A stretch of DNA of 64,000 bases, from the NCBI GenBank assembly GCA_013697785.1, contig JACCWE010000101.1, positions 1 through 64,000 on the forward strand, given 5' to 3'. A program made the position numbers and the translations under genes. Of the stretch, positions 1 through 64,000 are shown piece by piece. Numbering within the stretch: the stretch's first letter is position 1; each line of letters opens with the position of its first letter. The notes below the pieces were generated by a model. That model had not been told where the DNA came from. It worked only from the letters and a program-made list of their open reading frames with translations, and ran no database searches. The DNA is from Gemmatimonadaceae bacterium (lineage in GTDB: Bacteria; Gemmatimonadota; Gemmatimonadetes; Gemmatimonadales; Gemmatimonadaceae).

Positions 1-160
1 CGACGGTTCCGCTGGGCGGCGTCGACATGGCCTGCGCGAAGAGATAATAACCCTCCGGAACGGCCTGGTTATACCACTCGTTGTAAGGCTCGAGAATCGA
101 AAACGGGTCGTCGCTCGACGAGTAGAAGAAACTGCTGTAATCGTAGTCCAGTGGATTCAT
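1..160 (-). CDS. Partial N-terminus, possible alpha-oxoamine synthase (serine palmitoyltransferase-like)
   Basis: The first 53 codons of a minus-strand gene are visible; the rest lies outside the window. It starts MNPLDYDYSS and includes DPFSILEPYNEWY and EGYYLFAQAM. This layout (an acidic lead, a helix of the type 'DPF..l..y..W', then 'GYY.F...') resembles the N-terminal helix of PLP-dependent alpha-oxoamine synthases, where 'GLYPYFRPLE' precedes the core. No catalytic residue is visible, so the family is a guess helped by the divergent lipid genes next door. If correct, it would condense serine (or another amino acid) with an acyl thioester to start sphingoid-base synthesis. The start is an ATG overlapping an unused ATG on the other strand. 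Confidence 0.35.
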   Translation of the reverse strand, partial: MNPLDYDYSSFFYSSSDDPFSILEPYNEWYNQAVPEGYYLFAQAMSTPPSGTV

Positions 161-203
161 GCTCGTCCGCGCTTCGACTCGTGTTGCCATTGGTGACCTC
201 CAC

Positions 204-1067
204 ATGAATGCCGACAGCTCATCGCCGTCCACCTCTCGCGCTCACAGCGGAGCGCGTACTGGACTCGCGCGTACGCTGAGAAGCGGCATGTTTTTCGTCG
301 CATATTCGATCTTTACACTGACGCTATTCGATCTCGGACAGCGCCTGGTGATCTGGCCTGCCGTTCTACTATTTCCAGTCAAACGCCGGGCCATCGTTCG
401 CCGCTGGCTTCGCTTTCTAGCAAACGGATCCCTTTGGATCTCTCGCGTCTTCGGCGGCGTTCGGGTCAACTGGACCGGTACCCCACCGACTGAGAGCTGC
501 CTGCTGGTGATGAATCACCAATCGCTGCTCGATATAACGATTTCCGTCAAGGCGGCGGAAGGCCCGCAGGCGGTCATTCCGACGCGTGAAAGATACGGCC
601 ATGGCATCCCCGGCATATCCTCACTGATAAAGCTCGGCCAATTCCCCCTGGTGACGCAACAGGCGCGGGCGACCAAGGCTGAGGTCGCTGCGCTTCTACA
701 GGCCGCAAAGGATCTCGCCAACGGTGAAACGACACTGATCATCTACCCCGAAGGGCATCGAACGACCGACGGAAACATTCAGCCCTTCATGCGCAGCGGT
801 CTCAAGCTTTTGCTCTCTCGAGCGCAGCGCCCAATCTATTACGTGGTCTCCGACGGTTTGTGGCACGCCCGAACGATCAAGGAAACGGTCCACTCGTTCG
901 CGAACAGCTCTGTCGACGTCGTGATTCGTGGGCCATTCGCAGCACCGGCGAAGGAGAACATCGACGCCTTCATCGATGAGCTCGAGGCCAATATGGCTCG
1001 TACACTCGCGGAGATTCGTCATCAGCCATCGCTCGCCGCCGAGCGTGAGGTGCGCGCCGTTGGCTGA
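204..1067 (+). CDS. PlsC-type lysophospholipid acyltransferase family protein
   Basis: This is a membrane-associated acyltransferase expected to move an acyl group to a lysophospholipid or related hydroxyl or amine acceptor. The family block I motif NHxxxxD is intact (N104, H105, D110, in NHQSLLD), and block III reads IIYPEGHR near residue 175. A hydrophobic stretch at about residues 29-60 should anchor it in the inner membrane. I chose the ATG with GGTGA 7 nt upstream; an in-frame ATG 45 nt earlier overlaps the divergent gene's start and adds 15 unconvincing residues. It is translationally coupled to the next two lipid genes, which suggests one pathway. The acceptor cannot be told from sequence; a ceramide-type N-acyl acceptor is possible if the divergent gene is an oxoamine synthase. 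Confidence 0.85.
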   Translation: MNADSSSPSTSRAHSGARTGLARTLRSGMFFVAYSIFTLTLFDLGQRLVIWPAVLLFPVKRRAIVRRWLRFLANGSLWISRVFGGVRVNWTGTPPTESCLLVMNHQSLLDITISVKAAEGPQAVIPTRERYGHGIPGISSLIKLGQFPLVTQQARATKAEVAALLQAAKDLANGETTLIIYPEGHRTTDGNIQPFMRSGLKLLLSRAQRPIYYVVSDGLWHARTIKETVHSFANSSVDVVIRGPFAAPAKENIDAFIDELEANMARTLAEIRHQPSLAAEREVRAVG

Positions 1068-2046
1068 GCTCGAGCTTCGTGCGAATCTCGCGGCGGGACT
1101 CGACAATGCCCCGAGTCCCGACGCGACGGAGCTTGCGGCCATGCTCGCCCGATCGTTTGGTGAGGGTACCGTTGCCATCGTTCACTACGGCTCTCACGCT
1201 CAGCACTCGGACGCGAAGCGGGAAAGCGCCTACGACTTCTTCGTCATCGTCGATCGGTACGGCGACTCGTACGCATCGCTCGCACGCACGGTTGGCACCA
1301 GCTACTCTGCTCGAACCGCGGCAACGCTGAATCGTATGTTGCCGCCAAACGTCATCGCGGTGAACCACAGCTCGCACGTGCCGCCGCTCGCCGCCAAGTG
1401 TGCCGTACTGTCGCTCGAGGATCTGCGCCGGGAGTGCTCGCCCAGTGCGCGAGATCACTTCGTGCGCGGAAGACTTTTTCAGTACGTGCAGCTGGCGTGG
1501 ACGCGGGACGCACAGTCTCGCGCGGCCGTGACCGACGCCATCATCGATGCGCGCATCGGATCGTTCGGCTGGGGAGCGGCATCGCTCCCGCCGGCCTTCG
1601 ATGCGGAACAGTACTTTCGGGCGCTGCTCGAGCGATCGTTTTCGGGAGAGATTCGCCCCGAGCGCGGCGGACGGATCGACGCCCTGCTCGACGCGCAACG
1701 CGAGGTGGTGCTACGGGTCTATGATGCTTTGCTTCAACAACTTGCACGAGAAAGAATACTCGCTTTCGACGGGAAAGTCTACCAGTTGGCGAAGCCCGCG
1801 AGCGCATGGCGCGCCATGCGCGCGGGCTGGTATTTCCGGCGAAGCAAAGTGCGCGCGACGGCGCGGTGGGCGAAGTACGTCGTGTTGTACGATGACTGGC
1901 TGGAGTACGTAGTGCGCAAAATCGCGCGGCGCAGCGGAGTGACGCTGGAGCTGACCGCGCGCGAACGTCGCTGGCCGCTCATCTTTCTCTGGCCGAAAGC
2001 CATTCAGTATCTTCGTTCCCGTCCTCAACGCCGTCCCGATCAATAA
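1060..2046 (+). CDS. Tam41-like nucleotidyltransferase (predicted CDP-lipid synthase)
   Basis: A 328-residue soluble protein carrying a nucleotidyltransferase signature: HYGSH (G44, S45) followed by DFFVIVD with D59 and D65 as candidate metal ligands. The following order (PPNVIAVNH, then a strand KCAVLSLEDL, a helix GRLFQYVQLAW, then ARIGSFGWG) parallels mitochondrial Tam41, which makes CDP-diacylglycerol from CTP and phosphatidic acid. It lies between an acyltransferase and a CDP-alcohol phosphatidyltransferase, where a CDP-activated lipid would be made and used. The start is TTG, overlapping the upstream stop, with GTGAGG 9 nt before it. An in-frame upstream ATG would run inside the acyltransferase gene and is rejected. 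Another nucleotidyltransferase-fold role remains possible. Confidence 0.6.
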   Translation: MAELELRANLAAGLDNAPSPDATELAAMLARSFGEGTVAIVHYGSHAQHSDAKRESAYDFFVIVDRYGDSYASLARTVGTSYSARTAATLNRMLPPNVIAVNHSSHVPPLAAKCAVLSLEDLRRECSPSARDHFVRGRLFQYVQLAWTRDAQSRAAVTDAIIDARIGSFGWGAASLPPAFDAEQYFRALLERSFSGEIRPERGGRIDALLDAQREVVLRVYDALLQQLARERILAFDGKVYQLAKPASAWRAMRAGWYFRRSKVRATARWAKYVVLYDDWLEYVVRKIARRSGVTLELTARERRWPLIFLWPKAIQYLRSRPQRRPDQ

Positions 2047-2828
2047 TGTCCACGACCACGTGGGTCGCGCTCACGCTCATGGCGCTCGCGATCCTGACCA
2101 TGCCGGTCTATGCGGTGATCGCGCGCCGTCGCGCAGTCGATGCCGATGTCGCGCGCCGGCCAACGACGATCATTCTCGGCACGTGGGTGCGCGACTGGCT
2201 CATGTGGACCATCGGACCGGTCGAGCGGAAGTTCGTCGAATGGAAATTGTCGCCGGATCTGTTCAATTATATCGGCGGAGCGTTCGGACTCTTCGCGGGC
2301 ATCGCCTACGCGAAGAGCGAGCTCGCACTCGGCGGCTGGCTTATCCTGATCGGAGGTCTCGCCGATATCTTCGACGGCCGCATTGCTCGCGCGCGTGGAA
2401 TCGGCTCGAACTACGGCGAGTTTCTCGATTCGATGCTCGATCGGTTCGCGGAGATGTTCGCCTTCCTCGGCATTGCGCTCTACTTCGAGCCGACGTGGTG
2501 GGCGATGTCGGCGACGGTGCTCGCGAGCGGCGGCTCGATGATGGTCTCGTACGCGCGCGCGAAGGGCGAGGCGGTGGGTGTCGACTGCCGCGGCGGGATC
2601 ATGCAGCGCGCCGAGCGGCTCGTGACGCTGGCGGTCGCATCGCTGATCGACACCCCGATCACGACAGCGCTCGGCTGGATCCCGGGAGTGATTCTGTTGA
2701 GCGCCGTGACGCTCATCGGACTCGGCTCGCTCGGAACGGCGGTGTATCGGACGATCTACATCTGCAAGGCGCTGCGGAAGATGGAGGTAGAGGCGGCAGC
2801 GAAGGTGGCGGCTTCGGCTTCGGTGTGA
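2046..2828 (+). CDS. CDP-alcohol phosphatidyltransferase family protein
   Basis: An integral membrane enzyme that transfers a phosphatidyl-type group from a CDP-activated lipid to an alcohol. The full family motif is present: D107, D110, G111, A114, R115, then G124, D128 and D132. Its 260 residues have an extended N-terminal helix and several further membrane helices. The stretch SYARAKGEAVGV followed by GIMQRAERL is typical of the phosphatidylinositol-phosphate/archaetidylinositol-phosphate synthase side of the family, so an inositol phosphate acceptor is a reasonable guess. Its ATG shares one base with the upstream TAA, so it should be co-translated with the Tam41-like gene. Confidence 0.9.
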   Translation: MSTTTWVALTLMALAILTMPVYAVIARRRAVDADVARRPTTIILGTWVRDWLMWTIGPVERKFVEWKLSPDLFNYIGGAFGLFAGIAYAKSELALGGWLILIGGLADIFDGRIARARGIGSNYGEFLDSMLDRFAEMFAFLGIALYFEPTWWAMSATVLASGGSMMVSYARAKGEAVGVDCRGGIMQRAERLVTLAVASLIDTPITTALGWIPGVILLSAVTLIGLGSLGTAVYRTIYICKALRKMEVEAAAKVAASASV

Positions 2829-2859
2829 TAGGGGCGAGGGAGGCGTCTGCTCGTGAAAG

Positions 2860-2929
2860 ACGACAAAAACGGAAGGGGCATCGGACAAAAAACGGAGAAC
2901 TGCGAAGGGCAGCTGCGTTTTTCCGTCTC
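2860..2929 (+). repeat. Dispersed intergenic repeat, copy A
   Basis: About 70 bp containing GACAAAAACGGAA, then CGGACAAAAAACGGAGA, then CTGCGAA and GTTTTTCCGTCTC. The same order of blocks, with roughly 80% identity by eye, occurs in reverse orientation at 40483-40550. Both copies are intergenic. A short hairpin (CCGCG/CGCGG) lies about 30 bp downstream of this copy. Nothing in it looks coding. Confidence 0.75.
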
Positions 2930-3089
2930 ATCCGTTGATTGGCTTCATGAACTGTTAGCCGCGTGTGTTCCGCGGCCCGGAGCCAACCGCCACGATGGTC
3001 GACTACTCCTTTCCTATAATGGTCTGCGGCGCAGCGATCAATAAACTTGAAGCACGCCGAATTAGCGCCGTTTCAATGGAAGGAGTTCG

Positions 3090-3595
3090 ATGGATCTGTT
3101 GAGCAGATGCTTCATCACCATCGCAGCGAGCGCGTCGATATGGGCGCTTCCATCGCAGGCTCGCGCGCAGGACAAAACACCTGGCGCGGAAGAGATCGTC
3201 CCCGGCAACGGCATTGGTATCTGGTGCCGACGATTCTTCCCCAGGGCGCGCGCGTCACGTTCGTGAGCGGCAATCCCTATTTGCCCGAGAAGTGCACGGT
3301 GAAATTTCGGATGCCGGACAAATATGTGCTGCCGGCACACACGCATCCGCAGGTCGAGAGCGTGGTGCTCGAGAGCGGCACGCTGCGGGTGGGACTCGGA
3401 AAAAAGATCGATCGCCCACACTCGGTGCTGCTCGTCGCCGGCGACTCGGCATCGACCCCCGCCGATGTGCCGCCTTGGTCGATCGCCGACGGCGAGGTCG
3501 ACATCATGGTGACCTACGAGACCGGACCGATGCGAATCGCGTACATGAGCAAGCGCGACGAGCCGGGGAGCCACTCCTTCTCCAGCGGATACTAA
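3090..3595 (+). CDS. Secreted cupin-domain protein with apparent one-base frameshift
   Basis: The ATG is preceded at 5 nt by a strong GGAAGGAG. In that frame the first 47 codons give a signal peptide (MDLLSRCFITIAASASIWA, then LPSQARAQD) and EEIVPGNGIGIW, after which the frame closes. The cupin core lies in the frame one base back: PTILPQGARVTF, RMPDKYVLPAHTHPQVE (cupin motif 1 histidines) and ESGTLRVGLG. Adding one G to the GG at about 3222-3223 joins the two frames as GIWVPTILPQGA, the expected family sequence. So this is either an assembly homopolymer error or a real inactivating deletion. A longer continuous reading in the second frame exists but gives an implausible N-terminus. If intact, it would be a small periplasmic metal-binding cupin of unknown substrate. 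Confidence 0.75.
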
Positions 3596-3599
3596 GCAG

Positions 3600-6386
3600 T
3601 TACTTCCGCTTGACCAGACTCCGCAGCACGTAGTGCAGGATCCCGCCATTGCGATAGTACGTCGCCTCCTCCGGCGTGTCGATGCGCGAGCGCACCGCGA
3701 AGCGCTTCACGCTGCCGTCGCTGGCCGTCGCCTTCACCGTCAGCAGCGCGCGCGGCTTCGTCGAATCGTCGAAGCCCTCGAGGTCGTAGCTCTCGAAGCC
3801 CGTGAGCCCCAGCGACTGTCGCGATGCATCGTCCGCGAACTCCAGCGGTACGATTCCCATTCCTACCAGATTCGAGCGATGGATCCGCTCGAACGACTCG
3901 GCGATCACAGCGCGTACGCCCAGCAGCAGTGTTCCCTTCGCCGCCCAGTCGCGCGACGAGCCCGTGCCGTACTCCTTTCCCGCGATGATGATCAGCTGCG
4001 TCCCGTTCGCCTGATATTCCATCGACGCATCGAAAATCGTGGCCGGCTTCGCGCCTGGCGACGTCGCCGTCCAGCCGCCCTCCGTTCCCGGCGCGAGCTC
4101 GTTCCGCAGCCGGATGTTCGCGAACGTCCCGCGCATCATCACCTCATGATGCCCGCGTCGCGCGCCGTACGAATTGAATTCAGTCGTCGGCACTCCGTGT
4201 GCGATCAGCCACTTTCCCGCAGGGCTCGCCGCCGGGATCGAGCCAGCCGGTGAGATGTGGTCCGTCGTGATCGAGTCGCCGAGCATCGCGAGCACGCGCC
4301 CGTCGCGCACCTGCGCGACGGGCTTGATCTCCGCCGTCATCCCGTCGAAGAACGGCGGGTTCGCGACGTATGTCGACTCCTTCGACCACGTGTAACGACT
4401 CCCGGTCGGGAAGGGGAGCGACTGCCAGTGCTCGTCTCCATCGAACACGTTGCCGTACTGCTTGTGGAACATCGCACTCGTGATCGACGACAGCACGGTG
4501 TCTTCTACTTCCTGCGGCGTCGGCCACACATCGCGCAGGAACACCGGCCCATTCGTGCCGACGCCGAGCGGCTCCGTCGCGAAGTCGATGTCCATTCGCC
4601 CCGCGAGCGCATACGCGACCACGAGCGGCGGCGACGCCAGGTAATTGAAGCGCGTGTGCGGATTCACACGCCCCTCGAAGTTGCGATTCCCCGAGAGCAC
4701 CGCGCACACGATCAGCTTCTCGGCCTCCACCGCATCAACAATTGGCTGCGGCAGCGGCCCCGAGTTTCCGATGCACGTCGTGCACCCGTACCCAGCGAGA
4801 TAGAAGCCGAGAGCCTCGAGCGACTTCATTACGCCGGCCTTCTCGTAGTAATCGGTGACGACCTTCGATCCCGGCGCGAGACTCGTCTTCACCCAGGGCT
4901 TCGACTTGAGGCCGAGCGCCACAGCCTTCTGCGCGAGCAGCCCGGCGCCGAGCATCACGCTCGGATTCGACGTGTTCGTGCAGCTCGTGATCGCTGCGAT
5001 CACCACCGCACCGTGCCTGAGCGCGAACTGCTGCCCGTTGTACGTCACGCTCGCGCTTCCACTCTTCGCCATCACCTCGTTCGGATCCGTCGCGACCGCT
5101 GCCGGCGAGAGCTGCGTGCTCGCGCTCACCGCCATCGCCTTCTCGACCGCGATCGTTCCCGCCATCGTGCCGATGCGCTCCATTTCCGCATGCCACGCAT
5201 CGTTGAACGACTTCTTCGACGTCGACAGCGGGACACGATCCTGCGGGCGCTTCGGCCCCGCGATACTCGGCTCGACCGTCGACAGATCGAGCGACACCGA
5301 GTTCGTGAACTCCGGATCGGGTGTGCCGTCATCTCTGAACATCCCCTGCGCCTTGCTGTACTCCTCGACGAGTCGAACCTGATGCTCGTCGCGTCCACTC
5401 AGTCGCAGATATTTGAGCGTCTCCGCATCGACGGGGAAGAATCCAACCGTCGCGCCGTACTCGGGAGCCATGTTGGCGATCGTCGCGCGATCCGCAAGCG
5501 ATAGCGACGAAAGTCCGGAACCATAGAATTCGACGAACTTTCCGACGACCTTCTGCTTCCGGAGAATCTGCGTGACGGTGAGCACGAGATCCGTCGCCGT
5601 CGCGCCCGCGGGAAGCTTCCCGTGCAAACGAAAGCCGACGACCTCCGGAATCAGCATCGACAGCGGCTGTCCCAGCATCGCCGCCTCGGCCTCGATTCCG
5701 CCAACGCCCCAGCCGATCACGCCGAGCCCGTTGATCATCGTCGTATGAGAGTCGGTGCCCACGAGCGAGTCGGGATAGGCGATCCTCGCGCCGTTCTTCT
5801 CGCCGGTGAACACGACCTGTCCGAGATATTCGAGATTGATCTGATGCACGATCCCCGTGTCCGGCGGCACGACGCGGAAATTCTGGAACGCGGTCTGCCC
5901 CCAGCGCAGGAAGGCGTAGCGCTCGCGATTGCGATCGAACTCGAGACCGGCGTTGATGAGAAAGGCGCCCTCGCTGCCATACTCATCCACCTGTACCGAG
6001 TGATCGATCACGAGATCGACCGGCTGCAGCGGGTTGATCAGCGCGGGATCGCCGCCGAGCGCTGCGATCGCGTCGCGCATCGCGGCGAGATCGACGACAG
6101 CGGGGACGCCGGTGAAGTCCTGCAGCAGCACGCGACTCGTGCGGAACGCGATCTCGCGCTCGACGCCACCCTTCACATCCCACTTCGCCATCGTCTCGAT
6201 GTCGGCGTGCTTGACGAACGCGTCGTCCTCGTTCCGAAGCAGATTCTCCAGCAGCACCTTGAGCGTCACCGGCAGCTTCGCCGCAGTCGAGCCCGCGATC
6301 TTGTTCAGCGAGTCGAGTCGATAGATCGTGTAGGTGCGGCCATCTACGGTGATCGTCGCGCGACTGCCGAAGGAATCGAGTGACAT
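3600..6386 (-). CDS. acnA: Aconitate hydratase A
   Basis: Interconverts citrate and isocitrate in the TCA cycle through a [4Fe-4S] cluster. At 928 residues it has AcnA/IRP1 length. Cluster ligands are visible in SCTNTSNPSVM and in GCTTCIGNSGPL (CxxC). The start region MSLDSFGSRATI and the block SHTTMINGLGVIGWGVGGIEA, given here as SHTTMINGLG and GWGVGGIEAE, are typical. The chosen ATG gives the normal AcnA N-terminus; an open extension of 96 codons upstream looks non-coding and overlaps the divergent M20 gene. It converges on the cupin gene with 4 nt between the stops. AcnA proteins can also act as iron-responsive RNA-binding proteins; nothing here tests that. Confidence 0.97.
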   Translation of the reverse strand: MSLDSFGSRATITVDGRTYTIYRLDSLNKIAGSTAAKLPVTLKVLLENLLRNEDDAFVKHADIETMAKWDVKGGVEREIAFRTSRVLLQDFTGVPAVVDLAAMRDAIAALGGDPALINPLQPVDLVIDHSVQVDEYGSEGAFLINAGLEFDRNRERYAFLRWGQTAFQNFRVVPPDTGIVHQINLEYLGQVVFTGEKNGARIAYPDSLVGTDSHTTMINGLGVIGWGVGGIEAEAAMLGQPLSMLIPEVVGFRLHGKLPAGATATDLVLTVTQILRKQKVVGKFVEFYGSGLSSLSLADRATIANMAPEYGATVGFFPVDAETLKYLRLSGRDEHQVRLVEEYSKAQGMFRDDGTPDPEFTNSVSLDLSTVEPSIAGPKRPQDRVPLSTSKKSFNDAWHAEMERIGTMAGTIAVEKAMAVSASTQLSPAAVATDPNEVMAKSGSASVTYNGQQFALRHGAVVIAAITSCTNTSNPSVMLGAGLLAQKAVALGLKSKPWVKTSLAPGSKVVTDYYEKAGVMKSLEALGFYLAGYGCTTCIGNSGPLPQPIVDAVEAEKLIVCAVLSGNRNFEGRVNPHTRFNYLASPPLVVAYALAGRMDIDFATEPLGVGTNGPVFLRDVWPTPQEVEDTVLSSITSAMFHKQYGNVFDGDEHWQSLPFPTGSRYTWSKESTYVANPPFFDGMTAEIKPVAQVRDGRVLAMLGDSITTDHISPAGSIPAASPAGKWLIAHGVPTTEFNSYGARRGHHEVMMRGTFANIRLRNELAPGTEGGWTATSPGAKPATIFDASMEYQANGTQLIIIAGKEYGTGSSRDWAAKGTLLLGVRAVIAESFERIHRSNLVGMGIVPLEFADDASRQSLGLTGFESYDLEGFDDSTKPRALLTVKATASDGSVKRFAVRSRIDTPEEATYYRNGGILHYVLRSLVKRK

Positions 6387-6465
6387 GCTTGCCTGAAGTG
6401 TCGGGGAATCGAGAAATCTAGCATCCCACGCCCTACATTGTGAGCGACTCGGAGGTGTACGGACG

Positions 6466-7482
6466 ATGACCAGCGACGTGCTCCGGCTTACTGCCGAATT
6501 GATGGCGATCGACTCGACGAGTGGTCGAGAGGGCGAGCTCATGGCGCACGTCGCGCTCATGCTCGAGAGCCGCGGCTGGCGCGTGACGCGCATTCCCGTG
6601 ACCCCAAGCCGCGTCGACGTATTCGCCACCTGCGTTCGAGAGCCGTTCGTGACGCTCTCGACACATCTCGACACGGTGCCGCCCTACATCCCGCCGCGCA
6701 TCGACGGCGACACGCTCTGGGGCCGCGGCTCGTGCGACGCAAAGGGAATTGCCGCCGCCATGATTCTCGCGGCCGAGCAGCTGCGCGAGCGCAACGTCCC
6801 CATCGCGCTCCTCTTCGTCGTCGGGGAAGAGGTGACGCACGACGGTGCGATCGCCGCCAACGCGAGCCCCACCACGAGCCGCGCCATCATAGACGGGGAG
6901 CCGACCGAGGGGAAGCTCGCGCTCGGAACCAAGGGCGCCGTGCGCGGCACCATCCGCACGACTGGCGTCGCCGCGCACTCCGCTTATCCCCACCTTGGCG
7001 ACTCCGCCATCGCGAAGCTCATCGCGCTGCTCGCCGAGCTTCCGCATCTCGAGCTACCGCACGACGAGCTTCTCGGCCCGACCACGATCAACGTCGGCCA
7101 GATCTCAGGCGGCGTCGCGGACAACGTCATCGCGCCGTCGGCCGAGGCGCGCATCATGGTGCGGCTCGTGTCCGACGTCGAAGAGGTGTGGGCGCTGCTC
7201 GAGCAGTGGATTGCGGGGCGCGCCACTATCGAGCGCGGGTCGCTCGTGCCCGCGATTCGGCTCGGATCGGTGGCCGGCTTCGAGACGATGGTCGCGGCGT
7301 TTGCCACCGACATCCCCGCCCTCACGCGTTGGGGCACTCCATATCTCTACGGCCCGGGATCGATCCACGTCGCTCACACCTCCGACGAGCGCATCACGCG
7401 CGCCGAGCTCGAGAGCGCCGTCGCCGGCTACGTGCGACTCGGCGAGGCGGCGCTCGCCGCTGCGCAAATCGTCGCGATGTGA
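6466..7482 (+). CDS. M20 family metallohydrolase (ArgE/DapE/LysK-like)
   Basis: A cytoplasmic zinc amidohydrolase of 338 residues. Metal and catalytic motifs appear in order: STHLDTVPP (His and Asp), GRGSCDAKG (bridging Asp), GEE (catalytic and metal Glu), DGEPT, and a late IHVAHTSDE (last metal His). The compact lid-domain arrangement is like the acetylornithine deacetylase / succinyl-diaminopimelate desuccinylase / LysK group. Substrate cannot be set: no arg or dap genes are nearby. It is divergent from aconitase with 79 bp between, and 13 nt ahead of the ATP-grasp gene, so the two may be co-transcribed. Confidence 0.88.
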   Translation: MTSDVLRLTAELMAIDSTSGREGELMAHVALMLESRGWRVTRIPVTPSRVDVFATCVREPFVTLSTHLDTVPPYIPPRIDGDTLWGRGSCDAKGIAAAMILAAEQLRERNVPIALLFVVGEEVTHDGAIAANASPTTSRAIIDGEPTEGKLALGTKGAVRGTIRTTGVAAHSAYPHLGDSAIAKLIALLAELPHLELPHDELLGPTTINVGQISGGVADNVIAPSAEARIMVRLVSDVEEVWALLEQWIAGRATIERGSLVPAIRLGSVAGFETMVAAFATDIPALTRWGTPYLYGPGSIHVAHTSDERITRAELESAVAGYVRLGEAALAAAQIVAM

Positions 7483-7495
7483 TTAGATAAGAGGG

Positions 7496-8380
7496 ATGTC
7501 ATCACTGCCCCTGCTCGCCGCACGCATCGCTCGCCGTTACTACAGAACGTACGGAAGGCTGCCCCGACTCTTTCCGCCGCGCTCGTACAGCGAGAAGATC
7601 GCGCACAGAAAGCTCTTCGATCGGCGGCCATTTCTCACCGAGACATCGGACAAGCACGCGATGCGCGCATACGCATCGCGAGTCCTGGGTGAGGATCTCG
7701 CTCCGGAGCTTTACTTTCGGACGACCGATCCACATTCGATCCCATTCGACACACTGCCGCGACGTTTCGTCGTGAAGGCGACGCATGGCAGCGGATGGCT
7801 CTGGATCGCAACCGATCGCGACACGCTCGACCGCGCCGCTCTGCTTGCGAAGTGCGAGCAGTGGCTTCGCACCGACTACTCGCTGCGGAGCGACGAGCCG
7901 TTCTACTCGCCGATTCCGCCCCAGATAATCGTCGAGGAGTTCCTCGACGATGGCACGGGTCGCTCGCCGGCAGACATCAAGCTGCTGGTGTTCAACGAAA
8001 AAGTGCGCGTCGTGCAGATCGACACGGATCGGTTCGGCGATCGCAGGCGCAACTTTTTCCACACCGACTGGGAGGAGTATCCGATACACGATTCCTGCGG
8101 ACGCTTCGTGGGGAGACTCGATCCGCCAACGCGGCTCGATGACCTGGTGCGCATCGCTGAGGCGCTCGCGCGCGGAACGGACTTCGTCCGCATCGACTGC
8201 TATCAGGTGGGCGAGCGAATATTTCTCGGAGAGATGACGCACGCGCCGGGAAGCGGACTGAGTCCGCTCTTTCCCGCAGTCTGGGACGACCGCTGGGGCG
8301 ACATGTGGGAGATCATCGCCATTCGCCAGCGCGAAGCGGCGGTGGCGCCGCCCCGCGAAGCCGTGATGATCCCGCGCTAA
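7496..8380 (+). CDS. TupA-like ATP-grasp protein
   Basis: A 294-residue protein matching the TupA-like ATP-grasp family found in polysaccharide and teichuronopeptide loci. Visible features are RSYSEKIAHRKLFDRRPFLTE at the N-terminus (written here as SYSEKI and RKLFDRRP), DKHAMRAY, FVVKATHGSGW (nucleotide-binding loop), IVEEFLDD, DIKLLVFN and VRIDCYQVG near the C-terminal Mg-binding site. Family members ligate a carboxylate to an amine or are associated with sugar polymer decoration. AGAGGG immediately precedes the ATG. No other capsule gene is nearby, so its partner substrate is unknown. Confidence 0.8.
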   Translation: MSSLPLLAARIARRYYRTYGRLPRLFPPRSYSEKIAHRKLFDRRPFLTETSDKHAMRAYASRVLGEDLAPELYFRTTDPHSIPFDTLPRRFVVKATHGSGWLWIATDRDTLDRAALLAKCEQWLRTDYSLRSDEPFYSPIPPQIIVEEFLDDGTGRSPADIKLLVFNEKVRVVQIDTDRFGDRRRNFFHTDWEEYPIHDSCGRFVGRLDPPTRLDDLVRIAEALARGTDFVRIDCYQVGERIFLGEMTHAPGSGLSPLFPAVWDDRWGDMWEIIAIRQREAAVAPPREAVMIPR

Positions 8381-8403
8381 AGAATCATCACGGCGCTCCG
8401 GAG

Positions 8404-8934
8404 CTACTTCGCGTCGGCGAAGATCCTATTGCAGAGTTCTCCAAGCGCCTTCGCACGATCCATCCCCCCGAGTGCGCCGGGTGCCGAGCCCTTCGACGCG
8501 TCGAAGTCGCACCCCATTGTTCCCTTGATCGCGGTCACCGTCGGCGCCACGGACGAAATCGCGCTGTCGCCGACTCCCGGCAGCGGCTGCACATCCGAGA
8601 GATAATCGCGAAAGGCGTGAAAACTTCCGGGCGTGATCTCCTTCAGCGTAATCGTCAAGTCACCACCGGTGGACGTGTTCCGAACGGTGCACGATTGGGC
8701 GCTCAGCTCCTTTCGCTCGTCCACATCGGAGCCCAGCACTTTCCTGAGGACATCGGCCGTCAGGTACTTGTCACAGGCCTTGGCGCCGCCGCTCGCGAAC
8801 GAGGCGTGGCGGCTCGCGGCCGGCGCGGATGGTGCCGCGGCCGCTCCCGACGCCCTCGAGTCTGCGGACTTCGAGCACGCGAACGTCGCGCAAAGCATGG
8901 ACAGTGCAATCAGGGATCGTGTCGTGCGAATCAT
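8404..8934 (-). CDS. Putative lipoprotein of unknown function
   Basis: A 176-residue exported protein. The N-terminus has basic residues, a hydrophobic core and TFAC, a loose lipobox, suggesting lipidation at C20. A low-complexity Ala/Ser linker follows, then a folded part beginning ACDKYLTADVLRKVLG. The paired cysteines (ACDK..., QSCTVRN, GCDFD, LCNRI) suggest disulfides. The arrangement is reminiscent of DUF3558-type lipoproteins, but I cannot assign it. It converges with the ATP-grasp gene. No function is proposed. Confidence 0.65.
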   Translation of the reverse strand: MIRTTRSLIALSMLCATFACSKSADSRASGAAAAPSAPAASRHASFASGGAKACDKYLTADVLRKVLGSDVDERKELSAQSCTVRNTSTGGDLTITLKEITPGSFHAFRDYLSDVQPLPGVGDSAISSVAPTVTAIKGTMGCDFDASKGSAPGALGGMDRAKALGELCNRIFADAK

Positions 8935-9014
8935 CTTTCTCTCCGGACCAAGGGTTGGAGAGAAACTCGGGCGCGACGGTTATCCGGCCGTTACGGCGCA
9001 GTCACGCAACGCGA

Positions 9015-10118
9015 CTATCGGTCGACAGTCGCCTGCTCCACAGGGCGCGTCGTCTGCCGGCGGGTCGCCAGCGATTCCACCGTGATCGCCGCGGTCGGGC
9101 ACTGCCCCACGAACTCACCATCGGCCGGCGACCACTCGTGCTCCTCCCGCACTGCGAACGCCTTGTGCTCGGCATCCATCTCCATAATGCGCGGCGCGAG
9201 TGCCGCGCACACGCCGCAGCCGATGCACTTGTCGCGATCGACGGACAGCTTGATCCGCCGCCGCGGATAGATCAGATCTCGCCCGAGCGGACCGTCCTCG
9301 ATATCATCCAGCGCGGACAGCGTCCCCTCGTATCCCGCCTCGATCATCTCTTCGGCGTGCGAAAACGCGAACCATTCGCGATGTCCCACGCGCGGTCGGA
9401 TCAGAAGCATCGGCGGCCCCATCCAGGTTGCGAGAGGGCTGAGCTGCAGCGCGTGCATCATCACCGATGCCGCGCGCATGTAGATCGCCGCGAAGCCTCG
9501 GCTCGTGACATCCTGCGCCCGCCCGAGGTCCGTGTTGCCAACGTCCACCGCGATCACGACGTCGACACCGAGCGATGCGATGGCCGTGGGCAGATTGTCG
9601 ATGGTGCCGCCATCGACACAGACGCGACCGCCAACTGTCGCCGGTGGAAAGAATCCGGGCAGCGCGCACGATGCGTAAACGGCGTTTCGGATGGAGACGT
9701 CCTCGAGTCCCGGGAGTCCCCACACGACGATCGCGCCACGCTCGAGATCGACCGTGTTGACGAGAAGCTCGTTGGCGAGTCCGCGAAAAGACCCCTCCGG
9801 AACGACAGCGTCGACCAGGTCTCGCAGCGGCTGCTCGAGATAGAGCGAGGGCGCACGCGATCGCTCGAGGAGCATCCCGGCACGATTGAGGCGGAAGAGA
9901 TCGCGCTTGGAGACCGTGATCGCGCGCCGCTCCATTTCGTCGAGCGGAACTCCGGCGACTCGCGCCGCGGCGATCAGCGCGCCGATGCTCGTGCCTGCAT
10001 ACCTGCTCGGGACGATGCCACGCTCCTCGAGCGCGCGCATCACACCGATGTGCGCGAATCCCTTGAGCCCCCCGCCGCCGAGGACGAGGGCCGTACGCTG
10101 CGGAACGAGCCAGGACAC
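9015..10118 (-). CDS. Patatin-like phospholipase fused to a [4Fe-4S] ferredoxin domain
   Basis: The N-terminal 280 residues form a patatin-like serine hydrolase: oxyanion loop GGGGLKG, nucleophile elbow GTSIG with S44, and catalytic dyad Asp D169 in VDGGT. The last ~75 residues form a single-cluster ferredoxin: C298, C301 and C304 in CIGCGVC, and C340 in QCPTAAI. The fusion is unusual: a lipase joined to an electron carrier. Start choice: GGAGGA sits 7 nt before this GTG but only 1 nt before another in-frame GTG six bases upstream, so the inner start is preferred. No signal peptide is seen, so it is probably cytoplasmic or at the inner membrane face. Substrate and redox partner are unknown. 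Confidence 0.88.
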   Translation of the reverse strand: MSWLVPQRTALVLGGGGLKGFAHIGVMRALEERGIVPSRYAGTSIGALIAAARVAGVPLDEMERRAITVSKRDLFRLNRAGMLLERSRAPSLYLEQPLRDLVDAVVPEGSFRGLANELLVNTVDLERGAIVVWGLPGLEDVSIRNAVYASCALPGFFPPATVGGRVCVDGGTIDNLPTAIASLGVDVVIAVDVGNTDLGRAQDVTSRGFAAIYMRAASVMMHALQLSPLATWMGPPMLLIRPRVGHREWFAFSHAEEMIEAGYEGTLSALDDIEDGPLGRDLIYPRRRIKLSVDRDKCIGCGVCAALAPRIMEMDAEHKAFAVREEHEWSPADGEFVGQCPTAAITVESLATRRQTTRPVEQATVDR

Positions 10119-10216
10119 CGTCACTCCTCCATCGCTACGTGGTACTACTCAGCCCATACACCACAATGGATGCATGGGCTGACCAGGGCGGTGGAGCAGA
10201 CTGCGATACTACGAGC

Positions 10217-10771
10217 CTAGTTCGTGTTCAGCTTGTAGCCGAGCCCGATACGCTCGCTGCGCGCGGACTGTCCGTTCCCCATACCGGTAGGACGACCAAG
10301 GTAGACGTAAAGTCCATAGAGCCCGACGAGTGCGCCGCCGACCGCGATGACCGTTCCCGCGTTATTGCCAACGATGAGACCTGTGATGAGGGCCGCACCG
10401 CCGAAGATCATGAGGCCGACGCCGCTGCCCCGTGACGGTCTGCGCATCGACTGCGAGGTGAGGTCGATGTGGCTGGCGAGGCGCGGAGAGAGCGTTGCGG
10501 CCTCGGTGCTCGGGCCGGTCGGAACACTGGTCGTTGCGGCAATGGGCGCCGGAGCCTGCGCTTCGAGGGCAACGACAGGTACCGCGATATCGACGATGGC
10601 CGGCTCCGACTCAATCGCAACCGGCGCCGCGAGCTCAATCGCGCCTGCTGGTGCGTCCTGCACGAAGATCGTCTGATCGTCCGACACGAACTGCTCGCTC
10701 TGCGCCTGAACACGAGTTCCGGCAACAGACGCTACGAGGAGCGCTGCGACTGCGAATGTGAGCTTGGCCAT
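10217..10771 (-). CDS. Exported protein with C-terminal glycine-rich transmembrane hairpin
   Basis: A 184-residue protein with a clear signal peptide (MAKLTFAVAALLVASVAG, cleavage near VQAQ), an Ala/Pro/Val-rich region, and a C-terminal hydrophobic part (GVGLMIFGGAALITGLIVG, then AGTVIAVGGALVGLYGLYVY) that could be two membrane passes or an OM-associated hairpin. The pattern 'LMIFGGAALITGLIVG' is common in small exported proteins of unknown role. AAGGA lies 5-6 nt before the ATG. I do not recognise a family; no function is proposed. Confidence 0.7.
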   Translation of the reverse strand: MAKLTFAVAALLVASVAGTRVQAQSEQFVSDDQTIFVQDAPAGAIELAAPVAIESEPAIVDIAVPVVALEAQAPAPIAATTSVPTGPSTEAATLSPRLASHIDLTSQSMRRPSRGSGVGLMIFGGAALITGLIVGNNAGTVIAVGGALVGLYGLYVYLGRPTGMGNGQSARSERIGLGYKLNTN

Positions 10772-10924
10772 GAGATCCTTGTATAGAGGGCGAAGGTGAA
10801 CTCCCCCTGAACCAAGTGCAAGGAAGATGCCTTATTGGGTACTATGGCGTACAACTTCTCTTGAGCTCACCATAATTGAGAGGTATCTTCACGGAACAGC
10901 GCCCTCCCCCAAATCCGACGGTTG

Positions 10925-11152
10925 ATGCCCACTCCTCCGAAAAAGCTCAGAAAGCAGTACAAGAACAACGACTATCCGAACGTCATCCTTCGCTTCGAGG
11001 ATGGGCATGAAATCGAGGTCATCAAGGGCGCGGGAAAGACCTTCGATTGCTACGCGGGCGAAACAATCAAGATCCTCGCGATGTACGACAAGACGTCGAA
11101 GGATCGCGAGCTCGTCAAGACCTGGAAGGCGGACGAGTTTCCGGACGCATGA
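10925..11152 (+). CDS. Small conserved-looking protein of unknown function
   Basis: A 75-residue basic, soluble protein beginning MPTPPKKLRKQY with a compact beta-rich core (VILRFEDGHEIEVIKG, then GETIKILAMYDK). The codon use fits its neighbours and the sequence looks folded rather than random. It could be a small OB- or SH3-like barrel; that is a guess. No good Shine-Dalgarno is seen. A TTG lies directly before the chosen ATG. A plausible promoter (TTGAGC, 16 nt, GTATCT) starts about 65 bp upstream. Confidence 0.6.
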   Translation: MPTPPKKLRKQYKNNDYPNVILRFEDGHEIEVIKGAGKTFDCYAGETIKILAMYDKTSKDRELVKTWKADEFPDA

Positions 11153-11233
11153 TCGTGGATCGTGCTGCGCGGAAGACGGCACCAATCCTGCCTTCCCCGT
11201 AGCACCCACAGTCCGCTTTATCGGAGGTTCGTC

Positions 11234-11689
11234 GTGAGCTTGAAGTACTTCCCGCTCCTCGTCTGCGCCGTTGCGGCGCTCGCGATGGCGGCACCAGCCG
11301 GAGCGCAGTTCACGGCCGCTATCGTTCCGCCCCGCGTCAAGGCGAAGGCGGACACCATCGTCAAACAGGATTCCGTTCGGCGCGCGACCGTCGCACTCGC
11401 GGCCCGCGTCACCGACATGAAAAGGTGGGTAGACTCCGCCGCGGGTGTCTCGATACCTGCCGCCGACAGCACGAAGCTGCTCATGTCGAAGAGCGACTCG
11501 TCGAAGACGGCGGTGATGAAGGACTCGGTCATCCTCAATCGCAATGAGCGCATCCGCGCCGACTCCGCCTCGTCGATAGGCACCGTCGAGGTGCACGACA
11601 GCACGGGGCTCAAGGGCGACGCGCCGCCGCCGCCGGCACCGCCGGCGAAGAAGCCGCCAGCAGCGCCAATGGCCCTGCGCCGGGACTAG
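11234..11689 (+). CDS. Secreted Ala/Ser-rich protein with proline-rich C-terminus
   Basis: A 151-residue protein with a signal peptide (LKYFPLLVCAVAALAMAAP, cleavage near AGAQ). The mature part is rich in Asp, Lys and Ser and probably helical or disordered (VKAKADTIVKQDSVRRATV). It ends in a Pro/Ala/Lys tail. The start is a GTG with GGAGG 7 nt upstream. An upstream in-frame start would destroy the signal peptide and is rejected. It is one base from the sortase gene, so the two are probably co-expressed, but there is no LPXTG-like sorting signal, so it is not an obvious sortase substrate. Function unknown. Confidence 0.7.
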   Translation: MSLKYFPLLVCAVAALAMAAPAGAQFTAAIVPPRVKAKADTIVKQDSVRRATVALAARVTDMKRWVDSAAGVSIPAADSTKLLMSKSDSSKTAVMKDSVILNRNERIRADSASSIGTVEVHDSTGLKGDAPPPPAPPAKKPPAAPMALRRD

Positions 11690-11690
11690 C

Positions 11691-12281
11691 GTGAAGCGCG
11701 CGCTCGGAGCCGCGCTCGTCGCGGTCGGAGCGGCGCTGCTGCTGTATGTCGGCTACCGCTACGCGAGCGGCGCGCATGAACGCGATAGCGCGCGCACCGA
11801 GTGGGCGGAGCTCGAGGCGCACAACGCGGTCGCAGCCGCATCGCTCGCCGCGACTCCAACACACACCACGTACGTCACAGGGGAGCTGGTGGGCCGCTTG
11901 CTGATCCCGGCGGTGAAACTCGACGAGGTGATCGCCGAGGGCGTGGATGATGACGAGCTCGATGCCGGGCCCGGGCACTTCCCGGGAACTGCCTCGCCAG
12001 GCGAGCCGGGCAACGCAGTAATCTCCGCGCATCGTGACCGCCACTTCCACTCGCTGGGCCGCGTCGTCATCGGCGACACTGTCATTACCGAGACGCGAAC
12101 GGCGCGCACCACCTGGGTGATCACGGGCCGAAAGATCGTGGGCCGCTACGAGCCGTCGCTCTTCCCGTCGGCCGTACCGGAGCTGACGCTGACGACGTGC
12201 TGGCCGATCCGCTACGTGGGCCCGGCGCCCGATCGCCTCATTCTCACCGCCCAGCCCGTGGTCGTTCCACCCAGGGCGTAG
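11691..12281 (+). CDS. Sortase family transpeptidase (class D-like)
   Basis: A 196-residue membrane-anchored cysteine transpeptidase. An N-terminal transmembrane helix (residues 3-22) is followed by the sortase barrel. The catalytic residues are all present: H114 in ISAHRDRHF, C170 in TLTTCWP, and R182 in APDRLIL. Sortases join proteins with a C-terminal sorting signal to an acceptor amine; in Gram-negative bacteria they are mostly orphan class D or E types. The GTG start follows the upstream stop by one base. I found no LPXTG-type substrate in this window, so the target protein must be elsewhere or use an unrecognised signal. Confidence 0.88.
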   Translation: MKRALGAALVAVGAALLLYVGYRYASGAHERDSARTEWAELEAHNAVAAASLAATPTHTTYVTGELVGRLLIPAVKLDEVIAEGVDDDELDAGPGHFPGTASPGEPGNAVISAHRDRHFHSLGRVVIGDTVITETRTARTTWVITGRKIVGRYEPSLFPSAVPELTLTTCWPIRYVGPAPDRLILTAQPVVVPPRA

Positions 12282-12293
12282 GGCCCTCGCTAA

Positions 12294-12458
12294 CTACTGC
12301 GTCGACTCCGCTGCGGGGTGCGCGCCCGAGCCCGGAACGCCGTAGTGGCGCCAGACGAAGAACAGGAAGAGGCAGAGCAGCGCGACGATTAAAATGCCGA
12401 TCGTGATTCCGCGTCGTTCGCTGTCGGTGCGTGCGTCTGTCGCCAATTCTTCGCTCAC
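12294..12458 (-). CDS. Small single-pass membrane protein
   Basis: A 54-residue peptide: acidic N-terminus, one strong transmembrane helix (GITIGILIVALLCLFLFFVW, about residues 17-36), then a short Gly/Pro/Ala tail. The GTG start is preceded by CCGGAG with a 5-nt gap; 28 further open codons upstream lack any such signal. It converges with the sortase gene with 12 bases between stops. Function unknown; size and topology resemble accessory subunits or membrane regulators. Confidence 0.55.
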   Translation of the reverse strand: MSEELATDARTDSERRGITIGILIVALLCLFLFFVWRHYGVPGSGAHPAAESTQ

Positions 12459-12637
12459 GAGCACTCCGGTAGGGTTGACGGGTAGCAGGCAAAAGCCTCG
12501 CCACGGTCGCGACACGCTACACCGCTCGGGCGCGCGCGCCAAGGGGTGACCGTGCGTGGGGTGGAGGCTAACTTTCCACGGGGACGCGGCAGAACTGTCG
12601 CTCTCGCGCGACTTCTCCCTCCTTCGAGCCGCTTCTT

Positions 12638-14275
12638 ATGCGTCTTGTAACGTTTGCGCTCGTCGCCTCGCTCGCTCCGGCATCAGTCGTCGCGCAGGGC
12701 GCGGCCGGTCCGATCACCGCAACGCAGATAGACGGCGATCTTCGCTTCCTCTCGTCCGATCTCCTCGAGGGTCGCGCACCCGCGACGCGCGCCGACAAGC
12801 TCACCACCGAATACATCGCCGATCAGCTGCGCAGCGCCGGCGTCGAGCCCGGAGTGAATGGCTCGTACTTCCAGACGGTGCCGATCGATGTCGTGAAAGC
12901 CGATCCCGCATCGATCAGGGTGAGCGCCACGGGGAAGTCGACGATGACTCTCAAGTCGCCCGATGATGTCGTCGTCTTCGCCGGATCGGCCGTCGAGAAC
13001 AGCAAGGCGAGCGGCGAGCTGGTCTACGTCGGCTACGGCGCGTCGGCGCCCGAGTACAAATGGGATGACTACAAGGGAACGGACCTCAAGGGGAAGATCC
13101 TCCTCGTCCTCGTGAACGATCCCCCCGCGAGCACGGCCGAGCCGAAGCTCTTCGGCGGCAAGGCCATGACGTACTACGGACGCTGGACGTACAAATACGA
13201 AGAAGCCGAGCGTCGCGGCGCGGCGGGAGTGCTCATCGTCCACACGACCGCGGCGGCCAGCTATCCCTGGCACACCGTCGTCGGCTCATGGAGCGGCGAG
13301 CAGCGCACGCTTCCGCGCGATGCGTCGTCCGCTCCGCCGCTCGGTATGCGCGGTTGGATTACCGACAGCGCGGCAACTGCGCTCCTCAAGGGCGCCGGCC
13401 TCGACATGGCGAAGCTGCGCAAGGATGCGGAGTCGCGCGACTTCAAGCCGGTGAGCACCGGGATCGACATCGACTTCTCGGCGCACAACTCCGTCAACCA
13501 CCTCTCGAGCGCAAACGTCGTCGGCGTCGTCCGCGGCCACGACTCGAAGCTCAAGAACGAGTACGTCGCGATCAGCGCGCACTGGGATCACCTGGGCATC
13601 GGCGTTCCAGTCGATGGCGACTCGATCTACAACGGCGCCGTCGACAACGGCTCCGGTGTCGCGTCGGTGCTCGCGATCGCCCGCGCGGCGGCGAAGCTCT
13701 CGACGACGCGCCGCTCGCTGATCTTCCTCTTCGTCACGGCGGAAGAATCCGGGCTCCTCGGCTCGCAGTTCTACGGCGAGCATCCGACCGTTCCAGCGAA
13801 CGCGATCGTCGCCGATCTCAATCTCGACGTCATCACCGTCAATGGACGCGTGCGCGATCTCGAGGTCATGGGTGACAACAAGTCGACGCTCGGCCCGATG
13901 CTCGCGAGCCTGATCCGTCCGCAAGGGATGAAGCTTTCGCCAGATGCGCACCCCGAGGCTGGGCACTTCTATCGCTCCGATCATTTCTCGTTCGCGAAGG
14001 TGGGGATCCCGTCGGTGTCGATTGGTGCGGGTGAGGACTATATCGGCAAGCCGAAGGATTTCGGCGAGAAGGCGAGCGTGGACTACAACGAGCATCGCTA
14101 CCACCAGCCGGCGGATGCGTACAGCCCGGACTTCGACCTGAGCGGCGCCGCCCAGATCTCGAACATCGTGCTCAAGTTCGCGCGCACGCTAGCGAACTCG
14201 CCGGTGACGCCGACGTGGAACGCCGACGCGGAGTTCAAGGCTGCGCGTGAGAAGTCGCTGAAGCCGCTCTCGTAG
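12638..14275 (+). CDS. Secreted M28 family zinc peptidase with PA domain
   Basis: A 545-residue exported aminopeptidase-type metalloprotease. A signal peptide (MRLVTFALVASLAPASVVAQ) leads into a region with a PA-like insert (about residues 120-250, YVGYGASAPEYKWDDYKG). The M28 core follows: SAHWDHLG (zinc His), NGAVDNGSG (bridging Asp), TAEESGLLGS (catalytic and zinc Glu), LNLD and a late NEHRYHQPAD. These are the co-catalytic di-zinc ligands. It would trim peptides in the periplasm or outside the cell. No good Shine-Dalgarno is visible. Its stop overlaps a GTG of the next gene, so coupling to psuG is possible. Confidence 0.92.
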   Translation: MRLVTFALVASLAPASVVAQGAAGPITATQIDGDLRFLSSDLLEGRAPATRADKLTTEYIADQLRSAGVEPGVNGSYFQTVPIDVVKADPASIRVSATGKSTMTLKSPDDVVVFAGSAVENSKASGELVYVGYGASAPEYKWDDYKGTDLKGKILLVLVNDPPASTAEPKLFGGKAMTYYGRWTYKYEEAERRGAAGVLIVHTTAAASYPWHTVVGSWSGEQRTLPRDASSAPPLGMRGWITDSAATALLKGAGLDMAKLRKDAESRDFKPVSTGIDIDFSAHNSVNHLSSANVVGVVRGHDSKLKNEYVAISAHWDHLGIGVPVDGDSIYNGAVDNGSGVASVLAIARAAAKLSTTRRSLIFLFVTAEESGLLGSQFYGEHPTVPANAIVADLNLDVITVNGRVRDLEVMGDNKSTLGPMLASLIRPQGMKLSPDAHPEAGHFYRSDHFSFAKVGIPSVSIGAGEDYIGKPKDFGEKASVDYNEHRYHQPADAYSPDFDLSGAAQISNIVLKFARTLANSPVTPTWNADAEFKAAREKSLKPLS

Positions 14276-14277
14276 TG

Positions 14278-15192
14278 ATGGTGGGATCGAGGGTGCGCAC
14301 GCCTCCTGACTTCGGCACGTGGATGGTGGAGGCGAAGCCGATCGTCGCGCTCGAGAGCTCGGTATTCGCGCAGGGACTGCCGAGCCCTGCCAATCGCACG
14401 GCCGCGCGTACGATGATCGAGGCGATCGAGTCGCGCGGTGTCATCCCGCTCGTCACCGCCATCGTGAAGGGTACACCAGCAGTCGGACTCATGGACGAGG
14501 AGCTCGAGCGCTTCCTCGGCCGCGACGGCATCGAGAAGGTCTCGGCGCGCGATCTCGCGCAGGCGATGGCGCGCGGCGTCGACGGAGCGACGACCGTCGC
14601 GGCGGCGATCATGCTCGCGCACAGCGCCGGGATCGAGGTGCTGGCCACCGGCGGCATTGGGGGCGTGCATCGCGCGCCCGCATACGACGAGTCCGCCGAC
14701 CTCGCCGAGCTGGCGCGCACGTCGATCGTCGTGGTGTGCTCCGGGCCCAAGGCCATCCTCGATCTCCGCGCGACGTCGGAGCGGCTGGACACCCTCGGCG
14801 TGACGATCGCGGGCTTCGGGACCAGCGAGCTCCCCGCCTTTTACGGCGCCGAGAGCGGCATCCCGGTGCAGCGCGTCGACGAGCCGGCGATGATCGCGTC
14901 GATCTTCAAGGCCAAGCGCGAGCTCGGACAGACGGGTGCGCTGCTCGTCGTGCAACCTCCACCCGCGCAGTACGCGTTGCCCGCTTCGGTGGTCGAGCGT
15001 GCTGTAGTAGAGGGGATACGCGAGAGCACACGGGCCGGCATTCAGGGCGCGGCGATCACGCCATTTCTGCTCGCCTACGTCGACAAGGCCACCTCGGGCC
15101 GAGCGCGCGAGGTGAATCTGGCATTACTGGAACAGAACGCAGCGCTCGCGGCCTCTATCGCAGTGGAGCTCACGCGCTTTGCGCTTCGTTGA
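14278..15192 (+). CDS. psuG: Pseudouridine-5'-phosphate glycosidase
   Basis: A 304-residue enzyme that cleaves the C-C glycosidic bond of pseudouridine 5'-phosphate to uracil and ribose 5-phosphate (reversibly). Typical blocks are PIVALESSVFAQGLP, GGIGGVHR, VVCSGPKAILDL (catalytic Lys region) and GTSELPAFYG. Length equals the family norm. It starts two bases after the M28 stop. The usual partner kinase PsuK is not adjacent, so pseudouridine phosphorylation must be done elsewhere. Confidence 0.93.
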   Translation: MVGSRVRTPPDFGTWMVEAKPIVALESSVFAQGLPSPANRTAARTMIEAIESRGVIPLVTAIVKGTPAVGLMDEELERFLGRDGIEKVSARDLAQAMARGVDGATTVAAAIMLAHSAGIEVLATGGIGGVHRAPAYDESADLAELARTSIVVVCSGPKAILDLRATSERLDTLGVTIAGFGTSELPAFYGAESGIPVQRVDEPAMIASIFKAKRELGQTGALLVVQPPPAQYALPASVVERAVVEGIRESTRAGIQGAAITPFLLAYVDKATSGRAREVNLALLEQNAALAASIAVELTRFALR

Positions 15193-15278
15193 TGAAGTGG
15201 TGATCTCTGCCATTGAACTCTGCGGCTACGACACACTAAAATAGGCAAGACCTTTCGACGTCGGAGGAAGCTCGCCAC

Positions 15279-16394
15279 ATGGCCACGCCCTTCTTGAGTT
15301 CAGAGGAGTACGACGAGCGGGCGCACGAGCTCTATAACGAAGGTCAGTACGATGCCGCGCTCGATGTGCTGCGGGAGGGCTTGAACCTCTATCCGGAGTC
15401 CGTCGAGCTGCACATCGGAGCTGGATTCGCGCGCCTCGCGCGCGAGGAATACGCATGGGCGCGCCGCAGCTTCGAGGTCGCGCTCGTGCTCGACGCGCTG
15501 CACGAGGAGGCGCTTGCCGGGCTGGGCGAGACGCTGCTCAAGTTCGGAATGCGCGACGAAGCGATGAAGACCTTCCGGAAGATTCTCGATCTCGGCTACG
15601 AAGATGATCTCGATCTCGTGCTGCAGGTCGGACGCGCGCTCTTCCGCGAAGAGATGATGGACGAGGCGCGCGAGTTCTTCGAAGTCGCCGCGCGCGAGCA
15701 AAAGGACCTCGCCGAAGCGAGCGCATGCCTAGGCTACGTGAATCATCGTCTCGGCAACGACGACGCGGCGCTCACGCATCTGCGCCGCGCGCTCCAGCTC
15801 GACGAGGAGCACACCGAGGCGCGCATCTATCTGGCCAACATTCTCTACGATCGCGGCGAGTACGAGCCTGCCCTCAATCAGCTCGACCTGACGACGCCCG
15901 ACGATCACTGGGACGAGCTGGGGATCTGGCGCTTCATCGAGCTCAAGAAGTCGATCTACAAGCTCAAGGATGGCGACGGCGAGCTGCGTCCGTGGGAATC
16001 ACGACTCGGCGAGCTCTCCGGCGAGCCCGACGACATCGACGAGATGCTCGCCGACATCGAGCAGCGCGTCCTCGAGCAGGAGGAGGCGCGCGACAAAGGG
16101 CAGCTCGAGCTCTTCGGAGCGCTGCTCACCGATCTCATCGAGCGGAAGAAGGACGACATCATCGAGCACAGCATTCTGATGTCCGATGGCGCGGAGTACA
16201 TGGGAAGCTGGGAGCACATCGTGCGCGACATGCGCGACGCGAGCCGGCAGATGGCCGGTCGCTCACTTCAGGAGTACATGTCCAACGAGGCCCGGCGCGG
16301 ATATTCGCTCACGGGCGTGAAGATTCCGACGAGCGACGCCGAGAGCTTCATTCGCGGCAGTGCGAACGCGGGGTTGCTCCGAATCGTTCGTTGA
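15279..16394 (+). CDS. Tetratricopeptide repeat protein
   Basis: A 371-residue cytoplasmic protein. The N-terminal ~210 residues hold about six TPR helical pairs (for example YNEGQYDAALDVLREGL, then WARRSFEVALVLD, GNDDAALTHLRRALQLD, and YDRGEYEPALNQLD). The C-terminal ~150 residues are charged and helical and end in an unfamiliar small domain (VKIPTSDAESFIRGS). TPR proteins serve as scaffolds. The ATG has GGAGG 11 nt upstream. It overlaps the start of the M16 protease gene (TTGA), so the two are made together and may interact. Confidence 0.88.
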   Translation: MATPFLSSEEYDERAHELYNEGQYDAALDVLREGLNLYPESVELHIGAGFARLAREEYAWARRSFEVALVLDALHEEALAGLGETLLKFGMRDEAMKTFRKILDLGYEDDLDLVLQVGRALFREEMMDEAREFFEVAAREQKDLAEASACLGYVNHRLGNDDAALTHLRRALQLDEEHTEARIYLANILYDRGEYEPALNQLDLTTPDDHWDELGIWRFIELKKSIYKLKDGDGELRPWESRLGELSGEPDDIDEMLADIEQRVLEQEEARDKGQLELFGALLTDLIERKKDDIIEHSILMSDGAEYMGSWEHIVRDMRDASRQMAGRSLQEYMSNEARRGYSLTGVKIPTSDAESFIRGSANAGLLRIVR

Positions 16395-19066
16395 GCGCAT
16401 CGAGTCCTCACGCGGCGCCGCCAGTCGGGGGCGCCGCGCGCGCGTCCGGGGCTCTGCTCGACCCCGCATCCGTCCGGCGCATCGTACTGGCCAACGGACT
16501 CACGGTGCTCCTCCGTCGCGACGACAGCGCGCCCGTGGTCGCGATCGTCACCCACGTGAAGGCCGGCTACTTCGACGAGAGCGATGACGTCGTCGGGATC
16601 GCGCACGTGCTCGAGCACATGTTCTTCAAGGGCACCGTGGCGCGCGCCGTGGGCGAGATCTCGAAGGAGACCAAGGCCGCGGGCGGTTATCTCAATGCCG
16701 GCACGATCTATGATCGCACGAGCTATTACACGGTGCTCCCATCCGCGAGCTTCGCGCGCGGTCTAGACATCCAGCGCGATGCGTACGCCGATTCGATCAT
16801 CGATGCGGGGGAGCTCGCGAAGGAGCTCGAGGTCATCATCCAGGAGGCGAAGCGCAAGGCGGACAACCCCGCCGCCGTCGCCTCGGAGACGCTCTTCGAG
16901 CTGCTGCACGACGTGCACCGTATTCGCCGCTGGCGCATCGGCCGCGAGCCCGGGCTGCGCAGGCTCACGCGCGACGAGCTCGTCGCCTTCTATCGCAATT
17001 TCTACCGCCCGCGGCAGACGATCCTGAGCGTCGTCGGCGCGATCGATCTCGATGATGCCACGCGCGAAATCGAGCGACAGTACGGGTCGCTCACCGACGC
17101 GCCGGTCGTACCGAACTTCGGCCCTCACGAGCCCGAGCGCAGCGAGTTCCGTTATCGCGAGCTCGAGGGCGACATCACGCAGACGCAGCTCTCCTTCGGC
17201 TGGCGCACGCCGGGCTCTCTCCATCCGGACACTCCGCTGCTCGAGCTCGCGGGAACGATGCTCGGCAGCGGCCGAGGATCGCGGCTCTATCGCGCGGTGC
17301 GCGAGCGCACGCTGGCGACTTCGGTGTCGGCGTACGACTACACGCCCACCGAGATCGGCGTGTTCGTGATTCATGCCGAAGGTCCGCCGGAGCACACGAT
17401 CGACGCCGCGCGCAACGTGTGGGCGCAGCTCGCCGACGTGCGCGCCAACGGCTTCACGAGCGACGAGCTCAATCGCGCGCGACAGCTCCTCGAGGCGCGC
17501 TTCGTTCGACGCCTGGAGACCATGGAGGGGCAGGCGAACTACCTTGCCGAGTGGGAAGCGCTTGGCGACTGGCAGCTGGGCGAGGCCGAGCTGAATCGGA
17601 TGATGACCGCGAGCGTGACCGAGGTGAGCGATGCGGTGCGCCGTCACCTCGGCGAGGAGTCGGCGGGGGTGATCGTGTATCGTCCGCGAACGTCGCCCGC
17701 GATCGCGAGCGATGCGAGCGCGATGCGCGCGCTGCTCGCCACACCGGGTGCCGCGCCACTCGCGCCGGTACCCGCGCCGAAGCCGGTCGCGCCCGCGCCC
17801 GAGTCCCGCGCGCAATTCGAGCGCGAGGAAGGACGCGTGCGAGTGTATCGCACCGCGTCGAACGTGCCGATTCTGGTCATGCGCAGAGCCGGCGCGCCGC
17901 TCGTGCAGCTCGGCGTGCACGTCGCCGGCGGTGCGACGGAAGAGGCCGCGTCGCATGCGGGGCTCACGTCTCTGCTCACGCGCACATCGGTGAAGGGCAC
18001 TCGCACGCGAAGCGCGGCGCAGATCGCCGAGGATGGCGAGCTGCTCGGCGGATCAGTCAGCGGCGGCACGAGCGCGGAGAGCTTCAGCTGGGGGATCTCG
18101 GTGCCCGCGCGCCATACCGATGCAGCGGTCGAGCTGCTCGCCGATGTGGTGCAGGACGCGACGTTCGATGCGGGCGCGCTCGCGACGGAGCGCTCGCTCG
18201 CGATCGCCGATCTCGAGATGCTCAAGGACGACATGTACCGCTATCCGCTCCGTCAGCTCACCGCGGCGGCATTCGCGGGACATCCGTTCGGCGTCCCCGC
18301 ATCCGGAACGGAGGAATCGCTCGCGACGATCGACGTGAGCGATGTGCGCGAGTGGCATCGCGCGCATGTGCTCGAGGGTTCGAGCGTGATCGCGATCGTC
18401 GGCGACGTCGATCCCGATGCCATCGCGAATCTCGCTACCGCGCGCTTCGCCATGCTCGAATGGCGCGAGCGCGCGCCGCTCGAGGCTCCGGAGTGGCCGT
18501 CGGCGCCGATCATGCGCGTCGAGTCGCGCGACAAGGCGCAGAGCGCGCTCGCCCTCGCCTTTCCCTCACCTTCGCGATCAGCTCCCGCGCGCATCGCGGC
18601 CGAGCTGATCGCGGGCGTCGCGAGCGGGCTTGGTGGTCGCTTCTTCGATCAGCTGCGCGACCGACAGTCGCTCGCGTATACGGTGAGCGCGTTCACGGCC
18701 GAGTGGCGGAATACGGGGATGTTCATCTCGTACATCGCGACGGGGCCGGAGAAGGAAGAGATCGCCCGGGCGGGGCTGCTCGCCGAGTTCGCGAAGCTGC
18801 GCGACGAGCCGGTGACCGCCGCCGAGCTCGCGCGGGCCCAGGAGTACGCGATCGGGACGCACGCGATTCGCTCGCAGAGCGGGGGCGCGCTTCTCGGCGA
18901 GATGATCGACGCGTGGCTCTTCGGTAGCGGGCTCGCGGAGATCGACGAGCATGACGCGATGATCCGCCGCGTCACCACGCGCGAGATGCAGTGGATCGCG
19001 AACACGTATTTCGACGAGAGCAGGCTGGTGCAGGCGGTGATTCGAGGAGTTGGGCGAAGCGTCTAG
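16391..19066 (+). CDS. Double-domain M16 family zinc protease (pitrilysin-like)
   Basis: An 891-residue protein with two M16 halves. The first (about 25-460) is catalytic: HVLEH (residues 72-76) is the inverted HxxEH zinc motif, and EVIIQEAKRK supplies the third ligand. The second (about 490-890) lacks HxxEH and is the usual non-catalytic partner, with a C-terminal RDRQSLAYTV block that matches the R/Y pair used for substrate binding. A Pro/Ala linker joins them. The start is TTG overlapping the TPR stop. I see no signal peptide, so it would act in the cytoplasm unless the start is wrong. A much longer reading that runs into the TPR gene in the other frame is a shadow. Confidence 0.92.
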   Translation: MSASSPHAAPPVGGAARASGALLDPASVRRIVLANGLTVLLRRDDSAPVVAIVTHVKAGYFDESDDVVGIAHVLEHMFFKGTVARAVGEISKETKAAGGYLNAGTIYDRTSYYTVLPSASFARGLDIQRDAYADSIIDAGELAKELEVIIQEAKRKADNPAAVASETLFELLHDVHRIRRWRIGREPGLRRLTRDELVAFYRNFYRPRQTILSVVGAIDLDDATREIERQYGSLTDAPVVPNFGPHEPERSEFRYRELEGDITQTQLSFGWRTPGSLHPDTPLLELAGTMLGSGRGSRLYRAVRERTLATSVSAYDYTPTEIGVFVIHAEGPPEHTIDAARNVWAQLADVRANGFTSDELNRARQLLEARFVRRLETMEGQANYLAEWEALGDWQLGEAELNRMMTASVTEVSDAVRRHLGEESAGVIVYRPRTSPAIASDASAMRALLATPGAAPLAPVPAPKPVAPAPESRAQFEREEGRVRVYRTASNVPILVMRRAGAPLVQLGVHVAGGATEEAASHAGLTSLLTRTSVKGTRTRSAAQIAEDGELLGGSVSGGTSAESFSWGISVPARHTDAAVELLADVVQDATFDAGALATERSLAIADLEMLKDDMYRYPLRQLTAAAFAGHPFGVPASGTEESLATIDVSDVREWHRAHVLEGSSVIAIVGDVDPDAIANLATARFAMLEWRERAPLEAPEWPSAPIMRVESRDKAQSALALAFPSPSRSAPARIAAELIAGVASGLGGRFFDQLRDRQSLAYTVSAFTAEWRNTGMFISYIATGPEKEEIARAGLLAEFAKLRDEPVTAAELARAQEYAIGTHAIRSQSGGALLGEMIDAWLFGSGLAEIDEHDAMIRRVTTREMQWIANTYFDESRLVQAVIRGVGRSV

Positions 19067-19085
19067 CTCTCGCCGCGAACGCGAG

Positions 19086-20618
19086 CTACGGCGCTGCGTT
19101 CTCCGACAATACGTGAATCGCGCGCGCGAGCACCTCCGCTGCGGGGCGCACGCGCCCGCCGGGTGCGCGCAGTCCCACCGGCGTTCCGTAATCGCTCGCC
19201 TCGAGCACGATCGCGCCCTTCACCGCACGCCGGCTCGTGGCCCACGCGATCGTTCCCCAGATCGCGCTCGCCTGGCTTCCTTCGCCGTGTGCCATCGGTA
19301 GCCCGCCGGCCTCGAGCACCCAGTGTTCCTTGGGCTCGGGATAGCTGTTGAGCCAACTGTCCGCCGTGCGCATGCGCGCGTCGAGGGTGGCGGCGCCGCC
19401 GAGCCACGGGAATAGCGTGAAGCCGATCGCGTCGACGGGCGACGCCGGCGCGGCGGCCCAGGCGTAGAGCGCAGAGTCGCGCGCGCCGAAGCCGCCGATG
19501 TGCGCGAGTACGCGCACCTTCGGGGTCACCTGATGCGCGATGAGCGCCGCGTGGCGGAAGTAGGCGATCCAGAGCGCGATCGGGACGCGGCCGAGCGCGC
19601 GCGACGCGGCGCCGTTGGGATCGATGGCGGGGACGATGAAGTCGGGATGCAGCGCGCGCACGATCCGCGCGAGATCCGCTGCGCGCGCATCGAAGTAGGC
19701 GGCCTGCTGCGCCGGCGCCGGCTTGTGCTCGTTCGACAGATCGAGCGCGACGAAGAGCTGGCGATCGCCGCGTTGGTCCGCGAGCGAGTGCGCGAGCGAG
19801 TCGAGCGAGGCGTTGCTCGTACCCGACGGCGCGATGTAGACGGAGAGCGCCTGCGCGCCGACGGTGTCCGCGAGATCGAGATCACCAACGAGCGCGAGCG
19901 GCGGCGGTCCGCTCGTGAGTGTCGGGAAGATCTTGAGGCCGATCGCGAAGTCGCTGTCCGCACGCTCGGTGAGACGGACAGTCGTATAACTCGCGTAGCT
20001 GCGAACGGCACTCGTGGCCGTCGGCACATCGAGAATTACGAATGTCCCCCAGATCGCGGCGAGCACGGCGACGGCGGTGCGCAGCACGGTGCCCGCGCCG
20101 CGGCGGCCGGGTGTCGGCGGCGCGACGATCGGAATATGCAGGAACCAGGGGAGGAGCAGCGCGAACGGGCTCGCGCTGTAAGCCAGCGAGCTCGCGTCGG
20201 AGGCCGAGAGTATCAGGAGCGGTGATGGAACGTCGTAGCCGCGGTAGATCGCGTAGCGCGCGACGGCGACGAGCGCGATGACGACATCGTAGGCGACGAT
20301 CGGCGCGCCGATCGGCGGCGCGACAGCGCGGCGCGAGAGTGCGTACGCGGCCTGGACGGCGATCACGATGGTCGTCGCGGGCCACACCCACGCCAGCGTG
20401 TAGAGCGCACGTCCCGTGAGCACCGATGTTGAGACGAGCAGCACGGTGAGTGCGGGGAGGAGCAGCAGTCCGCACAGCGCGCACAGGAAGGCCATCGTGC
20501 GCTGCGTCGACTGCAGACGCGCGGCGCGCCCGGAGATCGTGAGATTCCAGATGATGACGAGCGCGGTGAGCACGAGATGTGCCGTCGCGAGCTGCGCCGG
20601 CGCGAGCAGACTGATCAT
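19086..20618 (-). CDS. Polytopic membrane protein with extracytoplasmic glycosidase-like domain
   Basis: A 510-residue protein. The first ~200 residues have about six transmembrane helices (for example TAHLVLTALVIIWNLTI, ALYTLAWVWPATTIVIAVQA). The remaining ~300 residues look like a soluble TIM-barrel: a strand/helix pattern with FIVPAIDPNG, VRVLAHIGGF, VDAIGFTLFPW and HWVLEAGGLP, where the last Glu sits where a glycosidase nucleophile would be. I cannot place it in a named GH family. It ends a three-gene operon with a cNMP-binding protein and a SpeD-like protein; its ATG overlaps the SpeD-like stop (ATGA). A role at the envelope is likely, the reaction is unknown. Confidence 0.6.
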   Translation of the reverse strand: MISLLAPAQLATAHLVLTALVIIWNLTISGRAARLQSTQRTMAFLCALCGLLLLPALTVLLVSTSVLTGRALYTLAWVWPATTIVIAVQAAYALSRRAVAPPIGAPIVAYDVVIALVAVARYAIYRGYDVPSPLLILSASDASSLAYSASPFALLLPWFLHIPIVAPPTPGRRGAGTVLRTAVAVLAAIWGTFVILDVPTATSAVRSYASYTTVRLTERADSDFAIGLKIFPTLTSGPPPLALVGDLDLADTVGAQALSVYIAPSGTSNASLDSLAHSLADQRGDRQLFVALDLSNEHKPAPAQQAAYFDARAADLARIVRALHPDFIVPAIDPNGAASRALGRVPIALWIAYFRHAALIAHQVTPKVRVLAHIGGFGARDSALYAWAAAPASPVDAIGFTLFPWLGGAATLDARMRTADSWLNSYPEPKEHWVLEAGGLPMAHGEGSQASAIWGTIAWATSRRAVKGAIVLEASDYGTPVGLRAPGGRVRPAAEVLARAIHVLSENAAP

Positions 20619-20977
20619 CCTCGGCTGCGTGCCTCGCTGCGAATCTCTTTTGGTGCAAGCCGGCGCGCGAAGACGTCGAGCGCCTTTTGCAGGTCGCGCG
20701 TGGCGGGGGCGAGAATGTCGAGCAGAAGAAGCTCGCGATCGGGGAGGGTACGGAGCGTGATGTGGCACGCATCGAGGAAGAGCACCGCGGCGACGCCGCC
20801 ATCCGGGAGCGAGCGCACCACCGGCGCGCCGATGATCGAGAAGCCGGCCGCACTCGCGGCCGCGATGAGCAGCCCGGTGAGCCCCGATGCATCGCGCAGC
20901 ACGGGCGCCGGAACTCCGGTGAGGTCGGCTATCACGTGCGTGAAGGCTCCGCTTGCCGCCGTCGTTGCTGCGCCCAC
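20615..20977 (-). CDS. SpeD-like (S-adenosylmethionine decarboxylase fold) protein lacking catalytic residues
   Basis: A 120-residue protein with the SpeD shape: HVIADLTGVP near the start, then GVAAVLFLDACHITLRTLPD, given as VAAVLFLDA and CHITLRTLPD, and DLQKALDVFARRL at the end. In SpeD the sequence is IAESHISIHTWPE: Ser is cleaved to form the pyruvoyl cofactor. Here Glu-Ser is replaced by A70-C71, the proton-donor His by R76, and the downstream TCG Cys by L-A-P. So it may be a non-enzymatic relative, or Cys71 may process unusually. The GTG start lies two bases after the cNMP protein's stop; a longer reading overlaps that gene and is less likely. Confidence 0.6.
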   Translation of the reverse strand: MGAATTAASGAFTHVIADLTGVPAPVLRDASGLTGLLIAAASAAGFSIIGAPVVRSLPDGGVAAVLFLDACHITLRTLPDRELLLLDILAPATRDLQKALDVFARRLAPKEIRSEARSRG

Positions 20978-20979
20978 TG

Positions 20980-21444
20980 CTAGAACATCGACAGCGCGAG
21001 GAACGATCGCAGCGAATCGTTCGTCGACCGCAGCCGTCCGCTCAGCATCCGCACCACCGCCCACAACACTTTGTAGGCGAGATCGCGGTTGAACTCGAGG
21101 AGCATCTCGAACTCCGAACGCGAGATCGTGAGTACCGTGGTGCCCCCGTGCGAGATCGCGTCCGTCGACCGCTCGCTCCTGTCGAACACCCCCATCTCGC
21201 CGAACATCGCGCCGCGCTTGAGCACCGCCAGCGCCTCCTCACCGGCGCCCGGAATCTGGCGGCTGATACGCACGCCGCCGTCCACGATGATGAACAGCCG
21301 GTTGCCCGGCTCACCCTCGCGAAAGATGTATTCCCCGGATTCGAAGCTCTTCGATTCGCACAGCTCTGCGATCTTGCCGAGATCCTCAGAGGTGAGCGCG
21401 TTGAAGAGCGGGAGCGGGCGGAGGAGGTCGAGAGTGGCGGACAT
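20980..21444 (-). CDS. Cyclic nucleotide-binding domain protein without DNA-binding domain
   Basis: A 154-residue protein that is almost entirely a cNMP-binding domain: LPLFNALTSEDL, YIFREGEPGNRLFII, GGVRISR, and the phosphate-binding cassette FGEMGVFDRSERSTDAIS. It ends after the C-helix with no helix-turn-helix, so it is a sensor or adaptor rather than a transcription factor. The cassette has GEMG and RSTDA, close to cAMP-type cassettes, but the ligand is unknown. It leads an operon with the SpeD-like protein and the membrane glycosidase-like protein. Confidence 0.85.
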   Translation of the reverse strand: MSATLDLLRPLPLFNALTSEDLGKIAELCESKSFESGEYIFREGEPGNRLFIIVDGGVRISRQIPGAGEEALAVLKRGAMFGEMGVFDRSERSTDAISHGGTTVLTISRSEFEMLLEFNRDLAYKVLWAVVRMLSGRLRSTNDSLRSFLALSMF

Positions 21445-21550
21445 GCTCTATGGACGAGTGAAGCAGGCGGGAGGTTCTATGTACGTTGCACGCGGAGTGC
21501 TGGCAAGCACTCCCGGCGGTCGCTTATGTTGGAGCGTGCGCCGCTCATCG

Positions 21551-22060
21551 ATGCTCACCATCCCGAATCTGCTCTCGGCCTCGCGCTTCCCGCTCGCCGC
21601 GGCATTCCTGGCGACGGACGCGACGCCGGCGCGCGTCGCGCTCATCGGCGCCGCGTCGCTCACCGATGTGCTCGACGGCTGGCTTGCCCGCCGCCAGCAG
21701 ACCACCCGCCTCGGCGCCCTCCTCGATCCCATCGCGGACAAGACCTTCGTCCTCGTCGCGATCTCCGCTTTTCTCATTGCGGGCGAGCTCTCGACGCTCG
21801 ACTACTTCACCATTCTTCTCCGCGACTTCGCGACTGCCGTCGGCTTCCTCGTCGCGTACCTGCTGAAGGATCTCGACCCGAAGAACTTCAAGGCGCGGAT
21901 GTCGGGGAAGGTCGTGACGGTGCTGCAGCTCGCCGCCGTGCTCGCGCTCGTGCTCCACGCCACGCTCCTCCGCCCTCTCATCTGGATGGTAGGGGCGGCG
22001 TCGGTCTGGGCGATCGTGGACTACACGCTGCTCCTCCGGCGCCAGCGCGCGCGCGCGTGA
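21551..22060 (+). CDS. CDP-alcohol phosphatidyltransferase (PgsA-like)
   Basis: A 169-residue integral membrane enzyme with the complete family motif: DVLDGWLARRQQTTRLG followed by LLDPIADK (D..DG..AR........G...D...D). The opening TIPNLLSASR and DPIADKTFV are typical of phosphatidylglycerophosphate synthase, which makes PG/cardiolipin precursors from CDP-diacylglycerol and glycerol 3-phosphate. It is short for PgsA (usually about 180-190) but intact. I left the symbol open because other CDP-alcohol enzymes share these motifs. The next gene starts inside its stop (GTGA). Confidence 0.85.
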   Translation: MLTIPNLLSASRFPLAAAFLATDATPARVALIGAASLTDVLDGWLARRQQTTRLGALLDPIADKTFVLVAISAFLIAGELSTLDYFTILLRDFATAVGFLVAYLLKDLDPKNFKARMSGKVVTVLQLAAVLALVLHATLLRPLIWMVGAASVWAIVDYTLLLRRQRARA

Positions 22061-22530
22061 CGAGCGGCGCGCGCGGCACGCTCGTGGCGATGCTCATGTT
22101 CACCGTCGCGACAGTGGCGCATGCGCAGGGGGCGGCCACGCCGGGGATCGAGCTCGAGGCGCGCATCGATGCCATCCTCTCGCATCGAGGCGCGCTGCAG
22201 GCCGCGCTCGGCGCCGACGTTCCGATCTCGTCGGCCATGCACCTCGAGCTCGCGGCGGGAATCGGACCATCGTTCGCCGGCAACGCCGACCTCAGCGCGC
22301 GCACCGATGCCGTGGTCCACTTCCTCATTGATCCACGTCACGCTACCCGCTGGTCGCCGTACGCGGGCGCCGGAATCGGCGCGCGCTACGATGGGCGGCC
22401 GGGGTGGCGCGCCCTCGCGATCATCGTTGTGGGGGTTAACGCACCGCGGTGGAAACATGCGATCCCGTTCATCGAAGCCGGCTTCAGCGGCGGCATCCGG
22501 ATAGGTGCAGGGCTCCGCCGCGCACGCTGA
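22057..22530 (+). CDS. Outer-membrane-type beta-rich exported protein
   Basis: A 157-residue protein with a signal peptide (LVAMLMFTVATVAHAQG) and alternating hydrophobic strands (AMHLELAAGIGPSF, RWSPYAGAGIGARY, WRALAIIVVGVNAP, FIEAGFSGGIRIG), which looks like a small outer-membrane barrel. The GTG start overlaps the upstream stop. No catalytic residues are visible. Function unknown. Confidence 0.65.
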   Translation: MTSGARGTLVAMLMFTVATVAHAQGAATPGIELEARIDAILSHRGALQAALGADVPISSAMHLELAAGIGPSFAGNADLSARTDAVVHFLIDPRHATRWSPYAGAGIGARYDGRPGWRALAIIVVGVNAPRWKHAIPFIEAGFSGGIRIGAGLRRAR

Positions 22531-22543
22531 GCGCTAGCCCTCA

Positions 22544-22578
22544 CAAAAACGAAGCCCCCACGCGTGAAGCGCAGGGGC
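22544..22578 (-). terminator. Rho-independent terminator
   Basis: Read on the minus strand: a 10-bp stem (GCCCCTGCGC with GCGTGGGGGC, two G-T pairs), a 5-nt loop and then TTCGTTTTTG. It follows the stop of the minus-strand gene at 22608-22892 and would end its transcript; on the plus strand it lacks a U tract. Confidence 0.75.
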
Positions 22579-22607
22579 GGTGTTTCAAAGTACAGGCAGT
22601 TCGGAGA

Positions 22608-22892
22608 TCAGGCTGCGGTCGCGGCGGTTGCTGGCTCGCTCTCGATTCGCGACTTCGGCGGCTGCGAGAAACGAAGGCCCAGCGTGCGAAGCTCTGCGAG
22701 CTCCTCCTTCGACAACTCGTGATAGCGATCCCCAAGGTACGCCATCGTTTCGGTGAACCACTCTTCCTGGTGCTCAGGAGTCGACTGCGGAACTCCACAA
22801 CGAATCACCTGCTGGAACATCTCATCTCGTGCCTGCTCGAACGGCGTTGGAACGCTTACTTCTTTGCGTCGGGTTCTAATGTTGTTGGCCAT
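22608..22892 (-). CDS. Small conserved-looking protein of unknown function
   Basis: A 94-residue soluble, acidic protein (MANNIRTRRKEVSV, FEQARDEMFQQVIRCGVPQ, EWFTETMAYLGDRYHELS, ELAELRTLGLRFSQPP) that should be mostly helical. It is followed by a clear terminator, which supports real expression. A longer open frame upstream looks non-coding. I do not recognise the family; the shape suggests a small regulatory or adaptor protein. Confidence 0.65.
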   Translation of the reverse strand: MANNIRTRRKEVSVPTPFEQARDEMFQQVIRCGVPQSTPEHQEEWFTETMAYLGDRYHELSKEELAELRTLGLRFSQPPKSRIESEPATAATAA

Positions 22893-23009
22893 GCATCCTG
22901 TTGGGTGTGGAAGTCCTGCAAATATAGGCGATTTAGCTCTGTCATTCCAGCAAAATGAGCGATTACTCATGTAGAACGCGCACGTGGTAGTCTGGCGTTC
23001 CACCCGCGC

Positions 23010-23984
23010 TCAAATAGCGCGTCGAACGAGCTCATCGATCAATTGTGTCAACGTGTCGGGTGACTCCTCCGGGACGAGCCTGGCGACACCGGGCAACTTG
23101 ACGAGCACGCTTCCCGGGATCGCTCCCTGCAGACGTTCGCCCATGCCGCTGTCGAGCCACTGATCGGCCTCCCCCCACACGATGGTCGTCGGCGCCGAGA
23201 TGGTCTTGAGGGCCAGATCCTCCACGTCCTCGGCCCTGAGCGCCCGCGCCACCGCCAGGAGATGCATAACCCCCTCAGCGCCCACGTAAGGAGCGAGATA
23301 GCGCGCCACCAGCCGCGCGGGCATGCGCTCGCGATCAGCGACGCTTCCCTCGAGCACTCGCCGAAGGAGCTGAGCCGCCCCCAGCATCCCCTGTGTCAGC
23401 CGGAAGGCGAAGCGCGCCGTCTCCCGCTGCACGACCTTCACATCGCGCGCAGGGCACTCGTCGAAGCCCACGCTGTTGATCAGCATCAGCGCGCTCACCC
23501 GCGCTGGCCGCGTCACAGCGAGCCGCTGCGCGACGCCGCCGCCCGCATCGATACCGACGATCACCGCCTTCGGAATTCTGAGCGCCGTCAGAATCCGGTC
23601 GATGTGCTCGGCCTGCGCCGCGATCGAGTAATCGCCGTCGAGCGGACGATCCGATTCGCCGTAGCCGAGCAGGTCGATCGCGAGCGCGGTGTGCCCGGCT
23701 TCGGCGAGTCGCGGCGCGATCGCTCGCCAGAGAAAGCTCGACGTCGGGAAGCCGTGGATGAGCAGCACGGGCTGTCCACCGTGTCCGAATCGCTCGACGT
23801 GCAGGGCTCCGCCGCCGGCCGGAATTCGGAGGATGTCGGCTTGAATGTGTTGCTCCGAAAGGGGTCGGGAAAAGAGCAAAATACAGCATCCGCAAGTTGC
23901 TTGCGCAACATCAGACTCCCGGTAGCTTTCGGAAATCCAGAGCGACTTGGCGGAACGGCCGGGTGTGTGTGCCGTGCTCCACAT
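23010..23984 (-). CDS. Alpha/beta hydrolase
   Basis: A 324-residue hydrolase. The fold markers are VLLIHGFPTSSFLW (oxyanion HG), DLLGYGESD, and VIVGIDAGGG, where the nucleophile elbow has Asp (GIDAG), as in haloalkane dehalogenase and epoxide hydrolase types. A C-terminal catalytic His is not obvious: the end reads VKLPGVARLVPEESPD, where 'GxxH' would be expected. So activity is uncertain. The ATG is only 11 bp from the divergent gene; the real start could be an internal TTG about 35 codons later, since the first 40 residues look unlike the family. Confidence 0.75.
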   Translation of the reverse strand: MWSTAHTPGRSAKSLWISESYRESDVAQATCGCCILLFSRPLSEQHIQADILRIPAGGGALHVERFGHGGQPVLLIHGFPTSSFLWRAIAPRLAEAGHTALAIDLLGYGESDRPLDGDYSIAAQAEHIDRILTALRIPKAVIVGIDAGGGVAQRLAVTRPARVSALMLINSVGFDECPARDVKVVQRETARFAFRLTQGMLGAAQLLRRVLEGSVADRERMPARLVARYLAPYVGAEGVMHLLAVARALRAEDVEDLALKTISAPTTIVWGEADQWLDSGMGERLQGAIPGSVLVKLPGVARLVPEESPDTLTQLIDELVRRAI

Positions 23985-23995
23985 GAGGCTGTAGC

Positions 23996-24301
23996 ATGTC
24001 GGAATCCGAAGAAACGTACGACGACAAGCGAGCGCGCAAGCTCGAGGCACTCTTGCGTGAGCTGGCGGCGCGCATCGGTGAGCTGGATGCGCGCGGGGAG
24101 CTCCTGCGCTATGCGGGCGAGCTGACCAAGCGCATCGGCGACATCCGGAGCGAGCTGTTTCACTACGAAGTGCGCGCGACTTACGACACGCCCGATATCG
24201 CCGAAAATCGTCGAATCGTGGATGACGCCCAAAAGAGAAGCGAGAGCCAATGGCAGACAAAGGAGTGGACGGCGGACGAGGACGACGATCCGGCGTGGTA
24301 G
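23996..24301 (+). CDS. Small coiled-coil protein of unknown function
   Basis: A 101-residue, highly charged, helical protein (KRARKLEALLRELAARIGEL, ELTKRIGDIRSELFHYEV) with an acidic, disordered C-terminus (EDDDPAW). It has no signal peptide. The last ~52 bases overlap the start of the DsbA-like gene in another frame. The codon use and strong heptad pattern argue that it is real. Function unknown. Confidence 0.65.
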   Translation: MSESEETYDDKRARKLEALLRELAARIGELDARGELLRYAGELTKRIGDIRSELFHYEVRATYDTPDIAENRRIVDDAQKRSESQWQTKEWTADEDDDPAW

Positions 24302-25047
24302 CGAAACAGCGCGGCAACTCCGCGCAGCGCTTCCACGTTGTGCTCGCACTCGTGGTCGTGGTCGGAGCGCTGCTCATCGTGCGGGCTGCGAAGGCGCCCC
24401 ACGCGCGCGCCAACGTCACCACCGCACCGATCACCGCCGCGACAGCCGAGGGCTATCTGCTCGGCAACGCGAATGCGCCAGTGCAGATCATGGAGTTCGC
24501 CGACTTCGAATGTCCGGCATGCGGCAACTTCTCCGTGATCACCGAGCCGGACGTCCGCGCGCGGATCGTGAACACGGGGCTCGCGAGCTACCGCTTCTTC
24601 GACTATCCGCTGCCGATGCACAAGAACACGATCGCCGCGTCGAACGCCGCCGCGTGCGCCGCGGATCAGGGGAAGTTCTGGGAGATGCACGATGAGCTCT
24701 TCCGCAATCAGCCCGAGTGGAACGGCGAGTCCACCGACAATCCCAAGAAGATCTTCGCGGGTTACGTGAAGGCGCTCGGGCTCAATGGCGACACCTGGGA
24801 GAAGTGCTTCGATGAGCAGACGCACCAGCCGCGCATTCTCGCGAATCAGGCTGAGGGCGCGCGCCGGAAGGTGCAGTCCACGCCGACGTTCATCATTGGC
24901 ACGCGCATGATCCCCGGCGCGATGAGCTACGACGTGTTCAAGGCGTACGTCGACAGCGCGACGAAGGAAGCGCCGGCTGCGAAGGCCGCGCCGGCGATTC
25001 CTGCGACGCCGAAGGCTGATACCGCTGCGAAGAAGATCACGCAGTGA
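24250..25047 (+). CDS. DsbA-like thiol:disulfide oxidoreductase, membrane-anchored
   Basis: A 265-residue protein with an N-terminal membrane anchor (FHVVLALVVVVGALLIV), a DSBA-like thioredoxin fold and active site CPAC in FADFECPACGNF. A cis-Pro loop STPTFIIG and family end MSYDVFKAYVD are visible. An Ala/Pro/Lys-rich tail follows. It oxidises or shuffles disulfides in the periplasm. The next gene encodes VKOR, which would reoxidise it. A later GTG at codon 16 would avoid the 52-nt overlap with the upstream gene and keep the anchor, so the start is uncertain. Confidence 0.88.
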   Translation: MADKGVDGGRGRRSGVVAKQRGNSAQRFHVVLALVVVVGALLIVRAAKAPHARANVTTAPITAATAEGYLLGNANAPVQIMEFADFECPACGNFSVITEPDVRARIVNTGLASYRFFDYPLPMHKNTIAASNAAACAADQGKFWEMHDELFRNQPEWNGESTDNPKKIFAGYVKALGLNGDTWEKCFDEQTHQPRILANQAEGARRKVQSTPTFIIGTRMIPGAMSYDVFKAYVDSATKEAPAAKAAPAIPATPKADTAAKKITQ

Positions 25048-25472
25048 CCCGTCGTCAGCTGCTCGTGCTGCTGGCGGTGATCGGTGTTGGCATCGCGCTT
25101 TATCTAACGCTCTACAAGATCGGCGTAATCGGAGTGCTGAGCTGCACCGTCGGCTCGTGCGAGGCGGTGAATACGAGCAAGTGGTCCGTCTTCCTCGGAC
25201 TCCCCGTGTCGGCGTGGGGCCTCCTCGCGTACGTGGCGCTGCTCGTGATCGCGCTCATCGGAGGTACCGAGGCGCGCGAGCAGAGCGTGCCGATCGCGAA
25301 GATCATCGTCGCGCTCGCGGCGTGGAGCGTTCTCTTCTCGGCGTGGCTCACGTATCTCGAGCTCTTCGTGATTCACGCCATCTGCATCTGGTGCGTGACG
25401 TCGGCGCTGCTTTGGGTGGTGATCCTCGCGGTGAGCATCGCCGATCTGCGCGCGGTGAGCCGCGCGGCGTAG
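25044..25472 (+). CDS. Vitamin K epoxide reductase (VKOR) family protein
   Basis: A 142-residue, four-helix membrane protein that transfers electrons from periplasmic DsbA to quinone. Loop cysteines C34 and C39 (SCTVGSCEAVNTSKWS) and the quinone-site pair C114, C117 (CIWC) are all present. The Ser in 'NTSKWS' and GLPVSAWGL are family marks. The GTG start overlaps the DsbA stop by 4 nt. Together they form a complete oxidative folding pair that replaces DsbB. Confidence 0.93.
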   Translation: MTRRQLLVLLAVIGVGIALYLTLYKIGVIGVLSCTVGSCEAVNTSKWSVFLGLPVSAWGLLAYVALLVIALIGGTEAREQSVPIAKIIVALAAWSVLFSAWLTYLELFVIHAICIWCVTSALLWVVILAVSIADLRAVSRAA

Positions 25473-25479
25473 CTGGCGG

Positions 25480-26445
25480 CTAGCGCATCACGAAGGCCAG
25501 CTTCTCCGAGCTCCCCGCGTCGATCGCGCGATACGCATCCAGTCCTTCTTCGAGCGTGATCTCGCGAACCGGATTCGGCGGCGGCATCTCGCCTCGATCG
25601 AACGCCTCGGCGATCGGCTCCAGCATCTCCGCGCACGCCTCGACGTCGTAGAGCAGCGAGTTCACGCCCACCAGCACCCCGCCGGCGCGGTAGAGATCGA
25701 GGAGCGGGAGGCTCACGTGGCCGTCCTTCGGTGCGGCGATCGTCGCTATCCGTCCGAAGTCCGCGATCGCCCCGACCGATGCATCCACCCAGTAGCCTGT
25801 GGTGTCGAAGATGAGGTCCGCGCCGCCGGGAAAATGCTCGCGCACATCCTCGGCGAATTTCTTCGCGTCGCTGAGAAGCACGAGCGGCGGCCCCGACGCG
25901 CGAAGCTCCGGTGAGAGATCGGCCTCTCGCACCGCGGCGACGATCTTCGTGGTGCCGAGCACGCGCGCGAGCGAGATCGCGGCGCTCCCGACCGCGCCAA
26001 TGCCGATCACGACGAGCCGCCGATCATCGACGACGAGCCCCCCGCGCCGCAGCGCATTCCATGCGGTGGTATAGGGAACGCCGCAGCTCGCGGCGAGCGA
26101 GAACGAAAGCGACACCGGCTTGAGCGTCAGCCCGCTCACCGGCATCAGCACGTACTCCGCGTGCGTGCCGTCGTGCGAGAAGCCGAGCTCCGATCCCGTG
26201 CCCCACACCTCGCGCCCGAGCCACTCTTCCGGACCATCCTCGACGACGCCGGCGAAGTCGCGTCCCGGCGTGCGCGGAAGCGTCGTGTGGGAAAATCGTC
26301 CGAGCACGTTCTTCACGTCGCTCGGGTTGAGCCCCGCTGCGTAGACCCGCACGAGCGCTTCGCTCTCACCGGGAACGGGAGTCTCGATCTCCACCAGTTG
26401 CAGCGCGTCGAGCGAGCCGACTCGGTCAAAGCGTAGAGCCTTCAC
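25480..26445 (-). CDS. Medium-chain dehydrogenase/reductase, quinone-oxidoreductase-like
   Basis: A 321-residue NAD(P)H-dependent oxidoreductase. It opens VKALRFDRVGSLDAL and has the MDR catalytic-domain signatures NPSDVKNVLGRF and PRTPGRDFAGVVE, then a Rossmann segment LVVIGIGAVGSAAISLA. Neither the catalytic zinc Cys nor the structural-zinc cysteines are seen, so it belongs to the zinc-free quinone oxidoreductase group. The GTG start gives the family's normal N-terminus; a 34-codon upstream extension does not. Substrate unknown. It converges with the VKOR gene. Confidence 0.85.
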   Translation of the reverse strand: MKALRFDRVGSLDALQLVEIETPVPGESEALVRVYAAGLNPSDVKNVLGRFSHTTLPRTPGRDFAGVVEDGPEEWLGREVWGTGSELGFSHDGTHAEYVLMPVSGLTLKPVSLSFSLAASCGVPYTTAWNALRRGGLVVDDRRLVVIGIGAVGSAAISLARVLGTTKIVAAVREADLSPELRASGPPLVLLSDAKKFAEDVREHFPGGADLIFDTTGYWVDASVGAIADFGRIATIAAPKDGHVSLPLLDLYRAGGVLVGVNSLLYDVEACAEMLEPIAEAFDRGEMPPPNPVREITLEEGLDAYRAIDAGSSEKLAFVMR

Positions 26446-26703
26446 AGCACCCTGTGTCGATAGAGTTATGCGGTCAAAGCGACCAAGTGAACAAAAAGTT
26501 GCACTGTAGCGTTTATATGCCGTACGACACTTCGGAGCGGGACCCACCGTATGGACGGTACGGAGCTTGAATGATACAATTGGTGTCGGCTGGAGGGCCT
26601 CCGTCGTTTAATCAGTGGGAGAAAGAGCGGTGGTACGCACCATGCCCTCTGAGTACAGGCAGACGTCCAGCCGCACGCACGAACTTCTGAATTGGAGCAC
26701 AGC

Positions 26704-27084
26704 ATGTTGGGTCAGCTGTTTCCTGAACGAATATTTTCGAGAAAGCTCAACCCGTCCGCCGACAAGCGGCTTCGTCTCGCGCAGGCGCGCGCGGAGGAGT
26801 CGATCGTGCAGGCGCACGTCGAGAACGCGCTCATGTTCGTAGATAATCTCGCGGAAGACCTTCCGTTCGATCGCGCGATCGAGACGTACGTGCGCGTGAT
26901 GGGAATTCCGGAGCCGCTCGCCAGCACCGTGGTGACGCGTACGCTCGTCGTCCTCGGCGAAGATCTCGTTCCGTATCACCGCCGCAGCGCTGAGAGCGCA
27001 ACGCACCACGAGGAGTCGGGACGTCCGCCGCTCCGGCTCGACGATGCGTCCGACGCGCGAGTCCGCACGATCCGGCGCGCCTAG
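26704..27084 (+). CDS. Protein of unknown function
   Basis: A 126-residue soluble protein (MLGQLFPERIFSRKLNPS, KRLRLAQARAEESIVQAH, LPFDRAIETYVRVMGIPEPL, TRTLVVLGEDLVPYH). It is mainly helical with an Arg-rich end. GGAG lies 7 nt before the ATG; a TTG four codons upstream is also open. The next gene begins immediately after the stop. I recognise no family. Confidence 0.6.
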   Translation: MLGQLFPERIFSRKLNPSADKRLRLAQARAEESIVQAHVENALMFVDNLAEDLPFDRAIETYVRVMGIPEPLASTVVTRTLVVLGEDLVPYHRRSAESATHHEESGRPPLRLDDASDARVRTIRRA

Positions 27085-27633
27085 TTGTCCCTGGAGCCCG
27101 TGACCGGGATCGAGATCAAACCCCTGAGCGCCTCGCCGAAGTTAAGCGAGGCGCTCGGTACGATGCTCATGGACGTCGTCGCGGGCGGCGGCTCGGTCGG
27201 TTTCATGCACCCGTTGTCGCCGGAACGTGCGAGAGCGTTCTGGGACGGCGTGCTCGCGGCAGCGGATCGCGGCGAGCGAATCGTGCTCGGCGCCTTCGAC
27301 GATGGCACCCTCGTGGCCACGGTATCGCTCATCCTCGATCTCCCACCGAACCAGCCGCACCGCGCCGAGATCGGAAAGATGATGACGCGCCCGAGCCACA
27401 GGGGGCGGGGAATCGCGAGCGCTTTGATGCGAAAAGCGGAGTCTCTGGCGATCGAGAAGGGTCGGACACTGCTGGTGCTCGACACTGCGGCCGACGAGGG
27501 CGCGCCGGAGTTCTACGAGCGACTTGGATATACGCTCACGGGAGAGATTCCGGACTACGCGCTGAAGCCGCTCGGAGGTCTGACGGCGACGAGGATCTAT
27601 TGGAAGCGGATTGGCGGCGCTACCCCTCGATAG
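27085..27633 (+). CDS. GNAT family N-acetyltransferase
   Basis: A 182-residue acetyl-CoA-dependent acyltransferase. The acetyl-CoA loop is clear: [16 protein letters not shown] (R/Q-x-x-G-x-G/A). Following are [21 protein letters not shown] and [13 protein letters not shown], typical of the GNAT C-terminal half. Acceptor unknown. The TTG directly abuts the upstream stop; a GTG five codons in, 3 nt after GGAG, is an alternative. Its end overlaps acs by 14 nt on the opposite strand. Confidence 0.85.
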
Positions 27634-29581
27634 ACTCGTACTGATCCTTCAGCGCCGCCACCACCGCCGGATCTGCGAGCGTGGTCGTATCCCCAAGCGC
27701 TCTCCCCTCCGCGATGTCGCGCAACAAACGTCGCATGATCTTCCCCGAGCGCGTCTTCGGTAGATCCGCGCTGAAGATGATGTCATCCGGCTTCGCGATC
27801 GCGCCGATCTTCGTTCCCACGTGATCGCGCAGCTCCGCGAGAAGCTCCGGCGTGGCATTGATCCCCTCGCGCAGCGTCACGAACGCGGCGATCGCCTGCC
27901 CCTTGAGATCGTGCGCTTTGCCCACCACCGCAGCCTCCGCCACCGCGTGATGATCGACCAGCGCCGACTCCACTTCCATCGTCCCGATGCGATGCCCCGC
28001 GACGTTGAGCACGTCGTCGACGCGCCCAAGAATCCAGAAGTTGCCATCTTCATCCCGCTTCGCGCCGTCTCCCGGAAAGTACAGATCAGGTCTACCCGGC
28101 CACTTCGAGAAGTACGTCTTCACGTAGCGCTCGTCGTCGCCCCAGATCGTGCGCAGCATCCCCGGCCACGGCTTCGTGATCGCTAGCAGTCCACCGCCAA
28201 CCTTGATCGGCTTCGCGTTGTCGTCGAGCAGCTCCGCGGTGATTCCCGGGAATGCCACCGTCGCACTACCCGGTGTCGTCTCGGTGATTCCCGGGAGCGG
28301 CGAGATCATGGTCGCCCCCGTCTCCGTCTGCCACCACGTGTCGACGATCGGGCACCGATTGCCGCCGATATTCTCGCGATACCACATCCACGCTTCGGGG
28401 TTGATCGGCTCACCCACCGATCCCAGCAGCCGTAGCTTCGAGAGATCGTGCTTCTCGGCGTGCTGCGCGCCCCACTTCATGAATGCGCGAATCGCCGTTG
28501 GCGCCGTGTAGAAAATGGTGACGCCGTACTTCTCGCACAGCGCCCAAAAACGGTCCTTCTCGGGCCAGTCGGGCGCGCCCTCGTACATCATGCATGTCGC
28601 GCCATTCGCGAGCGGCCCGTACACGATGTACGAGTGCCCCGTCACCCAGCCGACGTCCGCAGTGCACCAGTAGACGTCACTTTCTTTGAGATCGAAGATC
28701 ATGCGCGTCGTTACCGCGCACTGCGTGAGATAGCCGCCCGTGGTGTGCACGATCCCCTTCGGCTTTCCCGTCGTCCCCGACGTGTAGAGCGTGAAGAGAA
28801 TGTCTTCCGCATTCACCGCCGTCGGGGCTCGAGTCGGCGACGCCTTCGCCATGAGCTCGTGCCACCACTTGTCGCGCCCCGCCTTCATCGATGCCTCGGT
28901 GCCGCCGATCGGCTTCTCGGTGCGCCGCACGACCACCACGTGCTCGATCGTCGGCGTCTGCGCGACCGCGTCGTCCGCGTTCTTCTTGAGCGGCACGACC
29001 TGCCCGCGACGAAATCCTCCATCCGCCGTGATCAGCACCTTCGCCCCGGCGTCGACGATGCGATCGCGCAGCGACTCGGCCGAGAACCCGCCGAACACAA
29101 CCGAGTGCACGGCGCCCACGCGCGCGCACGCGAGCATCGCGATCGCTGCTTCGGGAATCATCGGCAAGTAGATCGACACGCGGTCACCCTTCTCCACGCC
29201 GAGCGAGTCGAGCACCGATGCGAAGCGACACACCTCGTCGAGCAGCTCCGCATACGTCAGCGTGCGCGTGTCGCCCGGCTCGCCCTCCCAGATGATCGCG
29301 GCCTTGTTGGCGCGCTCGCCGCGCGCATGGCGATCGACGCAGCTCACCGATGCATTGAGCTCGCCGTCCGCGAACCACTTCGACCGCGGCGGCGCCCACT
29401 CGAGCACCTTCGTGAACGGCTTCGACCACTCGAGCTCGCGAGCACACTCGGCCCAAAATCCCTCGTAGTCCTTCGCCGCGCGCTCGTAGATCTCGGCGCT
29501 GCGCACGTTCGCATTGCGCGCGAACGTCTCGGGCGGCTTGAACTTCCGGTGCTCTTCGAGCAGCACATCTATGTCGGTCAT
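27620..29581 (-). CDS. acs: Acetyl-CoA synthetase
   Basis: Activates acetate to acetyl-CoA through acetyl-AMP. At 653 residues it has the family length. Visible motifs are [13 protein letters not shown] (P-loop-like A3), WWQTETGA (A5) and [11 protein letters not shown] near the C-terminus, whose Lys is the usual acetylation switch, so post-translational control is possible. The N-terminal [13 protein letters not shown] region is also typical. The adjacent GNAT converges on it; some GNATs acetylate Acs, though this one has no regulatory domain to suggest that. Confidence 0.96.
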
Positions 29582-29697
29582 GCTCCATCCATTCGGTAGA
29601 CGACGAGAATATCTTAGCGGGCGGCCACGCGGATGCCAGCCGTGAGCCCGGAACTGCTCGTTGGCCCGCCAACGGTGCCAGTGCTACACTTTGATCC

Positions 29698-30642
29698 GTG
29701 ATCGACTCCCCCGACGCCCTCTCCGATCCCGAGTTCCAGCCGGATTACGACCCGGTGCATCGCTTCTCCGCGTGGCTGGAGCGCGGAGGGAAGGCCGACG
29801 CGACGGTGGAGGCTTATCACGCCGACGTCGCCGATCTCGTGCGCGCCTTCACCCCGCGGCCCACGATGGAGCTGCTGCCGTCCGACCTCTCCGACTATCT
29901 GCAGGCACGCGCGAGCTTCGAAGGATGGTCGGTGCCGACGGTGCGGCGGCACCTGCAGGCGATCAAATCCTTCTATCGGTACCTCGTCACCGAAGAGGAG
30001 ATTCGCGCCCCCGGCCCCGCGGAGCTGCTCGCGGAGCCCGTGCCGGAGCCGCGCGCGCCGCACATCATCGACCAATCGGATGTCGCCGCCATCTTCGGCT
30101 ATCTCGAGACGCGCCCGAAGACCGACCCCGCCGCTGCGATGGATCTCGCGCTCTACGGAATCGCCTATCACGGCGCGCTCCTCATCTCCGAGGCGATCGG
30201 CCTCACGCTCGACGCGGTTCGCGGAGGTCCGGCGGTGATCAAGCTCGACGTGATCGGCCGGCGCGGCGAGGAAAGCCAGCTCACGCTCGACGGCGATGCC
30301 GCATCCTGGATGGGCGCGTGGCTCGCGATCCGCCCGGCACCTGCGCGCGAGACCGACAAGCGCTTTGTCTTCATCCACCCACGCACGCGGCTGCATACAT
30401 CGCGTCAGCGCGCGTGGGACCGTCTCAAGCGCCTCGCGAAGGCCGCCGGACTCGATGAGGATGTGGCCGAGCGAATCACGCCGCACACGCTCCGCCACTC
30501 GTACGCGGCGCATCTCGCGTCGCGCGCACTGGACGTCCCGGCGCTCCGAGCCGCGCTGCGCCAGCGCTCTCCGCGCCACGCGAGCAAGTACATCGCGCGC
30601 GCCGAGCGAGAAGTGTCGCGCGACACCGCCACCGACACGTGA
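29698..30642 (+). CDS. XerD-like tyrosine recombinase family protein with degenerate active site
   Basis: A 314-residue protein with an N-terminal SAM-like core-binding domain (about 15-105) and a tyrosine-recombinase catalytic fold. The HxxR box is intact (H263, R266 in TPHTLRHS) and Y298 is present. The first catalytic Arg is replaced: GLRVSE is ALLISE (L162). The His/Trp nine residues before Tyr is Q289. So two of the usual RKHRHY residues are missing and strand cleavage may be lost or altered. It starts with GTG and its stop overlaps ccmA (GTGA), placing it inside a heme-export operon. Confidence 0.85.
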   Translation: MIDSPDALSDPEFQPDYDPVHRFSAWLERGGKADATVEAYHADVADLVRAFTPRPTMELLPSDLSDYLQARASFEGWSVPTVRRHLQAIKSFYRYLVTEEEIRAPGPAELLAEPVPEPRAPHIIDQSDVAAIFGYLETRPKTDPAAAMDLALYGIAYHGALLISEAIGLTLDAVRGGPAVIKLDVIGRRGEESQLTLDGDAASWMGAWLAIRPAPARETDKRFVFIHPRTRLHTSRQRAWDRLKRLAKAAGLDEDVAERITPHTLRHSYAAHLASRALDVPALRAALRQRSPRHASKYIARAEREVSRDTATDT

Positions 30643-31340
30643 TCGCGACACGAGCGCTCGGCCGCCGCTTCGGCGGTCGAACCGCGGTTCGCGACGTGAC
30701 GATCTCGCTCGGCGCCGGCGACGTGCTCGCGCTCTTCGGGCCCAACGGTGCGGGGAAGACGACGCTCCTCCGCATGCTCGCGGGACTTCTGCGTCCCACC
30801 GAAGGCTCCGCGACCGTGGCTGCGATAGCGCTCCCCGGCGGCGCGGAGCTGCGTGCCGCGATCGGCTACATCTCGCACGCGAGCATGCTCTACGGCGCGC
30901 TCACCGCCCGCGAGAACGTCGAGCTCGCAGCGAAGCTCTTCGGCGTGCGCGAGCCTCGCACCCAGGCCATGCGCGCACTCGAGCGCATGGAGTTGCGCGA
31001 TCGCGCCGAGACGCCGGTGCGCCTCCTCAGCCGCGGTATGCAGCAGCGCGTCTCGATCGCGCGCGCGACGGTGCACGAGCCGAGCGTGGTGCTTCTCGAC
31101 GAACCCTTCACCGGACTCGACGACTCCGGCAGCGCCGCGCTCGGCGCCCATCTCGCGATGCTCCGCGCTGCGGGCACCACGATGGTTCTCGTAACGCATC
31201 AGATCGCCGAGGGGCTCGCGCTGGCCACGCACGCGGCGATCATGCGCGAGGGCGAGCTCGTGCGAATCGATCAGGGAAGCGCGATCGATCCCTCGACCTA
31301 TCTCGGCGTCTACCGCGAGCACGTGACTCATGGCGCCTAG
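30639..31340 (+). CDS. ccmA: Heme exporter ATP-binding protein CcmA
   Basis: A 233-residue ABC ATPase. Walker A GPNGAGKTT, a signature region LLSRGMQQRVSIARA (the LSGGQ-like motif) and Walker B VVLLDEPFTGLD are all present, followed by VTHQ. With CcmB and CcmC it forms the complex that powers release of heme-loaded CcmE in cytochrome c maturation. It is coupled to the XerD-like gene upstream and overlaps ccmB by 11 nt. Confidence 0.9.
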   Translation: MIATRALGRRFGGRTAVRDVTISLGAGDVLALFGPNGAGKTTLLRMLAGLLRPTEGSATVAAIALPGGAELRAAIGYISHASMLYGALTARENVELAAKLFGVREPRTQAMRALERMELRDRAETPVRLLSRGMQQRVSIARATVHEPSVVLLDEPFTGLDDSGSAALGAHLAMLRAAGTTMVLVTHQIAEGLALATHAAIMREGELVRIDQGSAIDPSTYLGVYREHVTHGA

Positions 31341-32013
31341 CACCATCTCGGCGGCGCTGCTCATCGCGCGGAAGGACCTCGCGATAGAGTTCCGCACGCG
31401 AACAGCATTCTTCTCCGCCGCGATCTTCGCGCTGCTCGGCATCGTGATCTTCTACTTCGCCTGGGACCCCACCGCGGTCGCGCCCGTTGATCTCGCGCCG
31501 GGCGTGCTCTGGGGTATCTTCACTTTCTCGGGGCTCCTCGGACTGCAGCGCTCGTTCGGTATCGAGCAGGCCGATCGCGCGATCGACTCCCTCCTCGGCG
31601 CACCGATTCCGCGGGAGTCGATCTATCTCGGCAAGGCGATTGCAAATCTCGCTTTCGTCGTCGCCGTCCAGCTCATTGCGATTCCCGCTGTGCAACTGTT
31701 CTACGGCGTTCCGCTGCTCGAACACGCCGGCACGCTCGCGATCATCGCGCTGCTCGCGGCGATCGGGCTCGTTGCGGTTGGTACGCTGTTCAGCGCGATG
31801 GCGGTGAACACGAAGCTGGCCGAGATGCTGCTTCCGGTGCTCTCACTTCCGTTTTTCGTGCCCGTGGTGATCCCCGCGGCCCAGGCGACGGCCAGGCTTC
31901 TCGCCGGCCGACCCACGGATGAGCTGGTGGGTTGGCTTAAATTACTGATCGCTTTCGATATAGTGTTCGTGGCCGCGTGCACGCTCGCCTTTCCGTACAC
32001 CATCGAGGAATGA
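31330..32013 (+). CDS. ccmB: Heme exporter membrane protein CcmB
   Basis: A 227-residue protein with six hydrophobic segments and the CcmB opening (LLIARKDLAIEFRTRTAFFS), then FTFSGLLGLQRSFGIEQ, DSLLGAPIPRESIYLGK and LPFFVPVVIPAAQAT. It is the transmembrane subunit of the CcmAB ABC complex. It overlaps ccmA and ccmC (ATGA). Confidence 0.93.
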   Translation: MAPSTISAALLIARKDLAIEFRTRTAFFSAAIFALLGIVIFYFAWDPTAVAPVDLAPGVLWGIFTFSGLLGLQRSFGIEQADRAIDSLLGAPIPRESIYLGKAIANLAFVVAVQLIAIPAVQLFYGVPLLEHAGTLAIIALLAAIGLVAVGTLFSAMAVNTKLAEMLLPVLSLPFFVPVVIPAAQATARLLAGRPTDELVGWLKLLIAFDIVFVAACTLAFPYTIEE

Positions 32014-32729
32014 ACAGTCCCGCTTCAGCGACACCCGCGTACGACGCAACGCCGCCGAAGAGCGCCGGCGGCATCGACTGGCTCTTTCTCATCGCTGTGC
32101 TCGCGATCGCGGCGGCGCTCGCGCGTGTGATCTACTACACGCCCTTCGAGGCGGTGCAGGGGCCGGCGCAGAAGATCTTCTATCTGCATCTCCCTGCCGC
32201 GCTGTGCGCATTCATGGCATTCGGCGTCGTCGCGCTCGCCGGGATCGGCCACCTCTGGCTCGGTGATCTGCGCCTCGATCGCGCGGCCGAGAGCTCGGCC
32301 GAGGTCGGCGTGATCTTCACGACCGTCGTCCTGATCACGGGGCCGCTGTGGGCGCGGCCGGTGTGGGGCACGTGGTGGACGTGGGACGCGCGCCTCACCC
32401 TGACGCTCTTTCTCTGGTTCATCTACGTCGGCTACCTCGTGCTGCGCGGCGCGATCGACGACCGCGCCCTGCGCGCGCGCTATTCGGCCGTGCTCGGAAT
32501 TCTCGGCTCGCTGCTGATTCCGTTCATCCACCTCAGCGTCTATCTCTTCCGCACGCTGCACCCGCGGCCGATCGTGATCAAGCCAAGTGCGCCATCGTTG
32601 CCACCGGAGATGCTGACGACGCTGATCATCTCGTTCGTCGCCTTTACGCTCTTCTACATCGCGCTCGTGCGCCAGCGCTATCGCCTGGCGGCCGAGAGGG
32701 ATCTGCTCGAGCTCGAGGAGGGCCGTTGA
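32010..32729 (+). CDS. ccmC: Heme handling protein CcmC (HHP family)
   Basis: A 239-residue protein with six transmembrane helices and the tryptophan-rich WGTWWTWDARLT motif that holds heme for transfer to CcmE. Flanking heme-ligand His residues are in IFYLHLPAAL and FIHLSVYLFRTLHP. The Trp motif sits between helices 3 and 4. It starts inside the ccmB stop and its own TGA overlaps the ccmD ATG by one base. Confidence 0.93.
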   Translation: MNSPASATPAYDATPPKSAGGIDWLFLIAVLAIAAALARVIYYTPFEAVQGPAQKIFYLHLPAALCAFMAFGVVALAGIGHLWLGDLRLDRAAESSAEVGVIFTTVVLITGPLWARPVWGTWWTWDARLTLTLFLWFIYVGYLVLRGAIDDRALRARYSAVLGILGSLLIPFIHLSVYLFRTLHPRPIVIKPSAPSLPPEMLTTLIISFVAFTLFYIALVRQRYRLAAERDLLELEEGR

Positions 32730-32863
32730 TGCCGCACAACGAGAGCTACTACTACGCCGCGTACTTCGCGGCGATGAGCATCTACCTGCTCTACACGATC
32801 AGCGTGATGCGCCGGCGGTTGAGCGTCGCGAAGCGGCGGCTTGCGCTGCGCCGCGAGCGCTGA
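32729..32863 (+). CDS. ccmD: CcmD-like small membrane protein
   Basis: A 44-residue peptide with one transmembrane helix (YYAAYFAAMSIYLLYTISVM) and a strongly basic C-terminus. Size, topology and position right after ccmC fit CcmD, which stabilises the CcmABC complex and helps release holo-CcmE. The assignment depends mainly on context because CcmD is poorly conserved. No ccmE, ccmF, ccmG or ccmH follows in this window. Confidence 0.75.
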   Translation: MPHNESYYYAAYFAAMSIYLLYTISVMRRRLSVAKRRLALRRER

Positions 32864-32894
32864 TCGTCGTCGCCACTCTGGAACGAAGGCAGTC

Positions 32895-34415
32895 GTGAGC
32901 ACCGGCCTGGTGTATCTCGTCGGCGCCGGCCCCGGCGATCCCGGGCTTCTCACCGTGCGCGGGCGCGAGCTGCTCGCCTCGTGCGACACGATCGTCTACG
33001 ACGCGCTCGTGAATCCGGTGCTCGTCGACGACGCGTGGATCGGGCGCGCGAGCGAGGCCGAGCGGATCTTCGTCGGAAAGCGCGGGGGTGCGCCGTCGAT
33101 GGAGCAGGACGCGATCACCGCGTTGCTCCTTCAGCTCGCGCGCGACGGAAAGAACGTCGTGCGACTCAAGGGCGGCGACCCGATGGTGTTCGGCCGCGGC
33201 GGCGAAGAGGCGATCGCGCTCGCTGCTGCGGGGCTCGCGTTCGAAGTAGTCCCCGGAATCACCGCGGGCGTCGCTGCACCTGCCTACGCGGGAATTCCGG
33301 TCACGCATCGCGGAGTCTCGACGTCGGTCACCTTCATCACCGGCCACGAGGATCCGGGGAAGGATCGCGATCAGACCGACTGGTCCGCTCTCGCGCGCGC
33401 CGGCGGGACGCTCGTGCTCTACATGGGCGTGAGCCGCCTCGCGAAAATCGCTGCTGCGCTGATCGCCGGCGGACGCTCGCCCGAAACGCCGACGGCGATC
33501 ATCGAGTGGGGCACCTATCCGCGCCAGCGCACGGTCACCGCCACGCTCGCGACGCTCGCCGAGCGCGCGGCGCAGGAGAAGGTCATCGCACCGTCGATCG
33601 CGATCGTGGGCGACGTCGTGAAGCTGCGCGCCGAGATGAGCTGGTTCGACAGGCGCCCTCTCTTCGGCCGCACCATCGTCGTCACGCGCGCGCGCGAGCA
33701 GGCGTCGCAGCTTCGTTCCGCGCTCGAGATCGCGGGCGCCACCGTCATCGAGGCGCCGGCGATTCGCATCGAGCCGCTCGACCAGGCGCCCCTCCGCGCC
33801 GCGCTCGGCCAACTCCCAATGTACAAATGGCTCGTCGTCACCAGCCGCAACGCGGTCGATCTCCTCTGGGCAGCGCTCCGCGAGCTCGGCCTCGACGCGC
33901 GCGTATTCGCGACGATCAAGCTCTGCGCGGTCGGCCCCGCCACCGCGGATGCATTGCTCGCGCACGGGCTCGCGGTGGACGTCATCCCCGACCGATACGT
34001 GGCCGAGGGCGTGATCGAGACGCTGCGCGAGCGCAGCGATATCCGCGGGGCGCGCGTGCTCTTCGCGCGCGCGGCCGGTGCGCGGGAGCTCCTTCCCACC
34101 GCGCTCCGCGAGATGGGCGCGGCCGTCGACGAGATCGAGATCTATCGCGCCGTTCCCGACCTCTCCGGGCTGGACACGCTCGTCGAGGCACTCGACGAGA
34201 ACACCGTAGACCTCGTCACCTTCACCTCCGCCTCCACCATCCGCCACTTCGTCGACGCGCTTGGACCCGATCGCGCCCGCACCGTTCGCGGCGCGTCGAT
34301 CGGTCCCGTCACCAGCGATGCCGCGCGCGCTCTCGGCGTTCCCGTCGAGATCGAGGCCGCCGAGTCGACGATCGCGTCGCTCGTGCAGGCGATAACGACC
34401 CACCTCGCGCGCTAG
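32895..34415 (+). CDS. cobA-hemD: Fused uroporphyrinogen-III C-methyltransferase / uroporphyrinogen-III synthase
   Basis: A 506-residue two-domain enzyme. Residues 1-245 are SUMT: LVGAGPGDPGLLTVRG, VVRLKGGDPMVFGRGGEE and GITAGVAAPAYAGIPVTHRG, which methylate uroporphyrinogen III at C2 and C7. Residues 260-500 are HemD: FGRTIVVTRAREQASQL, WLVVTSRNAVDLLW, LCAVGPATADAL and VTFTSASTIRHFVDAL, which close hydroxymethylbilane to uroporphyrinogen III. Such fusions are known in several phyla. The GTG has GAAGG 5 nt upstream. It lies 32 nt before hemC, so HemC product passes directly to HemD. Confidence 0.95.
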   Translation: MSTGLVYLVGAGPGDPGLLTVRGRELLASCDTIVYDALVNPVLVDDAWIGRASEAERIFVGKRGGAPSMEQDAITALLLQLARDGKNVVRLKGGDPMVFGRGGEEAIALAAAGLAFEVVPGITAGVAAPAYAGIPVTHRGVSTSVTFITGHEDPGKDRDQTDWSALARAGGTLVLYMGVSRLAKIAAALIAGGRSPETPTAIIEWGTYPRQRTVTATLATLAERAAQEKVIAPSIAIVGDVVKLRAEMSWFDRRPLFGRTIVVTRAREQASQLRSALEIAGATVIEAPAIRIEPLDQAPLRAALGQLPMYKWLVVTSRNAVDLLWAALRELGLDARVFATIKLCAVGPATADALLAHGLAVDVIPDRYVAEGVIETLRERSDIRGARVLFARAAGARELLPTALREMGAAVDEIEIYRAVPDLSGLDTLVEALDENTVDLVTFTSASTIRHFVDALGPDRARTVRGASIGPVTSDAARALGVPVEIEAAESTIASLVQAITTHLAR

Positions 34416-34447
34416 CCAGAGCGGCCGTTGCCGCTCAGCTTTCGATC

Positions 34448-35407
34448 ATGACCGCCACCGTCCGAATCGCGACGCGCGCCTCCGAGCTCGCGCTTCGGCA
34501 GGCGCGTATGGTTCAGGCGGCGCTCGAGGTTGCGGGCACGTCGTCCGAGCTCGTCACCTTCAAAACGGTCGGCGACAAGAAGCTCGATGAATCGCTCAGT
34601 GCGATCGGTGCGAAGGGGCTCTTCACGAAGGAGCTCGAGGATGCGCTCTCGGCCGGCAAGGTCGATTGCTGCGTGCACTCGCTCAAGGATCTGCCCACCG
34701 ACATGCCCGCCGGGCTCGCGCTCATCGCGATGCTGGAGCGCGAAGATCCGCGCGATGTGCTCGTCGTCAACGACGGCATCTTCGCCGAATCGCTGGAGGA
34801 TCTGCCGCGCGGCAGCCGCGTCGGCACGTCCAGTCTGCGCCGCCGCGCGCAGCTGCTGCATCGCCGCTCCGATCTCGAGGTCGTCGAGCTCCGCGGCAAT
34901 GTGCCCACGCGGCTCCGCAAGATCGACGAGGGGCAGGTGCACGCGGCGATTCTCGCTGGCGCGGGGCTCATCCGTCTCGAGAGCGAGCAGCGCATCGACG
35001 CGTGGCTCGACGCGCCGGAGTGGCTACCCGCAGCGGGGCAGGGCGTGATTGCGGTTGAAGCGCGCGACGGTGACGATCGCATGCGAGAGCTGCTCGCGTC
35101 GATCCATCACAGGCCGAGCGCCTTCGCAGCGACGGCTGAGCGCTCGCTCCTCGCGGCGCTCGACGGCGGATGTCAGGTGCCGATCGGCGCACTGCTGATC
35201 GGCGAGGGCGCGGGCGCGGTGCTCCACGCGCTCGTGAGTGATCTGCATGGCAAGCAGATGTTGCGCGGCTCGCTCGCGGTCGGCATGCAATCCGCAGAGG
35301 AAGTTGGCGCGGCGCTCGCAGCAACCATGCGCCGCGACGGCGCGACTGAAATCCTCGCCGCCGTGCGAGCCGACTCGGCCAAAATTCCCTCGCCGCAGCC
35401 CGAATGA
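34448..35407 (+). CDS. hemC: Porphobilinogen deaminase (hydroxymethylbilane synthase)
   Basis: A 319-residue enzyme that joins four porphobilinogens to hydroxymethylbilane. Markers: ATRASELALRQA, VHSLKDLPTDMP, GTSSLRRRAQLL, LPAAGQGVIAVE, and GGCQVPIGA whose Cys holds the dipyrromethane cofactor. Length matches the family. It follows the fused cobA-hemD gene and precedes hemB after a 54-bp gap. Confidence 0.96.
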   Translation: MTATVRIATRASELALRQARMVQAALEVAGTSSELVTFKTVGDKKLDESLSAIGAKGLFTKELEDALSAGKVDCCVHSLKDLPTDMPAGLALIAMLEREDPRDVLVVNDGIFAESLEDLPRGSRVGTSSLRRRAQLLHRRSDLEVVELRGNVPTRLRKIDEGQVHAAILAGAGLIRLESEQRIDAWLDAPEWLPAAGQGVIAVEARDGDDRMRELLASIHHRPSAFAATAERSLLAALDGGCQVPIGALLIGEGAGAVLHALVSDLHGKQMLRGSLAVGMQSAEEVGAALAATMRRDGATEILAAVRADSAKIPSPQPE

Positions 35408-35422
35408 CTGCCGTGCTCAATT

Positions 35423-35439
35423 ACTTGACTTAGTCAACT
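35423..35439. promoter_or_regulatory. Palindrome, candidate operator/promoter before hemB
   Basis: A 17-bp near-perfect palindrome, ACTTGAC-TTA-GTCAACT (6 of 7 arm positions match), in the 54-bp hemC-hemB gap. It contains TTGACT, which with TAGATC 16 nt downstream could be a -35/-10 pair. MarR-type regulators bind palindromes of this size and AT-rich centre, so it may be the operator of an internal hemB promoter. This is inference; no regulator gene is adjacent. Confidence 0.45.
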
Positions 35440-35461
35440 ATTCGCATAGATCACCGCATAG

Positions 35462-36436
35462 ATGCCATCGTTCCCCGACTATCGCCCTCGCCGCCTCCGC
35501 CGCACCGAGCCGCTCCGCAAGCTGGTTCAGGAGACGCATCTCACCGCGTCGCAGCTGGTGCTCCCGCTTTTCGTGCGCTCGGGATCCAACGTGCGCAAAG
35601 CCGTCGGCTCGATGCCGGGCGTCTTCCAGCTCTCCATCGACGAGATCCTTGGCGAAGCTGACGAGGCATCCGAACAAGGAGTTGGTGGCGTCATCCTCTT
35701 CGGCCTCCCCGACAGCAAGGACGCGACCGGCTCCTCGGCGTGGGATGAGAAGGGGCCGGTGCCGACTGCCGTGCGCGCACTCAAGCAGGAATTTCCGCAG
35801 CTCGTCGTGGTCACCGACGTCTGCATGTGTGAATACACGGATCACGGCCACTGCGGCATTCTTCGCGACGGCGAAGTCGACAACGATGCGACGCTCGAGC
35901 TCCTCTCTCGCGCCGCGGTCGTGCACGCTGCCGCCGGCGCCGACATCGTCGCGCCGAGCGACATGATGGATGGCCGCGTCGGTGCGATCCGCCGAGCGCT
36001 CGATGAGCAGAAGCTCGTGAACACCGCGATTCTCGCTTACGCCGCGAAGTATGCGTCGGCGTTCTACGGGCCATTTCGCGAGGCGGCCGAGTCGACGCCG
36101 CAGTCAGGTGATCGGCGCGGCTATCAGATGGATGCGGCGAACTCGAACGAAGCGATGCGCGAAGTGTGGCTCGACATCGAGGAGGGAGCGGACGCGATCA
36201 TGGTGAAACCCGCCGGCCCATATCTGGACATCGTCGCGCGTGTGAAACAGGAGACGGGCTATCCAGTCGCTGCCTATCAGGTGAGTGGGGAGTACGCTAT
36301 GCTTCTTGCAGCAGCCGAGCGTGGCTGGATCGATCGCGAGCGTGCGATGCTCGAGTCGCTCATGGGCATTCGGCGCGCCGGCGCGGACTTCATTCTCACT
36401 TACTTCGCGACCGAGACGGCCCGACTCCTGTCATGA
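35462..36436 (+). CDS. hemB: Delta-aminolevulinic acid dehydratase (porphobilinogen synthase)
   Basis: A 324-residue enzyme that condenses two ALA molecules to porphobilinogen. The catalytic zinc cysteines are present in VCMCEYTDHGHCG (three Cys), so this is the zinc-dependent type. Active-site lysines lie in AYAAKYASAFYGP and IMVKPAGPYLD. It opens with YRPRRLRRTEPLRKLV. It has no close Shine-Dalgarno. Its stop overlaps the AKR start (ATGA). No hemA or hemL is seen here. Confidence 0.97.
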   Translation: MPSFPDYRPRRLRRTEPLRKLVQETHLTASQLVLPLFVRSGSNVRKAVGSMPGVFQLSIDEILGEADEASEQGVGGVILFGLPDSKDATGSSAWDEKGPVPTAVRALKQEFPQLVVVTDVCMCEYTDHGHCGILRDGEVDNDATLELLSRAAVVHAAAGADIVAPSDMMDGRVGAIRRALDEQKLVNTAILAYAAKYASAFYGPFREAAESTPQSGDRRGYQMDAANSNEAMREVWLDIEEGADAIMVKPAGPYLDIVARVKQETGYPVAAYQVSGEYAMLLAAAERGWIDRERAMLESLMGIRRAGADFILTYFATETARLLS

Positions 36437-37491
36437 AATTCCGCTCCTTTCCCGGCACCGGCGTCAGCGTAAGCGAAGTCGGCTTCGGCCTCTGGACGCT
36501 CTCCACCGGCTGGTGGGGCGACGTCACCGACGAGCAGGCGATCGACATGCTGCGCCGCTCGCTCGACGATCACGGCGTGACCTTCTTCGACGCCGCCGAC
36601 GCGTACGGCAATGGTCGCAGCGAGCGTCAGCTGGCCGAGGCTTTTCGCGGTCGCCGCGACCAGGTGGTCTACGGCACGAAGGTCGGCTACGACATCTACG
36701 ACGAAGAGGCGCTCAAGGCGCGCCGCGGACAGAGCGAGCTTCCGCAGCGCTTCGAGCCGAAGTTCATGCGCCACGCCGTCGACAAGTGTCTCGAGCGACT
36801 GGAGACCGACTACATCGATGTGCTTCAGCTCCACAACATCAAGATGGAGCACGTCCGCGATCCCCAGGTGTGGGAAACGATGCGCGAGCTCGTGCGCGAA
36901 GGAAAAATTCGCGCGTGGGGCGCGGCGTTCGGACCGGCGATCGGGTGGCTCTACGAGGCCGTCGAGCTCGTGGAGCGTGAACCGGACATCAACACGATCC
37001 AGATGATCTGGAACATCCTCGAGCAGCATCCGGGCACCGCGATGCTCGACGCCGCGCGCGCACACGCGCCCGACTGCGTCTTCAACGTTCGCGTGACGCA
37101 CGCGTCGGGAATGCTCGAAGGGAAGTACACGGAAGACACGGTGTTTGCCGAGAACGATCATCGCCGGCACCGCCCGCACTCGTGGCTCATCAACGGCGTG
37201 CAGAAGGTCCGCACTCTCGACTTTCTCACGAAGCGTATGACGCTCGGCCAGGCCGCGCTCAAGTGGCTGCTCGCCGACCCGCTCGTGGTGACGACGCTTC
37301 CGAACATCTACGACGACGAGCAGCTCGCGGAGTTCGCCGCCGCGAGCGATCTCGACGATCTCACGCGTGGCGAGATGGAGCGCATCGCGGAGCTCAACGT
37401 CACCAACTTCGGAGTCGCGAACGAGACGCAGAGCTACAAGGGAACGATGAAGCGTGACGATGTGCAGCAGCCGGCGGAGGCTGCACGTTGA
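36433..37491 (+). CDS. Aldo/keto reductase
   Basis: A 352-residue NADPH-dependent TIM-barrel oxidoreductase. Catalytic tetrad residues are visible: Asp in FFDAADAYGNGRSE (D and Y), Lys in VYGTKVGYD, and His in LQLHNIKMEH. The C-terminal TLPNIYDDEQLAEF helps bind the cofactor. The set of motifs is like the general AKR families 11-15. It sits between hemB and ppa with overlaps on both sides. Whether it acts on a tetrapyrrole or just shares the operon is unknown. Confidence 0.9.
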   Translation: MKFRSFPGTGVSVSEVGFGLWTLSTGWWGDVTDEQAIDMLRRSLDDHGVTFFDAADAYGNGRSERQLAEAFRGRRDQVVYGTKVGYDIYDEEALKARRGQSELPQRFEPKFMRHAVDKCLERLETDYIDVLQLHNIKMEHVRDPQVWETMRELVREGKIRAWGAAFGPAIGWLYEAVELVEREPDINTIQMIWNILEQHPGTAMLDAARAHAPDCVFNVRVTHASGMLEGKYTEDTVFAENDHRRHRPHSWLINGVQKVRTLDFLTKRMTLGQAALKWLLADPLVVTTLPNIYDDEQLAEFAAASDLDDLTRGEMERIAELNVTNFGVANETQSYKGTMKRDDVQQPAEAAR

Positions 37492-38033
37492 TCCATCCAT
37501 GGCACGGCCTTCCTGCGGGATCGCATCCGCCGGAGAAAGTCACCGCAGTCATCGAGATTCCGAGCGGCAGTCGCAACAAGTACGAGCTCGACAAGGAGTC
37601 CGGACTCTTTCGACTCGATCGCGTGCTCTACTCCGCCGTGCACTATCCCGCGGACTACGGCTTCATCCCGCGCACGCTCGCCGAGGACAACGATCCCGCC
37701 GACATTCTCGTTCTGCTGAACGAGCCGACGTTTCCCGGCTGTCAGATCGACGCGAGACCGATCGGTGTGCTGCGCATGACCGATCGCGGCGAGCCCGACG
37801 ACAAGATTCTCGCGGTGCCGAGCAACGATCCGTTCTACGAGGAATACTTCGACATCGCGGACATCCCGCAGCACTACCTGAAGGAAGTCGAGCACTTCTT
37901 CCACATCTACAAGGATCTGGAAGGGAAGCGCGTGCAGACGATCGGCTGGGAGCAGGCGCCGTCGGCAATTCAGATCATCCGTGAGTCGATGCAGCGCTAC
38001 AACGAGAAGTTCGTCTTCCCGAGCGGGCCGTGA
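37488..38033 (+). CDS. ppa: Inorganic pyrophosphatase (family I)
   Basis: A 181-residue soluble Mg-dependent enzyme that hydrolyses pyrophosphate. Markers: EIPSGSRNKYELDKESG, YPADYGFIPRTLAEDNDPADILVLL, cited here as DYGFIPRT and DNDPADILVLL (metal-binding aspartates), GCQIDARPIGVL and DDKILAVP. The TTG start overlaps the AKR stop (TTGA), which implies translational coupling. Its presence in a biosynthetic operon would help pull pyrophosphate-releasing steps. Confidence 0.95.
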   Translation: MIHPWHGLPAGSHPPEKVTAVIEIPSGSRNKYELDKESGLFRLDRVLYSAVHYPADYGFIPRTLAEDNDPADILVLLNEPTFPGCQIDARPIGVLRMTDRGEPDDKILAVPSNDPFYEEYFDIADIPQHYLKEVEHFFHIYKDLEGKRVQTIGWEQAPSAIQIIRESMQRYNEKFVFPSGP

Positions 38034-38080
38034 AGGGCTCGGCCGCAGACGGTTACGACCGGCGTTAGCAGGCGAGCGAG

Positions 38081-39145
38081 ATGACTGCGCGTCGCCAGCG
38101 CGGCCACATCATCCACAGCCTTGCCGCGCTCGTGAGCGCAGATCCGGCCGCGAGAAAGCGGCTCCGCGCGCTGCGTCGCGCGCTGGCCGGCGCGTCGCGC
38201 TGCACGTTCCTCGTGCAGAACGATCCCGATCCCGACGCGATCGCCTCCGCGCTCGCGCTCCGCCGCACCCTCGGCTTCTCCGCCGCGCGCTCACCAATTG
38301 TGACCGCTGGGCAGATCACGCGCCCCGAGAATCAGCGGTTGATCGCCGAGCTGAATGAGCGCGTGCGCCACGTGCCCATCGAGCGGCTCCCGCTGCTCGC
38401 ACCGCTCGTGCTCGTCGACGTGCAGCCGCCGTACTTCGGCGATGCGCTGCCCAGCGTCGCCGCGGTGATCGATCATCATCCGACAACGGGCTCGTACCGC
38501 GCACGCTTTCGCGATGTGCGCACGAACTACGGTGCGAGCGCGACGATGGCAGCGGAGTATCTCCTCGCCTCCGATGCCGACGGCGTTTCGACCCGGCTCG
38601 CCACCGCGCTGCTTTACGGCATCGTCACCGACACGAAGTCACTCTCGCGCGCGGCGAGCGACGAAGATCTCCAGATGTTCGCGCTCCTCTTCGCACGCGC
38701 TGATCACGTCGCGCTGCGGCGTATCCAGCATCCGTCGTATCGCCCGCTTGCGCTCAAACGCTTCGGCGTCGCGCTCGAGCACGCGCGCGTGCGCAAAGGG
38801 CTCGCCTACATCCACCTCGGATTGCTCCCCGCGGATCAGGAGCACATCGTCGCGCAGCTCGCCGAGTTTTGCCTCGGCATGGCGGGCGCGGAGATCTCGG
38901 CGGTTTCCGGGGTGTTCGGCGGCAAGTTCGCGATGAGCCTGCGATCGCTCTCGCCGAACGCGAAGCTCGGCGAGAAGATTCGGAAGCGCTTCGGAGCCTT
39001 CGGAAGCGCGGGCGGACATCCGATGATGGCGAAGACCGTCGTGCCGCTCCCCGCCTGGAGAAAGGAGCACAAGTTCGCGAATCAGGACGCCCTCGGCCGC
39101 AGCATCCGCCGAGAGCTCGTGAAGGCGCTCGCCTCGACGAGATGA
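38081..39145 (+). CDS. DHH/DHHA1 family phosphoesterase
   Basis: A 354-residue Mn-dependent phosphoesterase. DHH motifs are present: QNDPDPDAIASALAL, LVLVDVQPP, VIDHHPTTG, and a DHHA1-type SAGGHPMMAKT (GGGH variant). This is the NrnA/GdpP-like layout without membrane helices, so nano-RNA or cyclic-dinucleotide hydrolysis is plausible. Substrate cannot be set from sequence. Its stop overlaps the next gene's ATG (ATGA). Confidence 0.88.
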   Translation: MTARRQRGHIIHSLAALVSADPAARKRLRALRRALAGASRCTFLVQNDPDPDAIASALALRRTLGFSAARSPIVTAGQITRPENQRLIAELNERVRHVPIERLPLLAPLVLVDVQPPYFGDALPSVAAVIDHHPTTGSYRARFRDVRTNYGASATMAAEYLLASDADGVSTRLATALLYGIVTDTKSLSRAASDEDLQMFALLFARADHVALRRIQHPSYRPLALKRFGVALEHARVRKGLAYIHLGLLPADQEHIVAQLAEFCLGMAGAEISAVSGVFGGKFAMSLRSLSPNAKLGEKIRKRFGAFGSAGGHPMMAKTVVPLPAWRKEHKFANQDALGRSIRRELVKALASTR

Positions 39146-40434
39146 CCGGCGGCGATCGCGCAGTGCGACCGCTGGACCTCACGGCGCCCACGCGCACGCC
39201 GTGGAGCGCGCCGTCGCGAACGCAGACGAATCTCGACGTCGATGCCGTTCGCCAGCTTCACAAGCGCATCGTCATCTGCGCGGACGGCACCTGGAACAGC
39301 ACGAAGGCGACCGACGCGATCGGCGACTCGGCGACGACGAACGTGTGGCTCACCTATCAGCTCGTGAAGCCGAAGGCGGATGACGGAACGCCGCAGCTCG
39401 CGTTCTATCACCCGGGCGTCGGCACCGGTGGCTTCATCGACCGCGTGGTCGGCGGTGTCACGGGGCGCGGAATCGACCGCAACATCCGCGAGTGCTATCG
39501 ATTCCTCGTCGACAACTATCATCCGGGCGACTACGTCTATCTCTTCGGCTTCAGCCGCGGGGCATACACGGTGCGCAGTCTCGCGGGGCTCGTGCGCAAC
39601 TGCGGCATCATCAATCCGGAAAAGCTGCCGATCGGGAAAACAGTCGACGCCGCGGTGGGCGAGGCCTTCGGGCATTATCGCGCGCGCGGCGATGCAACGG
39701 CGCCGTCCGCGCAGTCGTCGGTCGACTTCCGGAAGGAGAACTCTCATCCGGATTTTCGCATCACCTGCCTCGGTGTGTGGGACACGGTCGGCTCGCTCGG
39801 AATTCCGGTTGGGCTCATAGGGCATCTCACGGCGCATCGCTACGGTTTTCACGACGTGACGCTGAGCAGCTGGGTCGACTGCGCGTTTCATGCGGTTGCG
39901 GCGGATGAGCGGCGTCGCCCATTCGTGCCGACGCTCTGGCTTCAGCAGCCCGACGCGCGCGAGCACGGGCAGCGCGTCGAGCAGCGATGGTTCACGGGCG
40001 TGCACTCGGATGTGGGTGGCGGCTACCCGTGGCCGGAGCGTGGACTCGCGACGCTCACCCTCCGCTGGATGTCCGACCGCGTGACGAGGGCATGCCGCCT
40101 CGAGCTCGATCCCTCATCGCTCGATGGCGCGCCGCCGAGCGCGAGAGCGCTGCACGAGTCACTCACGCTGTGGTATCGCATGTGGAAGCCGGCGAATCGC
40201 ACGATCGACGGCGGTCTGGGCCACCACGGCGCGCGCGACGACGGACGCATCACGTCCGAAGTCGTGGACGAATCGATCGGCGAATGGCGCGCGAAGTACG
40301 CGCATGCGCCGATGCCGCTGGTGAAGCACACCTACACACCGGACAACGTGCTCGAATACGAGGAGCGTCTCTCGGAACAGGCGAGCGAGGCCCCGGTGCA
40401 GCCGCCGGACTATCCGCCGGATTTACGGAGCTAG
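39142..40434 (+). CDS. DUF2235 (Tle1-like) alpha/beta hydrolase
   Basis: A 430-residue predicted phospholipase/esterase of the family to which T6SS Tle1 effectors belong. Markers: KRIVICADGTWN, FYHPGVGTGG, GFSRGAYTVRSLAGL (Ser nucleophile in GxSxG), CLGVWDTVGSLGIP and FTGVHSDVGGGYP (Asp/His region). It lacks a signal peptide and no T6SS genes are nearby, so a housekeeping lipid or ester hydrolase is as likely as an effector. It is coupled to the DHH phosphoesterase. Confidence 0.88.
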   Translation: MTGGDRAVRPLDLTAPTRTPWSAPSRTQTNLDVDAVRQLHKRIVICADGTWNSTKATDAIGDSATTNVWLTYQLVKPKADDGTPQLAFYHPGVGTGGFIDRVVGGVTGRGIDRNIRECYRFLVDNYHPGDYVYLFGFSRGAYTVRSLAGLVRNCGIINPEKLPIGKTVDAAVGEAFGHYRARGDATAPSAQSSVDFRKENSHPDFRITCLGVWDTVGSLGIPVGLIGHLTAHRYGFHDVTLSSWVDCAFHAVAADERRRPFVPTLWLQQPDAREHGQRVEQRWFTGVHSDVGGGYPWPERGLATLTLRWMSDRVTRACRLELDPSSLDGAPPSARALHESLTLWYRMWKPANRTIDGGLGHHGARDDGRITSEVVDESIGEWRAKYAHAPMPLVKHTYTPDNVLEYEERLSEQASEAPVQPPDYPPDLRS

Positions 40435-40482
40435 TCGAACGGCGTAAAGCATCCAGAGGTGTCGCGGTGCACTGTCACGTCG

Positions 40483-40550
40483 GAAACGGAAACGGCGCGC
40501 GATTTCGCAGTCTCCGTTTGTGGTCCGTGCCTCTTTCCGTTTTTGTCCGT
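40483..40550 (-). repeat. Dispersed intergenic repeat, copy B
   Basis: The reverse complement reads CGGACAAAAACGGAA, then CGGACCACAAACGGAGA, CTGCGAA and GTTTCCGTTTC, the same block order as the copy at 2860-2929. It lies in the gap between a plus-strand and a minus-strand gene that point toward each other. A hairpin AGAGC/GCTCT follows about 26 bp away. There is no coding sign. Confidence 0.75.
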
Positions 40551-40625
40551 ATCTCCATTGTTGATGCTTGTGTTCCAGAGCTTCCGCTCTGCCCAAACGC
40601 GCCGGAACTTCATCCGCATGAGCGA

Positions 40626-41015
40626 TCAGCTCCCCAGATATTTCTGGAGCTCGACCAGACCGAACGTCGACTTTCCGATCGAGTAGACGAGCACCTTGTC
40701 CTTGCCGACGGTAAGGATGATGCCGTGGGTGAAGGAATTGTCGTCCCTGGTCTCGACGGCATGCGGTAGTGCCTTGCGATACCAGGCTTCAACTACCGCC
40801 ACCGCGTCCGGGCTCTGCGCCGTGTAGGTCTTGTAGCGGCCCGTCTTCGTCTTGACTGACGGATACTCGGAGCCCGTATTGAGCTTCGGATACATCGGAA
40901 GGCCTGTCGTGTTCGGAGCGTTCTGCTGGGCGGCGAGCGATGTTGGAGAGATCGCGAAAGCGGCGATCACGGCTGTGGCCACAAAGAGTCGGCGAATCAG
41001 GACGAGCGACGTCAT
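40626..41015 (-). CDS. Small exported protein of unknown function
   Basis: A 129-residue protein with a signal peptide (RLFVATAVIAAFAISPTS, cleavage near LAAQ). The mature part is short and probably one alpha/beta domain: YPSVKTKTGRYKTYTA, AVAVVEAWYRKALPH, GIILTVGKDKVLVYSIG. Codon use fits. I recognise no family. The 191-bp gap downstream holds dispersed repeat copy B and an AGAGC/GCTCT hairpin. Confidence 0.65.
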   Translation of the reverse strand: MTSLVLIRRLFVATAVIAAFAISPTSLAAQQNAPNTTGLPMYPKLNTGSEYPSVKTKTGRYKTYTAQSPDAVAVVEAWYRKALPHAVETRDDNSFTHGIILTVGKDKVLVYSIGKSTFGLVELQKYLGS

Positions 41016-41132
41016 TCGTACCTCGTGAGCATGGTGGTGAGTGCCGAGTAACTCAGCGGCAATCTGCTCGAGAGGCGTTTGCTGATCGTTAGCTGTCCGT
41101 CACCCCATCACGACTCTCCCGCGACTCCCCAA

Positions 41133-42767
41133 TTACTGCGGCGCCACCTCGTGAAAGGTCAGCGTCGACTCGTGCTGCTGCGTGCTCCGTAGCGTCCACA
41201 GCTCGTCGAACACGAGGAGCGACATCCCCTTCGCGTCGTAGAGGCGCATGCGGCCGCTGCCGCGCGATGCGCGCTCGATGGCCGCCTCGGGCCCCGTCAC
41301 CCAGCGCGGGTAGCGATACGGGAGCTTCTCGATTCGGCACGGCGCACCGTACTCGTGCTCGAGTCGAAAGAGCATCACGTCGAACTGCAGCATCCCGACG
41401 GCGCCGATCACCGGGTTCGGCCCGCCGTCGACCTCGGTGAAGAACACTTGCGCCGCGCCTTCTTCGGTGAGCTGGCGCAGCCCCGCGTCGAGCTGCTTCC
41501 GGCGCATCGGATCCGTGCCGATGATGCGTGCGAAGTGCTCCGGCGCAAAACGCGGAATTCCCGAATATTCCACGTCGCCATTGGGCGAGAGCGTGTCGCC
41601 GATGCGGAGCGTCCCCTTGTCGACGACGCCGATCACGTCGCCCGGCCACGCCTCTTCCACCGCGCTCCGCTCGCGCGCCAGAAACTGCTGCGGCGCAGGA
41701 AGTCGCACGATCTTCCCCGTGCGCCCGAGCTTCACCTGCATCCCCGCCTCGAATCGCCCGGAGCACACGCGCACGAATGCTATCCGATCGCGATGACGCG
41801 GATCCATGTTCGCCTGAATCTTGAACACGAACCCCGAGAACTCCGGGTTCGTCGGCTCGACCGTTCCCTTCGTCGACTCGTGCGGTGACGGCGACGGCGC
41901 GAGGTCGAGAAATTCCTCGAGGAAAGGCTCGACGCCGAAGTTCGTGAGCGCGCTCCCGAAGAACACCGGCGAAAGATCACCGGTGAGCAGCGCCGCATGG
42001 TCGAACTCGTGCCCGGCCGCATCGAGAAGCCCAATCTCCTGCACGAGCCGTGCGTGCGCGTCTTCGCCGAGCATCGCGATCAACGCGGGATCGTCGAGCT
42101 CGGAGCTCTGTTGCTCGGCCATCCGTGACCCGTGATCGGTGCCGCGCTCGAACATCTCCACACGCTTGCGCCGCCGATCGTACACGCCCGCGAAGACGCT
42201 GTCCCGATAGATGGGCCACGTCACCGGATAACAATTGATCTCGAGGTCGGCTTCGACATCGCTGATGAGCTTGAGCGGATCCTCGCCGGCACGATCGCAC
42301 TTGTTGACGAACGTGAAGATCGGCATCCGCCGCCGCTTGCACACCGCGAACAGCTGACGCGTGCGATCCTCCACGCCGCGGCGGTTGTCGAGCAGCATCA
42401 CCGCGCTGTCCGCCGCCATCAGCGTGCGATACGTGTCCTCGGAAAAGTCCTCGTGACCAGGCGTGTCGAGGAGATTGATCCGGAAGCCCTGATAGTCGAA
42501 CTGCAGCACGCTCGACGTCACCGAGATTCCGCGCTGCCGCTCCAGCTCCATCCAGTCGCTCGTCGCATGCCGCTCGGCGCGCCGCGACTTCACCGATCCG
42601 GCGAGGTGAATTGCGCCGCCGTAGAGGAGGAGCTTCTCGGTGAGCGTCGTCTTGCCGGCGTCCGGGTGCGAGATGATCGCGAACGTGCGGCGTCGCTCGG
42701 TCTCGCGAGCGAGGAGGGCGTCGGACTTGGCAATCAGGGTGGAGTCGGGAGCGTCGGTGGAGGTCAT
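41133..42767 (-). CDS. prfC: Peptide chain release factor 3
   Basis: A 544-residue translational GTPase that recycles RF1 and RF2 after termination. G motifs: SHPDAGKTT (G1), ERQRGISVTSS (G2), LLDTPGHEDFSEDTYRT (G3, cited as DTPGHEDFS) and FVNKCDR (G4). The RF3-specific RRGVEDRTRQLF and the C-terminal KLPYRYPRWV are also present. The ATG gives the normal N-terminus; a GTG two codons upstream is also possible. Confidence 0.97.
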   Translation of the reverse strand: MTSTDAPDSTLIAKSDALLARETERRRTFAIISHPDAGKTTLTEKLLLYGGAIHLAGSVKSRRAERHATSDWMELERQRGISVTSSVLQFDYQGFRINLLDTPGHEDFSEDTYRTLMAADSAVMLLDNRRGVEDRTRQLFAVCKRRRMPIFTFVNKCDRAGEDPLKLISDVEADLEINCYPVTWPIYRDSVFAGVYDRRRKRVEMFERGTDHGSRMAEQQSSELDDPALIAMLGEDAHARLVQEIGLLDAAGHEFDHAALLTGDLSPVFFGSALTNFGVEPFLEEFLDLAPSPSPHESTKGTVEPTNPEFSGFVFKIQANMDPRHRDRIAFVRVCSGRFEAGMQVKLGRTGKIVRLPAPQQFLARERSAVEEAWPGDVIGVVDKGTLRIGDTLSPNGDVEYSGIPRFAPEHFARIIGTDPMRRKQLDAGLRQLTEEGAAQVFFTEVDGGPNPVIGAVGMLQFDVMLFRLEHEYGAPCRIEKLPYRYPRWVTGPEAAIERASRGSGRMRLYDAKGMSLLVFDELWTLRSTQQHESTLTFHEVAPQ

Positions 42768-42872
42768 CAGCACGGAATTTACACTTTTGCGCGTCCTGTA
42801 TCATCCGCTCGACCGGATCCCGCGCGACCTTCCGCTCGAGAATTTTCTTTCTGACAAACGCCGAGCATTGCT

Positions 42873-43424
42873 CTAGCGCTCGAGCCCCCGGATGTCGCCT
42901 GCAACGTTCGCGAGATCATCGTGGAGCTGATGATCGCGCCCCGCAAGCCGCCGCACGCGCGCAAGCGGAATCGCCGCTGCATACAATCGCACATGTGAGA
43001 TGGGTGCAGTCTCGTCCTTCTCGCCGTGATACAGCGACACCGGCACGCCCGCGGGCAGTCGCGCGCCCAGGTCAGCGTGCAGCGAAATGTCATCGCTCTC
43101 CCACCCGCCCTCGCCGACGAATGGCGCCGCGAGCAGGATTATCGCTCCGAGATGGACCCCATGCGTGCGCTCGGCCAGGGCGTTGATCAATACGGTCCCT
43201 CCAATCGAGTGGCCAACAACGATCGCTCCGCCGTCGAGTGCCGCGATCTCGCTCTCGACCGCTGCTCGCCATTCTCCGAATTTTGGATCCGCCTCATTCG
43301 GCATGCGCGGATACCGAATCTCGTACCCCGCGCCCAGCTCGCGCCGAAGACTTTCGACCAGCGTGTTGTCCCACTGATCGTGGACGTCCTTGCCTCCACC
43401 CTGAACAAAGAGAATCTGCCGCAT
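42873..43424 (-). CDS. Small alpha/beta hydrolase (RBBP9/YdeN-like)
   Basis: A 183-residue hydrolase. ILFVQGGGKDVHDQW opens the fold; the nucleophile elbow is VVGHSIGG; the acid/His part is YHGEKDETAPISH and GRDHQLHDD. This is the short serine-hydrolase type typified by RBBP9/YdeN. The ATG gives a clean start; nine further open codons lead to an in-frame TTG. It is convergent-side neighbour to the ketosynthase cluster but 30 nt away and may be its last gene. Confidence 0.75.
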   Translation of the reverse strand: MRQILFVQGGGKDVHDQWDNTLVESLRRELGAGYEIRYPRMPNEADPKFGEWRAAVESEIAALDGGAIVVGHSIGGTVLINALAERTHGVHLGAIILLAAPFVGEGGWESDDISLHADLGARLPAGVPVSLYHGEKDETAPISHVRLYAAAIPLARVRRLAGRDHQLHDDLANVAGDIRGLER

Positions 43425-43454
43425 CGTGATCGAGAGGCGTTGACTCCTCAATCC

Positions 43455-44699
43455 CTAGTTGTTCCGACGAAACACCAGCGCGGCGTTGATCCCGCCAAAG
43501 CCAAAGGAGTTCGACAAAATCACCTCCGGACACGACTTGATCCCGTCGCGCTTGATGTAGTCGAGGTCGCACTTCTCGTCCGCGATCGCGAGGTTCACCG
43601 TCGGCGGCAGCCAGTCGTTCGTCATCGCCAGCGCGCAGATCCCCGCCTCGATCGCGCCGCTCGCGCCGAGCGCGTGGCCGTAGTACCCCTTGGTGCCGCT
43701 CACCGGAATCGAGTACGCGCGCTCGCCGAACACCTGCTTGATCGCGAGCGTTTCGGTGCTGTCGTTGAGCAGTGTCGAGCTGCCGTGCGCGTTCACATAG
43801 CCGACTTCGTCGGCGGTGACGCCCGCGTCTTCGAGCGCGCGCCGCATCGAGCGTGCGGCCTGCGTGCCATCGGGACGCGGCGCCGTCATGTGATACGCAT
43901 CGTTCGACATCCCGAAGCCCGCGATCTCGCCGTAGATCTTCGCGCCGCGCGCGATCGCGCGCGACCGCTCCTCGAGCACGAGCACCGAGGCTCCCTCGCC
44001 CATCACGAAGCCGTCGCGATCCTTGTCGAACGGGCGCGACGCCGTGCACGGATCGTCGTTGCGCGTGCTCATCGCGCGGATCAGCGCGAACGCGCCGAAG
44101 CAGAGCGGATACAGCGGCGCTTCGGCACCACCGCCCAGCATGACGTCGGCGTAGCCGTCGCGCACCTGCCGGAAGGCCTCGCCGATTGCGATCGTGCCGG
44201 ACGCGCAGCTCATCGCATTCGTCGAGTTCGGGCCCATCACGCCGAACTCGATCGCGATGTTGCAGCTCGACGCGCCGCCGAAGACCATCAGCGCGAGCGC
44301 GGGGTCAACGTCCCTCACGCTCCCCGTGTAAAACACCGAGCACTGCTCCTCGGCGTAGCCAACGCCTCCGAGCGCCGTGCCCATCATCGCGCCGATGCGC
44401 TCGCGGTCCTCGGCGAGGAGGTCGATCTCGGAGTCCTCGAGCGCGAGTCGTGCCGCCGCCACTGAGAACTGCCCGAAACGGTCGAGACGCTTGGTCCGCT
44501 TCGCCTCGAGGAAGTCTCCTGGAACGAAATCGTCGACTTGCGCGGCGAGACGGCTGCGAAAGAGCGAGGGGTCGAAGCGCGAGAGCTCGCGAACCTTCGA
44601 CCGCTGCGCGCGCAGTCCATCCCAGAGTCCATTCGCCGTGAGACCGATGGGCGTGATCGCACCGAGTCCGGTGATGACGACCCGACGTCTTTCCGTCAT
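43455..44699 (-). CDS. Beta-ketoacyl synthase (FabF-type)
   Basis: A 414-residue condensing enzyme. The catalytic triad is complete: C165 in MSCASGT, H305 in VNAHGSSTLL and H342 in KGYYGHALGA. GFVMGEGAS and NSFGFGGIN are also typical. It could elongate acyl-ACP in fatty acid synthesis, but its neighbours (cyclase-like, methyltransferase, flavoprotein, radical SAM) suggest a dedicated polyketide-like role. AGAGGA precedes the ATG by 8 nt. There is no chain-length factor or ACP next to it, so it must borrow ACP from elsewhere. I left the fabF symbol off for that reason. Confidence 0.88.
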   Translation of the reverse strand: MTERRRVVITGLGAITPIGLTANGLWDGLRAQRSKVRELSRFDPSLFRSRLAAQVDDFVPGDFLEAKRTKRLDRFGQFSVAAARLALEDSEIDLLAEDRERIGAMMGTALGGVGYAEEQCSVFYTGSVRDVDPALALMVFGGASSCNIAIEFGVMGPNSTNAMSCASGTIAIGEAFRQVRDGYADVMLGGGAEAPLYPLCFGAFALIRAMSTRNDDPCTASRPFDKDRDGFVMGEGASVLVLEERSRAIARGAKIYGEIAGFGMSNDAYHMTAPRPDGTQAARSMRRALEDAGVTADEVGYVNAHGSSTLLNDSTETLAIKQVFGERAYSIPVSGTKGYYGHALGASGAIEAGICALAMTNDWLPPTVNLAIADEKCDLDYIKRDGIKSCPEVILSNSFGFGGINAALVFRRNN

Positions 44700-44703
44700 G
44701 ATG

Positions 44704-45246
44704 CTATCCTCTCGAGGTTCCCGGCCCGCGCTCGGCGACCGCTGCGAGGCCCGCAAGCGTACGCGATGCGATGCCGTGAACGAATACAGGTCCGATTACC
44801 GCTTTCGCGGCGACGATGCCGACGAGTGGCCATCGTGGTCCATTCCACAAGTGCACGATGCGTACGCGCGTGGTGTCGCCTTCACGTGCAAAGCTCCATT
44901 CGACTTCCATTCCCTTCGTGATACCCGCTACATGTCGAAAGCGCACGTTCGGCGCGCTGTCGCTCACGGACATCTCCGACTTCCACCACGTCGGCCACCG
45001 TACTGAACCGAAGGGTCGCCACGCCGCCATCTCGACGATACCGCCCCCATCGCTGGCGCGGCTCTCGAATTTCACCCAGCGATAGTGCTCGAGATGCTCG
45101 GGCCAGCGGTCGACTTCCCGCGCGTATTCGAAGATGCGGGGGAGCGGAGCACGAACGAGCAGCTCGTCCACAGTACGCATCCGGCGCGTCTGTGGCATCG
45201 CGCCAAGGTCGAAGGGCGCTACGGTGGAGCGAGTGGTGCCTGTCAT
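44704..45246 (-). CDS. SRPBCC / polyketide cyclase-like protein
   Basis: A 180-residue START/SRPBCC-fold protein: ELLVRAPLPRIFEYAREVDRWPEHL is the typical first helix and strand, cited as LPRIFEYAREVDRWPEHL, followed by MAAWRPFG and MEVEWSFAREGDTTRVRIVH. Such proteins cyclise or aromatise polyketides or bind lipids. It lies four bases from the ketosynthase and overlaps the methyltransferase (ATGA), suggesting one pathway. Substrate unknown. Confidence 0.8.
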   Translation of the reverse strand: MTGTTRSTVAPFDLGAMPQTRRMRTVDELLVRAPLPRIFEYAREVDRWPEHLEHYRWVKFESRASDGGGIVEMAAWRPFGSVRWPTWWKSEMSVSDSAPNVRFRHVAGITKGMEVEWSFAREGDTTRVRIVHLWNGPRWPLVGIVAAKAVIGPVFVHGIASRTLAGLAAVAERGPGTSRG

Positions 45247-45956
45247 GCGGCGAGCGTTCGGGGTGTCCACGACGCCGTCGTACGAAAGCCGATGCGACGG
45301 CGGGCCGCGGGCGTCTGTCGAGTTGCGCGCTGAACGAGCTGTGTGAGCTCGTCGGGCGTGAAGCCGCGCAGAACGGAGACCACACCATCGTGCCGGCTCA
45401 CCGGGTGGAAGCCGAGCGGATACGAGGCGAGCCAGATGCCTGCGGCGGCGAGCCAGCTGCGGCGAAGGTCGCTGATGATGACGCGCTCGCGAGCGACGCG
45501 GTCGAGCTCGCTGAGGACGACGATCGCGTCGGCGGCCTCGAAGTGGTGAAGCGTCTGGGAGCAGACGACGATGTCGATGCTCTTCGAGCGAAGCGGAAGC
45601 GCGAGCGCATCGGCGCACATGGGGATGAGGCCGCTCGTGCGCGCCTCGCGCAGGAGCGATGCGCTGATGTCGATCCCGAAGGCGTTGATGGTGAGCCCGC
45701 GCGCGCTCCACGTCTCCGTCACGCGCGCCGGGATGTCGCCGATGCCGGTGCCGACGTCGAGGAGCGAGAGCGAGCGTTCCTTCGACGATGCGATTGCGAT
45801 CTCGAGCTCGGCCTCGACGGCGCGCGAGCCGCCGAAGATCGTGTTGGATCGGGCGACGTCGGAAAGTGAGCGCGCGCGGAGCTGGTCGTCGACGAGCGGG
45901 TCGTCGAGGATTTCGTGGCCGCGCCGGCGCTGTGGCGTGAGGAGCGAGCTCATCAT
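45243..45956 (-). CDS. SAM-dependent class I methyltransferase
   Basis: A 237-residue Rossmann methyltransferase: SLLDVGTGIGDIPARVTE (motif I), FGIDISASLL, MCADALALPLRSKSIDIVVCSQTLHHF (motifs II-III region, cited as ADALALPLRS and VVCSQTLHHF). The layout is UbiE/COQ5-like. Substrate is unknown; the cluster suggests a polyketide or isoprenoid-like product. Its stop overlaps the SRPBCC start. Two adjacent ATGs serve as possible starts, four bases after the flavin reductase stop. Confidence 0.85.
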   Translation of the reverse strand: MMSSLLTPQRRRGHEILDDPLVDDQLRARSLSDVARSNTIFGGSRAVEAELEIAIASSKERSLSLLDVGTGIGDIPARVTETWSARGLTINAFGIDISASLLREARTSGLIPMCADALALPLRSKSIDIVVCSQTLHHFEAADAIVVLSELDRVARERVIISDLRRSWLAAAGIWLASYPLGFHPVSRHDGVVSVLRGFTPDELTQLVQRATRQTPAARRRIGFRTTASWTPRTLAA

Positions 45957-45960
45957 CGAG

Positions 45961-46455
45961 TCATCGTTGGAGCGAAGCGTAACCGCCGCGATAGTAGAGC
46001 AGTGGGCTTCCCTCGTTCGTGGCCGTGCCAATCACGGTGCCGATGACAATCGTATGATCGCCGGCTTCGTAGCGGCTCTGGACCTCGCATTCGATGACAT
46101 CCAGGCACTCATCGAGAATGGGCGCGCCCGTGACGCCGCGCGTAAAGCCCACACCGTCGAAGCGATCCGGATGCTCCTCCGCGAAGCGTCGTGCGAGAGG
46201 CTCCTGTTTCGAGCTCAGGATGTTGACCGCGAATTGCGACGCGAGATTCCCCGTGCCCAGCACGCCGTGAAGCGACGCTGCCTTCCCGATGGAGACCTGC
46301 ACGAGCGGTGGCTCGAGGCTGACCGAGCAGAACGCGGTGACCGTCATGCCGTGATCGTAGTGCTGGACATCGCGCACGGTGACGACGGTGACACCGCTGG
46401 CGAAGCGGCCGAGCACGCTGCGGAATGTGGCTGGATCGATCGTGGAGAGGGGCAT
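45961..46455 (-). CDS. Flavin reductase-like FMN-binding protein
   Basis: A 164-residue split-barrel protein: RFASGVTVVTV, MTVTAFCSVSLEPPLVQVSI (flavin binding), LHGVLGTGNLASQFAVNIL and DHTIVIGTVI. This is the family that gives reduced FMN/FAD to two-component monooxygenases. Next to the FAD-dependent oxidoreductase it would be a natural electron supplier. Its ATG lies two bases after that gene's stop. Confidence 0.85.
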   Translation of the reverse strand: MPLSTIDPATFRSVLGRFASGVTVVTVRDVQHYDHGMTVTAFCSVSLEPPLVQVSIGKAASLHGVLGTGNLASQFAVNILSSKQEPLARRFAEEHPDRFDGVGFTRGVTGAPILDECLDVIECEVQSRYEAGDHTIVIGTVIGTATNEGSPLLYYRGGYASLQR

Positions 46456-46457
46456 GA

Positions 46458-47753
46458 CTATGGCGCGAGTGGAAGCGGGGAGTGTCTGGACTTGAGTACG
46501 TTGCCGAAGATCAGCTTCGCCAGATAGCCCGGGCGCAGCACTTCGCGCGCCGGAACGAAATCCCCGGCCACTCCGACGAAGAGGTCGGCCATCGCGGGGC
46601 TGGCCTCGAGGGTCGAGGCGGCGCGGTCCAAGAGCGCCGGTGCGCCGACCGCGAGCGCGACGAGTCGCTCGATCGCCCATTTGCCTCGGAACGTCCGGCG
46701 CCTCGCGCGATCATATTCCCGGAGCGCCGCGTCCGCATCTCGCGGGCGGTCAGCGGCCAGCGACTCCAGCGCATAGGGAGCGAGCAGCTCGCCCCCCCGA
46801 AGCGCCGCATAGATCCCCTCGCCCGTAAAAGGGTCGAAGAAGTCGGCGGCATCGCCCACCAGCGCGACGCCGCGGCCCCACGCGCGCGAGGCATGCACCG
46901 CGAAGGGACCAGTCACGCGCACCGTGGTGGCGCGCACAGCGCTCGCCATGCGGGGGGCGAGGTGCGGACGCGCCGCGAACCAGCGCTCGAGGAAGGCGGC
47001 CGGATTGCCGGCCACTGCGTCGCGCACGCTCGCGCGCGGCACCACCACGGCGACGTTCGTGAGCCCGTGCCCGACATCCGCGAAGCCCGCATACCCCTCG
47101 CGCTCCACGTGCATCTCGCCGAAATCCGTGATCCCGCCGACATCGCGATAGTGTCCGATGAAGGCGAGGCGGCGGGGCCCGAGCGCGTTGCGCGCAACAC
47201 CCATGCGGCGCGCGATGGTGGAGCGGAGCCCGTCGGCGCCGATGACGAGACGGGCGCGGATCTCCCCGTCGCCACTGTCGCCCTTCTCACCACCATTCCC
47301 CCGCACACGCACCCCGCACACCGCGCCGCGGGAATCTCTTAGTACTGAGATAACTTGCCTCCCCTCGCGAACCTCCGCGCCGGCTGCCCGCGCGCGCTCG
47401 AGCAGGATCGTGTCGAGCACCGGCCGCCGGAGCGCCAACCCGCGATCTCGAAAGGCGTGGAAGCCGTGCGCTGCCGCGAACTCGCCGCGAATGCGTGAGC
47501 CGTTCGGCGAGCGAATCACCATTCCCGAGAGATGCGCGGCACCCGCCGCTTCACACGCTTCCAGCGCGCCCATCACCGACAAGATCCGGGATGCCTCAGG
47601 ACTGAGATATTCGGCGCACGGTTTTTCGCGCGGAAATTTCGCGCGGTCCAGCATCACCACGTGCGCGCCCTCGCGCGCGAGATGCCACGCGGCCGAGCTC
47701 CCGGCGGGGCCGGCGCCCACCACCAGCACATCGATCTCACCGCGAGAGCTCAC
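46458..47753 (-). CDS. FAD-dependent oxidoreductase, geranylgeranyl reductase family
   Basis: A 431-residue flavoprotein: FAD Rossmann motif GAGPAGSSAAWHLA, DRAKFPREKPCAEYLSPEA (CxxxLSP, a geranylgeranyl-reductase family mark), GADGLRSTIARRMG, and GDAADFFDPFTGEGI. Members saturate isoprenoid double bonds or hydroxylate aromatic products. The family and its flavin reductase partner fit a tailoring role in the ketosynthase cluster. The start is GTG. A membrane-bound substrate is possible. Confidence 0.88.
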   Translation of the reverse strand: MSSRGEIDVLVVGAGPAGSSAAWHLAREGAHVVMLDRAKFPREKPCAEYLSPEASRILSVMGALEACEAAGAAHLSGMVIRSPNGSRIRGEFAAAHGFHAFRDRGLALRRPVLDTILLERARAAGAEVREGRQVISVLRDSRGAVCGVRVRGNGGEKGDSGDGEIRARLVIGADGLRSTIARRMGVARNALGPRRLAFIGHYRDVGGITDFGEMHVEREGYAGFADVGHGLTNVAVVVPRASVRDAVAGNPAAFLERWFAARPHLAPRMASAVRATTVRVTGPFAVHASRAWGRGVALVGDAADFFDPFTGEGIYAALRGGELLAPYALESLAADRPRDADAALREYDRARRRTFRGKWAIERLVALAVGAPALLDRAASTLEASPAMADLFVGVAGDFVPAREVLRPGYLAKLIFGNVLKSRHSPLPLAP

Positions 47754-47763
47754 GAGGCGCTGC

Positions 47764-49197
47764 TCACGAGAACGAGCGGGAGAGCCGCTGAAAGACGCCC
47801 ATGTATCTCCAGTGCGGACGCGGAAGTCTCAACGCCGATGCGAGGCGCGTGAGATGCGGAAGCAGTGCAGAGCGAGAGTCGGCGGAAAACATGAACCGCG
47901 GATACTTCGCCGCGAAAGCGCGCAGGCGCACCAGTGTCGCCTCCATGTTCAGCTCCGAGGAGAAGTAGAACTTCGGCACGAGCAGCGGATCTCCGCGCGG
48001 TACGACCCCCTCGTCCATCGCTATGTTGTGCAGCGTCGTCCCGGGATACACGCGAAGCCCAACCGTGAGATAAACGGCGTCGCCCTGGTCGAGTCGCCAT
48101 GCCGCGAACTTCAGCGTCTCCTCGAGCGTCGCCGGCGTTTCGCCCGGCCCGCCGATCAGGAAGATCCAGAGCACGCCCATCCCGGCGCCCTCGACGTTCT
48201 CCGCCACCTTCCGCAGCTGCGCCACGTCGAAGCCCTTCTGCAGCTTCTCCAGCACCGGATCGCTCGCACTCTCGGCCGTGATCCCGAGCCACTTGAAGCC
48301 CGCGTGGCGCATTGTGTCGAGCAGCTCCACACTCGCCGTGGCTGGCGTGAAGTTCGTCGTGTCGAGATGGACCTTCAGATTGCGGCGTGCGATCGCCTCG
48401 CACACCGCCATCGCGTGGCGCGGCGGCGCGTTGAACGTCGAGTCGACGAACTCGAAGTGTCGGATGTGCGCCTCGGTCGCGAGTTCCGCGATCTCGTCGG
48501 CTACGAGCTCGGGCTCGCGCAGGCGATAGCCCCACCCCTCCACGTTGAGATATGTGCAGTAGATGCACTTGAACACGCAGCCGCGCTTCGTCTGGATCGG
48601 CACCGTGCCGCCCCGTCGCTCGTAGCGCTTGAGATCGAGCCAGCGATGCATGTGCACGGGCGGCAGAGAGTCGAGTGCGCCATCACCGCCTGGCGGCGTG
48701 AGCACGCGGCGTCCGTCCACGCGTCGCACGACGCCCGGAATCGCGCCCGGCGTACGCCCGGCCGCGAGCTCGGCGATCAGCGCCGGCGTCGCGCGCTCCC
48801 CATCACCCGCCACGGCGTGCTCGACTCCGAGCTCATCGCTGAGCGCCTCCGGCGCCACACCGAATGCCGCGCCACCCGCGATCACCTGCGCGCTCGGCGC
48901 GCTCGCCCGAAGCGTCGCCAGCAGCGATGCCGCTGCGGGCGTGTAGTGCTGCAGCGCGACGAGATCACTGTTGTCGATGTTGCGAACCGAGAGCCCGATG
49001 ACATCGGGCTTGAACGACTGCGTCGTCTCGCGCGCCATGCGGTGCGGATCGCGGGCGAAGCAGAGATCGAGCACGCGCACATCGTGACCCGCGTGATCGA
49101 GAGCGGACGCTACGCACGCGACGCCGTTCGGCACGACGGGCATTGGCTGGCGCTCGCGATTCGCGCTCACGAGCAGCACGCGCGGACGCGTGCTCAA
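47764..49197 (-). CDS. B12-binding-domain radical SAM protein
   Basis: A 477-residue radical SAM enzyme. The N-terminal ~165 residues look like a cobalamin-binding Rossmann domain (PRVLLVSANRERQPMP, FKPDVIGLSVRN, VIAGGAAF), but I do not see a clean DxHxxG. The iron-sulfur ligands are C207, C211 and C214 (CVFKCIYC), then a GGPGET motif. Such enzymes methylate or rearrange unreactive carbons. The TTG start is 10 nt from the DUF92 gene's end. It probably tailors the cluster's product. Confidence 0.88.
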   Translation of the reverse strand: MSTRPRVLLVSANRERQPMPVVPNGVACVASALDHAGHDVRVLDLCFARDPHRMARETTQSFKPDVIGLSVRNIDNSDLVALQHYTPAAASLLATLRASAPSAQVIAGGAAFGVAPEALSDELGVEHAVAGDGERATPALIAELAAGRTPGAIPGVVRRVDGRRVLTPPGGDGALDSLPPVHMHRWLDLKRYERRGGTVPIQTKRGCVFKCIYCTYLNVEGWGYRLREPELVADEIAELATEAHIRHFEFVDSTFNAPPRHAMAVCEAIARRNLKVHLDTTNFTPATASVELLDTMRHAGFKWLGITAESASDPVLEKLQKGFDVAQLRKVAENVEGAGMGVLWIFLIGGPGETPATLEETLKFAAWRLDQGDAVYLTVGLRVYPGTTLHNIAMDEGVVPRGDPLLVPKFYFSSELNMEATLVRLRAFAAKYPRFMFSADSRSALLPHLTRLASALRLPRPHWRYMGVFQRLSRSFS

Positions 49198-49207
49198 GCG
49201 GCGCCCG

Positions 49208-50008
49208 CTAGCGCGCGAGCATGAACGCGCAGGCCGAGACGAGCGCTCCGATTATGGTGCTGGCGGCGTTGACGCCGTCGTTGTTCAGCCATTTGACTCC
49301 TCCCGCGCGCTCGGTTCGCGTGCCGCAGTCGTGCACCACGCGTTCCGTCGCGCTACTGCACGTCGCGCAATATCGTCGCGACTGCGCAAGTGCGCCGACC
49401 AACGAATCCACGAGTGAACCGACGATTCCCCCGAGTGATACTGCGATCGCGACGCGTGCGTTCCCGTAGTTGCCTTGCACCAACCACGCCGCGAGCGCGA
49501 TGAACAGCGTGCCACTCGCCATCGCCGCGAGACCGAGTGCGCTCACCCCGCCCGAAGTACCGGTTGGCACGACGCGCCACGTCGTAATCATGCGGGGGGG
49601 AGCCTTCGCGAGCATTCCGATCTCGGTGCCCCACGTGTCCGAAGCGGACGCTGCGAGCGCGCCGGCGCCGGCGGCCAGCCACGTGTCGGAGGGCAGGATC
49701 AGCTGCGAGACTGCGGCGAGAGCGAAGATGGCGCCGTTGGCGAACACCTGCGTCGCGTCACGCGCGCCGCCCTTCTCGACGATGCCGATGCTTCGCTCTG
49801 CCTTCACGCGCGCTCCCACGCGGCTCAAGAGCGATGAGGAGGCGAAATAGATGATGAGCAGCTCACCCCACGCCCATCCGGCCGCGATCGCCAGCGTGCC
49901 AGTGAACAGAGCTGCCACGGCGCCGGAGCGGGTGAGTGAGCCCGCGCGCCAGGCGGCAAGCGCGATCGCGGCGGCGACGAATGCGCCGGCAATCGCCCGA
50001 CCGATCAC
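49208..50008 (-). CDS. DUF92 family integral membrane protein
   Basis: A 266-residue protein with about six transmembrane helices and DUF92 marks: GSLTRSGAVAALFTGTLAI, SDTWGTEIG, and the conserved ASDTWG and GTSGGVSALG. A Cys-rich segment (YCATCSSATERVVHDCG) is in a loop. DUF92 members have been linked to phytyl/isoprenoid phosphate kinase in plants; such a role near a geranylgeranyl-reductase family enzyme is attractive but unproven. The GTG start overlaps the anti-sigma stop. Confidence 0.85.
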   Translation of the reverse strand: MIGRAIAGAFVAAAIALAAWRAGSLTRSGAVAALFTGTLAIAAGWAWGELLIIYFASSSLLSRVGARVKAERSIGIVEKGGARDATQVFANGAIFALAAVSQLILPSDTWLAAGAGALAASASDTWGTEIGMLAKAPPRMITTWRVVPTGTSGGVSALGLAAMASGTLFIALAAWLVQGNYGNARVAIAVSLGGIVGSLVDSLVGALAQSRRYCATCSSATERVVHDCGTRTERAGGVKWLNNDGVNAASTIIGALVSACAFMLAR

Positions 50009-50277
50009 TCCTGTGTGCGAGCGACCTCTTCGTTCATCAGCGCGGTGAGAATCTTCCGCCTGAGCGTTGGCGGGGCGCGCTCGATAACCGCGCGCTTCTC
50101 CATGAATCGCAGGAACACCCGCTCGTATTCGAAGTGCGGAAAGCACCCGCGGCACTCGGCCAGGTGTGCGCGGATCTGCTCATCCACATCGGGGGTGAGC
50201 TCGCCGTCGAGAAACTCGTAGAGCTTCTCCATCGTGCGTTGGCAGGGCGACTTATCGCCTGAGGGACACTCATTCAT
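50005..50277 (-). CDS. RsrA-type zinc-binding anti-sigma factor
   Basis: A 90-residue protein with the ZAS metal site: C12, H38, C42 and C45, almost the same spacing as RsrA (C11, H37, C41, C44). RsrA-type proteins hold their sigma factor until oxidative stress forms a disulfide and zinc leaves. The usual adjacent sigma (SigR-like) is absent here; the nearest ECF sigma is about 2.9 kb away with its own anti-sigma. It may bind a distant sigma. It is at the head of the minus-strand cluster's transcript. Confidence 0.8.
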   Translation of the reverse strand: MNECPSGDKSPCQRTMEKLYEFLDGELTPDVDEQIRAHLAECRGCFPHFEYERVFLRFMEKRAVIERAPPTLRRKILTALMNEEVARTQE

Positions 50278-50470
50278 GAACGGCTCGTGCTGAGATGCTG
50301 GAGCGCGCTGGGCGCGGATCAAGTCGCGGAGCAAATCCCGGATGAAATTGACCTCCCGGCTGCTATGAAATGAAGCCCCGAAAACGGCTCCCGGTTCCCA
50401 CCGGACTGCTTGAAGGGACCCTGCCGGGAGATTAGCTTCTTCGCAGCCCTCCGTCGCCCCTTCCCAACAC

Positions 50471-51094
50471 ATGTCTACGACCGTCGACGCGCTCCTCCCG
50501 CTCAGCTTTCTCGAGGCGGTGCGCAACGTCGATAGCCCCGATGGCGATCTCGATGCGGAGTTCGTACCCGAGCTCCGCAACAAACGCCTCGGCCTGAGTG
50601 ATACCGTGTACGCGCAGATCAAGCGCTACACCGACGCCGCGCGTCGTAAAGAGCGCCCGGTCTTCGACGAGGCCGTGGGGCTGGCGCGCCTCATCGGGCG
50701 CCGCCCGGACGCGGAGGCCGTTTTTCGCGCCGCCGGCCGCTATCTGGCCATGCAGACCTATCTCAGCATACCGGCCGCCACGCGTCGGATGATAACGGTG
50801 CTGCCGGCGATGCTGTCGCGTCCAATCGCGCTTCGGCACGTTCAGCGGATCGCCGGGCGCTTTCTCAACGGGAAGGTTCGACGCAGCGGCTCGTATCTGA
50901 CTCTCGAGGTAGAACGCTCGGCCACCCTCGACAGCGCGCCCCGCGGTGCCGGCTGCGCATACTATGAGGCGGTGCTGCAGGAGCTTCTGCGCCTGCTCGG
51001 CGCGAGCGGCGGCGCCGTCGACCACGTGCGATGCGCGGGGAAGGGCGAGGGTCTGTGCGAGTGGCGCGCCGAATGGCGGTCGATCAGCCACTGA
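50471..51094 (+). CDS. V4R-like domain protein
   Basis: A 207-residue soluble protein. The C-terminal third (GCAYYEAVLQELLRLLG, VDHVRCAGKGEGLCEWRAEW) resembles the V4R/4-vinyl reductase fold, which has a Cys-x-small-Cys block and binds small hydrophobic ligands. The N-terminal part is helical (LRNKRLGLSDTVYAQIKRY, ARLIGRRPDAEAVFRAAG). It may sense a ligand. It is 22 nt before the M24 peptidase. The assignment is tentative. Confidence 0.55.
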   Translation: MSTTVDALLPLSFLEAVRNVDSPDGDLDAEFVPELRNKRLGLSDTVYAQIKRYTDAARRKERPVFDEAVGLARLIGRRPDAEAVFRAAGRYLAMQTYLSIPAATRRMITVLPAMLSRPIALRHVQRIAGRFLNGKVRRSGSYLTLEVERSATLDSAPRGAGCAYYEAVLQELLRLLGASGGAVDHVRCAGKGEGLCEWRAEWRSISH

Positions 51095-51116
51095 CTTCGC
51101 GAGAGATCTCCGACGA

Positions 51117-52295
51117 ATGCTGACCCCCGACACGCTTCCCGCTCTTCAGAAAGCCCTCGCCGACGCGAAGCTCGACGGCTGGCTTCTCTACGACTTTCAG
51201 GGCGCGAATCCGATCGCCGCGGGCGCGCTCGCGCTCGACGGGATGGTGACGCGGCGCGTCTTCGGCTGGGTGCCGCGAGACGGTGTGCCGGTCGCGGTGA
51301 CGCACGACATCGAGCAGGGGCCGTGGCATCGCTGGCCCGCCGAATGGAAGCGTGTGCGCTACGGCAGCTGGAAGGTCCTCGAGGCGACGCTGCTCTCCCT
51401 CGTGCAGGGCAGGAAGATCGCGATGGAGTATTCGCCGGGCGACGCAGTGCCATATCTCGATCGCGTGCCGGGCGGGGTTCTCGAGATGGTGCGCGCAGCG
51501 GGGGCGGAGATCGTGTCGTCGGGCGAGCTCGTCTCCCAGTTTTACGCGCTCTGGACGAGTGCGCAGCTCGCATCGCACCGGCGCGCGGCGAAAATCGTGG
51601 CGGAAACTGCGCGCGCGGCATTCGAGGAGGCGGGGAAGCGGAGCCGCACGAGCAAGCCGATCACCGAGTACGAGCTGCAGCAGTGGATCGCCGCGCGCTT
51701 TCATGCGGCAAAGCTCGAGTTCGACCACGATCCGATCGTCGGCGCGAACGAGAACGCCGCGAACCCGCACTACGCGCCGAGCGCCGACAATCCTCGCGAG
51801 ATTCGCCGCGGCGATCTGCTCCTCATCGATCTCTGGGCGCGCGAGCACGATGGGATCTACGCGGACCAGACGTGGATGGGCTCACTCGGCGAGCCGACTC
51901 CGCGCATGCTCGAGGTGTGGACTGCTGTGCGCGATGCGCGCGACGCGTCGATCGCTCTCCTGCGCGAGAGAATTCCGCAAGGCGAGGTGGTGCGCGGAGC
52001 CGAGGTGGACGACGCAGCGCGCAACATCCTCACGGCGCGAGGCTTTGGGAAGGAGTTCACGCATCGCACAGGTCACTCGATCGACTCGCGGCAGCTGCAC
52101 GGCGCAGGGCCGCACATCGACAACTTCGAGTCGCGCGAAGTGCGCGAGCTGATTCCGGGGCTGGGATTCTCGATCGAGCCGGGTGCGTATCTGACGGGCG
52201 AGATCGGCGTGCGCGCCGAGGTGAACGCGTTCATCGCGCCCGGCGAGGTCATCATCACGCCCGAGGACTATCAGCACGACTTGATCGTGGTGTAG
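51117..52295 (+). CDS. M24 family metallopeptidase (Xaa-Pro aminopeptidase-like)
   Basis: A 392-residue cytoplasmic enzyme: an N-terminal creatinase-like domain (1-155) and a pita-bread catalytic domain. Metal ligands are seen in LLLIDLWARE (Asp), YADQTWMG (Asp), RTGHSIDSR (His), GLGFSIEPG (Glu) and VRAEVNAF (Glu). The residue before the first Asp differs from the usual 'DxGxxxxG', so selectivity may differ. It would remove N-terminal residues before proline. The three-hairpin element begins right after its stop. Confidence 0.88.
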   Translation: MLTPDTLPALQKALADAKLDGWLLYDFQGANPIAAGALALDGMVTRRVFGWVPRDGVPVAVTHDIEQGPWHRWPAEWKRVRYGSWKVLEATLLSLVQGRKIAMEYSPGDAVPYLDRVPGGVLEMVRAAGAEIVSSGELVSQFYALWTSAQLASHRRAAKIVAETARAAFEEAGKRSRTSKPITEYELQQWIAARFHAAKLEFDHDPIVGANENAANPHYAPSADNPREIRRGDLLLIDLWAREHDGIYADQTWMGSLGEPTPRMLEVWTAVRDARDASIALLRERIPQGEVVRGAEVDDAARNILTARGFGKEFTHRTGHSIDSRQLHGAGPHIDNFESREVRELIPGLGFSIEPGAYLTGEIGVRAEVNAFIAPGEVIITPEDYQHDLIVV

Positions 52296-52296
52296 G

Positions 52297-52384
52297 CGGG
52301 TCGAGCGAGCACGCGACCCGAATCGGATGTAAGCAAATCGAGCGAAGCAAGCATCCAATCGGGTGAGGGAACACGCGTCACCCG
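52297..52384 (+). promoter_or_regulatory. Three interlocking hairpins, candidate RNA switch or attenuator
   Basis: HP1 is a perfect 7-bp stem (CGGGTCG 52297-52303 with CGACCCG 52314-52320). HP3 is a perfect 7-bp stem (CGGGTGA 52360-52366 with TCACCCG 52378-52384). HP2 pairs ACCCGAATCGGATG (52316-52329) with CATCCAATCGGGT (52352-52364), as 6 bp plus 5 bp around an internal loop. HP2 shares arms with both others, so HP1+HP3 and HP2 are mutually exclusive. HP3 ends 7 nt before the GGAGGA of the next gene. This is the geometry of a switch, but repetition of one short unit could also explain it. Confidence 0.5.
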
Positions 52385-52401
52385 TCAAATCGGAGGAATC
52401 C

Positions 52402-52884
52402 ATGCTTCGTCTCGTTCGCTTCGCATCGCTCGCCGCCGCGCTCTTCGTGATGACCGCCGCCGCACCAGCTCATGTGAAATGGCCGCCCTGGCTTTCGTTC
52501 GAGTCGCCCGTGAATCCGTACGATCGGTCGCTCGACGGCTCGGTCCTGCTCGTCCACGCCGCCACGCGTGACGGGACCCCCACGATCTCTGACGTGAGCG
52601 GCTCAGCCGAGGGAATCGTGAACGGCGTACGTCGCTCGATTCCGCTCAAATTCGACGCGACGTCGCGACCGGGCGTCTTTGCGCTCCGGAAGCAGTGGGC
52701 GAATGAAGGCACCTGGCTGCTGCGCGTGTCGCTCCACGAGACCACTGCGCTCGTGACGCTCGACGCCCTGGGCCGGGTGTCGGGCGTGAACATTACCGCG
52801 ACGTTCGCCGAGGGGAGACCGATTCCGCGTCCCGTGGCGGCGCGCGAAATCGATTCGACACTCACGGTTGCGTCGGCGCACTGA
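52402..52884 (+). CDS. Exported protein of unknown function
   Basis: A 160-residue protein with a signal peptide (LVRFASLAAALFVMTAAAP, cleavage near AHVK). The mature part looks like an immunoglobulin-type beta domain (VKWPPWLSFESPVNPYD, DGSVLLVHAATRDG, ALRKQWANEGTWLLRVSLHE, ALVTLDALGRVSGVN). CGGAGGA lies 5 nt before the ATG. It precedes the ECF sigma operon by 21 nt and may be transcribed with it. No function proposed. Confidence 0.75.
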   Translation: MLRLVRFASLAAALFVMTAAAPAHVKWPPWLSFESPVNPYDRSLDGSVLLVHAATRDGTPTISDVSGSAEGIVNGVRRSIPLKFDATSRPGVFALRKQWANEGTWLLRVSLHETTALVTLDALGRVSGVNITATFAEGRPIPRPVAAREIDSTLTVASAH

Positions 52885-52905
52885 CGCTTGCGAGTGCGAG
52901 CAGCG

Positions 52906-53481
52906 ATGAAGCCACCCAGGAGCGGTGTCGCCGTCGTGGAGCATGACGACGGCGATGCCGAGCGGATGGACGCGCTCGTGCGCCGGGCACAGGCGGGTGA
53001 CGTCGACGCATTCGAAGGGGTGTATCGGGCGCATGCGCGGGCGGTCTTCGCGCTGTGCAAGCGGATGTGCGGCGACGATGTGGAGGCGACGGAGCTGGTG
53101 CAGGATGCATTCGTGCGCGCGTGGGAGCGGCTGCCGGGCTTTCGCGGGCAGAGCACGCTCGCGACGTGGTTGCACCGGCTCACGGTGAACGTCGTGCTCG
53201 AGCGATGGCGATCGAAGAAGAGAGATGCGATGCGAATGCTCGATGACCCCGAGGGCATCGCGCTGAACGCGCTGGAGCAGCGTGCCGATCCCGACGCAGA
53301 AATGGACATCGCCGCGGCGATGACGAAGCTGCCGATGGGCGCTCGCACGGTGTTCGTGCTGCACGACATCGAGGGATATGCGCACGATGAGATCGCAACG
53401 ATGACCGGGATCGCCGCGGGAACATCCCGCACGCAACTCTTCCGTGCGAGGCGCGCGCTCGCTAGGCTGCTCGAACCATGA
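52906..53481 (+). CDS. ECF RNA polymerase sigma factor
   Basis: A 191-residue sigma-70 family regulator. Region 2: FEGVYRAHARAVFALCKRM, EATELVQDAFVRAWERLPGFRG, STLATWLHRLTVNVVLERWR, cited as LVQDAFVRAW and LATWLHRLTVN. Region 4: LPMGARTVFVLHDIEGYAHDEIA and GTSRTQLFRARRAL. The ATG chosen is six codons after an in-frame TTG. It is coupled to its anti-sigma by ATGA overlap, so it should be held inactive until a signal arrives. Confidence 0.93.
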   Translation: MKPPRSGVAVVEHDDGDAERMDALVRRAQAGDVDAFEGVYRAHARAVFALCKRMCGDDVEATELVQDAFVRAWERLPGFRGQSTLATWLHRLTVNVVLERWRSKKRDAMRMLDDPEGIALNALEQRADPDAEMDIAAAMTKLPMGARTVFVLHDIEGYAHDEIATMTGIAAGTSRTQLFRARRALARLLEP

Positions 53482-54140
53482 CCCAGGCGCATCTCACCGA
53501 AGAGCGGCTGCAGGGCGCAGCCGACGGCTCGCTCGATGCGGAGCAGATGCGCGCGGTCTACGGGCATCTGTCCGAGTGCGAGAGCTGCGCTGCGGAAGTC
53601 GCCCGCCTGAGGACCGTGATGACACGCGCACGAGAGGCAAATACCGGTGCGCCTTCGCTCGACGATCTCTGGCCGGCGATTCGCTCGCGCATCGAAGAGT
53701 CGAAGGTAGTCGCGCCCAAGGCGTTCGCGGGCCGCGCGTCGGGCGCGAGCGCTCGCCGGCCATGGCTGGCGATTGGCTCGACAGCGGTGGCGGCGGCGCT
53801 GCTCATTGCGGCATTCACCCAGATGCAGCGATGGACGCCGCACGCGAGCGAAGCGGTGTCGCCCTCGCGGGACGTCGCCTTTGCGAGCGCGGTCGACTCC
53901 ACGCGCTTCTATGAGGACGAATCGCGACGGCTGCTCAACGATCTCGAGATGCAGAAGGCCATGATGGGGCCGTCCGCGTCGGCGTCGCTGAGCGGAGATC
54001 TCGCGATCATCGACAGGAGCATCGCCGAGCAGAAGGATGCGCTGGCGCGCGATCCGCACAACATCGCGCTGCAGCGTCTGCTCGCGGCCGCGTATCGGGA
54101 GAAGGTCGATCTGCTGAGGCGGGCGAACAATGCGGGTTAG
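53478..54140 (+). CDS. Membrane-anchored zinc-finger anti-sigma factor
   Basis: A 220-residue inner-membrane protein. The N-terminal anti-sigma zinc finger has H30, C34 and C37 (GHLSECESC). A transmembrane helix lies at about residues 95-113, and the periplasmic part is helical. It should hold the preceding sigma factor at the membrane until released. It overlaps the DUF4097 gene by 11 nt. Confidence 0.85.
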   Translation: MTQAHLTEERLQGAADGSLDAEQMRAVYGHLSECESCAAEVARLRTVMTRAREANTGAPSLDDLWPAIRSRIEESKVVAPKAFAGRASGASARRPWLAIGSTAVAAALLIAAFTQMQRWTPHASEAVSPSRDVAFASAVDSTRFYEDESRRLLNDLEMQKAMMGPSASASLSGDLAIIDRSIAEQKDALARDPHNIALQRLLAAAYREKVDLLRRANNAG

Positions 54141-55023
54141 CGTGCGAGTGTTCGCGCTGCTGTGCGCGTGCGTCGTTGGCGCGCTCGTGCCGTCACGGGC
54201 GCACGCGCAACACGCAGGCGCGACCGACCCCGTCCTTCGCGCGCGCGCGCTGCGTGCGGGCTCGCCGCTCAAGATGTTCATCCCGTCCGGCACGGTCCGG
54301 ATAGTCGCCTGGGATCGTGACTCTATCGTGGTCCGCGGGCGCGTGCCGTCCAGTGGGACGTTGATGTTCGGCGGACGCGACACGTCGGGCTACAAGCTCG
54401 TGATCGAGCAGCGCGATGGCGGAGAGCTGCCCGAGTCGCATCTGCTCATCTACGTGCCCCGCCGGAGCCAGCTCTCGCTCAAGACCGCCGACGCGATCGT
54501 CGATGCGACCGATGTGAGTGGCTGGTTCTATACGGTCTCGGGTCGCTACCACATCGATGGAGCCGCGAGCTCGCTCGACGTCGAGGCGATGAGCGGCGAC
54601 ATCGATCTCGAGGCCACAACGCCATTCGCGCGCGCGAAGACGGGGAAGGGACATCTCGTCGTGCGTGGCACACCGCAGGACGTCGATGCGTCGACGATCG
54701 GCGGGACGCTCGACATCGCGACCTCATCGATCATGCACGGCCGATTCACGTCGGTCACCGGAGACATCCACTACGCAGCAGCGATCGCCCCGCACGCGCT
54801 GTTCGAGCTCTCGACTCACAGCGGGACGATCGATTTGCTCCTGCCGCACGACGTCTCGGCCCGGCTCGAGCTCTCGACCGTGGACGGCGAGATCGACAAC
54901 GGCTTCGCGTCGGTGCGCCCGGCCGCTGCGGGAGTTCACAACCTTCGGCTCTCACTCGGCGCCGCGTCCGCGGACATTACCGTGCGGACGTTCAAGGGCA
55001 AAGTGATAGTGCGGTCGCGCTGA
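54130..55023 (+). CDS. DUF4097-like exported beta-helix protein
   Basis: A 297-residue exported protein. A signal peptide (VRVFALLCACVVGALVPS, cleavage near AHAQ) is followed by repeated short strands of the DUF4097 (adhesin-like) type: SLDVEAMSGDIDLEAT, VRGTPQDVDASTIGGTLDIA, TSVTGDIHYAA, STHSGTIDLLLP, STVDGEIDN. It is coupled to the anti-sigma and is probably the output or sensor of this sigma system. Its biochemical role is unknown. Confidence 0.8.
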   Translation: MRVSVRVFALLCACVVGALVPSRAHAQHAGATDPVLRARALRAGSPLKMFIPSGTVRIVAWDRDSIVVRGRVPSSGTLMFGGRDTSGYKLVIEQRDGGELPESHLLIYVPRRSQLSLKTADAIVDATDVSGWFYTVSGRYHIDGAASSLDVEAMSGDIDLEATTPFARAKTGKGHLVVRGTPQDVDASTIGGTLDIATSSIMHGRFTSVTGDIHYAAAIAPHALFELSTHSGTIDLLLPHDVSARLELSTVDGEIDNGFASVRPAAAGVHNLRLSLGAASADITVRTFKGKVIVRSR

Positions 55024-55072
55024 GCGCGGCCGGTTTGATTGCGGTGCGCGATCGGTCGCCCGATCATGCTCC

Positions 55073-56857
55073 CTATGCCGTTAGACTCAATCCTGCTGCG
55101 CGATGCAGCCGGGAGTAGAGACCGCCGCTCGCAATGAGCTCCTCGTGGCTTCCCTCTTCCACGATGACACCGCCCTCGAGCACGATCACGCGATCTGCGC
55201 GCCGGACGGTGCTGAGCCGGTGCGCGATGATCAACGTCGACCGGCCTCGCAACAGTTCCTCCATCGCCTGCTCGACGAGCTGCTCGCTCTCGGTGTCGAG
55301 GCTCGAGGTCGCCTCGTCGAGAATCACGACCGCCGGGTTCTTGAGGAAGACGCGAGCGAGCGCAATGCGCTGTCGCTGTCCGCCCGAGAGCTTTACGCCG
55401 CGCTCGCCGACGCGCGTGTTCATGCGGTCGGGAAGGCGATCGATGAACTCCATCGCATGCGCGGCGCGCGCGGCTGAATCGACTTCGGCGTCGGTGGCAT
55501 CGGCGCGTGCGTACGCGATGTTGTCGCGCACCGTGCCGCTGAACAGCGCAGGCTCCTGTGGCACGATGCCGATCGCGCCGCGAAGATCGCCGAGCGAGAG
55601 CGCGCGCACGTCGATGCCATCGAGAGTGACGAGGCCCTGCTGCACATCCCAGAAGCGCGGCACGAGCGACGCGATGGTCGTCTTCCCCGCGCCCGACGGC
55701 CCCACCAGCGCCACGATCTCGCCCGGCGCGATCGAGAAGCTCACGTCGTGCAGCACATCGGGGAGCTCCGCGCCATAGCGGAAGGTCACGTTCGTGAGCC
55801 GCACGTCGCCGCGCACCGGCTTCGGCAGCGGCTCGTGCTTCCCGGGATCCGCGATCGTCGGCCTCGTCTCGAGCAGGTCGAACACTCGTCGTGCCGCGCC
55901 GATCGCCTCCTGGTACGCGCCGAACAGCTGCCCGAGCGCGCCGACCGCAGCGGCGACGAAGAATGCGTAGAAGAGGAACTCGACGAGCGCGCCGCCGGTG
56001 AGCTGGTGCGCGAGCACGAGCCGCCCACCCTGCCAGAGCACCGCTGCCACACCTGCAAAGCCCGCGAAGGTGATGACGCCAAAGAACACGCCGCGCACGC
56101 GCGCCCGGTAGATCGCCGCGTCGACCACGTCGGCGAGCTGCGCATCGTAGTGCGCGCTCTCCGCACGCTCCCGCGTGAAGCTCTGCACGATGCGGATCTG
56201 CGAAAAGGCCTCTTCCGCGGTGCCCATCGCATCGGCGACGCGGTCCTGCACGATCGTGCTCGCCTTCCGCATCGCGCGACCAAAGATGAACGCAGCGCCG
56301 ACGACGACCGGCACCACTGCCAGCGTCGTCACGGTCAGGCGCGGATGTGTGATAGTCAGCATCGCGAGTCCGCCGACGAGGTACACGAGCTGCCGCATCA
56401 ATTCCGTCGACTGATACGTCATCACGCTCTGCAGCAGCGTGAGATCGGTGCTCAAGCGGCTCGTCAGCTCGCCTGTACGTTGCTCGGCGAAGAATCCCGG
56501 CGACAAGCGAATGAGGTGCGCGAACAGCTCGCTTCTGAGCTTCGCGATCACCCGCTCCGCCACCGAGGTGATGAGCCACACCTGCAGGAAGCTCATAGCC
56601 CCCTGCGCGGCGAAGATCACGACGAGCAGCAGCGCGAGCTTATTGAGGAGCTCTCCGTCGCCTCGCACGAAAGCGGCGTCGAGCAGCTCGCGAACGATGA
56701 GCGGGAAGGCGAGCCCGATCGCGGAGCTCACGAGCAGCGCGAGCGTGCCGAGGATGAGCGGGCGAACGTGGGGCCTGAGCCGCGCCAGCAGTGGGCGCAG
56801 CGGTACCGGTGATGGGAGCGAGCGCCTGGGTGCTACTGGCGCAACGGGAGCGCTCAG
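55073..56857 (-). CDS. ABC exporter, fused permease/ATPase (MsbA-type), probable CTG start
   Basis: A 594-residue half-transporter. Six transmembrane helices (about 25-310) precede the ATPase: Walker A GPSGAGKTT, signature LSGGQRQRIALARV, Walker B VVILDEATSSLD and H-loop IAHRLS. It should pump lipid or a hydrophobic compound. Start: no ATG, GTG or TTG occurs in frame between the upstream ORF's first ATG (150 nt inside the previous gene) and TM1. A CTG overlaps the previous stop (CTGA) with GGGAG 6 nt upstream, so CTG is the best start. Confidence 0.88.
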   Translation of the reverse strand: MSAPVAPVAPRRSLPSPVPLRPLLARLRPHVRPLILGTLALLVSSAIGLAFPLIVRELLDAAFVRGDGELLNKLALLLVVIFAAQGAMSFLQVWLITSVAERVIAKLRSELFAHLIRLSPGFFAEQRTGELTSRLSTDLTLLQSVMTYQSTELMRQLVYLVGGLAMLTITHPRLTVTTLAVVPVVVGAAFIFGRAMRKASTIVQDRVADAMGTAEEAFSQIRIVQSFTRERAESAHYDAQLADVVDAAIYRARVRGVFFGVITFAGFAGVAAVLWQGGRLVLAHQLTGGALVEFLFYAFFVAAAVGALGQLFGAYQEAIGAARRVFDLLETRPTIADPGKHEPLPKPVRGDVRLTNVTFRYGAELPDVLHDVSFSIAPGEIVALVGPSGAGKTTIASLVPRFWDVQQGLVTLDGIDVRALSLGDLRGAIGIVPQEPALFSGTVRDNIAYARADATDAEVDSAARAAHAMEFIDRLPDRMNTRVGERGVKLSGGQRQRIALARVFLKNPAVVILDEATSSLDTESEQLVEQAMEELLRGRSTLIIAHRLSTVRRADRVIVLEGGVIVEEGSHEELIASGGLYSRLHRAAGLSLTA

Positions 56858-57135
56858 CGAGCGCTCCCGGCGATCCAGCTCCGCACCGTGCGCACATCGG
56901 GCTCGATGCGCTGCCGTTTGGCGACGATCGCCTCCAGACGCGCGATCAGTGCGCTCGCGCTCACCACACTCTCGCTCGGCCCCTTCGACCAGTTGCCGCC
57001 GTGCCACTCGCGCACGCGCACGTTCGCCGCATCGCGCGCGAGGAGCAGCACGTGGTCGTGCGCGCCACCTTCGCTCACGACGTGCACTGCGAGCTCGCCA
57101 TTCTCCATCTCGGGCGGCACCGGCCTGTCGATCAC
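56854..57135 (-). CDS. Small protein of unknown function
   Basis: A 93-residue soluble protein (VIDRPVPPEMENGELAVHVV, DHVLLLARDAANVRVREW, NWSKGPSESVVSASALIARLE, RIEPDVRTVRSWIAGSA). It is probably a small alpha/beta domain. The GTG start overlaps the ctaB stop, and its own stop overlaps the ABC exporter's likely CTG, so it is locked in the operon. I recognise no family. Confidence 0.6.
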   Translation of the reverse strand: MIDRPVPPEMENGELAVHVVSEGGAHDHVLLLARDAANVRVREWHGGNWSKGPSESVVSASALIARLEAIVAKRQRIEPDVRTVRSWIAGSAR

Positions 57136-58025
57136 CGGGACACGACGCGGTCGATCATCATCGCCGCGAAGAGGAGCGCGAGATAGAGCAGCGAGAACTT
57201 GTAGAGCCACCACGCCGTCGCATTCCACACCGGCTTCCGCAGCACCTGAATTACGCCGCCGAGCAGAATCGCGTCGAGCACGATCGCCGAGACGACGTAG
57301 ATCGGGCCGAATGCGCCGAAGAGGGCGGGGAGGAGTGTGAGCGCGATCAGGATGAACGTGTACCAGAGCATGTTCCACATCGTCTCGCGCTCACCCCACA
57401 CGAGGGGCGCCATCGGCACGCCGGCGCGCTGGTAGTCCACCTGCTTGTTCAGCGCGAGCGCCCAGAAGTGCGGGGGCGTCCAGTAGAACACGATCAGGAA
57501 GAGATAGACCGCCGCGAGATCGACATGCCCTGTCGCGGCGGCCCAGCCGACCAGCGGCGGGAACGCACCGGCCGCGCCGCCGATAACGATGTTCTGAGGC
57601 GTGCGTCGCTTGAGCCAGCTCGTGTAGATGAAGACGTAGAAGTAGAAGCCCGCGAGCGCGAGCGCCGCGGACGTGACGTTCACCTCGTACGCGAAGATCC
57701 CCGTGGCCGTCGTCGCGCAGAGAGTTCCGAATGCGAGCACGGCGCGGCGATCCATCCGCCCGCTCGGGATCGGACGAAGCCGTGTGCGCGCCATCGTGCC
57801 GTCGATGTCGCTGTCGATGAACATGTTCACGGCATTCGCGCCGCCGGCCATGAGATAGCCGCCGAGCAGCACCCAGAGCACGAGCGTCAGGCTCGGGCTC
57901 GCGGCGATGTACATGGGCGCGATCGTCGTCACGAGCAGGAGCGAGATGATCCTCGGCTTCGTGAGCATCACGAGATCGCGACCGAACGAATTGGTGCGGC
58001 TGGAGACGGCGGCGGAGGTCATCAT
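57132..58025 (-). CDS. ctaB: Protoheme IX farnesyltransferase (heme O synthase)
   Basis: A 297-residue UbiA-family prenyltransferase that adds farnesyl to heme B, making heme O. Motifs: the first Asp-rich loop NMFIDSDIDGTMARTRLRP, and YTSWLKRRTPQNIVIGG, with a third block YWTPPHFWALAL. Nine hydrophobic helices. It precedes the small gene and follows ctaA with ATGA-type overlap, so heme O passes directly to the ctaA product. Confidence 0.95.
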   Translation of the reverse strand: MMTSAAVSSRTNSFGRDLVMLTKPRIISLLLVTTIAPMYIAASPSLTLVLWVLLGGYLMAGGANAVNMFIDSDIDGTMARTRLRPIPSGRMDRRAVLAFGTLCATTATGIFAYEVNVTSAALALAGFYFYVFIYTSWLKRRTPQNIVIGGAAGAFPPLVGWAAATGHVDLAAVYLFLIVFYWTPPHFWALALNKQVDYQRAGVPMAPLVWGERETMWNMLWYTFILIALTLLPALFGAFGPIYVVSAIVLDAILLGGVIQVLRKPVWNATAWWLYKFSLLYLALLFAAMMIDRVVSR

Positions 58026-58990
58026 CTTGCGACGGACGCCGCGAGTGGCTGCGTCGGCGCGCGGCCGGTCGCCGACTCGCGAGTGCCGTGCGCGTTCGGG
58101 AAGCGCGAGAGCCAGGCGAGCGCGAAGAGCGTCAGCCAGATCGCGATGCCGTCGGCCTGGTGCAGCGAGCGCATGATCGGCGGCAGATGCATCTCGACCA
58201 TCCCCGCCGCTATCACGATCTGCACGAGAATCAGCGCGAAGGCTATCCGTACGGTGCGCACGACTACCAGCGATTCACGTCGCTTCGCGAAGCCGATCAT
58301 TAATCCGAGGACGTGAAGGAAGAGCAGAAAGGCCAGCACACGATGCGTGAACTGTATGTGCTGCGCAGGGGCCGGAAGAATCGTCCCGCGACAGAGCGGA
58401 AATCCCTCGCACGCGCTGTTCGCGCCCGGGATCTTCGCGGTGAGACCGCCGAAGAGCACCGTCACCAGCGCGATCGCCGCGGCGGCCGCCGAGCCGCGCG
58501 CGGCGCGAGTTCTGGTGGGGAGCGTGCCGAGAGTCGACGCACCCCCGAGGCCGCCGGCGCGCAGTGCCGTCGTTGCGAGCGCGGCGAGCAGGAAAGCCCC
58601 GTTGAGCAGATGCGCGACCGTCGCCCACGGCGTGTTGCCCATGCGCACGGTGACCATCCCCAGCAGCGCCTGGAGAACGACCAGCGCGCCTGCCAGGATC
58701 GCTGCGCCCATGACGCCGCGTCGACCGGAGACACCGGGCTCACGGCGCTTGAGATAGGCGAGGAGGACGAGCCCCACCACCATTGCGACGGTGATCGCCG
58801 CCAGCAAGCGATGCGTCCACTCGATGACGAGCGTCGGCTGGTCGAGCGGCGGGAACCAGCTTCCGAAGCAGCGCGGCCAGTGATCGCCGCACCCCATTCC
58901 CGACCCCGAGATGCGCACGATCGCCCCGAAGACGATGAGCGCGTACGCCAGCGTGAGTGTCGCCAGTGCCATTCGTCGCAGTGACTTCAC
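58022..58990 (-). CDS. ctaA: Heme A synthase (COX15/CtaA)
   Basis: A 322-residue, eight-helix membrane enzyme that oxidises heme O to heme A. Heme-ligand His residues are seen in IEWTHRLLA, VAHLLNG, FTHRVLAF and LHQADG. The loop cysteine pair GCGDHWPRCFG and the second CEGFPLCRG are the CtaA-type disulfide sites. The start is GTG. It is coupled to ctaB. Together they supply the cofactor of an aa3-type oxidase. Confidence 0.95.
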   Translation of the reverse strand: MKSLRRMALATLTLAYALIVFGAIVRISGSGMGCGDHWPRCFGSWFPPLDQPTLVIEWTHRLLAAITVAMVVGLVLLAYLKRREPGVSGRRGVMGAAILAGALVVLQALLGMVTVRMGNTPWATVAHLLNGAFLLAALATTALRAGGLGGASTLGTLPTRTRAARGSAAAAAIALVTVLFGGLTAKIPGANSACEGFPLCRGTILPAPAQHIQFTHRVLAFLLFLHVLGLMIGFAKRRESLVVVRTVRIAFALILVQIVIAAGMVEMHLPPIMRSLHQADGIAIWLTLFALAWLSRFPNAHGTRESATGRAPTQPLAASVAR

Positions 58991-59000
58991 GGGCAGCGCC

Positions 59001-59219
59001 TCACGGGGTGATCTGGAATTGCGGCACCGGATGCAGCGTGCGCCATGTGAAGAAGAGCACCGCCAGGAGCATCACGGCGGGAAGCACCGTCCATGCGACC
59101 TCGATCGCCCGCGGAGGAGCCGCGGTGCCGTCCGGACGCTGCGCGCGCGCCCGCAGCGCAGAGCGCACGATGGCGGCCTGCGACAGCGCGCAACACAGCG
59201 CAGCGAGCCAGAAGATCAC
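59001..59219 (-). CDS. CoxB-like transmembrane-only peptide
   Basis: A 72-residue (start uncertain) peptide with two transmembrane helices in the pattern of cytochrome c oxidase subunit II: VIFWLAALCCALSQAAIV, then a basic loop, then IEVAWTVLPAVMLLAVLFFTW. The CuA domain that should follow is missing; translation stops after HPVPQFQITP. It lies just upstream of ctaA. The GTG has no Shine-Dalgarno and further upstream codons in frame are open, so the true start is unclear. It could be a remnant, or a separate subunit. Confidence 0.55.
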   Translation of the reverse strand: MIFWLAALCCALSQAAIVRSALRARAQRPDGTAAPPRAIEVAWTVLPAVMLLAVLFFTWRTLHPVPQFQITP

Positions 59220-59328
59220 GTCGGATACGAGGGTCGGAATAATCCGCGAAAGTTGACCGCGCTGCGTATGACGGGCAAGACGGGTGGTTACGGGGTGTCG
59301 CCGGGCCGTCGGGGCAGTATTATGGGCA

Positions 59329-60702
59329 ATGGAAGCTCCCGCCGTCTCCAACGATCCCGCCTCGCGCCTCCCCCGCCGCCTCGGCCTCTTCAGCGCCGTC
59401 GCGGTGCTCATCGGGTCGACGATTGGCTCGGGGATTTTCCGCTCGCCGGCCGGCATCGCCGATAAGCTCCCCGGCCCGCTCCCACTACTCTCGGTGTGGC
59501 TCTTCGGCGGCGTCTTCGTGATCTGCGGTGCGCTGACGCTCGCCGAAGTCGCGAGCGCACTGCCCGCAACGGGCGGCCTCTACGTCTTCATCCGGGAAGC
59601 GTGGGGCCGGCGCGCCGCATTCCTCTTCGGATGGTCGGAGCTGCTCCTCATTCGCGCCGCATCGCTCGGCGCCATCTCGACGACGTTCGCCGAGTATCTC
59701 TTTCGCGTGCTCGGGCACGAGCCGAGCGTCGAGCCGTATGCGACGTACGTGCACTGGGTGGCGGCGCTGGCGATCGCGCTGACGGCGACGTTCAACTACG
59801 TCGGTCTCAAGTGGGGATCGCTCGTGCAGAATCTCACGACGGTCGCGAAATACGGCGGACTGCTGTTCATCGTGATCATCGCGATCGCGTTGGGGCTGCC
59901 GCACACTGGCGGGCACTTCACGCCGGCCGCGCCGCCAGGGAGCTTCTCGCTCGCGCCCTTCGGGCTCGCGCTGATCTCGGTGCTCTGGGCGTACGATGGA
60001 TGGGAGGACGTGAGCCTCGTCGGTGGCGAGGTGAAGGACGCTCGGCGCACGCTGCCGCGCGCGATCATCATCGGGACGGTCGCGGTGATCGCGATCTACG
60101 CGCTCGCGAACATCGCGTATCTCTCCGTGCTCGATGTCGAGACTATTCGCCACTCGCGACTCGTGGCTGCGGATGTTGCGTTCAAGGTGATCGGCTCGCC
60201 CGGAGTCGTGTTCGTCGCGGTGACCGTGATGCTGTCGACCTTCGGCACGCTCAACGGCTCGATCATGACGGCGCCGCGCATCTTCTTCGCGATGGCGGAC
60301 GACAAGCTGCTGTTCAAGCAGATCGCCGCGGTGCATCCGCGCTTTCAGACGCCGTACGTCGCGATCGTGCTCAACGCCGCGATCGGCGTCGGCTTCGTGC
60401 TCACGCGGGGTTTCGAGCAGCTCGCGGATCAGTTCGTCATCGCGATCGTGCCATTTCTCGCCCTCGCGGTTGCCGCCGTGTTCGTGCTTCGCCGGCGGCC
60501 GGGCTACGAGACGTCGTTCCGCGTACCGGGCTACCCGGTTGTGCCCGCGATCTTTATCGCGTCGACCGTCGCGCTGCTCGTGAACGCGCTCATCAGTCCG
60601 TCGAGCCGCATCGCCACACTCGGTGTCTTTGCCGGCATTCTGCTCGGCATCCCCGTCTATGCGTTCATCACGCGACGCATGGGTTCGTCAGCAGCTGCAT
60701 GA
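59329..60702 (+). CDS. APC superfamily amino acid permease
   Basis: A 457-residue, 12-helix transporter. It opens with GLFSAVAVLIGSTIGSGIFRSPAGIA (GSGIF substrate-binding loop), then GGLYVFIREAWGRRAAFLFGW and YDGWEDVSLVGGEVKDARRTLPRAI, cited as YDGWEDVSLVGGEVKD. These are features of the LAT-like/YjeH-type members. Substrate not determined. It is divergent from the CoxB-like peptide with 109 bp between. Confidence 0.9.
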   Translation: MEAPAVSNDPASRLPRRLGLFSAVAVLIGSTIGSGIFRSPAGIADKLPGPLPLLSVWLFGGVFVICGALTLAEVASALPATGGLYVFIREAWGRRAAFLFGWSELLLIRAASLGAISTTFAEYLFRVLGHEPSVEPYATYVHWVAALAIALTATFNYVGLKWGSLVQNLTTVAKYGGLLFIVIIAIALGLPHTGGHFTPAAPPGSFSLAPFGLALISVLWAYDGWEDVSLVGGEVKDARRTLPRAIIIGTVAVIAIYALANIAYLSVLDVETIRHSRLVAADVAFKVIGSPGVVFVAVTVMLSTFGTLNGSIMTAPRIFFAMADDKLLFKQIAAVHPRFQTPYVAIVLNAAIGVGFVLTRGFEQLADQFVIAIVPFLALAVAAVFVLRRRPGYETSFRVPGYPVVPAIFIASTVALLVNALISPSSRIATLGVFAGILLGIPVYAFITRRMGSSAAA

Positions 60703-60730
60703 GTCGTGACTGATCTGTTGCGCGTAATTC

Positions 60731-60758
60731 TTGACTCGCGCGCTGAGTGACCTAGCTT
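60731..60758 (+). promoter_or_regulatory. Predicted sigma-70 promoter for the TonB receptor gene
   Basis: TTGACT (60731-60736), a 16-nt spacer, and TAGCTT (60753-60758), about 50 nt before the receptor ATG. GAGGA lies 10 nt before the ATG. No operator is recognised. Confidence 0.5.
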
Positions 60759-60807
60759 TTTGGACTCGGTCGGGATCGCTCGCTGCACACACGAGGAATT
60801 CTTTTAC

Positions 60808-63800
60808 ATGCAAATGAGTCGTGAGCTTCGTAAGACTCTCTGGGTCCTCGTGGCCTCGGGAGTTGTTGGCGTTAGTACGCTGGCAGCGCAGGGAATCACT
60901 ACGGCGGCCGTCAGCGGCGTCGTCACCGATTCGGTCGGGCAGCCGGTCGAGTCCGCACAGATTCAGGTGACGAATCAGCAGACGGGTGTAAAGAGCGGCT
61001 CGCTCACACGCGCAAATGGAAATTTCTACATTCAGGGCGTCGAAGTCGGCGGGCCATATGTGGTCACGGTGCGCCGCCTCGGCTTCGCGCCGGACAGCGT
61101 CACCGGAGTTCGCCTCACTCTGGGCCAGAACTTTCGTGTGAACTTCAAGCTCGGCACGCAGGCCGCACAGCTCTCCGTGGTGACGGTGCGCGCGACCTCC
61201 GACACGCTGAGCACGCAGATCTCCTCGTCGCGCCGCGGCGTGCAAACCGACATCTCCGACAGCGCGCTCCGCCGGCTTCCCACGCTGAATCGCAATTTCA
61301 CCGACTTTCTGTCGCTGACGCCGCAGGTGACGCAGGCGCAGAACGCCGGGCTCTCGGGCGGCGGCCAGAACAATCGGTTCAACAACATCCAGATCGATGG
61401 CGCGAGCGAAAGCGATCTGTTCGGACTTGGCACTACCGGTCAGCCTGGCGGGCAGGCTCGCGGGCGCTCGATCTCGCTGGAGGCTGTGAAGGAATACCAG
61501 GTGCTGCTGTCTCCGTTCGATGTGCGCCAGGGAAATTTCACAGGCGCGCTGATCAACGCGGTGACGAAGAGCGGCACCAACGAGTTTCACGGGTCCGTGT
61601 ACTATTACTTCCGCAATCAGGATCTCGCGGCCGACGTGCCGCTGCTGCGGGCGAGTGAGTTCCAGCAAAAACAGTACGGCTTCTCGATCGGCGGGCCGAT
61701 CGTGAAGGACAAGATTCACTTCTTCGTCTCGCCCGAGTGGCAGGACGAGGCGTATCCGGCGCCGGGTCCGTATCCGGGCTCGGCGGGTGTCGCCTCCGCC
61801 GCCGATGCTGCGACCATCCAGCGCATGACGGACATCCTGCGCGACTCGTATGGGCTCGACGCTGGGGCTGCCGGTGCGGTGTCGAACAAGAATCCGCTGA
61901 CGAACGTCTTCGCGCGTCTCGACTTCGTACTGCCGTACAACAGCCGACTCGTCATTCGCGACAACTACGGCAAGGCGGAGCTCGACACGCTCTTCCGCCT
62001 ACCGACTTCGTTTCGCTTCGGATCGAACGCGTACTCATTCAACAACAAGAAGAACGCGGCGGTCGCGCAGCTATTCACGAACTGGAACAACGGCGCGAAC
62101 AACGAGCTGTTCCTCGGATACACGACCATTCGCGACTTCCGTCCGCCGAATGCGGACTATCCGTCGATCACGGTCAACACTGGGATTACGGGCACGCTGA
62201 TCGCTGGAGCGGAGTCGAACTCGCAGGGAAACTCGCTCGACCAGGACATCTTCGAGATCACGGACAATTTCACGATCCCGGTCGGCGCGAAGCACCGGAT
62301 CAGCGTCGGCACGCACAACGAGTTCTACAAGATGGACAATCTGTTCGCGCGCAATTCGCAGGGCGCGTATACGTTCGCGAGCCTCGATTCGCTCGAGGCG
62401 GGGAATCCGAACGCGTACACGATCGGTCTGAATCTCGGACAGGGTTTCCATTCGAAGTTCGACGCTGCGAACTACTCCGTGTATGCCGAAGACCAGTGGA
62501 CGATCAACGATCGATTCAACGTTCTCTATGGTATACGCCTCGACGTGCCGTCGATCAGCTCGCACCCGGCCACCAACCAGCTCATCGACAGCCTCTTCAA
62601 TCGCGATACCCACGAACTTCCGACCGGCAACGTGCAGTGGTCGCCGCGCGTGGGCTTCAACTGGGATGTTACCGGGAAGCAAACGGACCAGCTGCGAGGC
62701 GGTGTCGGCGTATTCCAGGGGCGTCCCGCCGCGGTGTGGCTCGAGAACACGATTGCCAATTCGGGCTTCGGACTCGGGCTGCTCTCCTGCGGCGCCGGAG
62801 GGCTCGGCCGTGCTCCCGCCTTCAATAGCGACATCAACAACCAGCCTCAGACCTGTCTCGACTCAGCGGGCAGTCCGATCGGCGCCGGCGCATACAGCGA
62901 AGTGGATCTGCTCAACAAGAAGCTGAAGTATCCGCAGACGCTGCGCGCGACGTTGGGCTTCGATCACCAGTTCAGCAACGGCTTCGTCGGAACGCTCGAG
63001 GGGATCTACACGCGCGGGCTGAACTCGTTCTTCTATCAGAACCTCAACGTCGGTGATCCGACGGGTGTCGACCGGTTCGGTCGCGTTATCTACGCGACGT
63101 CGTTTGCGACGAACGGAACGCCGACCACGAATCTCGTCAGCAAGCAGTTCAAGGCTGGCGGCGTCTACGATGTGAAGAATCAGTCGAAGGACTATTCGTA
63201 TCAGCTCACGGCGCAGCTGAAGAAGCGATTCTCAGACGCGCTCGAGGCGAGCGGTGCGTTCACGCATGGTCACTCGTACACGGTTTCGGACGTGACGAGC
63301 AGCACTGCGGCGTCGAACTTTCGCTTCGGCCGTGAGCTCGCCGGCAATCTGCTCGGGGAGAACACCGGTATTTCCCAGTTCGACATCCCGAACAAGGTGC
63401 TGATCGCCGGCACGTACACAGCGCCGTGGAAGACGTGGGCGACGACCTTCTCCATGATTTATGTCGGAGTCTCCGGAATTCCGTTCGACTATGTGGCGAC
63501 GGGGCGCGGAGCCGTGGGTGACCTCAACGGCGACGGCGTAAATGGAAACGATCTGCTCTACGTTCCGCGGAACGCGCGCGATCCGAGCGAAATGTTGTTC
63601 GCGAACGAGATCGTGAACGGGCAGGTCATCACGGCACAGACGCAGGCCCAGCTCTTCGAGCAGTTCATCGATGGGCAGAAGTGTCTGAGCGACCATCGCG
63701 GCGAGATCATGCCGCGCAACGCGTGCCGCTCGCCGTGGCAGAACAACATGAACGTGACGGTCGAGCAGACCTTGCCGAGCGTGATGGGAAAGACGCTGTC

Positions 63801-64000
63801 CCTCCGCCTCGACGTGTTCAACTTCCTGAACATGATCGACCACGACTGGGGCAAGGTCAAGCTTCCCTCGATCTCGCCGAGCTTCAACAATCAGCCGCTG
63901 GTGACAGAGGTCGGGCAGACGACGGGAGACGTGCTCGACACCCAGCCGATATTCAACTTCGTTCCGGCGAGCGCGGTGCGATGGACGTCGAACGTGATTC
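60808..64000 (+). CDS. Oar-like TonB-dependent receptor (partial, 3' end outside window)
   Basis: Over 1060 residues of an outer-membrane receptor. A signal peptide (TLWVLVASGVVGVSTLAAQ) leads to a carboxypeptidase-regulatory-like domain (about 25-115: VSGVVTDSVGQPVESAQIQV, NGNFYIQGVEVGGPYVVTV), then a plug (TDFLSLTPQVTQAQ, IQIDGASESDLFGLG, QVLLSPFDVRQGNFTGALIN) and a beta-barrel (INAVTKSGTNEFHGSVYYYF, FSIGGPIVKDKIHFFVSPEW). These fit Oar-type TonB-dependent transporters. Substrate unknown. The gene continues off the right edge; no stop is seen. Confidence 0.93.
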   Translation, partial: MQMSRELRKTLWVLVASGVVGVSTLAAQGITTAAVSGVVTDSVGQPVESAQIQVTNQQTGVKSGSLTRANGNFYIQGVEVGGPYVVTVRRLGFAPDSVTGVRLTLGQNFRVNFKLGTQAAQLSVVTVRATSDTLSTQISSSRRGVQTDISDSALRRLPTLNRNFTDFLSLTPQVTQAQNAGLSGGGQNNRFNNIQIDGASESDLFGLGTTGQPGGQARGRSISLEAVKEYQVLLSPFDVRQGNFTGALINAVTKSGTNEFHGSVYYYFRNQDLAADVPLLRASEFQQKQYGFSIGGPIVKDKIHFFVSPEWQDEAYPAPGPYPGSAGVASAADAATIQRMTDILRDSYGLDAGAAGAVSNKNPLTNVFARLDFVLPYNSRLVIRDNYGKAELDTLFRLPTSFRFGSNAYSFNNKKNAAVAQLFTNWNNGANNELFLGYTTIRDFRPPNADYPSITVNTGITGTLIAGAESNSQGNSLDQDIFEITDNFTIPVGAKHRISVGTHNEFYKMDNLFARNSQGAYTFASLDSLEAGNPNAYTIGLNLGQGFHSKFDAANYSVYAEDQWTINDRFNVLYGIRLDVPSISSHPATNQLIDSLFNRDTHELPTGNVQWSPRVGFNWDVTGKQTDQLRGGVGVFQGRPAAVWLENTIANSGFGLGLLSCGAGGLGRAPAFNSDINNQPQTCLDSAGSPIGAGAYSEVDLLNKKLKYPQTLRATLGFDHQFSNGFVGTLEGIYTRGLNSFFYQNLNVGDPTGVDRFGRVIYATSFATNGTPTTNLVSKQFKAGGVYDVKNQSKDYSYQLTAQLKKRFSDALEASGAFTHGHSYTVSDVTSSTAASNFRFGRELAGNLLGENTGISQFDIPNKVLIAGTYTAPWKTWATTFSMIYVGVSGIPFDYVATGRGAVGDLNGDGVNGNDLLYVPRNARDPSEMLFANEIVNGQVITAQTQAQLFEQFIDGQKCLSDHRGEIMPRNACRSPWQNNMNVTVEQTLPSVMGKTLSLRLDVFNFLNMIDHDWGKVKLPSISPSFNNQPLVTEVGQTTGDVLDTQPIFNFVPASAVRWTSNVI

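Follow-up and report, generated by a model that had tools for sequence, protein, structure and literature searches.

A Tam41-like nucleotidyltransferase in a recurrent six-gene cluster of Gemmatimonadota and a proposed CDP-ceramide route to phosphosphingolipids

The first 2828 nucleotides of the window, by which we mean the whole stretch of 64,000 nucleotides that was analysed, raise the question of which lipid is activated by a Tam41-like nucleotidyltransferase encoded between an acyltransferase and a CDP-alcohol phosphotransferase. The source genome is that of a soil bacterium (Gemmatimonadaceae). The first-pass annotation had described three genes joined by overlaps, and ORF calls and domain searches confirmed all three, recognisable by PF01553, by the motifs HYGSH and YDFFVIVD, and by PF01066, respectively. 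The gene of the LPLAT/PlsC-type acyltransferase (AT) lies at 204..1067 on the forward strand (longest ORF 159-1067, probable start ATG 204). On the same strand, the gene of the 328-aa Tam41-like nucleotidyltransferase (TAM, 1060..2046) runs from TTG 1060 to TAA 2046, with an alternative start at GTG 1045, and begins 8 nt inside the end of AT, whose stop is at 1065-1067. The gene of the CDP-alcohol phosphotransferase of PIP-synthase type (CAP, 2046..2828, forward strand) starts with ATG 2046, 1 nt inside the TAM stop. That TAM is a chance ORF was ruled out by its homologues, which occur in 50 of the 298 genomes from the phylum and on 52 named contigs.

A fourth, divergent gene, of which the 5' part lies at 1..187 on the reverse strand, leaves the window at the contig end (the window starts at G000:C63:1). 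The first 127 bases of contig C80 are the same sequence, reversed, as that at this contig end, and the joined contigs, on which the gene continues up to C80:1215, encode a 424-aa alpha-oxoamine synthase, as had been suspected from the fragment. Among alpha-oxoamine synthases of known structure, the protein was closest to serine palmitoyltransferase (SPT; 3a2b/8guh, 291 bits), and the next scores in the PDB were 249 bits, then 233 for KBL, 224 for ALAS and 177 for BioF. Because it falls below the NCBIfam SPT equivalog cut-offs (361 bits where 640 are required, and 348 where 500 are), we named it SPT-like. Two further genes, AAD and KIN, lie beyond SPT on the adjoining contig and complete a set of six: SPT, AAD, KIN, AT, TAM and CAP.

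The identity of TAM emerged from alignments and structure. Searched as a single sequence against the PDB, TAM gave just a weak nucleotidyltransferase match, and alignments were required. The window protein matched no Pfam family at E <= 0.1, so that PF09139 was missed, and it had no match to PF01148, the integral membrane CTP_transf_1 domain of CdsA. Within the TAM family, 17 of 48 members matched PF09139 at E <= 0.1 (best 3.6e-5); a PF09139 search in relatives gave no match, and equally none in 14 control genomes, which makes this search uninformative. The AlphaFold model (pLDDT 86), compared with the PDB by Foldseek, had Tam41 as all of its top five matches (E 8e-8 to 2e-6), with the next family at 1.4e-3. 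About 280 residues of the predicted fold were matched to Tam41 (PDB 6IG2, 6IG4 and 7ECD; TMt 0.59-0.68), and the model has a nucleotidyltransferase domain followed by a second domain in the Tam41 arrangement. The 48-member alignment met a Tam41 fragment in hhalign at E 1.7e-4 with a probability of only 50%, while a profile that included CpgC-like relatives matched Tam41 6ig2 at E 1.1e-5. Profile and fold searches thus lead to Tam41, as the first-pass annotation had proposed for the 328-residue protein.

Tam41 has been reported to carry a GS motif with one of three catalytic acids (PMC11646218). TAM has the same layout: G44-S45 (codons at 1189..1194, forward strand), the GS motif of the nucleotidyltransferase fold, align with Tam41 G73-S74, and D59 (1234..1236, forward strand), the motif's one acidic residue, aligns with D91 of the Tam41 chain. 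All three residues are invariant across 30 sequences with identity down to 24%, and the position two residues after D59 is not acidic, as in Tam41. The two proteins have in common the pattern GS...D...K...R...[DE]xR...E and a peripheral character with a basic C-terminal part. They share 12-14% identity, and TAM differs in its sphingolipid cluster setting beside a housekeeping CdsA. Tam41/TAMM41 is the mitochondrial CDP-DAG synthase, and phosphatidic acid is the substrate of every Tam41 protein characterised so far (PMC7018664; PDB 7ECD). A bacterial Tam41-like synthase is not in itself novel, since bacterial Tam41 is already known from PDB 7ECD and from Kimura 2022, as cited in PMC11646218.

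The accompanying proteins are also lipid enzymes by homology. AT matches PF01553 at E 4.8e-10 as a PlsC-type domain, and its HX4D motif NHQSLLD is kept in 49 homologues. KIN is a lipid kinase of the YegS/DgkB kind with a DgkB-type domain; it was considered as a CpgB orthologue and set aside, the similarity being remote (E 5e-8 to 0.04). AAD has an acetoacetate-decarboxylase fold (PF06314, E 3.8e-8; the top 24 PDB matches all belong to the ADC family) and carries an invariant RWxLPH, at a position that may correspond to the motif with the catalytic Schiff-base lysine of ADC.

CAP matches PF01066 at E 6.1e-13, and its closest protein in the PDB is the R. salmoninarum PIPS (5d91). It scores under the NCBIfam PIP-synthase equivalog cut-offs (NF045883, 103.5 of 170 bits; NF040950, 133.3 of 180 bits). 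CAP resembles the PIP synthases of M. tuberculosis and R. salmoninarum in the CDP-AP motif, D-x2-DG-x2-AR...G-x3-D-x3-D, and in the inositol-phosphate residues, with S168, R171 (K to R), R191 and R235 corresponding to MtPIPS S132, K135, R155 and R195. At least 93% of the CAPs from the clusters keep these four residues together with D107, D110, D128 and D132. A189 of CAP takes the place of P153, which lies at the groove for diacylglycerol in the M. tuberculosis enzyme. MIPS is encoded in the genome, as in 50 of 50 TAM genomes; MIPS as a module marker was rejected, since 278 of all 298 genomes have it. Canonical PIP synthase was found in 16 of 50 genomes with TAM and in 235 of 248 without it, and only this loss, not MIPS, discriminates TAM genomes. 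The window's genome has a second PIP synthase, in a complete operon with MIPS on contig C150.

Studies have shown that Caulobacter makes ceramide phosphoglycerate (CPG) through the cluster CC_1158-1163, in which CC_1160 is the ceramide kinase and CC_1161 (CpgC, ccna_01219) is required for the conversion of ceramide-1-phosphate to CPG (PMC11324152, PMC12275187). An InterPro domain of CDP-DAG synthases has been reported for CC_1161, along with the proposal of an NDP-activated ceramide (PMC11324152), and recent papers describe CpgC as acting by an unidentified mechanism. In Caulobacter, CPG is made even without the CDP-AP CpgA, a result that a simple CDP-ceramide route leaves unexplained. In Roseomonas, Qipengyuania and Pseudomonas we found full-length TAM homologues beside a lipid kinase; those of Roseomonas and Pseudomonas are inside SPT clusters. 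The order in R. marmotae, phosphoesterase - CDP-AP - kinase - TAM homologue - SPT - ACP, is that of CC_1158-1163. TAM aligns with the R. mucosa protein at the CpgC place with hhalign probability 99.8 and E 3.6e-29 over 289 columns, and blastp with a homologue at that place gave 2e-21. By sequence comparison, TAM is thus homologous over its full length to the 'hypothetical' protein that stands at the CpgC place, between kinase and SPT, in CPG clusters of the Caulobacter type, a relationship that is new here; the homologues are putatively CpgC, judged by the R. marmotae gene order compared with that in PMC11324152. The Gemmatimonadota cluster differs from that of Caulobacter in having AT and AAD, in being without CpgD, LptF/G, ACP and phosphoesterase, and in its inositol-phosphate type of CAP.

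The six-gene set recurs in Gemmatimonadota, Acidobacteriota, Eisenbacteria, Latescibacterota and Krumholzibacteria. All six genes stand together in 30 of 52 contigs (divergent in 23, one-directional in 7), and KIN and AAD are often still beside AT-TAM-CAP where SPT is not adjacent. No conserved cluster gene was found beyond the six, the next being an alcohol dehydrogenase in 10 loci. Among the 298 genomes, TAM co-occurs with SPT in 46 of 50 TAM genomes (Fisher p ~1e-38) and with AAD in 47 of 50 (Fisher p ~1e-40). A CerS-like GNAT is encoded in 24 of 39 TAM genomes, and none was matched in the window's own genome, whose cluster also has no reductase.

From the observed gene content, conservation, fold, residues and co-occurrence we infer the catalytic steps and the lipid, and with slightly better than even confidence we believe that the six genes form a phosphosphingolipid pathway. 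By homology, SPT would make the sphingoid backbone, which would be N-acylated by a CerS-like GNAT encoded elsewhere in many TAM genomes, or perhaps by AT, and KIN would phosphorylate the sphingoid base or the ceramide. TAM, as a peripheral Tam41-fold cytidylyltransferase, would transfer CMP from CTP to the lipid phosphate, giving a CDP-ceramide-type donor. CAP, with CDP-ceramide as its presumed donor instead of that of PIP synthase, would exchange CMP for L-myo-inositol-1-phosphate from MIPS. The product, ceramide phosphoinositol phosphate, would be trimmed by a phosphatase from outside the cluster. The wider proposal, that the Tam41-fold family common to Gemmatimonadota, Acidobacteriota, other phyla and the Caulobacter-type clusters makes CDP-ceramide, is in our estimate somewhat short of an even chance. 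A nucleotide-activated sphingolipid has been proposed, yet in the open-access literature searched no organism was shown to make CDP-ceramide. Points against the phosphosphingolipid pathway are the phosphatidic acid used by characterised Tam41, the CpgA-independent CPG, two genomes with TAM and CAP but no SPT, and the distance of KIN from CpgB-type kinases; further ones are the CAP scores below NCBIfam cut-offs and the window's genome without a CerS-like GNAT and without a reductase in the cluster.

The main rival, which we regard as unlikely, is that TAM is an ordinary Tam41-type CDP-DAG synthase, with AT and KIN supplying phosphatidic acid and CAP making PI-phosphate; the presence of SPT and AAD next to them would then reflect a cell that makes both lipids. 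Bacteroides is such a case, in which PI-DAG later donates its head group to ceramide. The known substrate of Tam41, the PlsC- and DgkB-type domains of AT and KIN, two genomes with TAM and no SPT, and the 34 of 50 genomes where TAM-CAP seems to take over from canonical PIP synthase all fit this explanation. However, CdsA is present in 49 of 49 TAM genomes tested, in the window's genome as a separate gene on contig C164, which leaves no need for another CDP-DAG synthase. The operon on C150, the linkage of TAM to SPT or AAD in 46-47 of 50 genomes and the CpgC-like syntenic homologue in ceramide clusters also speak against it, and so does the cluster without an AUR1-like transferase. Nor does the window cluster have a BT_1522-like transferase, in which it differs from the Bacteroides BT_1523 inositol-lipid cluster. 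An alternative cluster of Bacteroides vulgatus likewise pairs a nucleotidyltransferase with a CDP-alcohol phosphotransferase for an inositol sphingolipid, but there the nucleotidyltransferase, of phosphocholine-cytidylyltransferase type, is proposed to make CDP-inositol, so that the head group is activated and not the lipid (PMC9246714).

Less probable still is a portable TAM-CAP head-group cassette of broad lipid-phosphate specificity, combined with any unusual backbone of the host, a sphingoid one in most genomes and an alkyl-ether one in genome G126. Two otherwise good genomes, G126 and G074, have TAM and CAP without SPT, so that lipid phosphates of other kinds could also be substrates of TAM. 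In G074 the pair stands with KIN only. In G126 it is beside an FAD-linked oxidase and a fatty acyl reductase-acyltransferase fusion, which suggests an ether lipid, the possible alkyl-DHAP-synthase type of the oxidase being read from Pfam domains only. SPT-AAD-KIN without TAM in 11 genomes also agrees with a cassette, whereas the clear exceptions are just two in 49 intact cases. Nucleotide transfer by TAM to a small molecule or protein is very improbable: most nucleotidyltransferase-fold enzymes act on targets other than lipid phosphates, aminoglycoside nucleotidyltransferases come after Tam41 among the fold matches and a few TAM members match Pfam Adenyl_transf weakly, but Tam41 is clearly first by fold and profile scores and the partner genes all encode lipid enzymes.

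The CDP-ceramide pathway is the best-supported model. The first-pass annotation, which proposed a separate, CdsA-independent route to an activated lipid, perhaps a sphingolipid or an inositol lipid, is largely supported; the route would run beside CdsA, and its replacement by TAM is rejected by the same 49 of 49 genomes. No mechanism is known by which ceramide-1-phosphate receives a head group in bacteria, and this module pairs a CpgC-type protein of predicted Tam41 fold with a recognisable CDP-alcohol phosphotransferase, which reduces the question to one direct assay. If the model holds, inositol phosphosphingolipids are to be expected in phyla for which no description of sphingolipids was found in the literature searched, and the fold of the mitochondrial CDP-lipid synthase would have been put to use a second time, independently. 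PI-to-ceramide exchange is the route of fungi and Bacteroides. If the wider proposal is true, bacteria would instead make their phosphosphingolipids by way of CDP-lipids, in the manner of glycerophospholipids.

At the start of the window lie three forward-strand genes: AT, an LPLAT-type acyltransferase (ORF 159-1067, likely start ATG 204; Pfam PF01553), TAM, a nucleotidyltransferase of 328 residues (1060-2046, TTG start) matching nothing in Pfam or NCBIfam, and CAP, a CDP-alcohol phosphotransferase of the PIP-synthase type (2046-2828; Pfam PF01066). The TTG of TAM sits within the last codons of AT, and the TAM stop and the CAP ATG have one base in common; all three overlap-joined genes of the first-pass annotation were found at 1-2828. 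Position 1 of the window is a terminus of contig C63, and bases 1-127 reappear in reverse at one end of contig C80. Such an identity usually indicates overlapping contigs, and what cuts the gene at the window edge is a break in the assembly, not a true gene end. After joining, the divergent gene, earlier read in part as an alpha-oxoamine synthase, was complete and was indeed such an enzyme (424 aa), with serine palmitoyltransferases as its nearest solved structures. Because it scored under the NCBIfam cut-offs for serine palmitoyltransferase, we call it SPT-like (SPT). Behind it lie AAD (C80:1212-1904; PF06314) and the lipid kinase KIN (C80:1901-2815; PF00781 and YegS_C). We consider the join sound because uninterrupted contigs of relatives show SPT and AT in the same arrangement. 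Structure matches gave AAD the acetoacetate decarboxylase fold, and its invariant RWxLPH may occupy the position of the catalytic lysine motif of that enzyme. AAD is perhaps a missing step of the proposed sphingolipid pathway.

Tam41 was out of reach of single-sequence search with TAM. It was the top match of a 48-member TAM profile (E 0.028), collinear across about 205 positions, and reached 1.1e-5 after four CpgC-like plasmid proteins were added. The Pfam model PF09139 was matched by 17 of the 48 members (best 3.6e-5); the window protein misses it and is therefore named Tam41-like. The five best PDB matches of the TAM AlphaFold model (pLDDT 86) were all Tam41 structures, including 7ECD from a Firmicutes bacterium, and the next family scored almost three orders of magnitude worse than the last of the five. 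Residues invariant in 30 TAM sequences include G44, S45, D59, K113, R138, E197, R199 and E201; in the profile alignment, Tam41 chain residues G73, S74, D91, K150, R174, R230 and E236 stand opposite most invariant TAM residues, and E197 aligns with the D of GDIR. Tam41 has a single acid in its nucleotidyltransferase motif (PMC11646218), as does TAM. Because profile, fold and residue matches agree, we regard the homology as secure, and in our judgement the fold of the protein, whose layout was already read as Tam41-like from the sequence, is very probably of the Tam41 type.

Of 298 genomes sampled from the phylum, 50 had a TAM homologue, and homologues were found on 52 named contigs from Gemmatimonadota, Acidobacteriota (Vicinamibacteria), Eisenbacteria, Latescibacterota and Krumholzibacteria. 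The Gammaproteobacteria title of record VXNP01000051.1 is probably wrong, and the same title on other listed records may be too. The six-gene set was complete on 30 of the 52 contigs, with SPT-AAD-KIN divergent from AT-TAM-CAP in 23 and all genes in one direction in 7; no seventh conserved gene was found at the TAM loci compared. SPT was present in 46 and AAD in 47 of the 50 TAM genomes. AAD was found in all 57 SPT genomes of the phylum sample, often in two copies. Eleven genomes had SPT without TAM, and all nine such loci inspected had their own SPT-AAD-KIN set. The dependence is therefore stronger from TAM to SPT than in the other direction, which is what a downstream step should show. Two cases stood out as exceptions. 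Genome G074 has only KIN-TAM-CAP, and in G126 (C3, 5841-13319) TAM-CAP, without SPT, adjoins an FAD-linked oxidase and a fatty acyl reductase-acyltransferase fusion, possibly an ether-lipid version of the module.

One study describes Caulobacter CC_1160 (CpgB) as a ceramide kinase and CC_1161 (CpgC), in which it notes a CDP-DAG-synthase InterPro domain, as required to convert ceramide-1-phosphate to ceramide phosphoglycerate, and suggests an NDP-activated ceramide (PMC11324152); later papers still call the CpgC mechanism unidentified (PMC12275187, PMC13228409). When plasmids were searched by tblastn, full-length TAM homologues came up in Roseomonas, Diaphorobacter and Pseudomonas; using the Roseomonas protein as query brought in Qipengyuania as well. 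The order in R. marmotae is phosphoesterase, CDP-alcohol phosphotransferase, lipid kinase, TAM homologue, SPT and ACP; the clusters of R. mucosa and of Pseudomonas sp. JS425 include, in addition, LptF/G, a fatty acyl-AMP ligase and an NAD-dependent reductase, and the R. mucosa SPT clears the NCBIfam SPT cut-off (613 vs 500 bits). The gene order seen in R. marmotae corresponds to that of CC_1158-CC_1163 (PMC11324152). On gene order we take the plasmid homologues as putative CpgC counterparts. The R. mucosa cluster, of Caulobacter ceramide-phosphoglycerate type, lies on a large plasmid (NZ_CP147881.1), human skin isolates included. IncP-type plasmids of Diaphorobacter (NZ_CP065408.1; predicted conjugative) and Pseudomonas (NZ_CP073662.1) carry sphingolipid-type clusters that include a CpgC-like gene, and from this location the sphingolipid trait may be mobile.

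The first-pass annotation proposed a route to an activated lipid that does not use CdsA. CTP-dependent activation by TAM is most likely, but CdsA, found in 49 of 49 TAM genomes, is not replaced. The window's genome also has its own operon of MIPS, the proposed source of L-myo-inositol-1-phosphate, and a PIP synthase paralogous to CAP (C150:8988-11057), and there is therefore no obvious need for another CDP-DAG route. We judge a sphingoid or ceramide phosphate to be the probable substrate class of TAM. A CerS-like GNAT occurred in 24 of 39 TAM genomes tested and was absent from the window's genome, where we guess that AT might N-acylate instead.

For the acceptor, CAP retains the equivalents of S132, K135, R155 and R195 of M. 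tuberculosis PIP synthase, whose importance for inositol phosphate was shown by mutation (PMC4634129). A further PF01066 domain, PgsA-like by eye, lies at 21089-22060 on the forward strand of the window. MIPS was present in 50 of 50 TAM genomes. Canonical PIP synthase (match to the C150 protein at E < 1e-33) was found in 16/50 genomes with TAM vs 235/248 without it, and in 11/43 vs 25/30 within family f5, in tests that count genomes as independent, though relatives are not. In many carriers CAP appears to have assumed the making of inositol lipids. Either donor, ceramide or diacylglycerol, is compatible with this, and it therefore supports the acceptor, not the donor. On balance we lean towards inositol phosphate as the acceptor.

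Neither bacterial Tam41 nor the Caulobacter cluster is new; for these genes in combination, and for their occurrence across several phyla, we found no description in the searchable literature. In the most likely function, TAM would activate a sphingoid or ceramide phosphate with CTP and CAP would then transfer inositol phosphate, with certainty falling from fold to lipid class to acceptor.

Follow-up and report, generated by a model that had tools for sequence, protein, structure and literature searches.

XerL, an Xer-family tyrosine recombinase with a degenerate active site encoded at the acs/heme locus of Gemmatimonadaceae

Phage repressors derived from the tyrosine-recombinase fold are already known. 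In MrpR (YopR), the repressor of Bacillus phage SPbeta, the integrase fold is retained, most of the catalytic residues are gone and the tyrosine is kept; MrpR showed no recombination, its tyrosine matters for DNA binding, and it represses transcription (PMC10516654). A second point of reference is XerH, in which the C-terminal helix inserts into the adjoining subunit, and for which the mutant R213K, altered at the first catalytic arginine, is used as the catalytic-mutant control (PMC5241119).

Here, we describe a chromosomal Xer relative, which we have labelled XerL, in a window (the whole stretch of 64,000 nucleotides analysed) from a Gemmatimonadaceae draft genome; the named records that match closely are metagenome-assembled genomes of Gemmatimonadaceae and Gemmatimonadetes. 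The gene and its neighbours are listed in Table 1. A search of the open-access literature found no description of it. The reading towards which we lean, tentatively, is that XerL is a catalytically dead Xer paralog that has become a DNA-binding protein, probably a regulator.

Table 1. Features of the acs/XerL/ccm/heme locus, in window coordinates
Feature	Position	Strand	Remarks
acs, acetyl-CoA synthetase, divergent neighbour	27620..29581	-	PF16177, PF00501, PF13193
AGTGCTACACTTT, directly upstream of XerL start	29680..29692	+	identical in 4/4 g1 genomes aligned
XerL, degenerate Xer-family tyrosine recombinase	29698..30642	+	GTG start, 314 aa ORF
ccmA, heme ABC exporter ATPase	30639..31340	+	TIGR01189 142.5 bits vs cut-off 131.6; GTG start
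ccmB	31330..32013	+	PF03379 over cut-off; NCBIfam cut-off not passed
ccmC	32010..32729	+	PF01578 over cut-off; TIGR01191 best but below cut-off
ccmD candidate, 44 aa	32729..32863	+	called by position and length; matches no family
cobA/hemD fusion (uroporphyrinogen methylase + HemD)	32895..34415	+	PF00590, PF02602
hemC	34448..35407	+	called from its translation; relatives 60-85% identical at same place
hemB	35462..36436	+	PF00490

Active site of XerL and the resident Xer system

XerL exceeds the Pfam cut-offs for Phage_integrase and for Phage_int_SAM, the SAM-like N-terminal domain, and falls below all of the NCBIfam Xer cut-offs. It scores 115 bits with the XerD model, for which 329.6 are required, 95 bits with XerC and 119 with PRK00283, for which 279 are needed; the genome's own XerD passes the XerD model with 352. 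The best solved relative by sequence is Escherichia coli XerD, and a sequence profile search of the PDB (E 0.01) retrieved XerD, XerA, IntI4, an archaeal XerC-like protein and a chain named RaiA, with neither 8A0A nor 9rd5 among them. The RaiA chain (PDB 9i5v chain 14, 401 residues) aligns with Xer recombinases from about residue 8 to 296, and is apparently either misnamed or a fusion of Xer to RaiA. The NCBIfam entry PRK02436, 'XerD', we take to represent a streptococcal inactive XerD-like protein without active-site residues; XerL gave no match to it (NF002685) up to E 0.001, and the genome's true XerD did match.

Alignment with the genome's own XerD and XerC places Leu162 of XerL under the catalytic arginine of GLRVSE, Arg188 in the position of the β-hairpin lysine (GKG) and Gln289 under the histidine of LGH, so that the RKHRHY active site of functional Xer recombinases is broken at R, K and H. 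Ser193 stands where KER usually has a basic residue. His263, Arg266 and Tyr298 match their counterparts in XerD and XerC, with the motif HTLRH beginning at 263. Among 44 comparison tyrosine recombinases, R162, K188 and H289 were each found in 44/44, the XerL orthologs in the same alignment having L, R and Q in 6/6; the comparison proteins were mostly fetched with patterns over KERxVPxG or HxLRHxFA, which partly preselects the columns of Lys, H263 and R266 and leaves those of R162 and H289 unselected. All three replacements are fixed in the eight full-length XerL orthologs, which also keep H263 and R266, and Y298 is present in 9/9. The ninth gene, split over two contigs in G120, has Leu162, Gln289 and Tyr298 in its covered parts. 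The losses are therefore not a matter of chance. A pseudogene or a sequencing error is likewise out, given nine genomes in separate assemblies, eight full open frames and a dN/dS near 0.1.

The first-pass annotation had recognised a degenerate XerD-like gene overlapping ccmA by the four bases GTGA, with Leu162 for the first arginine, Gln289 nine residues before Tyr298, and HxxR and the tyrosine kept. The ORF coordinates, which put the XerL stop codon on the GTG start of ccmA, and the alignment bear this out, except that its list of active-site changes was incomplete, omitting the lysine loss (R188) and S193. The canonical RKHRHY set that it named as the contrary outcome was not found in the eight full-length orthologs. 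Its further proposal, a tyrosine recombinase without strand exchange, is well supported: every ortholog has replacements at three of the six active-site positions, selection on the gene is purifying, and the genome has a full XerC/XerD/dif system besides.

That system, which the annotation had suggested looking for, comprises an intact-motif XerD on contig C129 and an intact-motif XerC on C63, so that XerL is not the genome's only Xer copy. A dif site, GTATAAGATACATTATGTAAA, lies at G000:C129:58088, on the same contig as xerD and a different one from XerL. A dif 21-mer with at most three mismatches was found in 7 of 13 relatives, the reversed control giving 0; the pattern search that located the site does not by itself establish dif (9 matches in the reversed control against 4), and the case rests on those relatives. 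Five further integrase-family matches, besides XerL, XerC and XerD, are present in the genome (G000:C39, C42, C84, C108 and C19), one of them with an internal stop.

Could XerL modulate the cell's own Xer system, occupying a dif half-site or pairing with XerC or XerD, and so tune dimer resolution without cutting? The XerD-type character of its scores and the occurrence of both XerC and XerD in six of the nine XerL genomes accord with this. We nevertheless judge it improbable: only XerD was found in G003, only XerC in G006 and neither in G120 (drafts, 68-91% complete), no dif-like site was found near XerL, the gene stays with acs and the heme genes, and XerL has no conserved counterpart of the C-terminal segment that XerH inserts into the adjoining subunit (PMC5241119).

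Constraint, predicted fold and the C-terminus

By the NG86 method, dN/dS for XerL is 0.113-0.141 in four g1 pairs and 0.100 in the g40 pair, reaching 0.20-0.27 between genera. The corresponding values are 0.032-0.060 for XerD over the same five pairs and 0.074-0.249 for ccmA over the four g1 pairs. XerL thus behaves as a protein under ordinary constraint, looser than that on XerD.

An AlphaFold2 model built on 50 alignment rows (pLDDT 92.3, pTM 0.79) predicts a complete tyrosine-recombinase fold with a core-binding and a catalytic domain. Its top fold match is DNA-bound XerH (5jjv; Z 20.8, 3.6 Å over 291 residues), and the best structure matches listed are to XerH, XerA, Cre, and integron and transposon integrases. 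The phage repressor SroF on DNA (9rd5) stands lower among the matches listed (Z 15.4, 6.2 Å over 267 residues), and the absence of 8A0A from the best 50 structure matches listed is no evidence either way.

In this fold family, αB, αD and the αJ region are the helices lying against the DNA. Invariant positions among the XerL orthologs are dense in αA, αB (12/18), αD (12/20), the αJ region (11/17) and the active-site boxes, and thin in αC (3/15) and αF (1/12). The N-terminal domain is net acidic, with 11 Lys and Arg against 18 Asp and Glu, and neither a helix-turn-helix nor a ligand-binding domain was found in XerL with Pfam.

The segment following the tyrosine is 3-16 residues long, with 0/16 positions invariant at 299-314, and the G122 and G129 proteins stop three residues past the tyrosine. 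The genome's own XerD has 19 residues in this segment, ending HPRG. Since it is the C-terminal helix that reaches the next subunit in XerH, whereas the XerL tail is short and variable, XerL is unlikely to build a cyclic recombination tetramer.

Distribution, linkage and descent

XerL is present in 9/179 genomes of the family, 9/288 of the order and, in a phylum-wide draw, 6/395, from the same genera only; it is limited to four genera of soil bacteria, all within Gemmatimonadaceae. A congener of the XerL-bearing genera, G002, showed no XerL, which in a genome 68% complete proves nothing. In g1, g3 and G122, XerL is the first gene of a ccm/heme operon divergent from acs. It adjoins ccmA, between that gene and acs, in seven of the nine genomes, and the stop/start overlap is kept in six of these seven.

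The other two genomes, G129 and G130 of g40, carry their ccm genes on other contigs, with 35-43% identity to those of the window. There, XerL directly precedes cobA/hemD, which it overlaps by stop/start in G129, and it remains beside acs and cobA/hemD-hemC-hemB under equal purifying selection. A loss of ccm in g40 is ruled out, CcmB being present elsewhere in both genomes. Two other features of this group were noted. The interval between acs and XerL holds two genes codirectional with XerL, one with a STAS domain and the other for a single-domain response regulator (L085:2403-3571 in G129, L086:9010-10026 in G130; families tested in G130); an ORF that reads as STAS-like is also found upstream of ccmA in the XerL-less G132. 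Between cobA/hemD and hemC lies a gene resembling the siroheme decarboxylase NirDL (L086:3628-4764 in G130, L085:7011-8150 in G129; domains tested in G130), which suggests an alternative heme route in g40.

Upstream of XerL, a consensus scan found no sigma-70 promoter. The element AGTGCTACACTTT may be read as the -10 element of a leaderless transcript, and on this reading of the sequence the operon mRNA looks leaderless. Within positions 29659-29697, a conserved TACACT is followed by seven bases and then the XerL start codon; TACTGT occupies the corresponding place in g39 relatives. No conserved operator-like repeat was found upstream of XerL, and the window's sole perfect inverted repeat (29659-29674) is not conserved among congeners.

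Four close g39 relatives (G121, G123, G124 and G125) have ccmA directly after acs, without XerL. As these four keep a similar acs-ccmA promoter junction, the operon evidently runs without XerL. The gene was also missing from ten further ccmA loci fetched from the family, so that, outside the genomes with XerL, ccmABC stands without the gene at 14/14 ccmA loci fetched from relatives.

These arrangements bear on two alternatives. One is that XerL is a passenger: a one-time integrase left behind in the operon and retained mainly because translation of the gene after it is coupled to it. It does overlap by stop/start with whichever gene comes next, ccmA in most genomes and cobA in G129, and it is absent without trace in one g39 subclade. 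The strong conservation of internal helices and a dN/dS of 0.10-0.14 speak against this, coupling requiring only an open frame, and we regard the passenger explanation as unlikely. Still less likely is a dedicated role in heme export, with XerL as a partner or regulator working together with CcmABCD, as the adjacency to ccmA and the retained overlap might suggest. G129 and G130, in which the gene is constrained just as strongly away from ccm, and the 14 loci where ccmABC does without it tell against such a partnership, and strict CcmABCD coupling as a rule is refuted by the former. Coupling to ccm is not essential, and since XerL stays at the acs/heme locus in G129 and G130 without ccm, it is with this locus, rather than with heme export, that the association is stable. 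The coupling to ccmABCD proposed in the first-pass annotation accordingly survives as an adjacency in most genomes and fails in these two, where the conserved linkage is that to acs and the heme genes.

A recent mobile-element integrase is unsupported: among the phage and plasmid places listed, the best show 24-30% identity, and several are annotated xerD or xerC. Mapped onto the Acs tree, the presence of XerL takes two changes, for instance a single gain with a loss inside g39, a pattern that fits vertical descent. The XerL stem measures 5.7 changes per site, with no firm placement next to XerD.

Possible role of XerL and comparison with known systems

A further alternative is that XerL carries out a reduced tyrosine chemistry (nicking, topoisomerase-like cleavage or rejoining) through H263, R266 and Y298. 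The invariance of the three residues favours such a reaction, but the first arginine, the lysine and the last histidine have been lost together, and type IB topoisomerases also use the arginine and the lysine. MrpR, too, keeps its tyrosine, for a non-catalytic reason (PMC10516654). We consider this alternative quite improbable.

We therefore return to XerL as a DNA-binding protein descended from a recombinase. A Xer paralog of XerD type would have lost its strand-exchange chemistry, most simply once, in the common ancestor of the four Gemmatimonadaceae genera, and would have been kept for binding DNA, its two-domain fold presumably clamping a specific site without cutting. Regulation of transcription is the most likely function of such a protein, and the first candidate target would be the promoter region between acs and the XerL-ccm-hem genes. 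In favour of the DNA-binding reading are the shared residue losses, the purifying selection, the predicted fold with its matches to XerH and SroF on DNA, the invariant positions in the helices that face DNA, the short tail, the intact resident Xer system and the MrpR precedent. It is possible, though a more doubtful proposition than DNA binding as such, that XerL is a chromosomal Xer-derived transcription factor over a divergent locus for acetate activation, heme synthesis and cytochrome c maturation, and by analogy a cellular counterpart of MrpR and SroF. Simple autoregulation is weighed against by the lack of a conserved operator-like repeat and by the promoter junction shared with XerL-less relatives. 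The invariant H263 and R266 exceed the needs of a pure DNA-binder, and the net acidic N-terminal domain and the lack of a helix-turn-helix or ligand-binding domain in the Pfam search also count against the DNA-binding reading. The DNA-binding or structural role suggested in the earlier annotation is nevertheless plausible and in line with the phage precedents.

With its three losses and its retained H263, R266 and Y298, XerL would on this reading be a new, clade-restricted chromosomal example, derived from Xer, of a kind previously represented by phage repressors. Apparently vertically inherited, and lying beside intact XerC, XerD and dif, it would offer a test case outside phages, with the loss of catalysis assigned to a single stem branch. 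It also serves as a warning that a family-based 'XerD' annotation does not establish that a protein is a recombinase.

XerL shares with XerD and XerC the two-domain fold, the sequence family, HxxR and the tyrosine. It differs from them in the replaced arginine, lysine and last histidine, in having no conserved C-terminal tail and in scoring below the NCBIfam cut-offs, while a separate, intact pair handles dif. MrpR belongs to a phage, has proven DNA targets, retains the lysine and has lost HxxR (PMC10516654), whereas XerL is chromosomal and keeps HxxR. SroF, the repressor of phage phi3T by the titles of PDB entries 9rd5 and 9rgl, resembles XerL in fold, the match given above being to its DNA-bound form; by the same titles, SroF differs in being a phage protein paired with an antirepressor.
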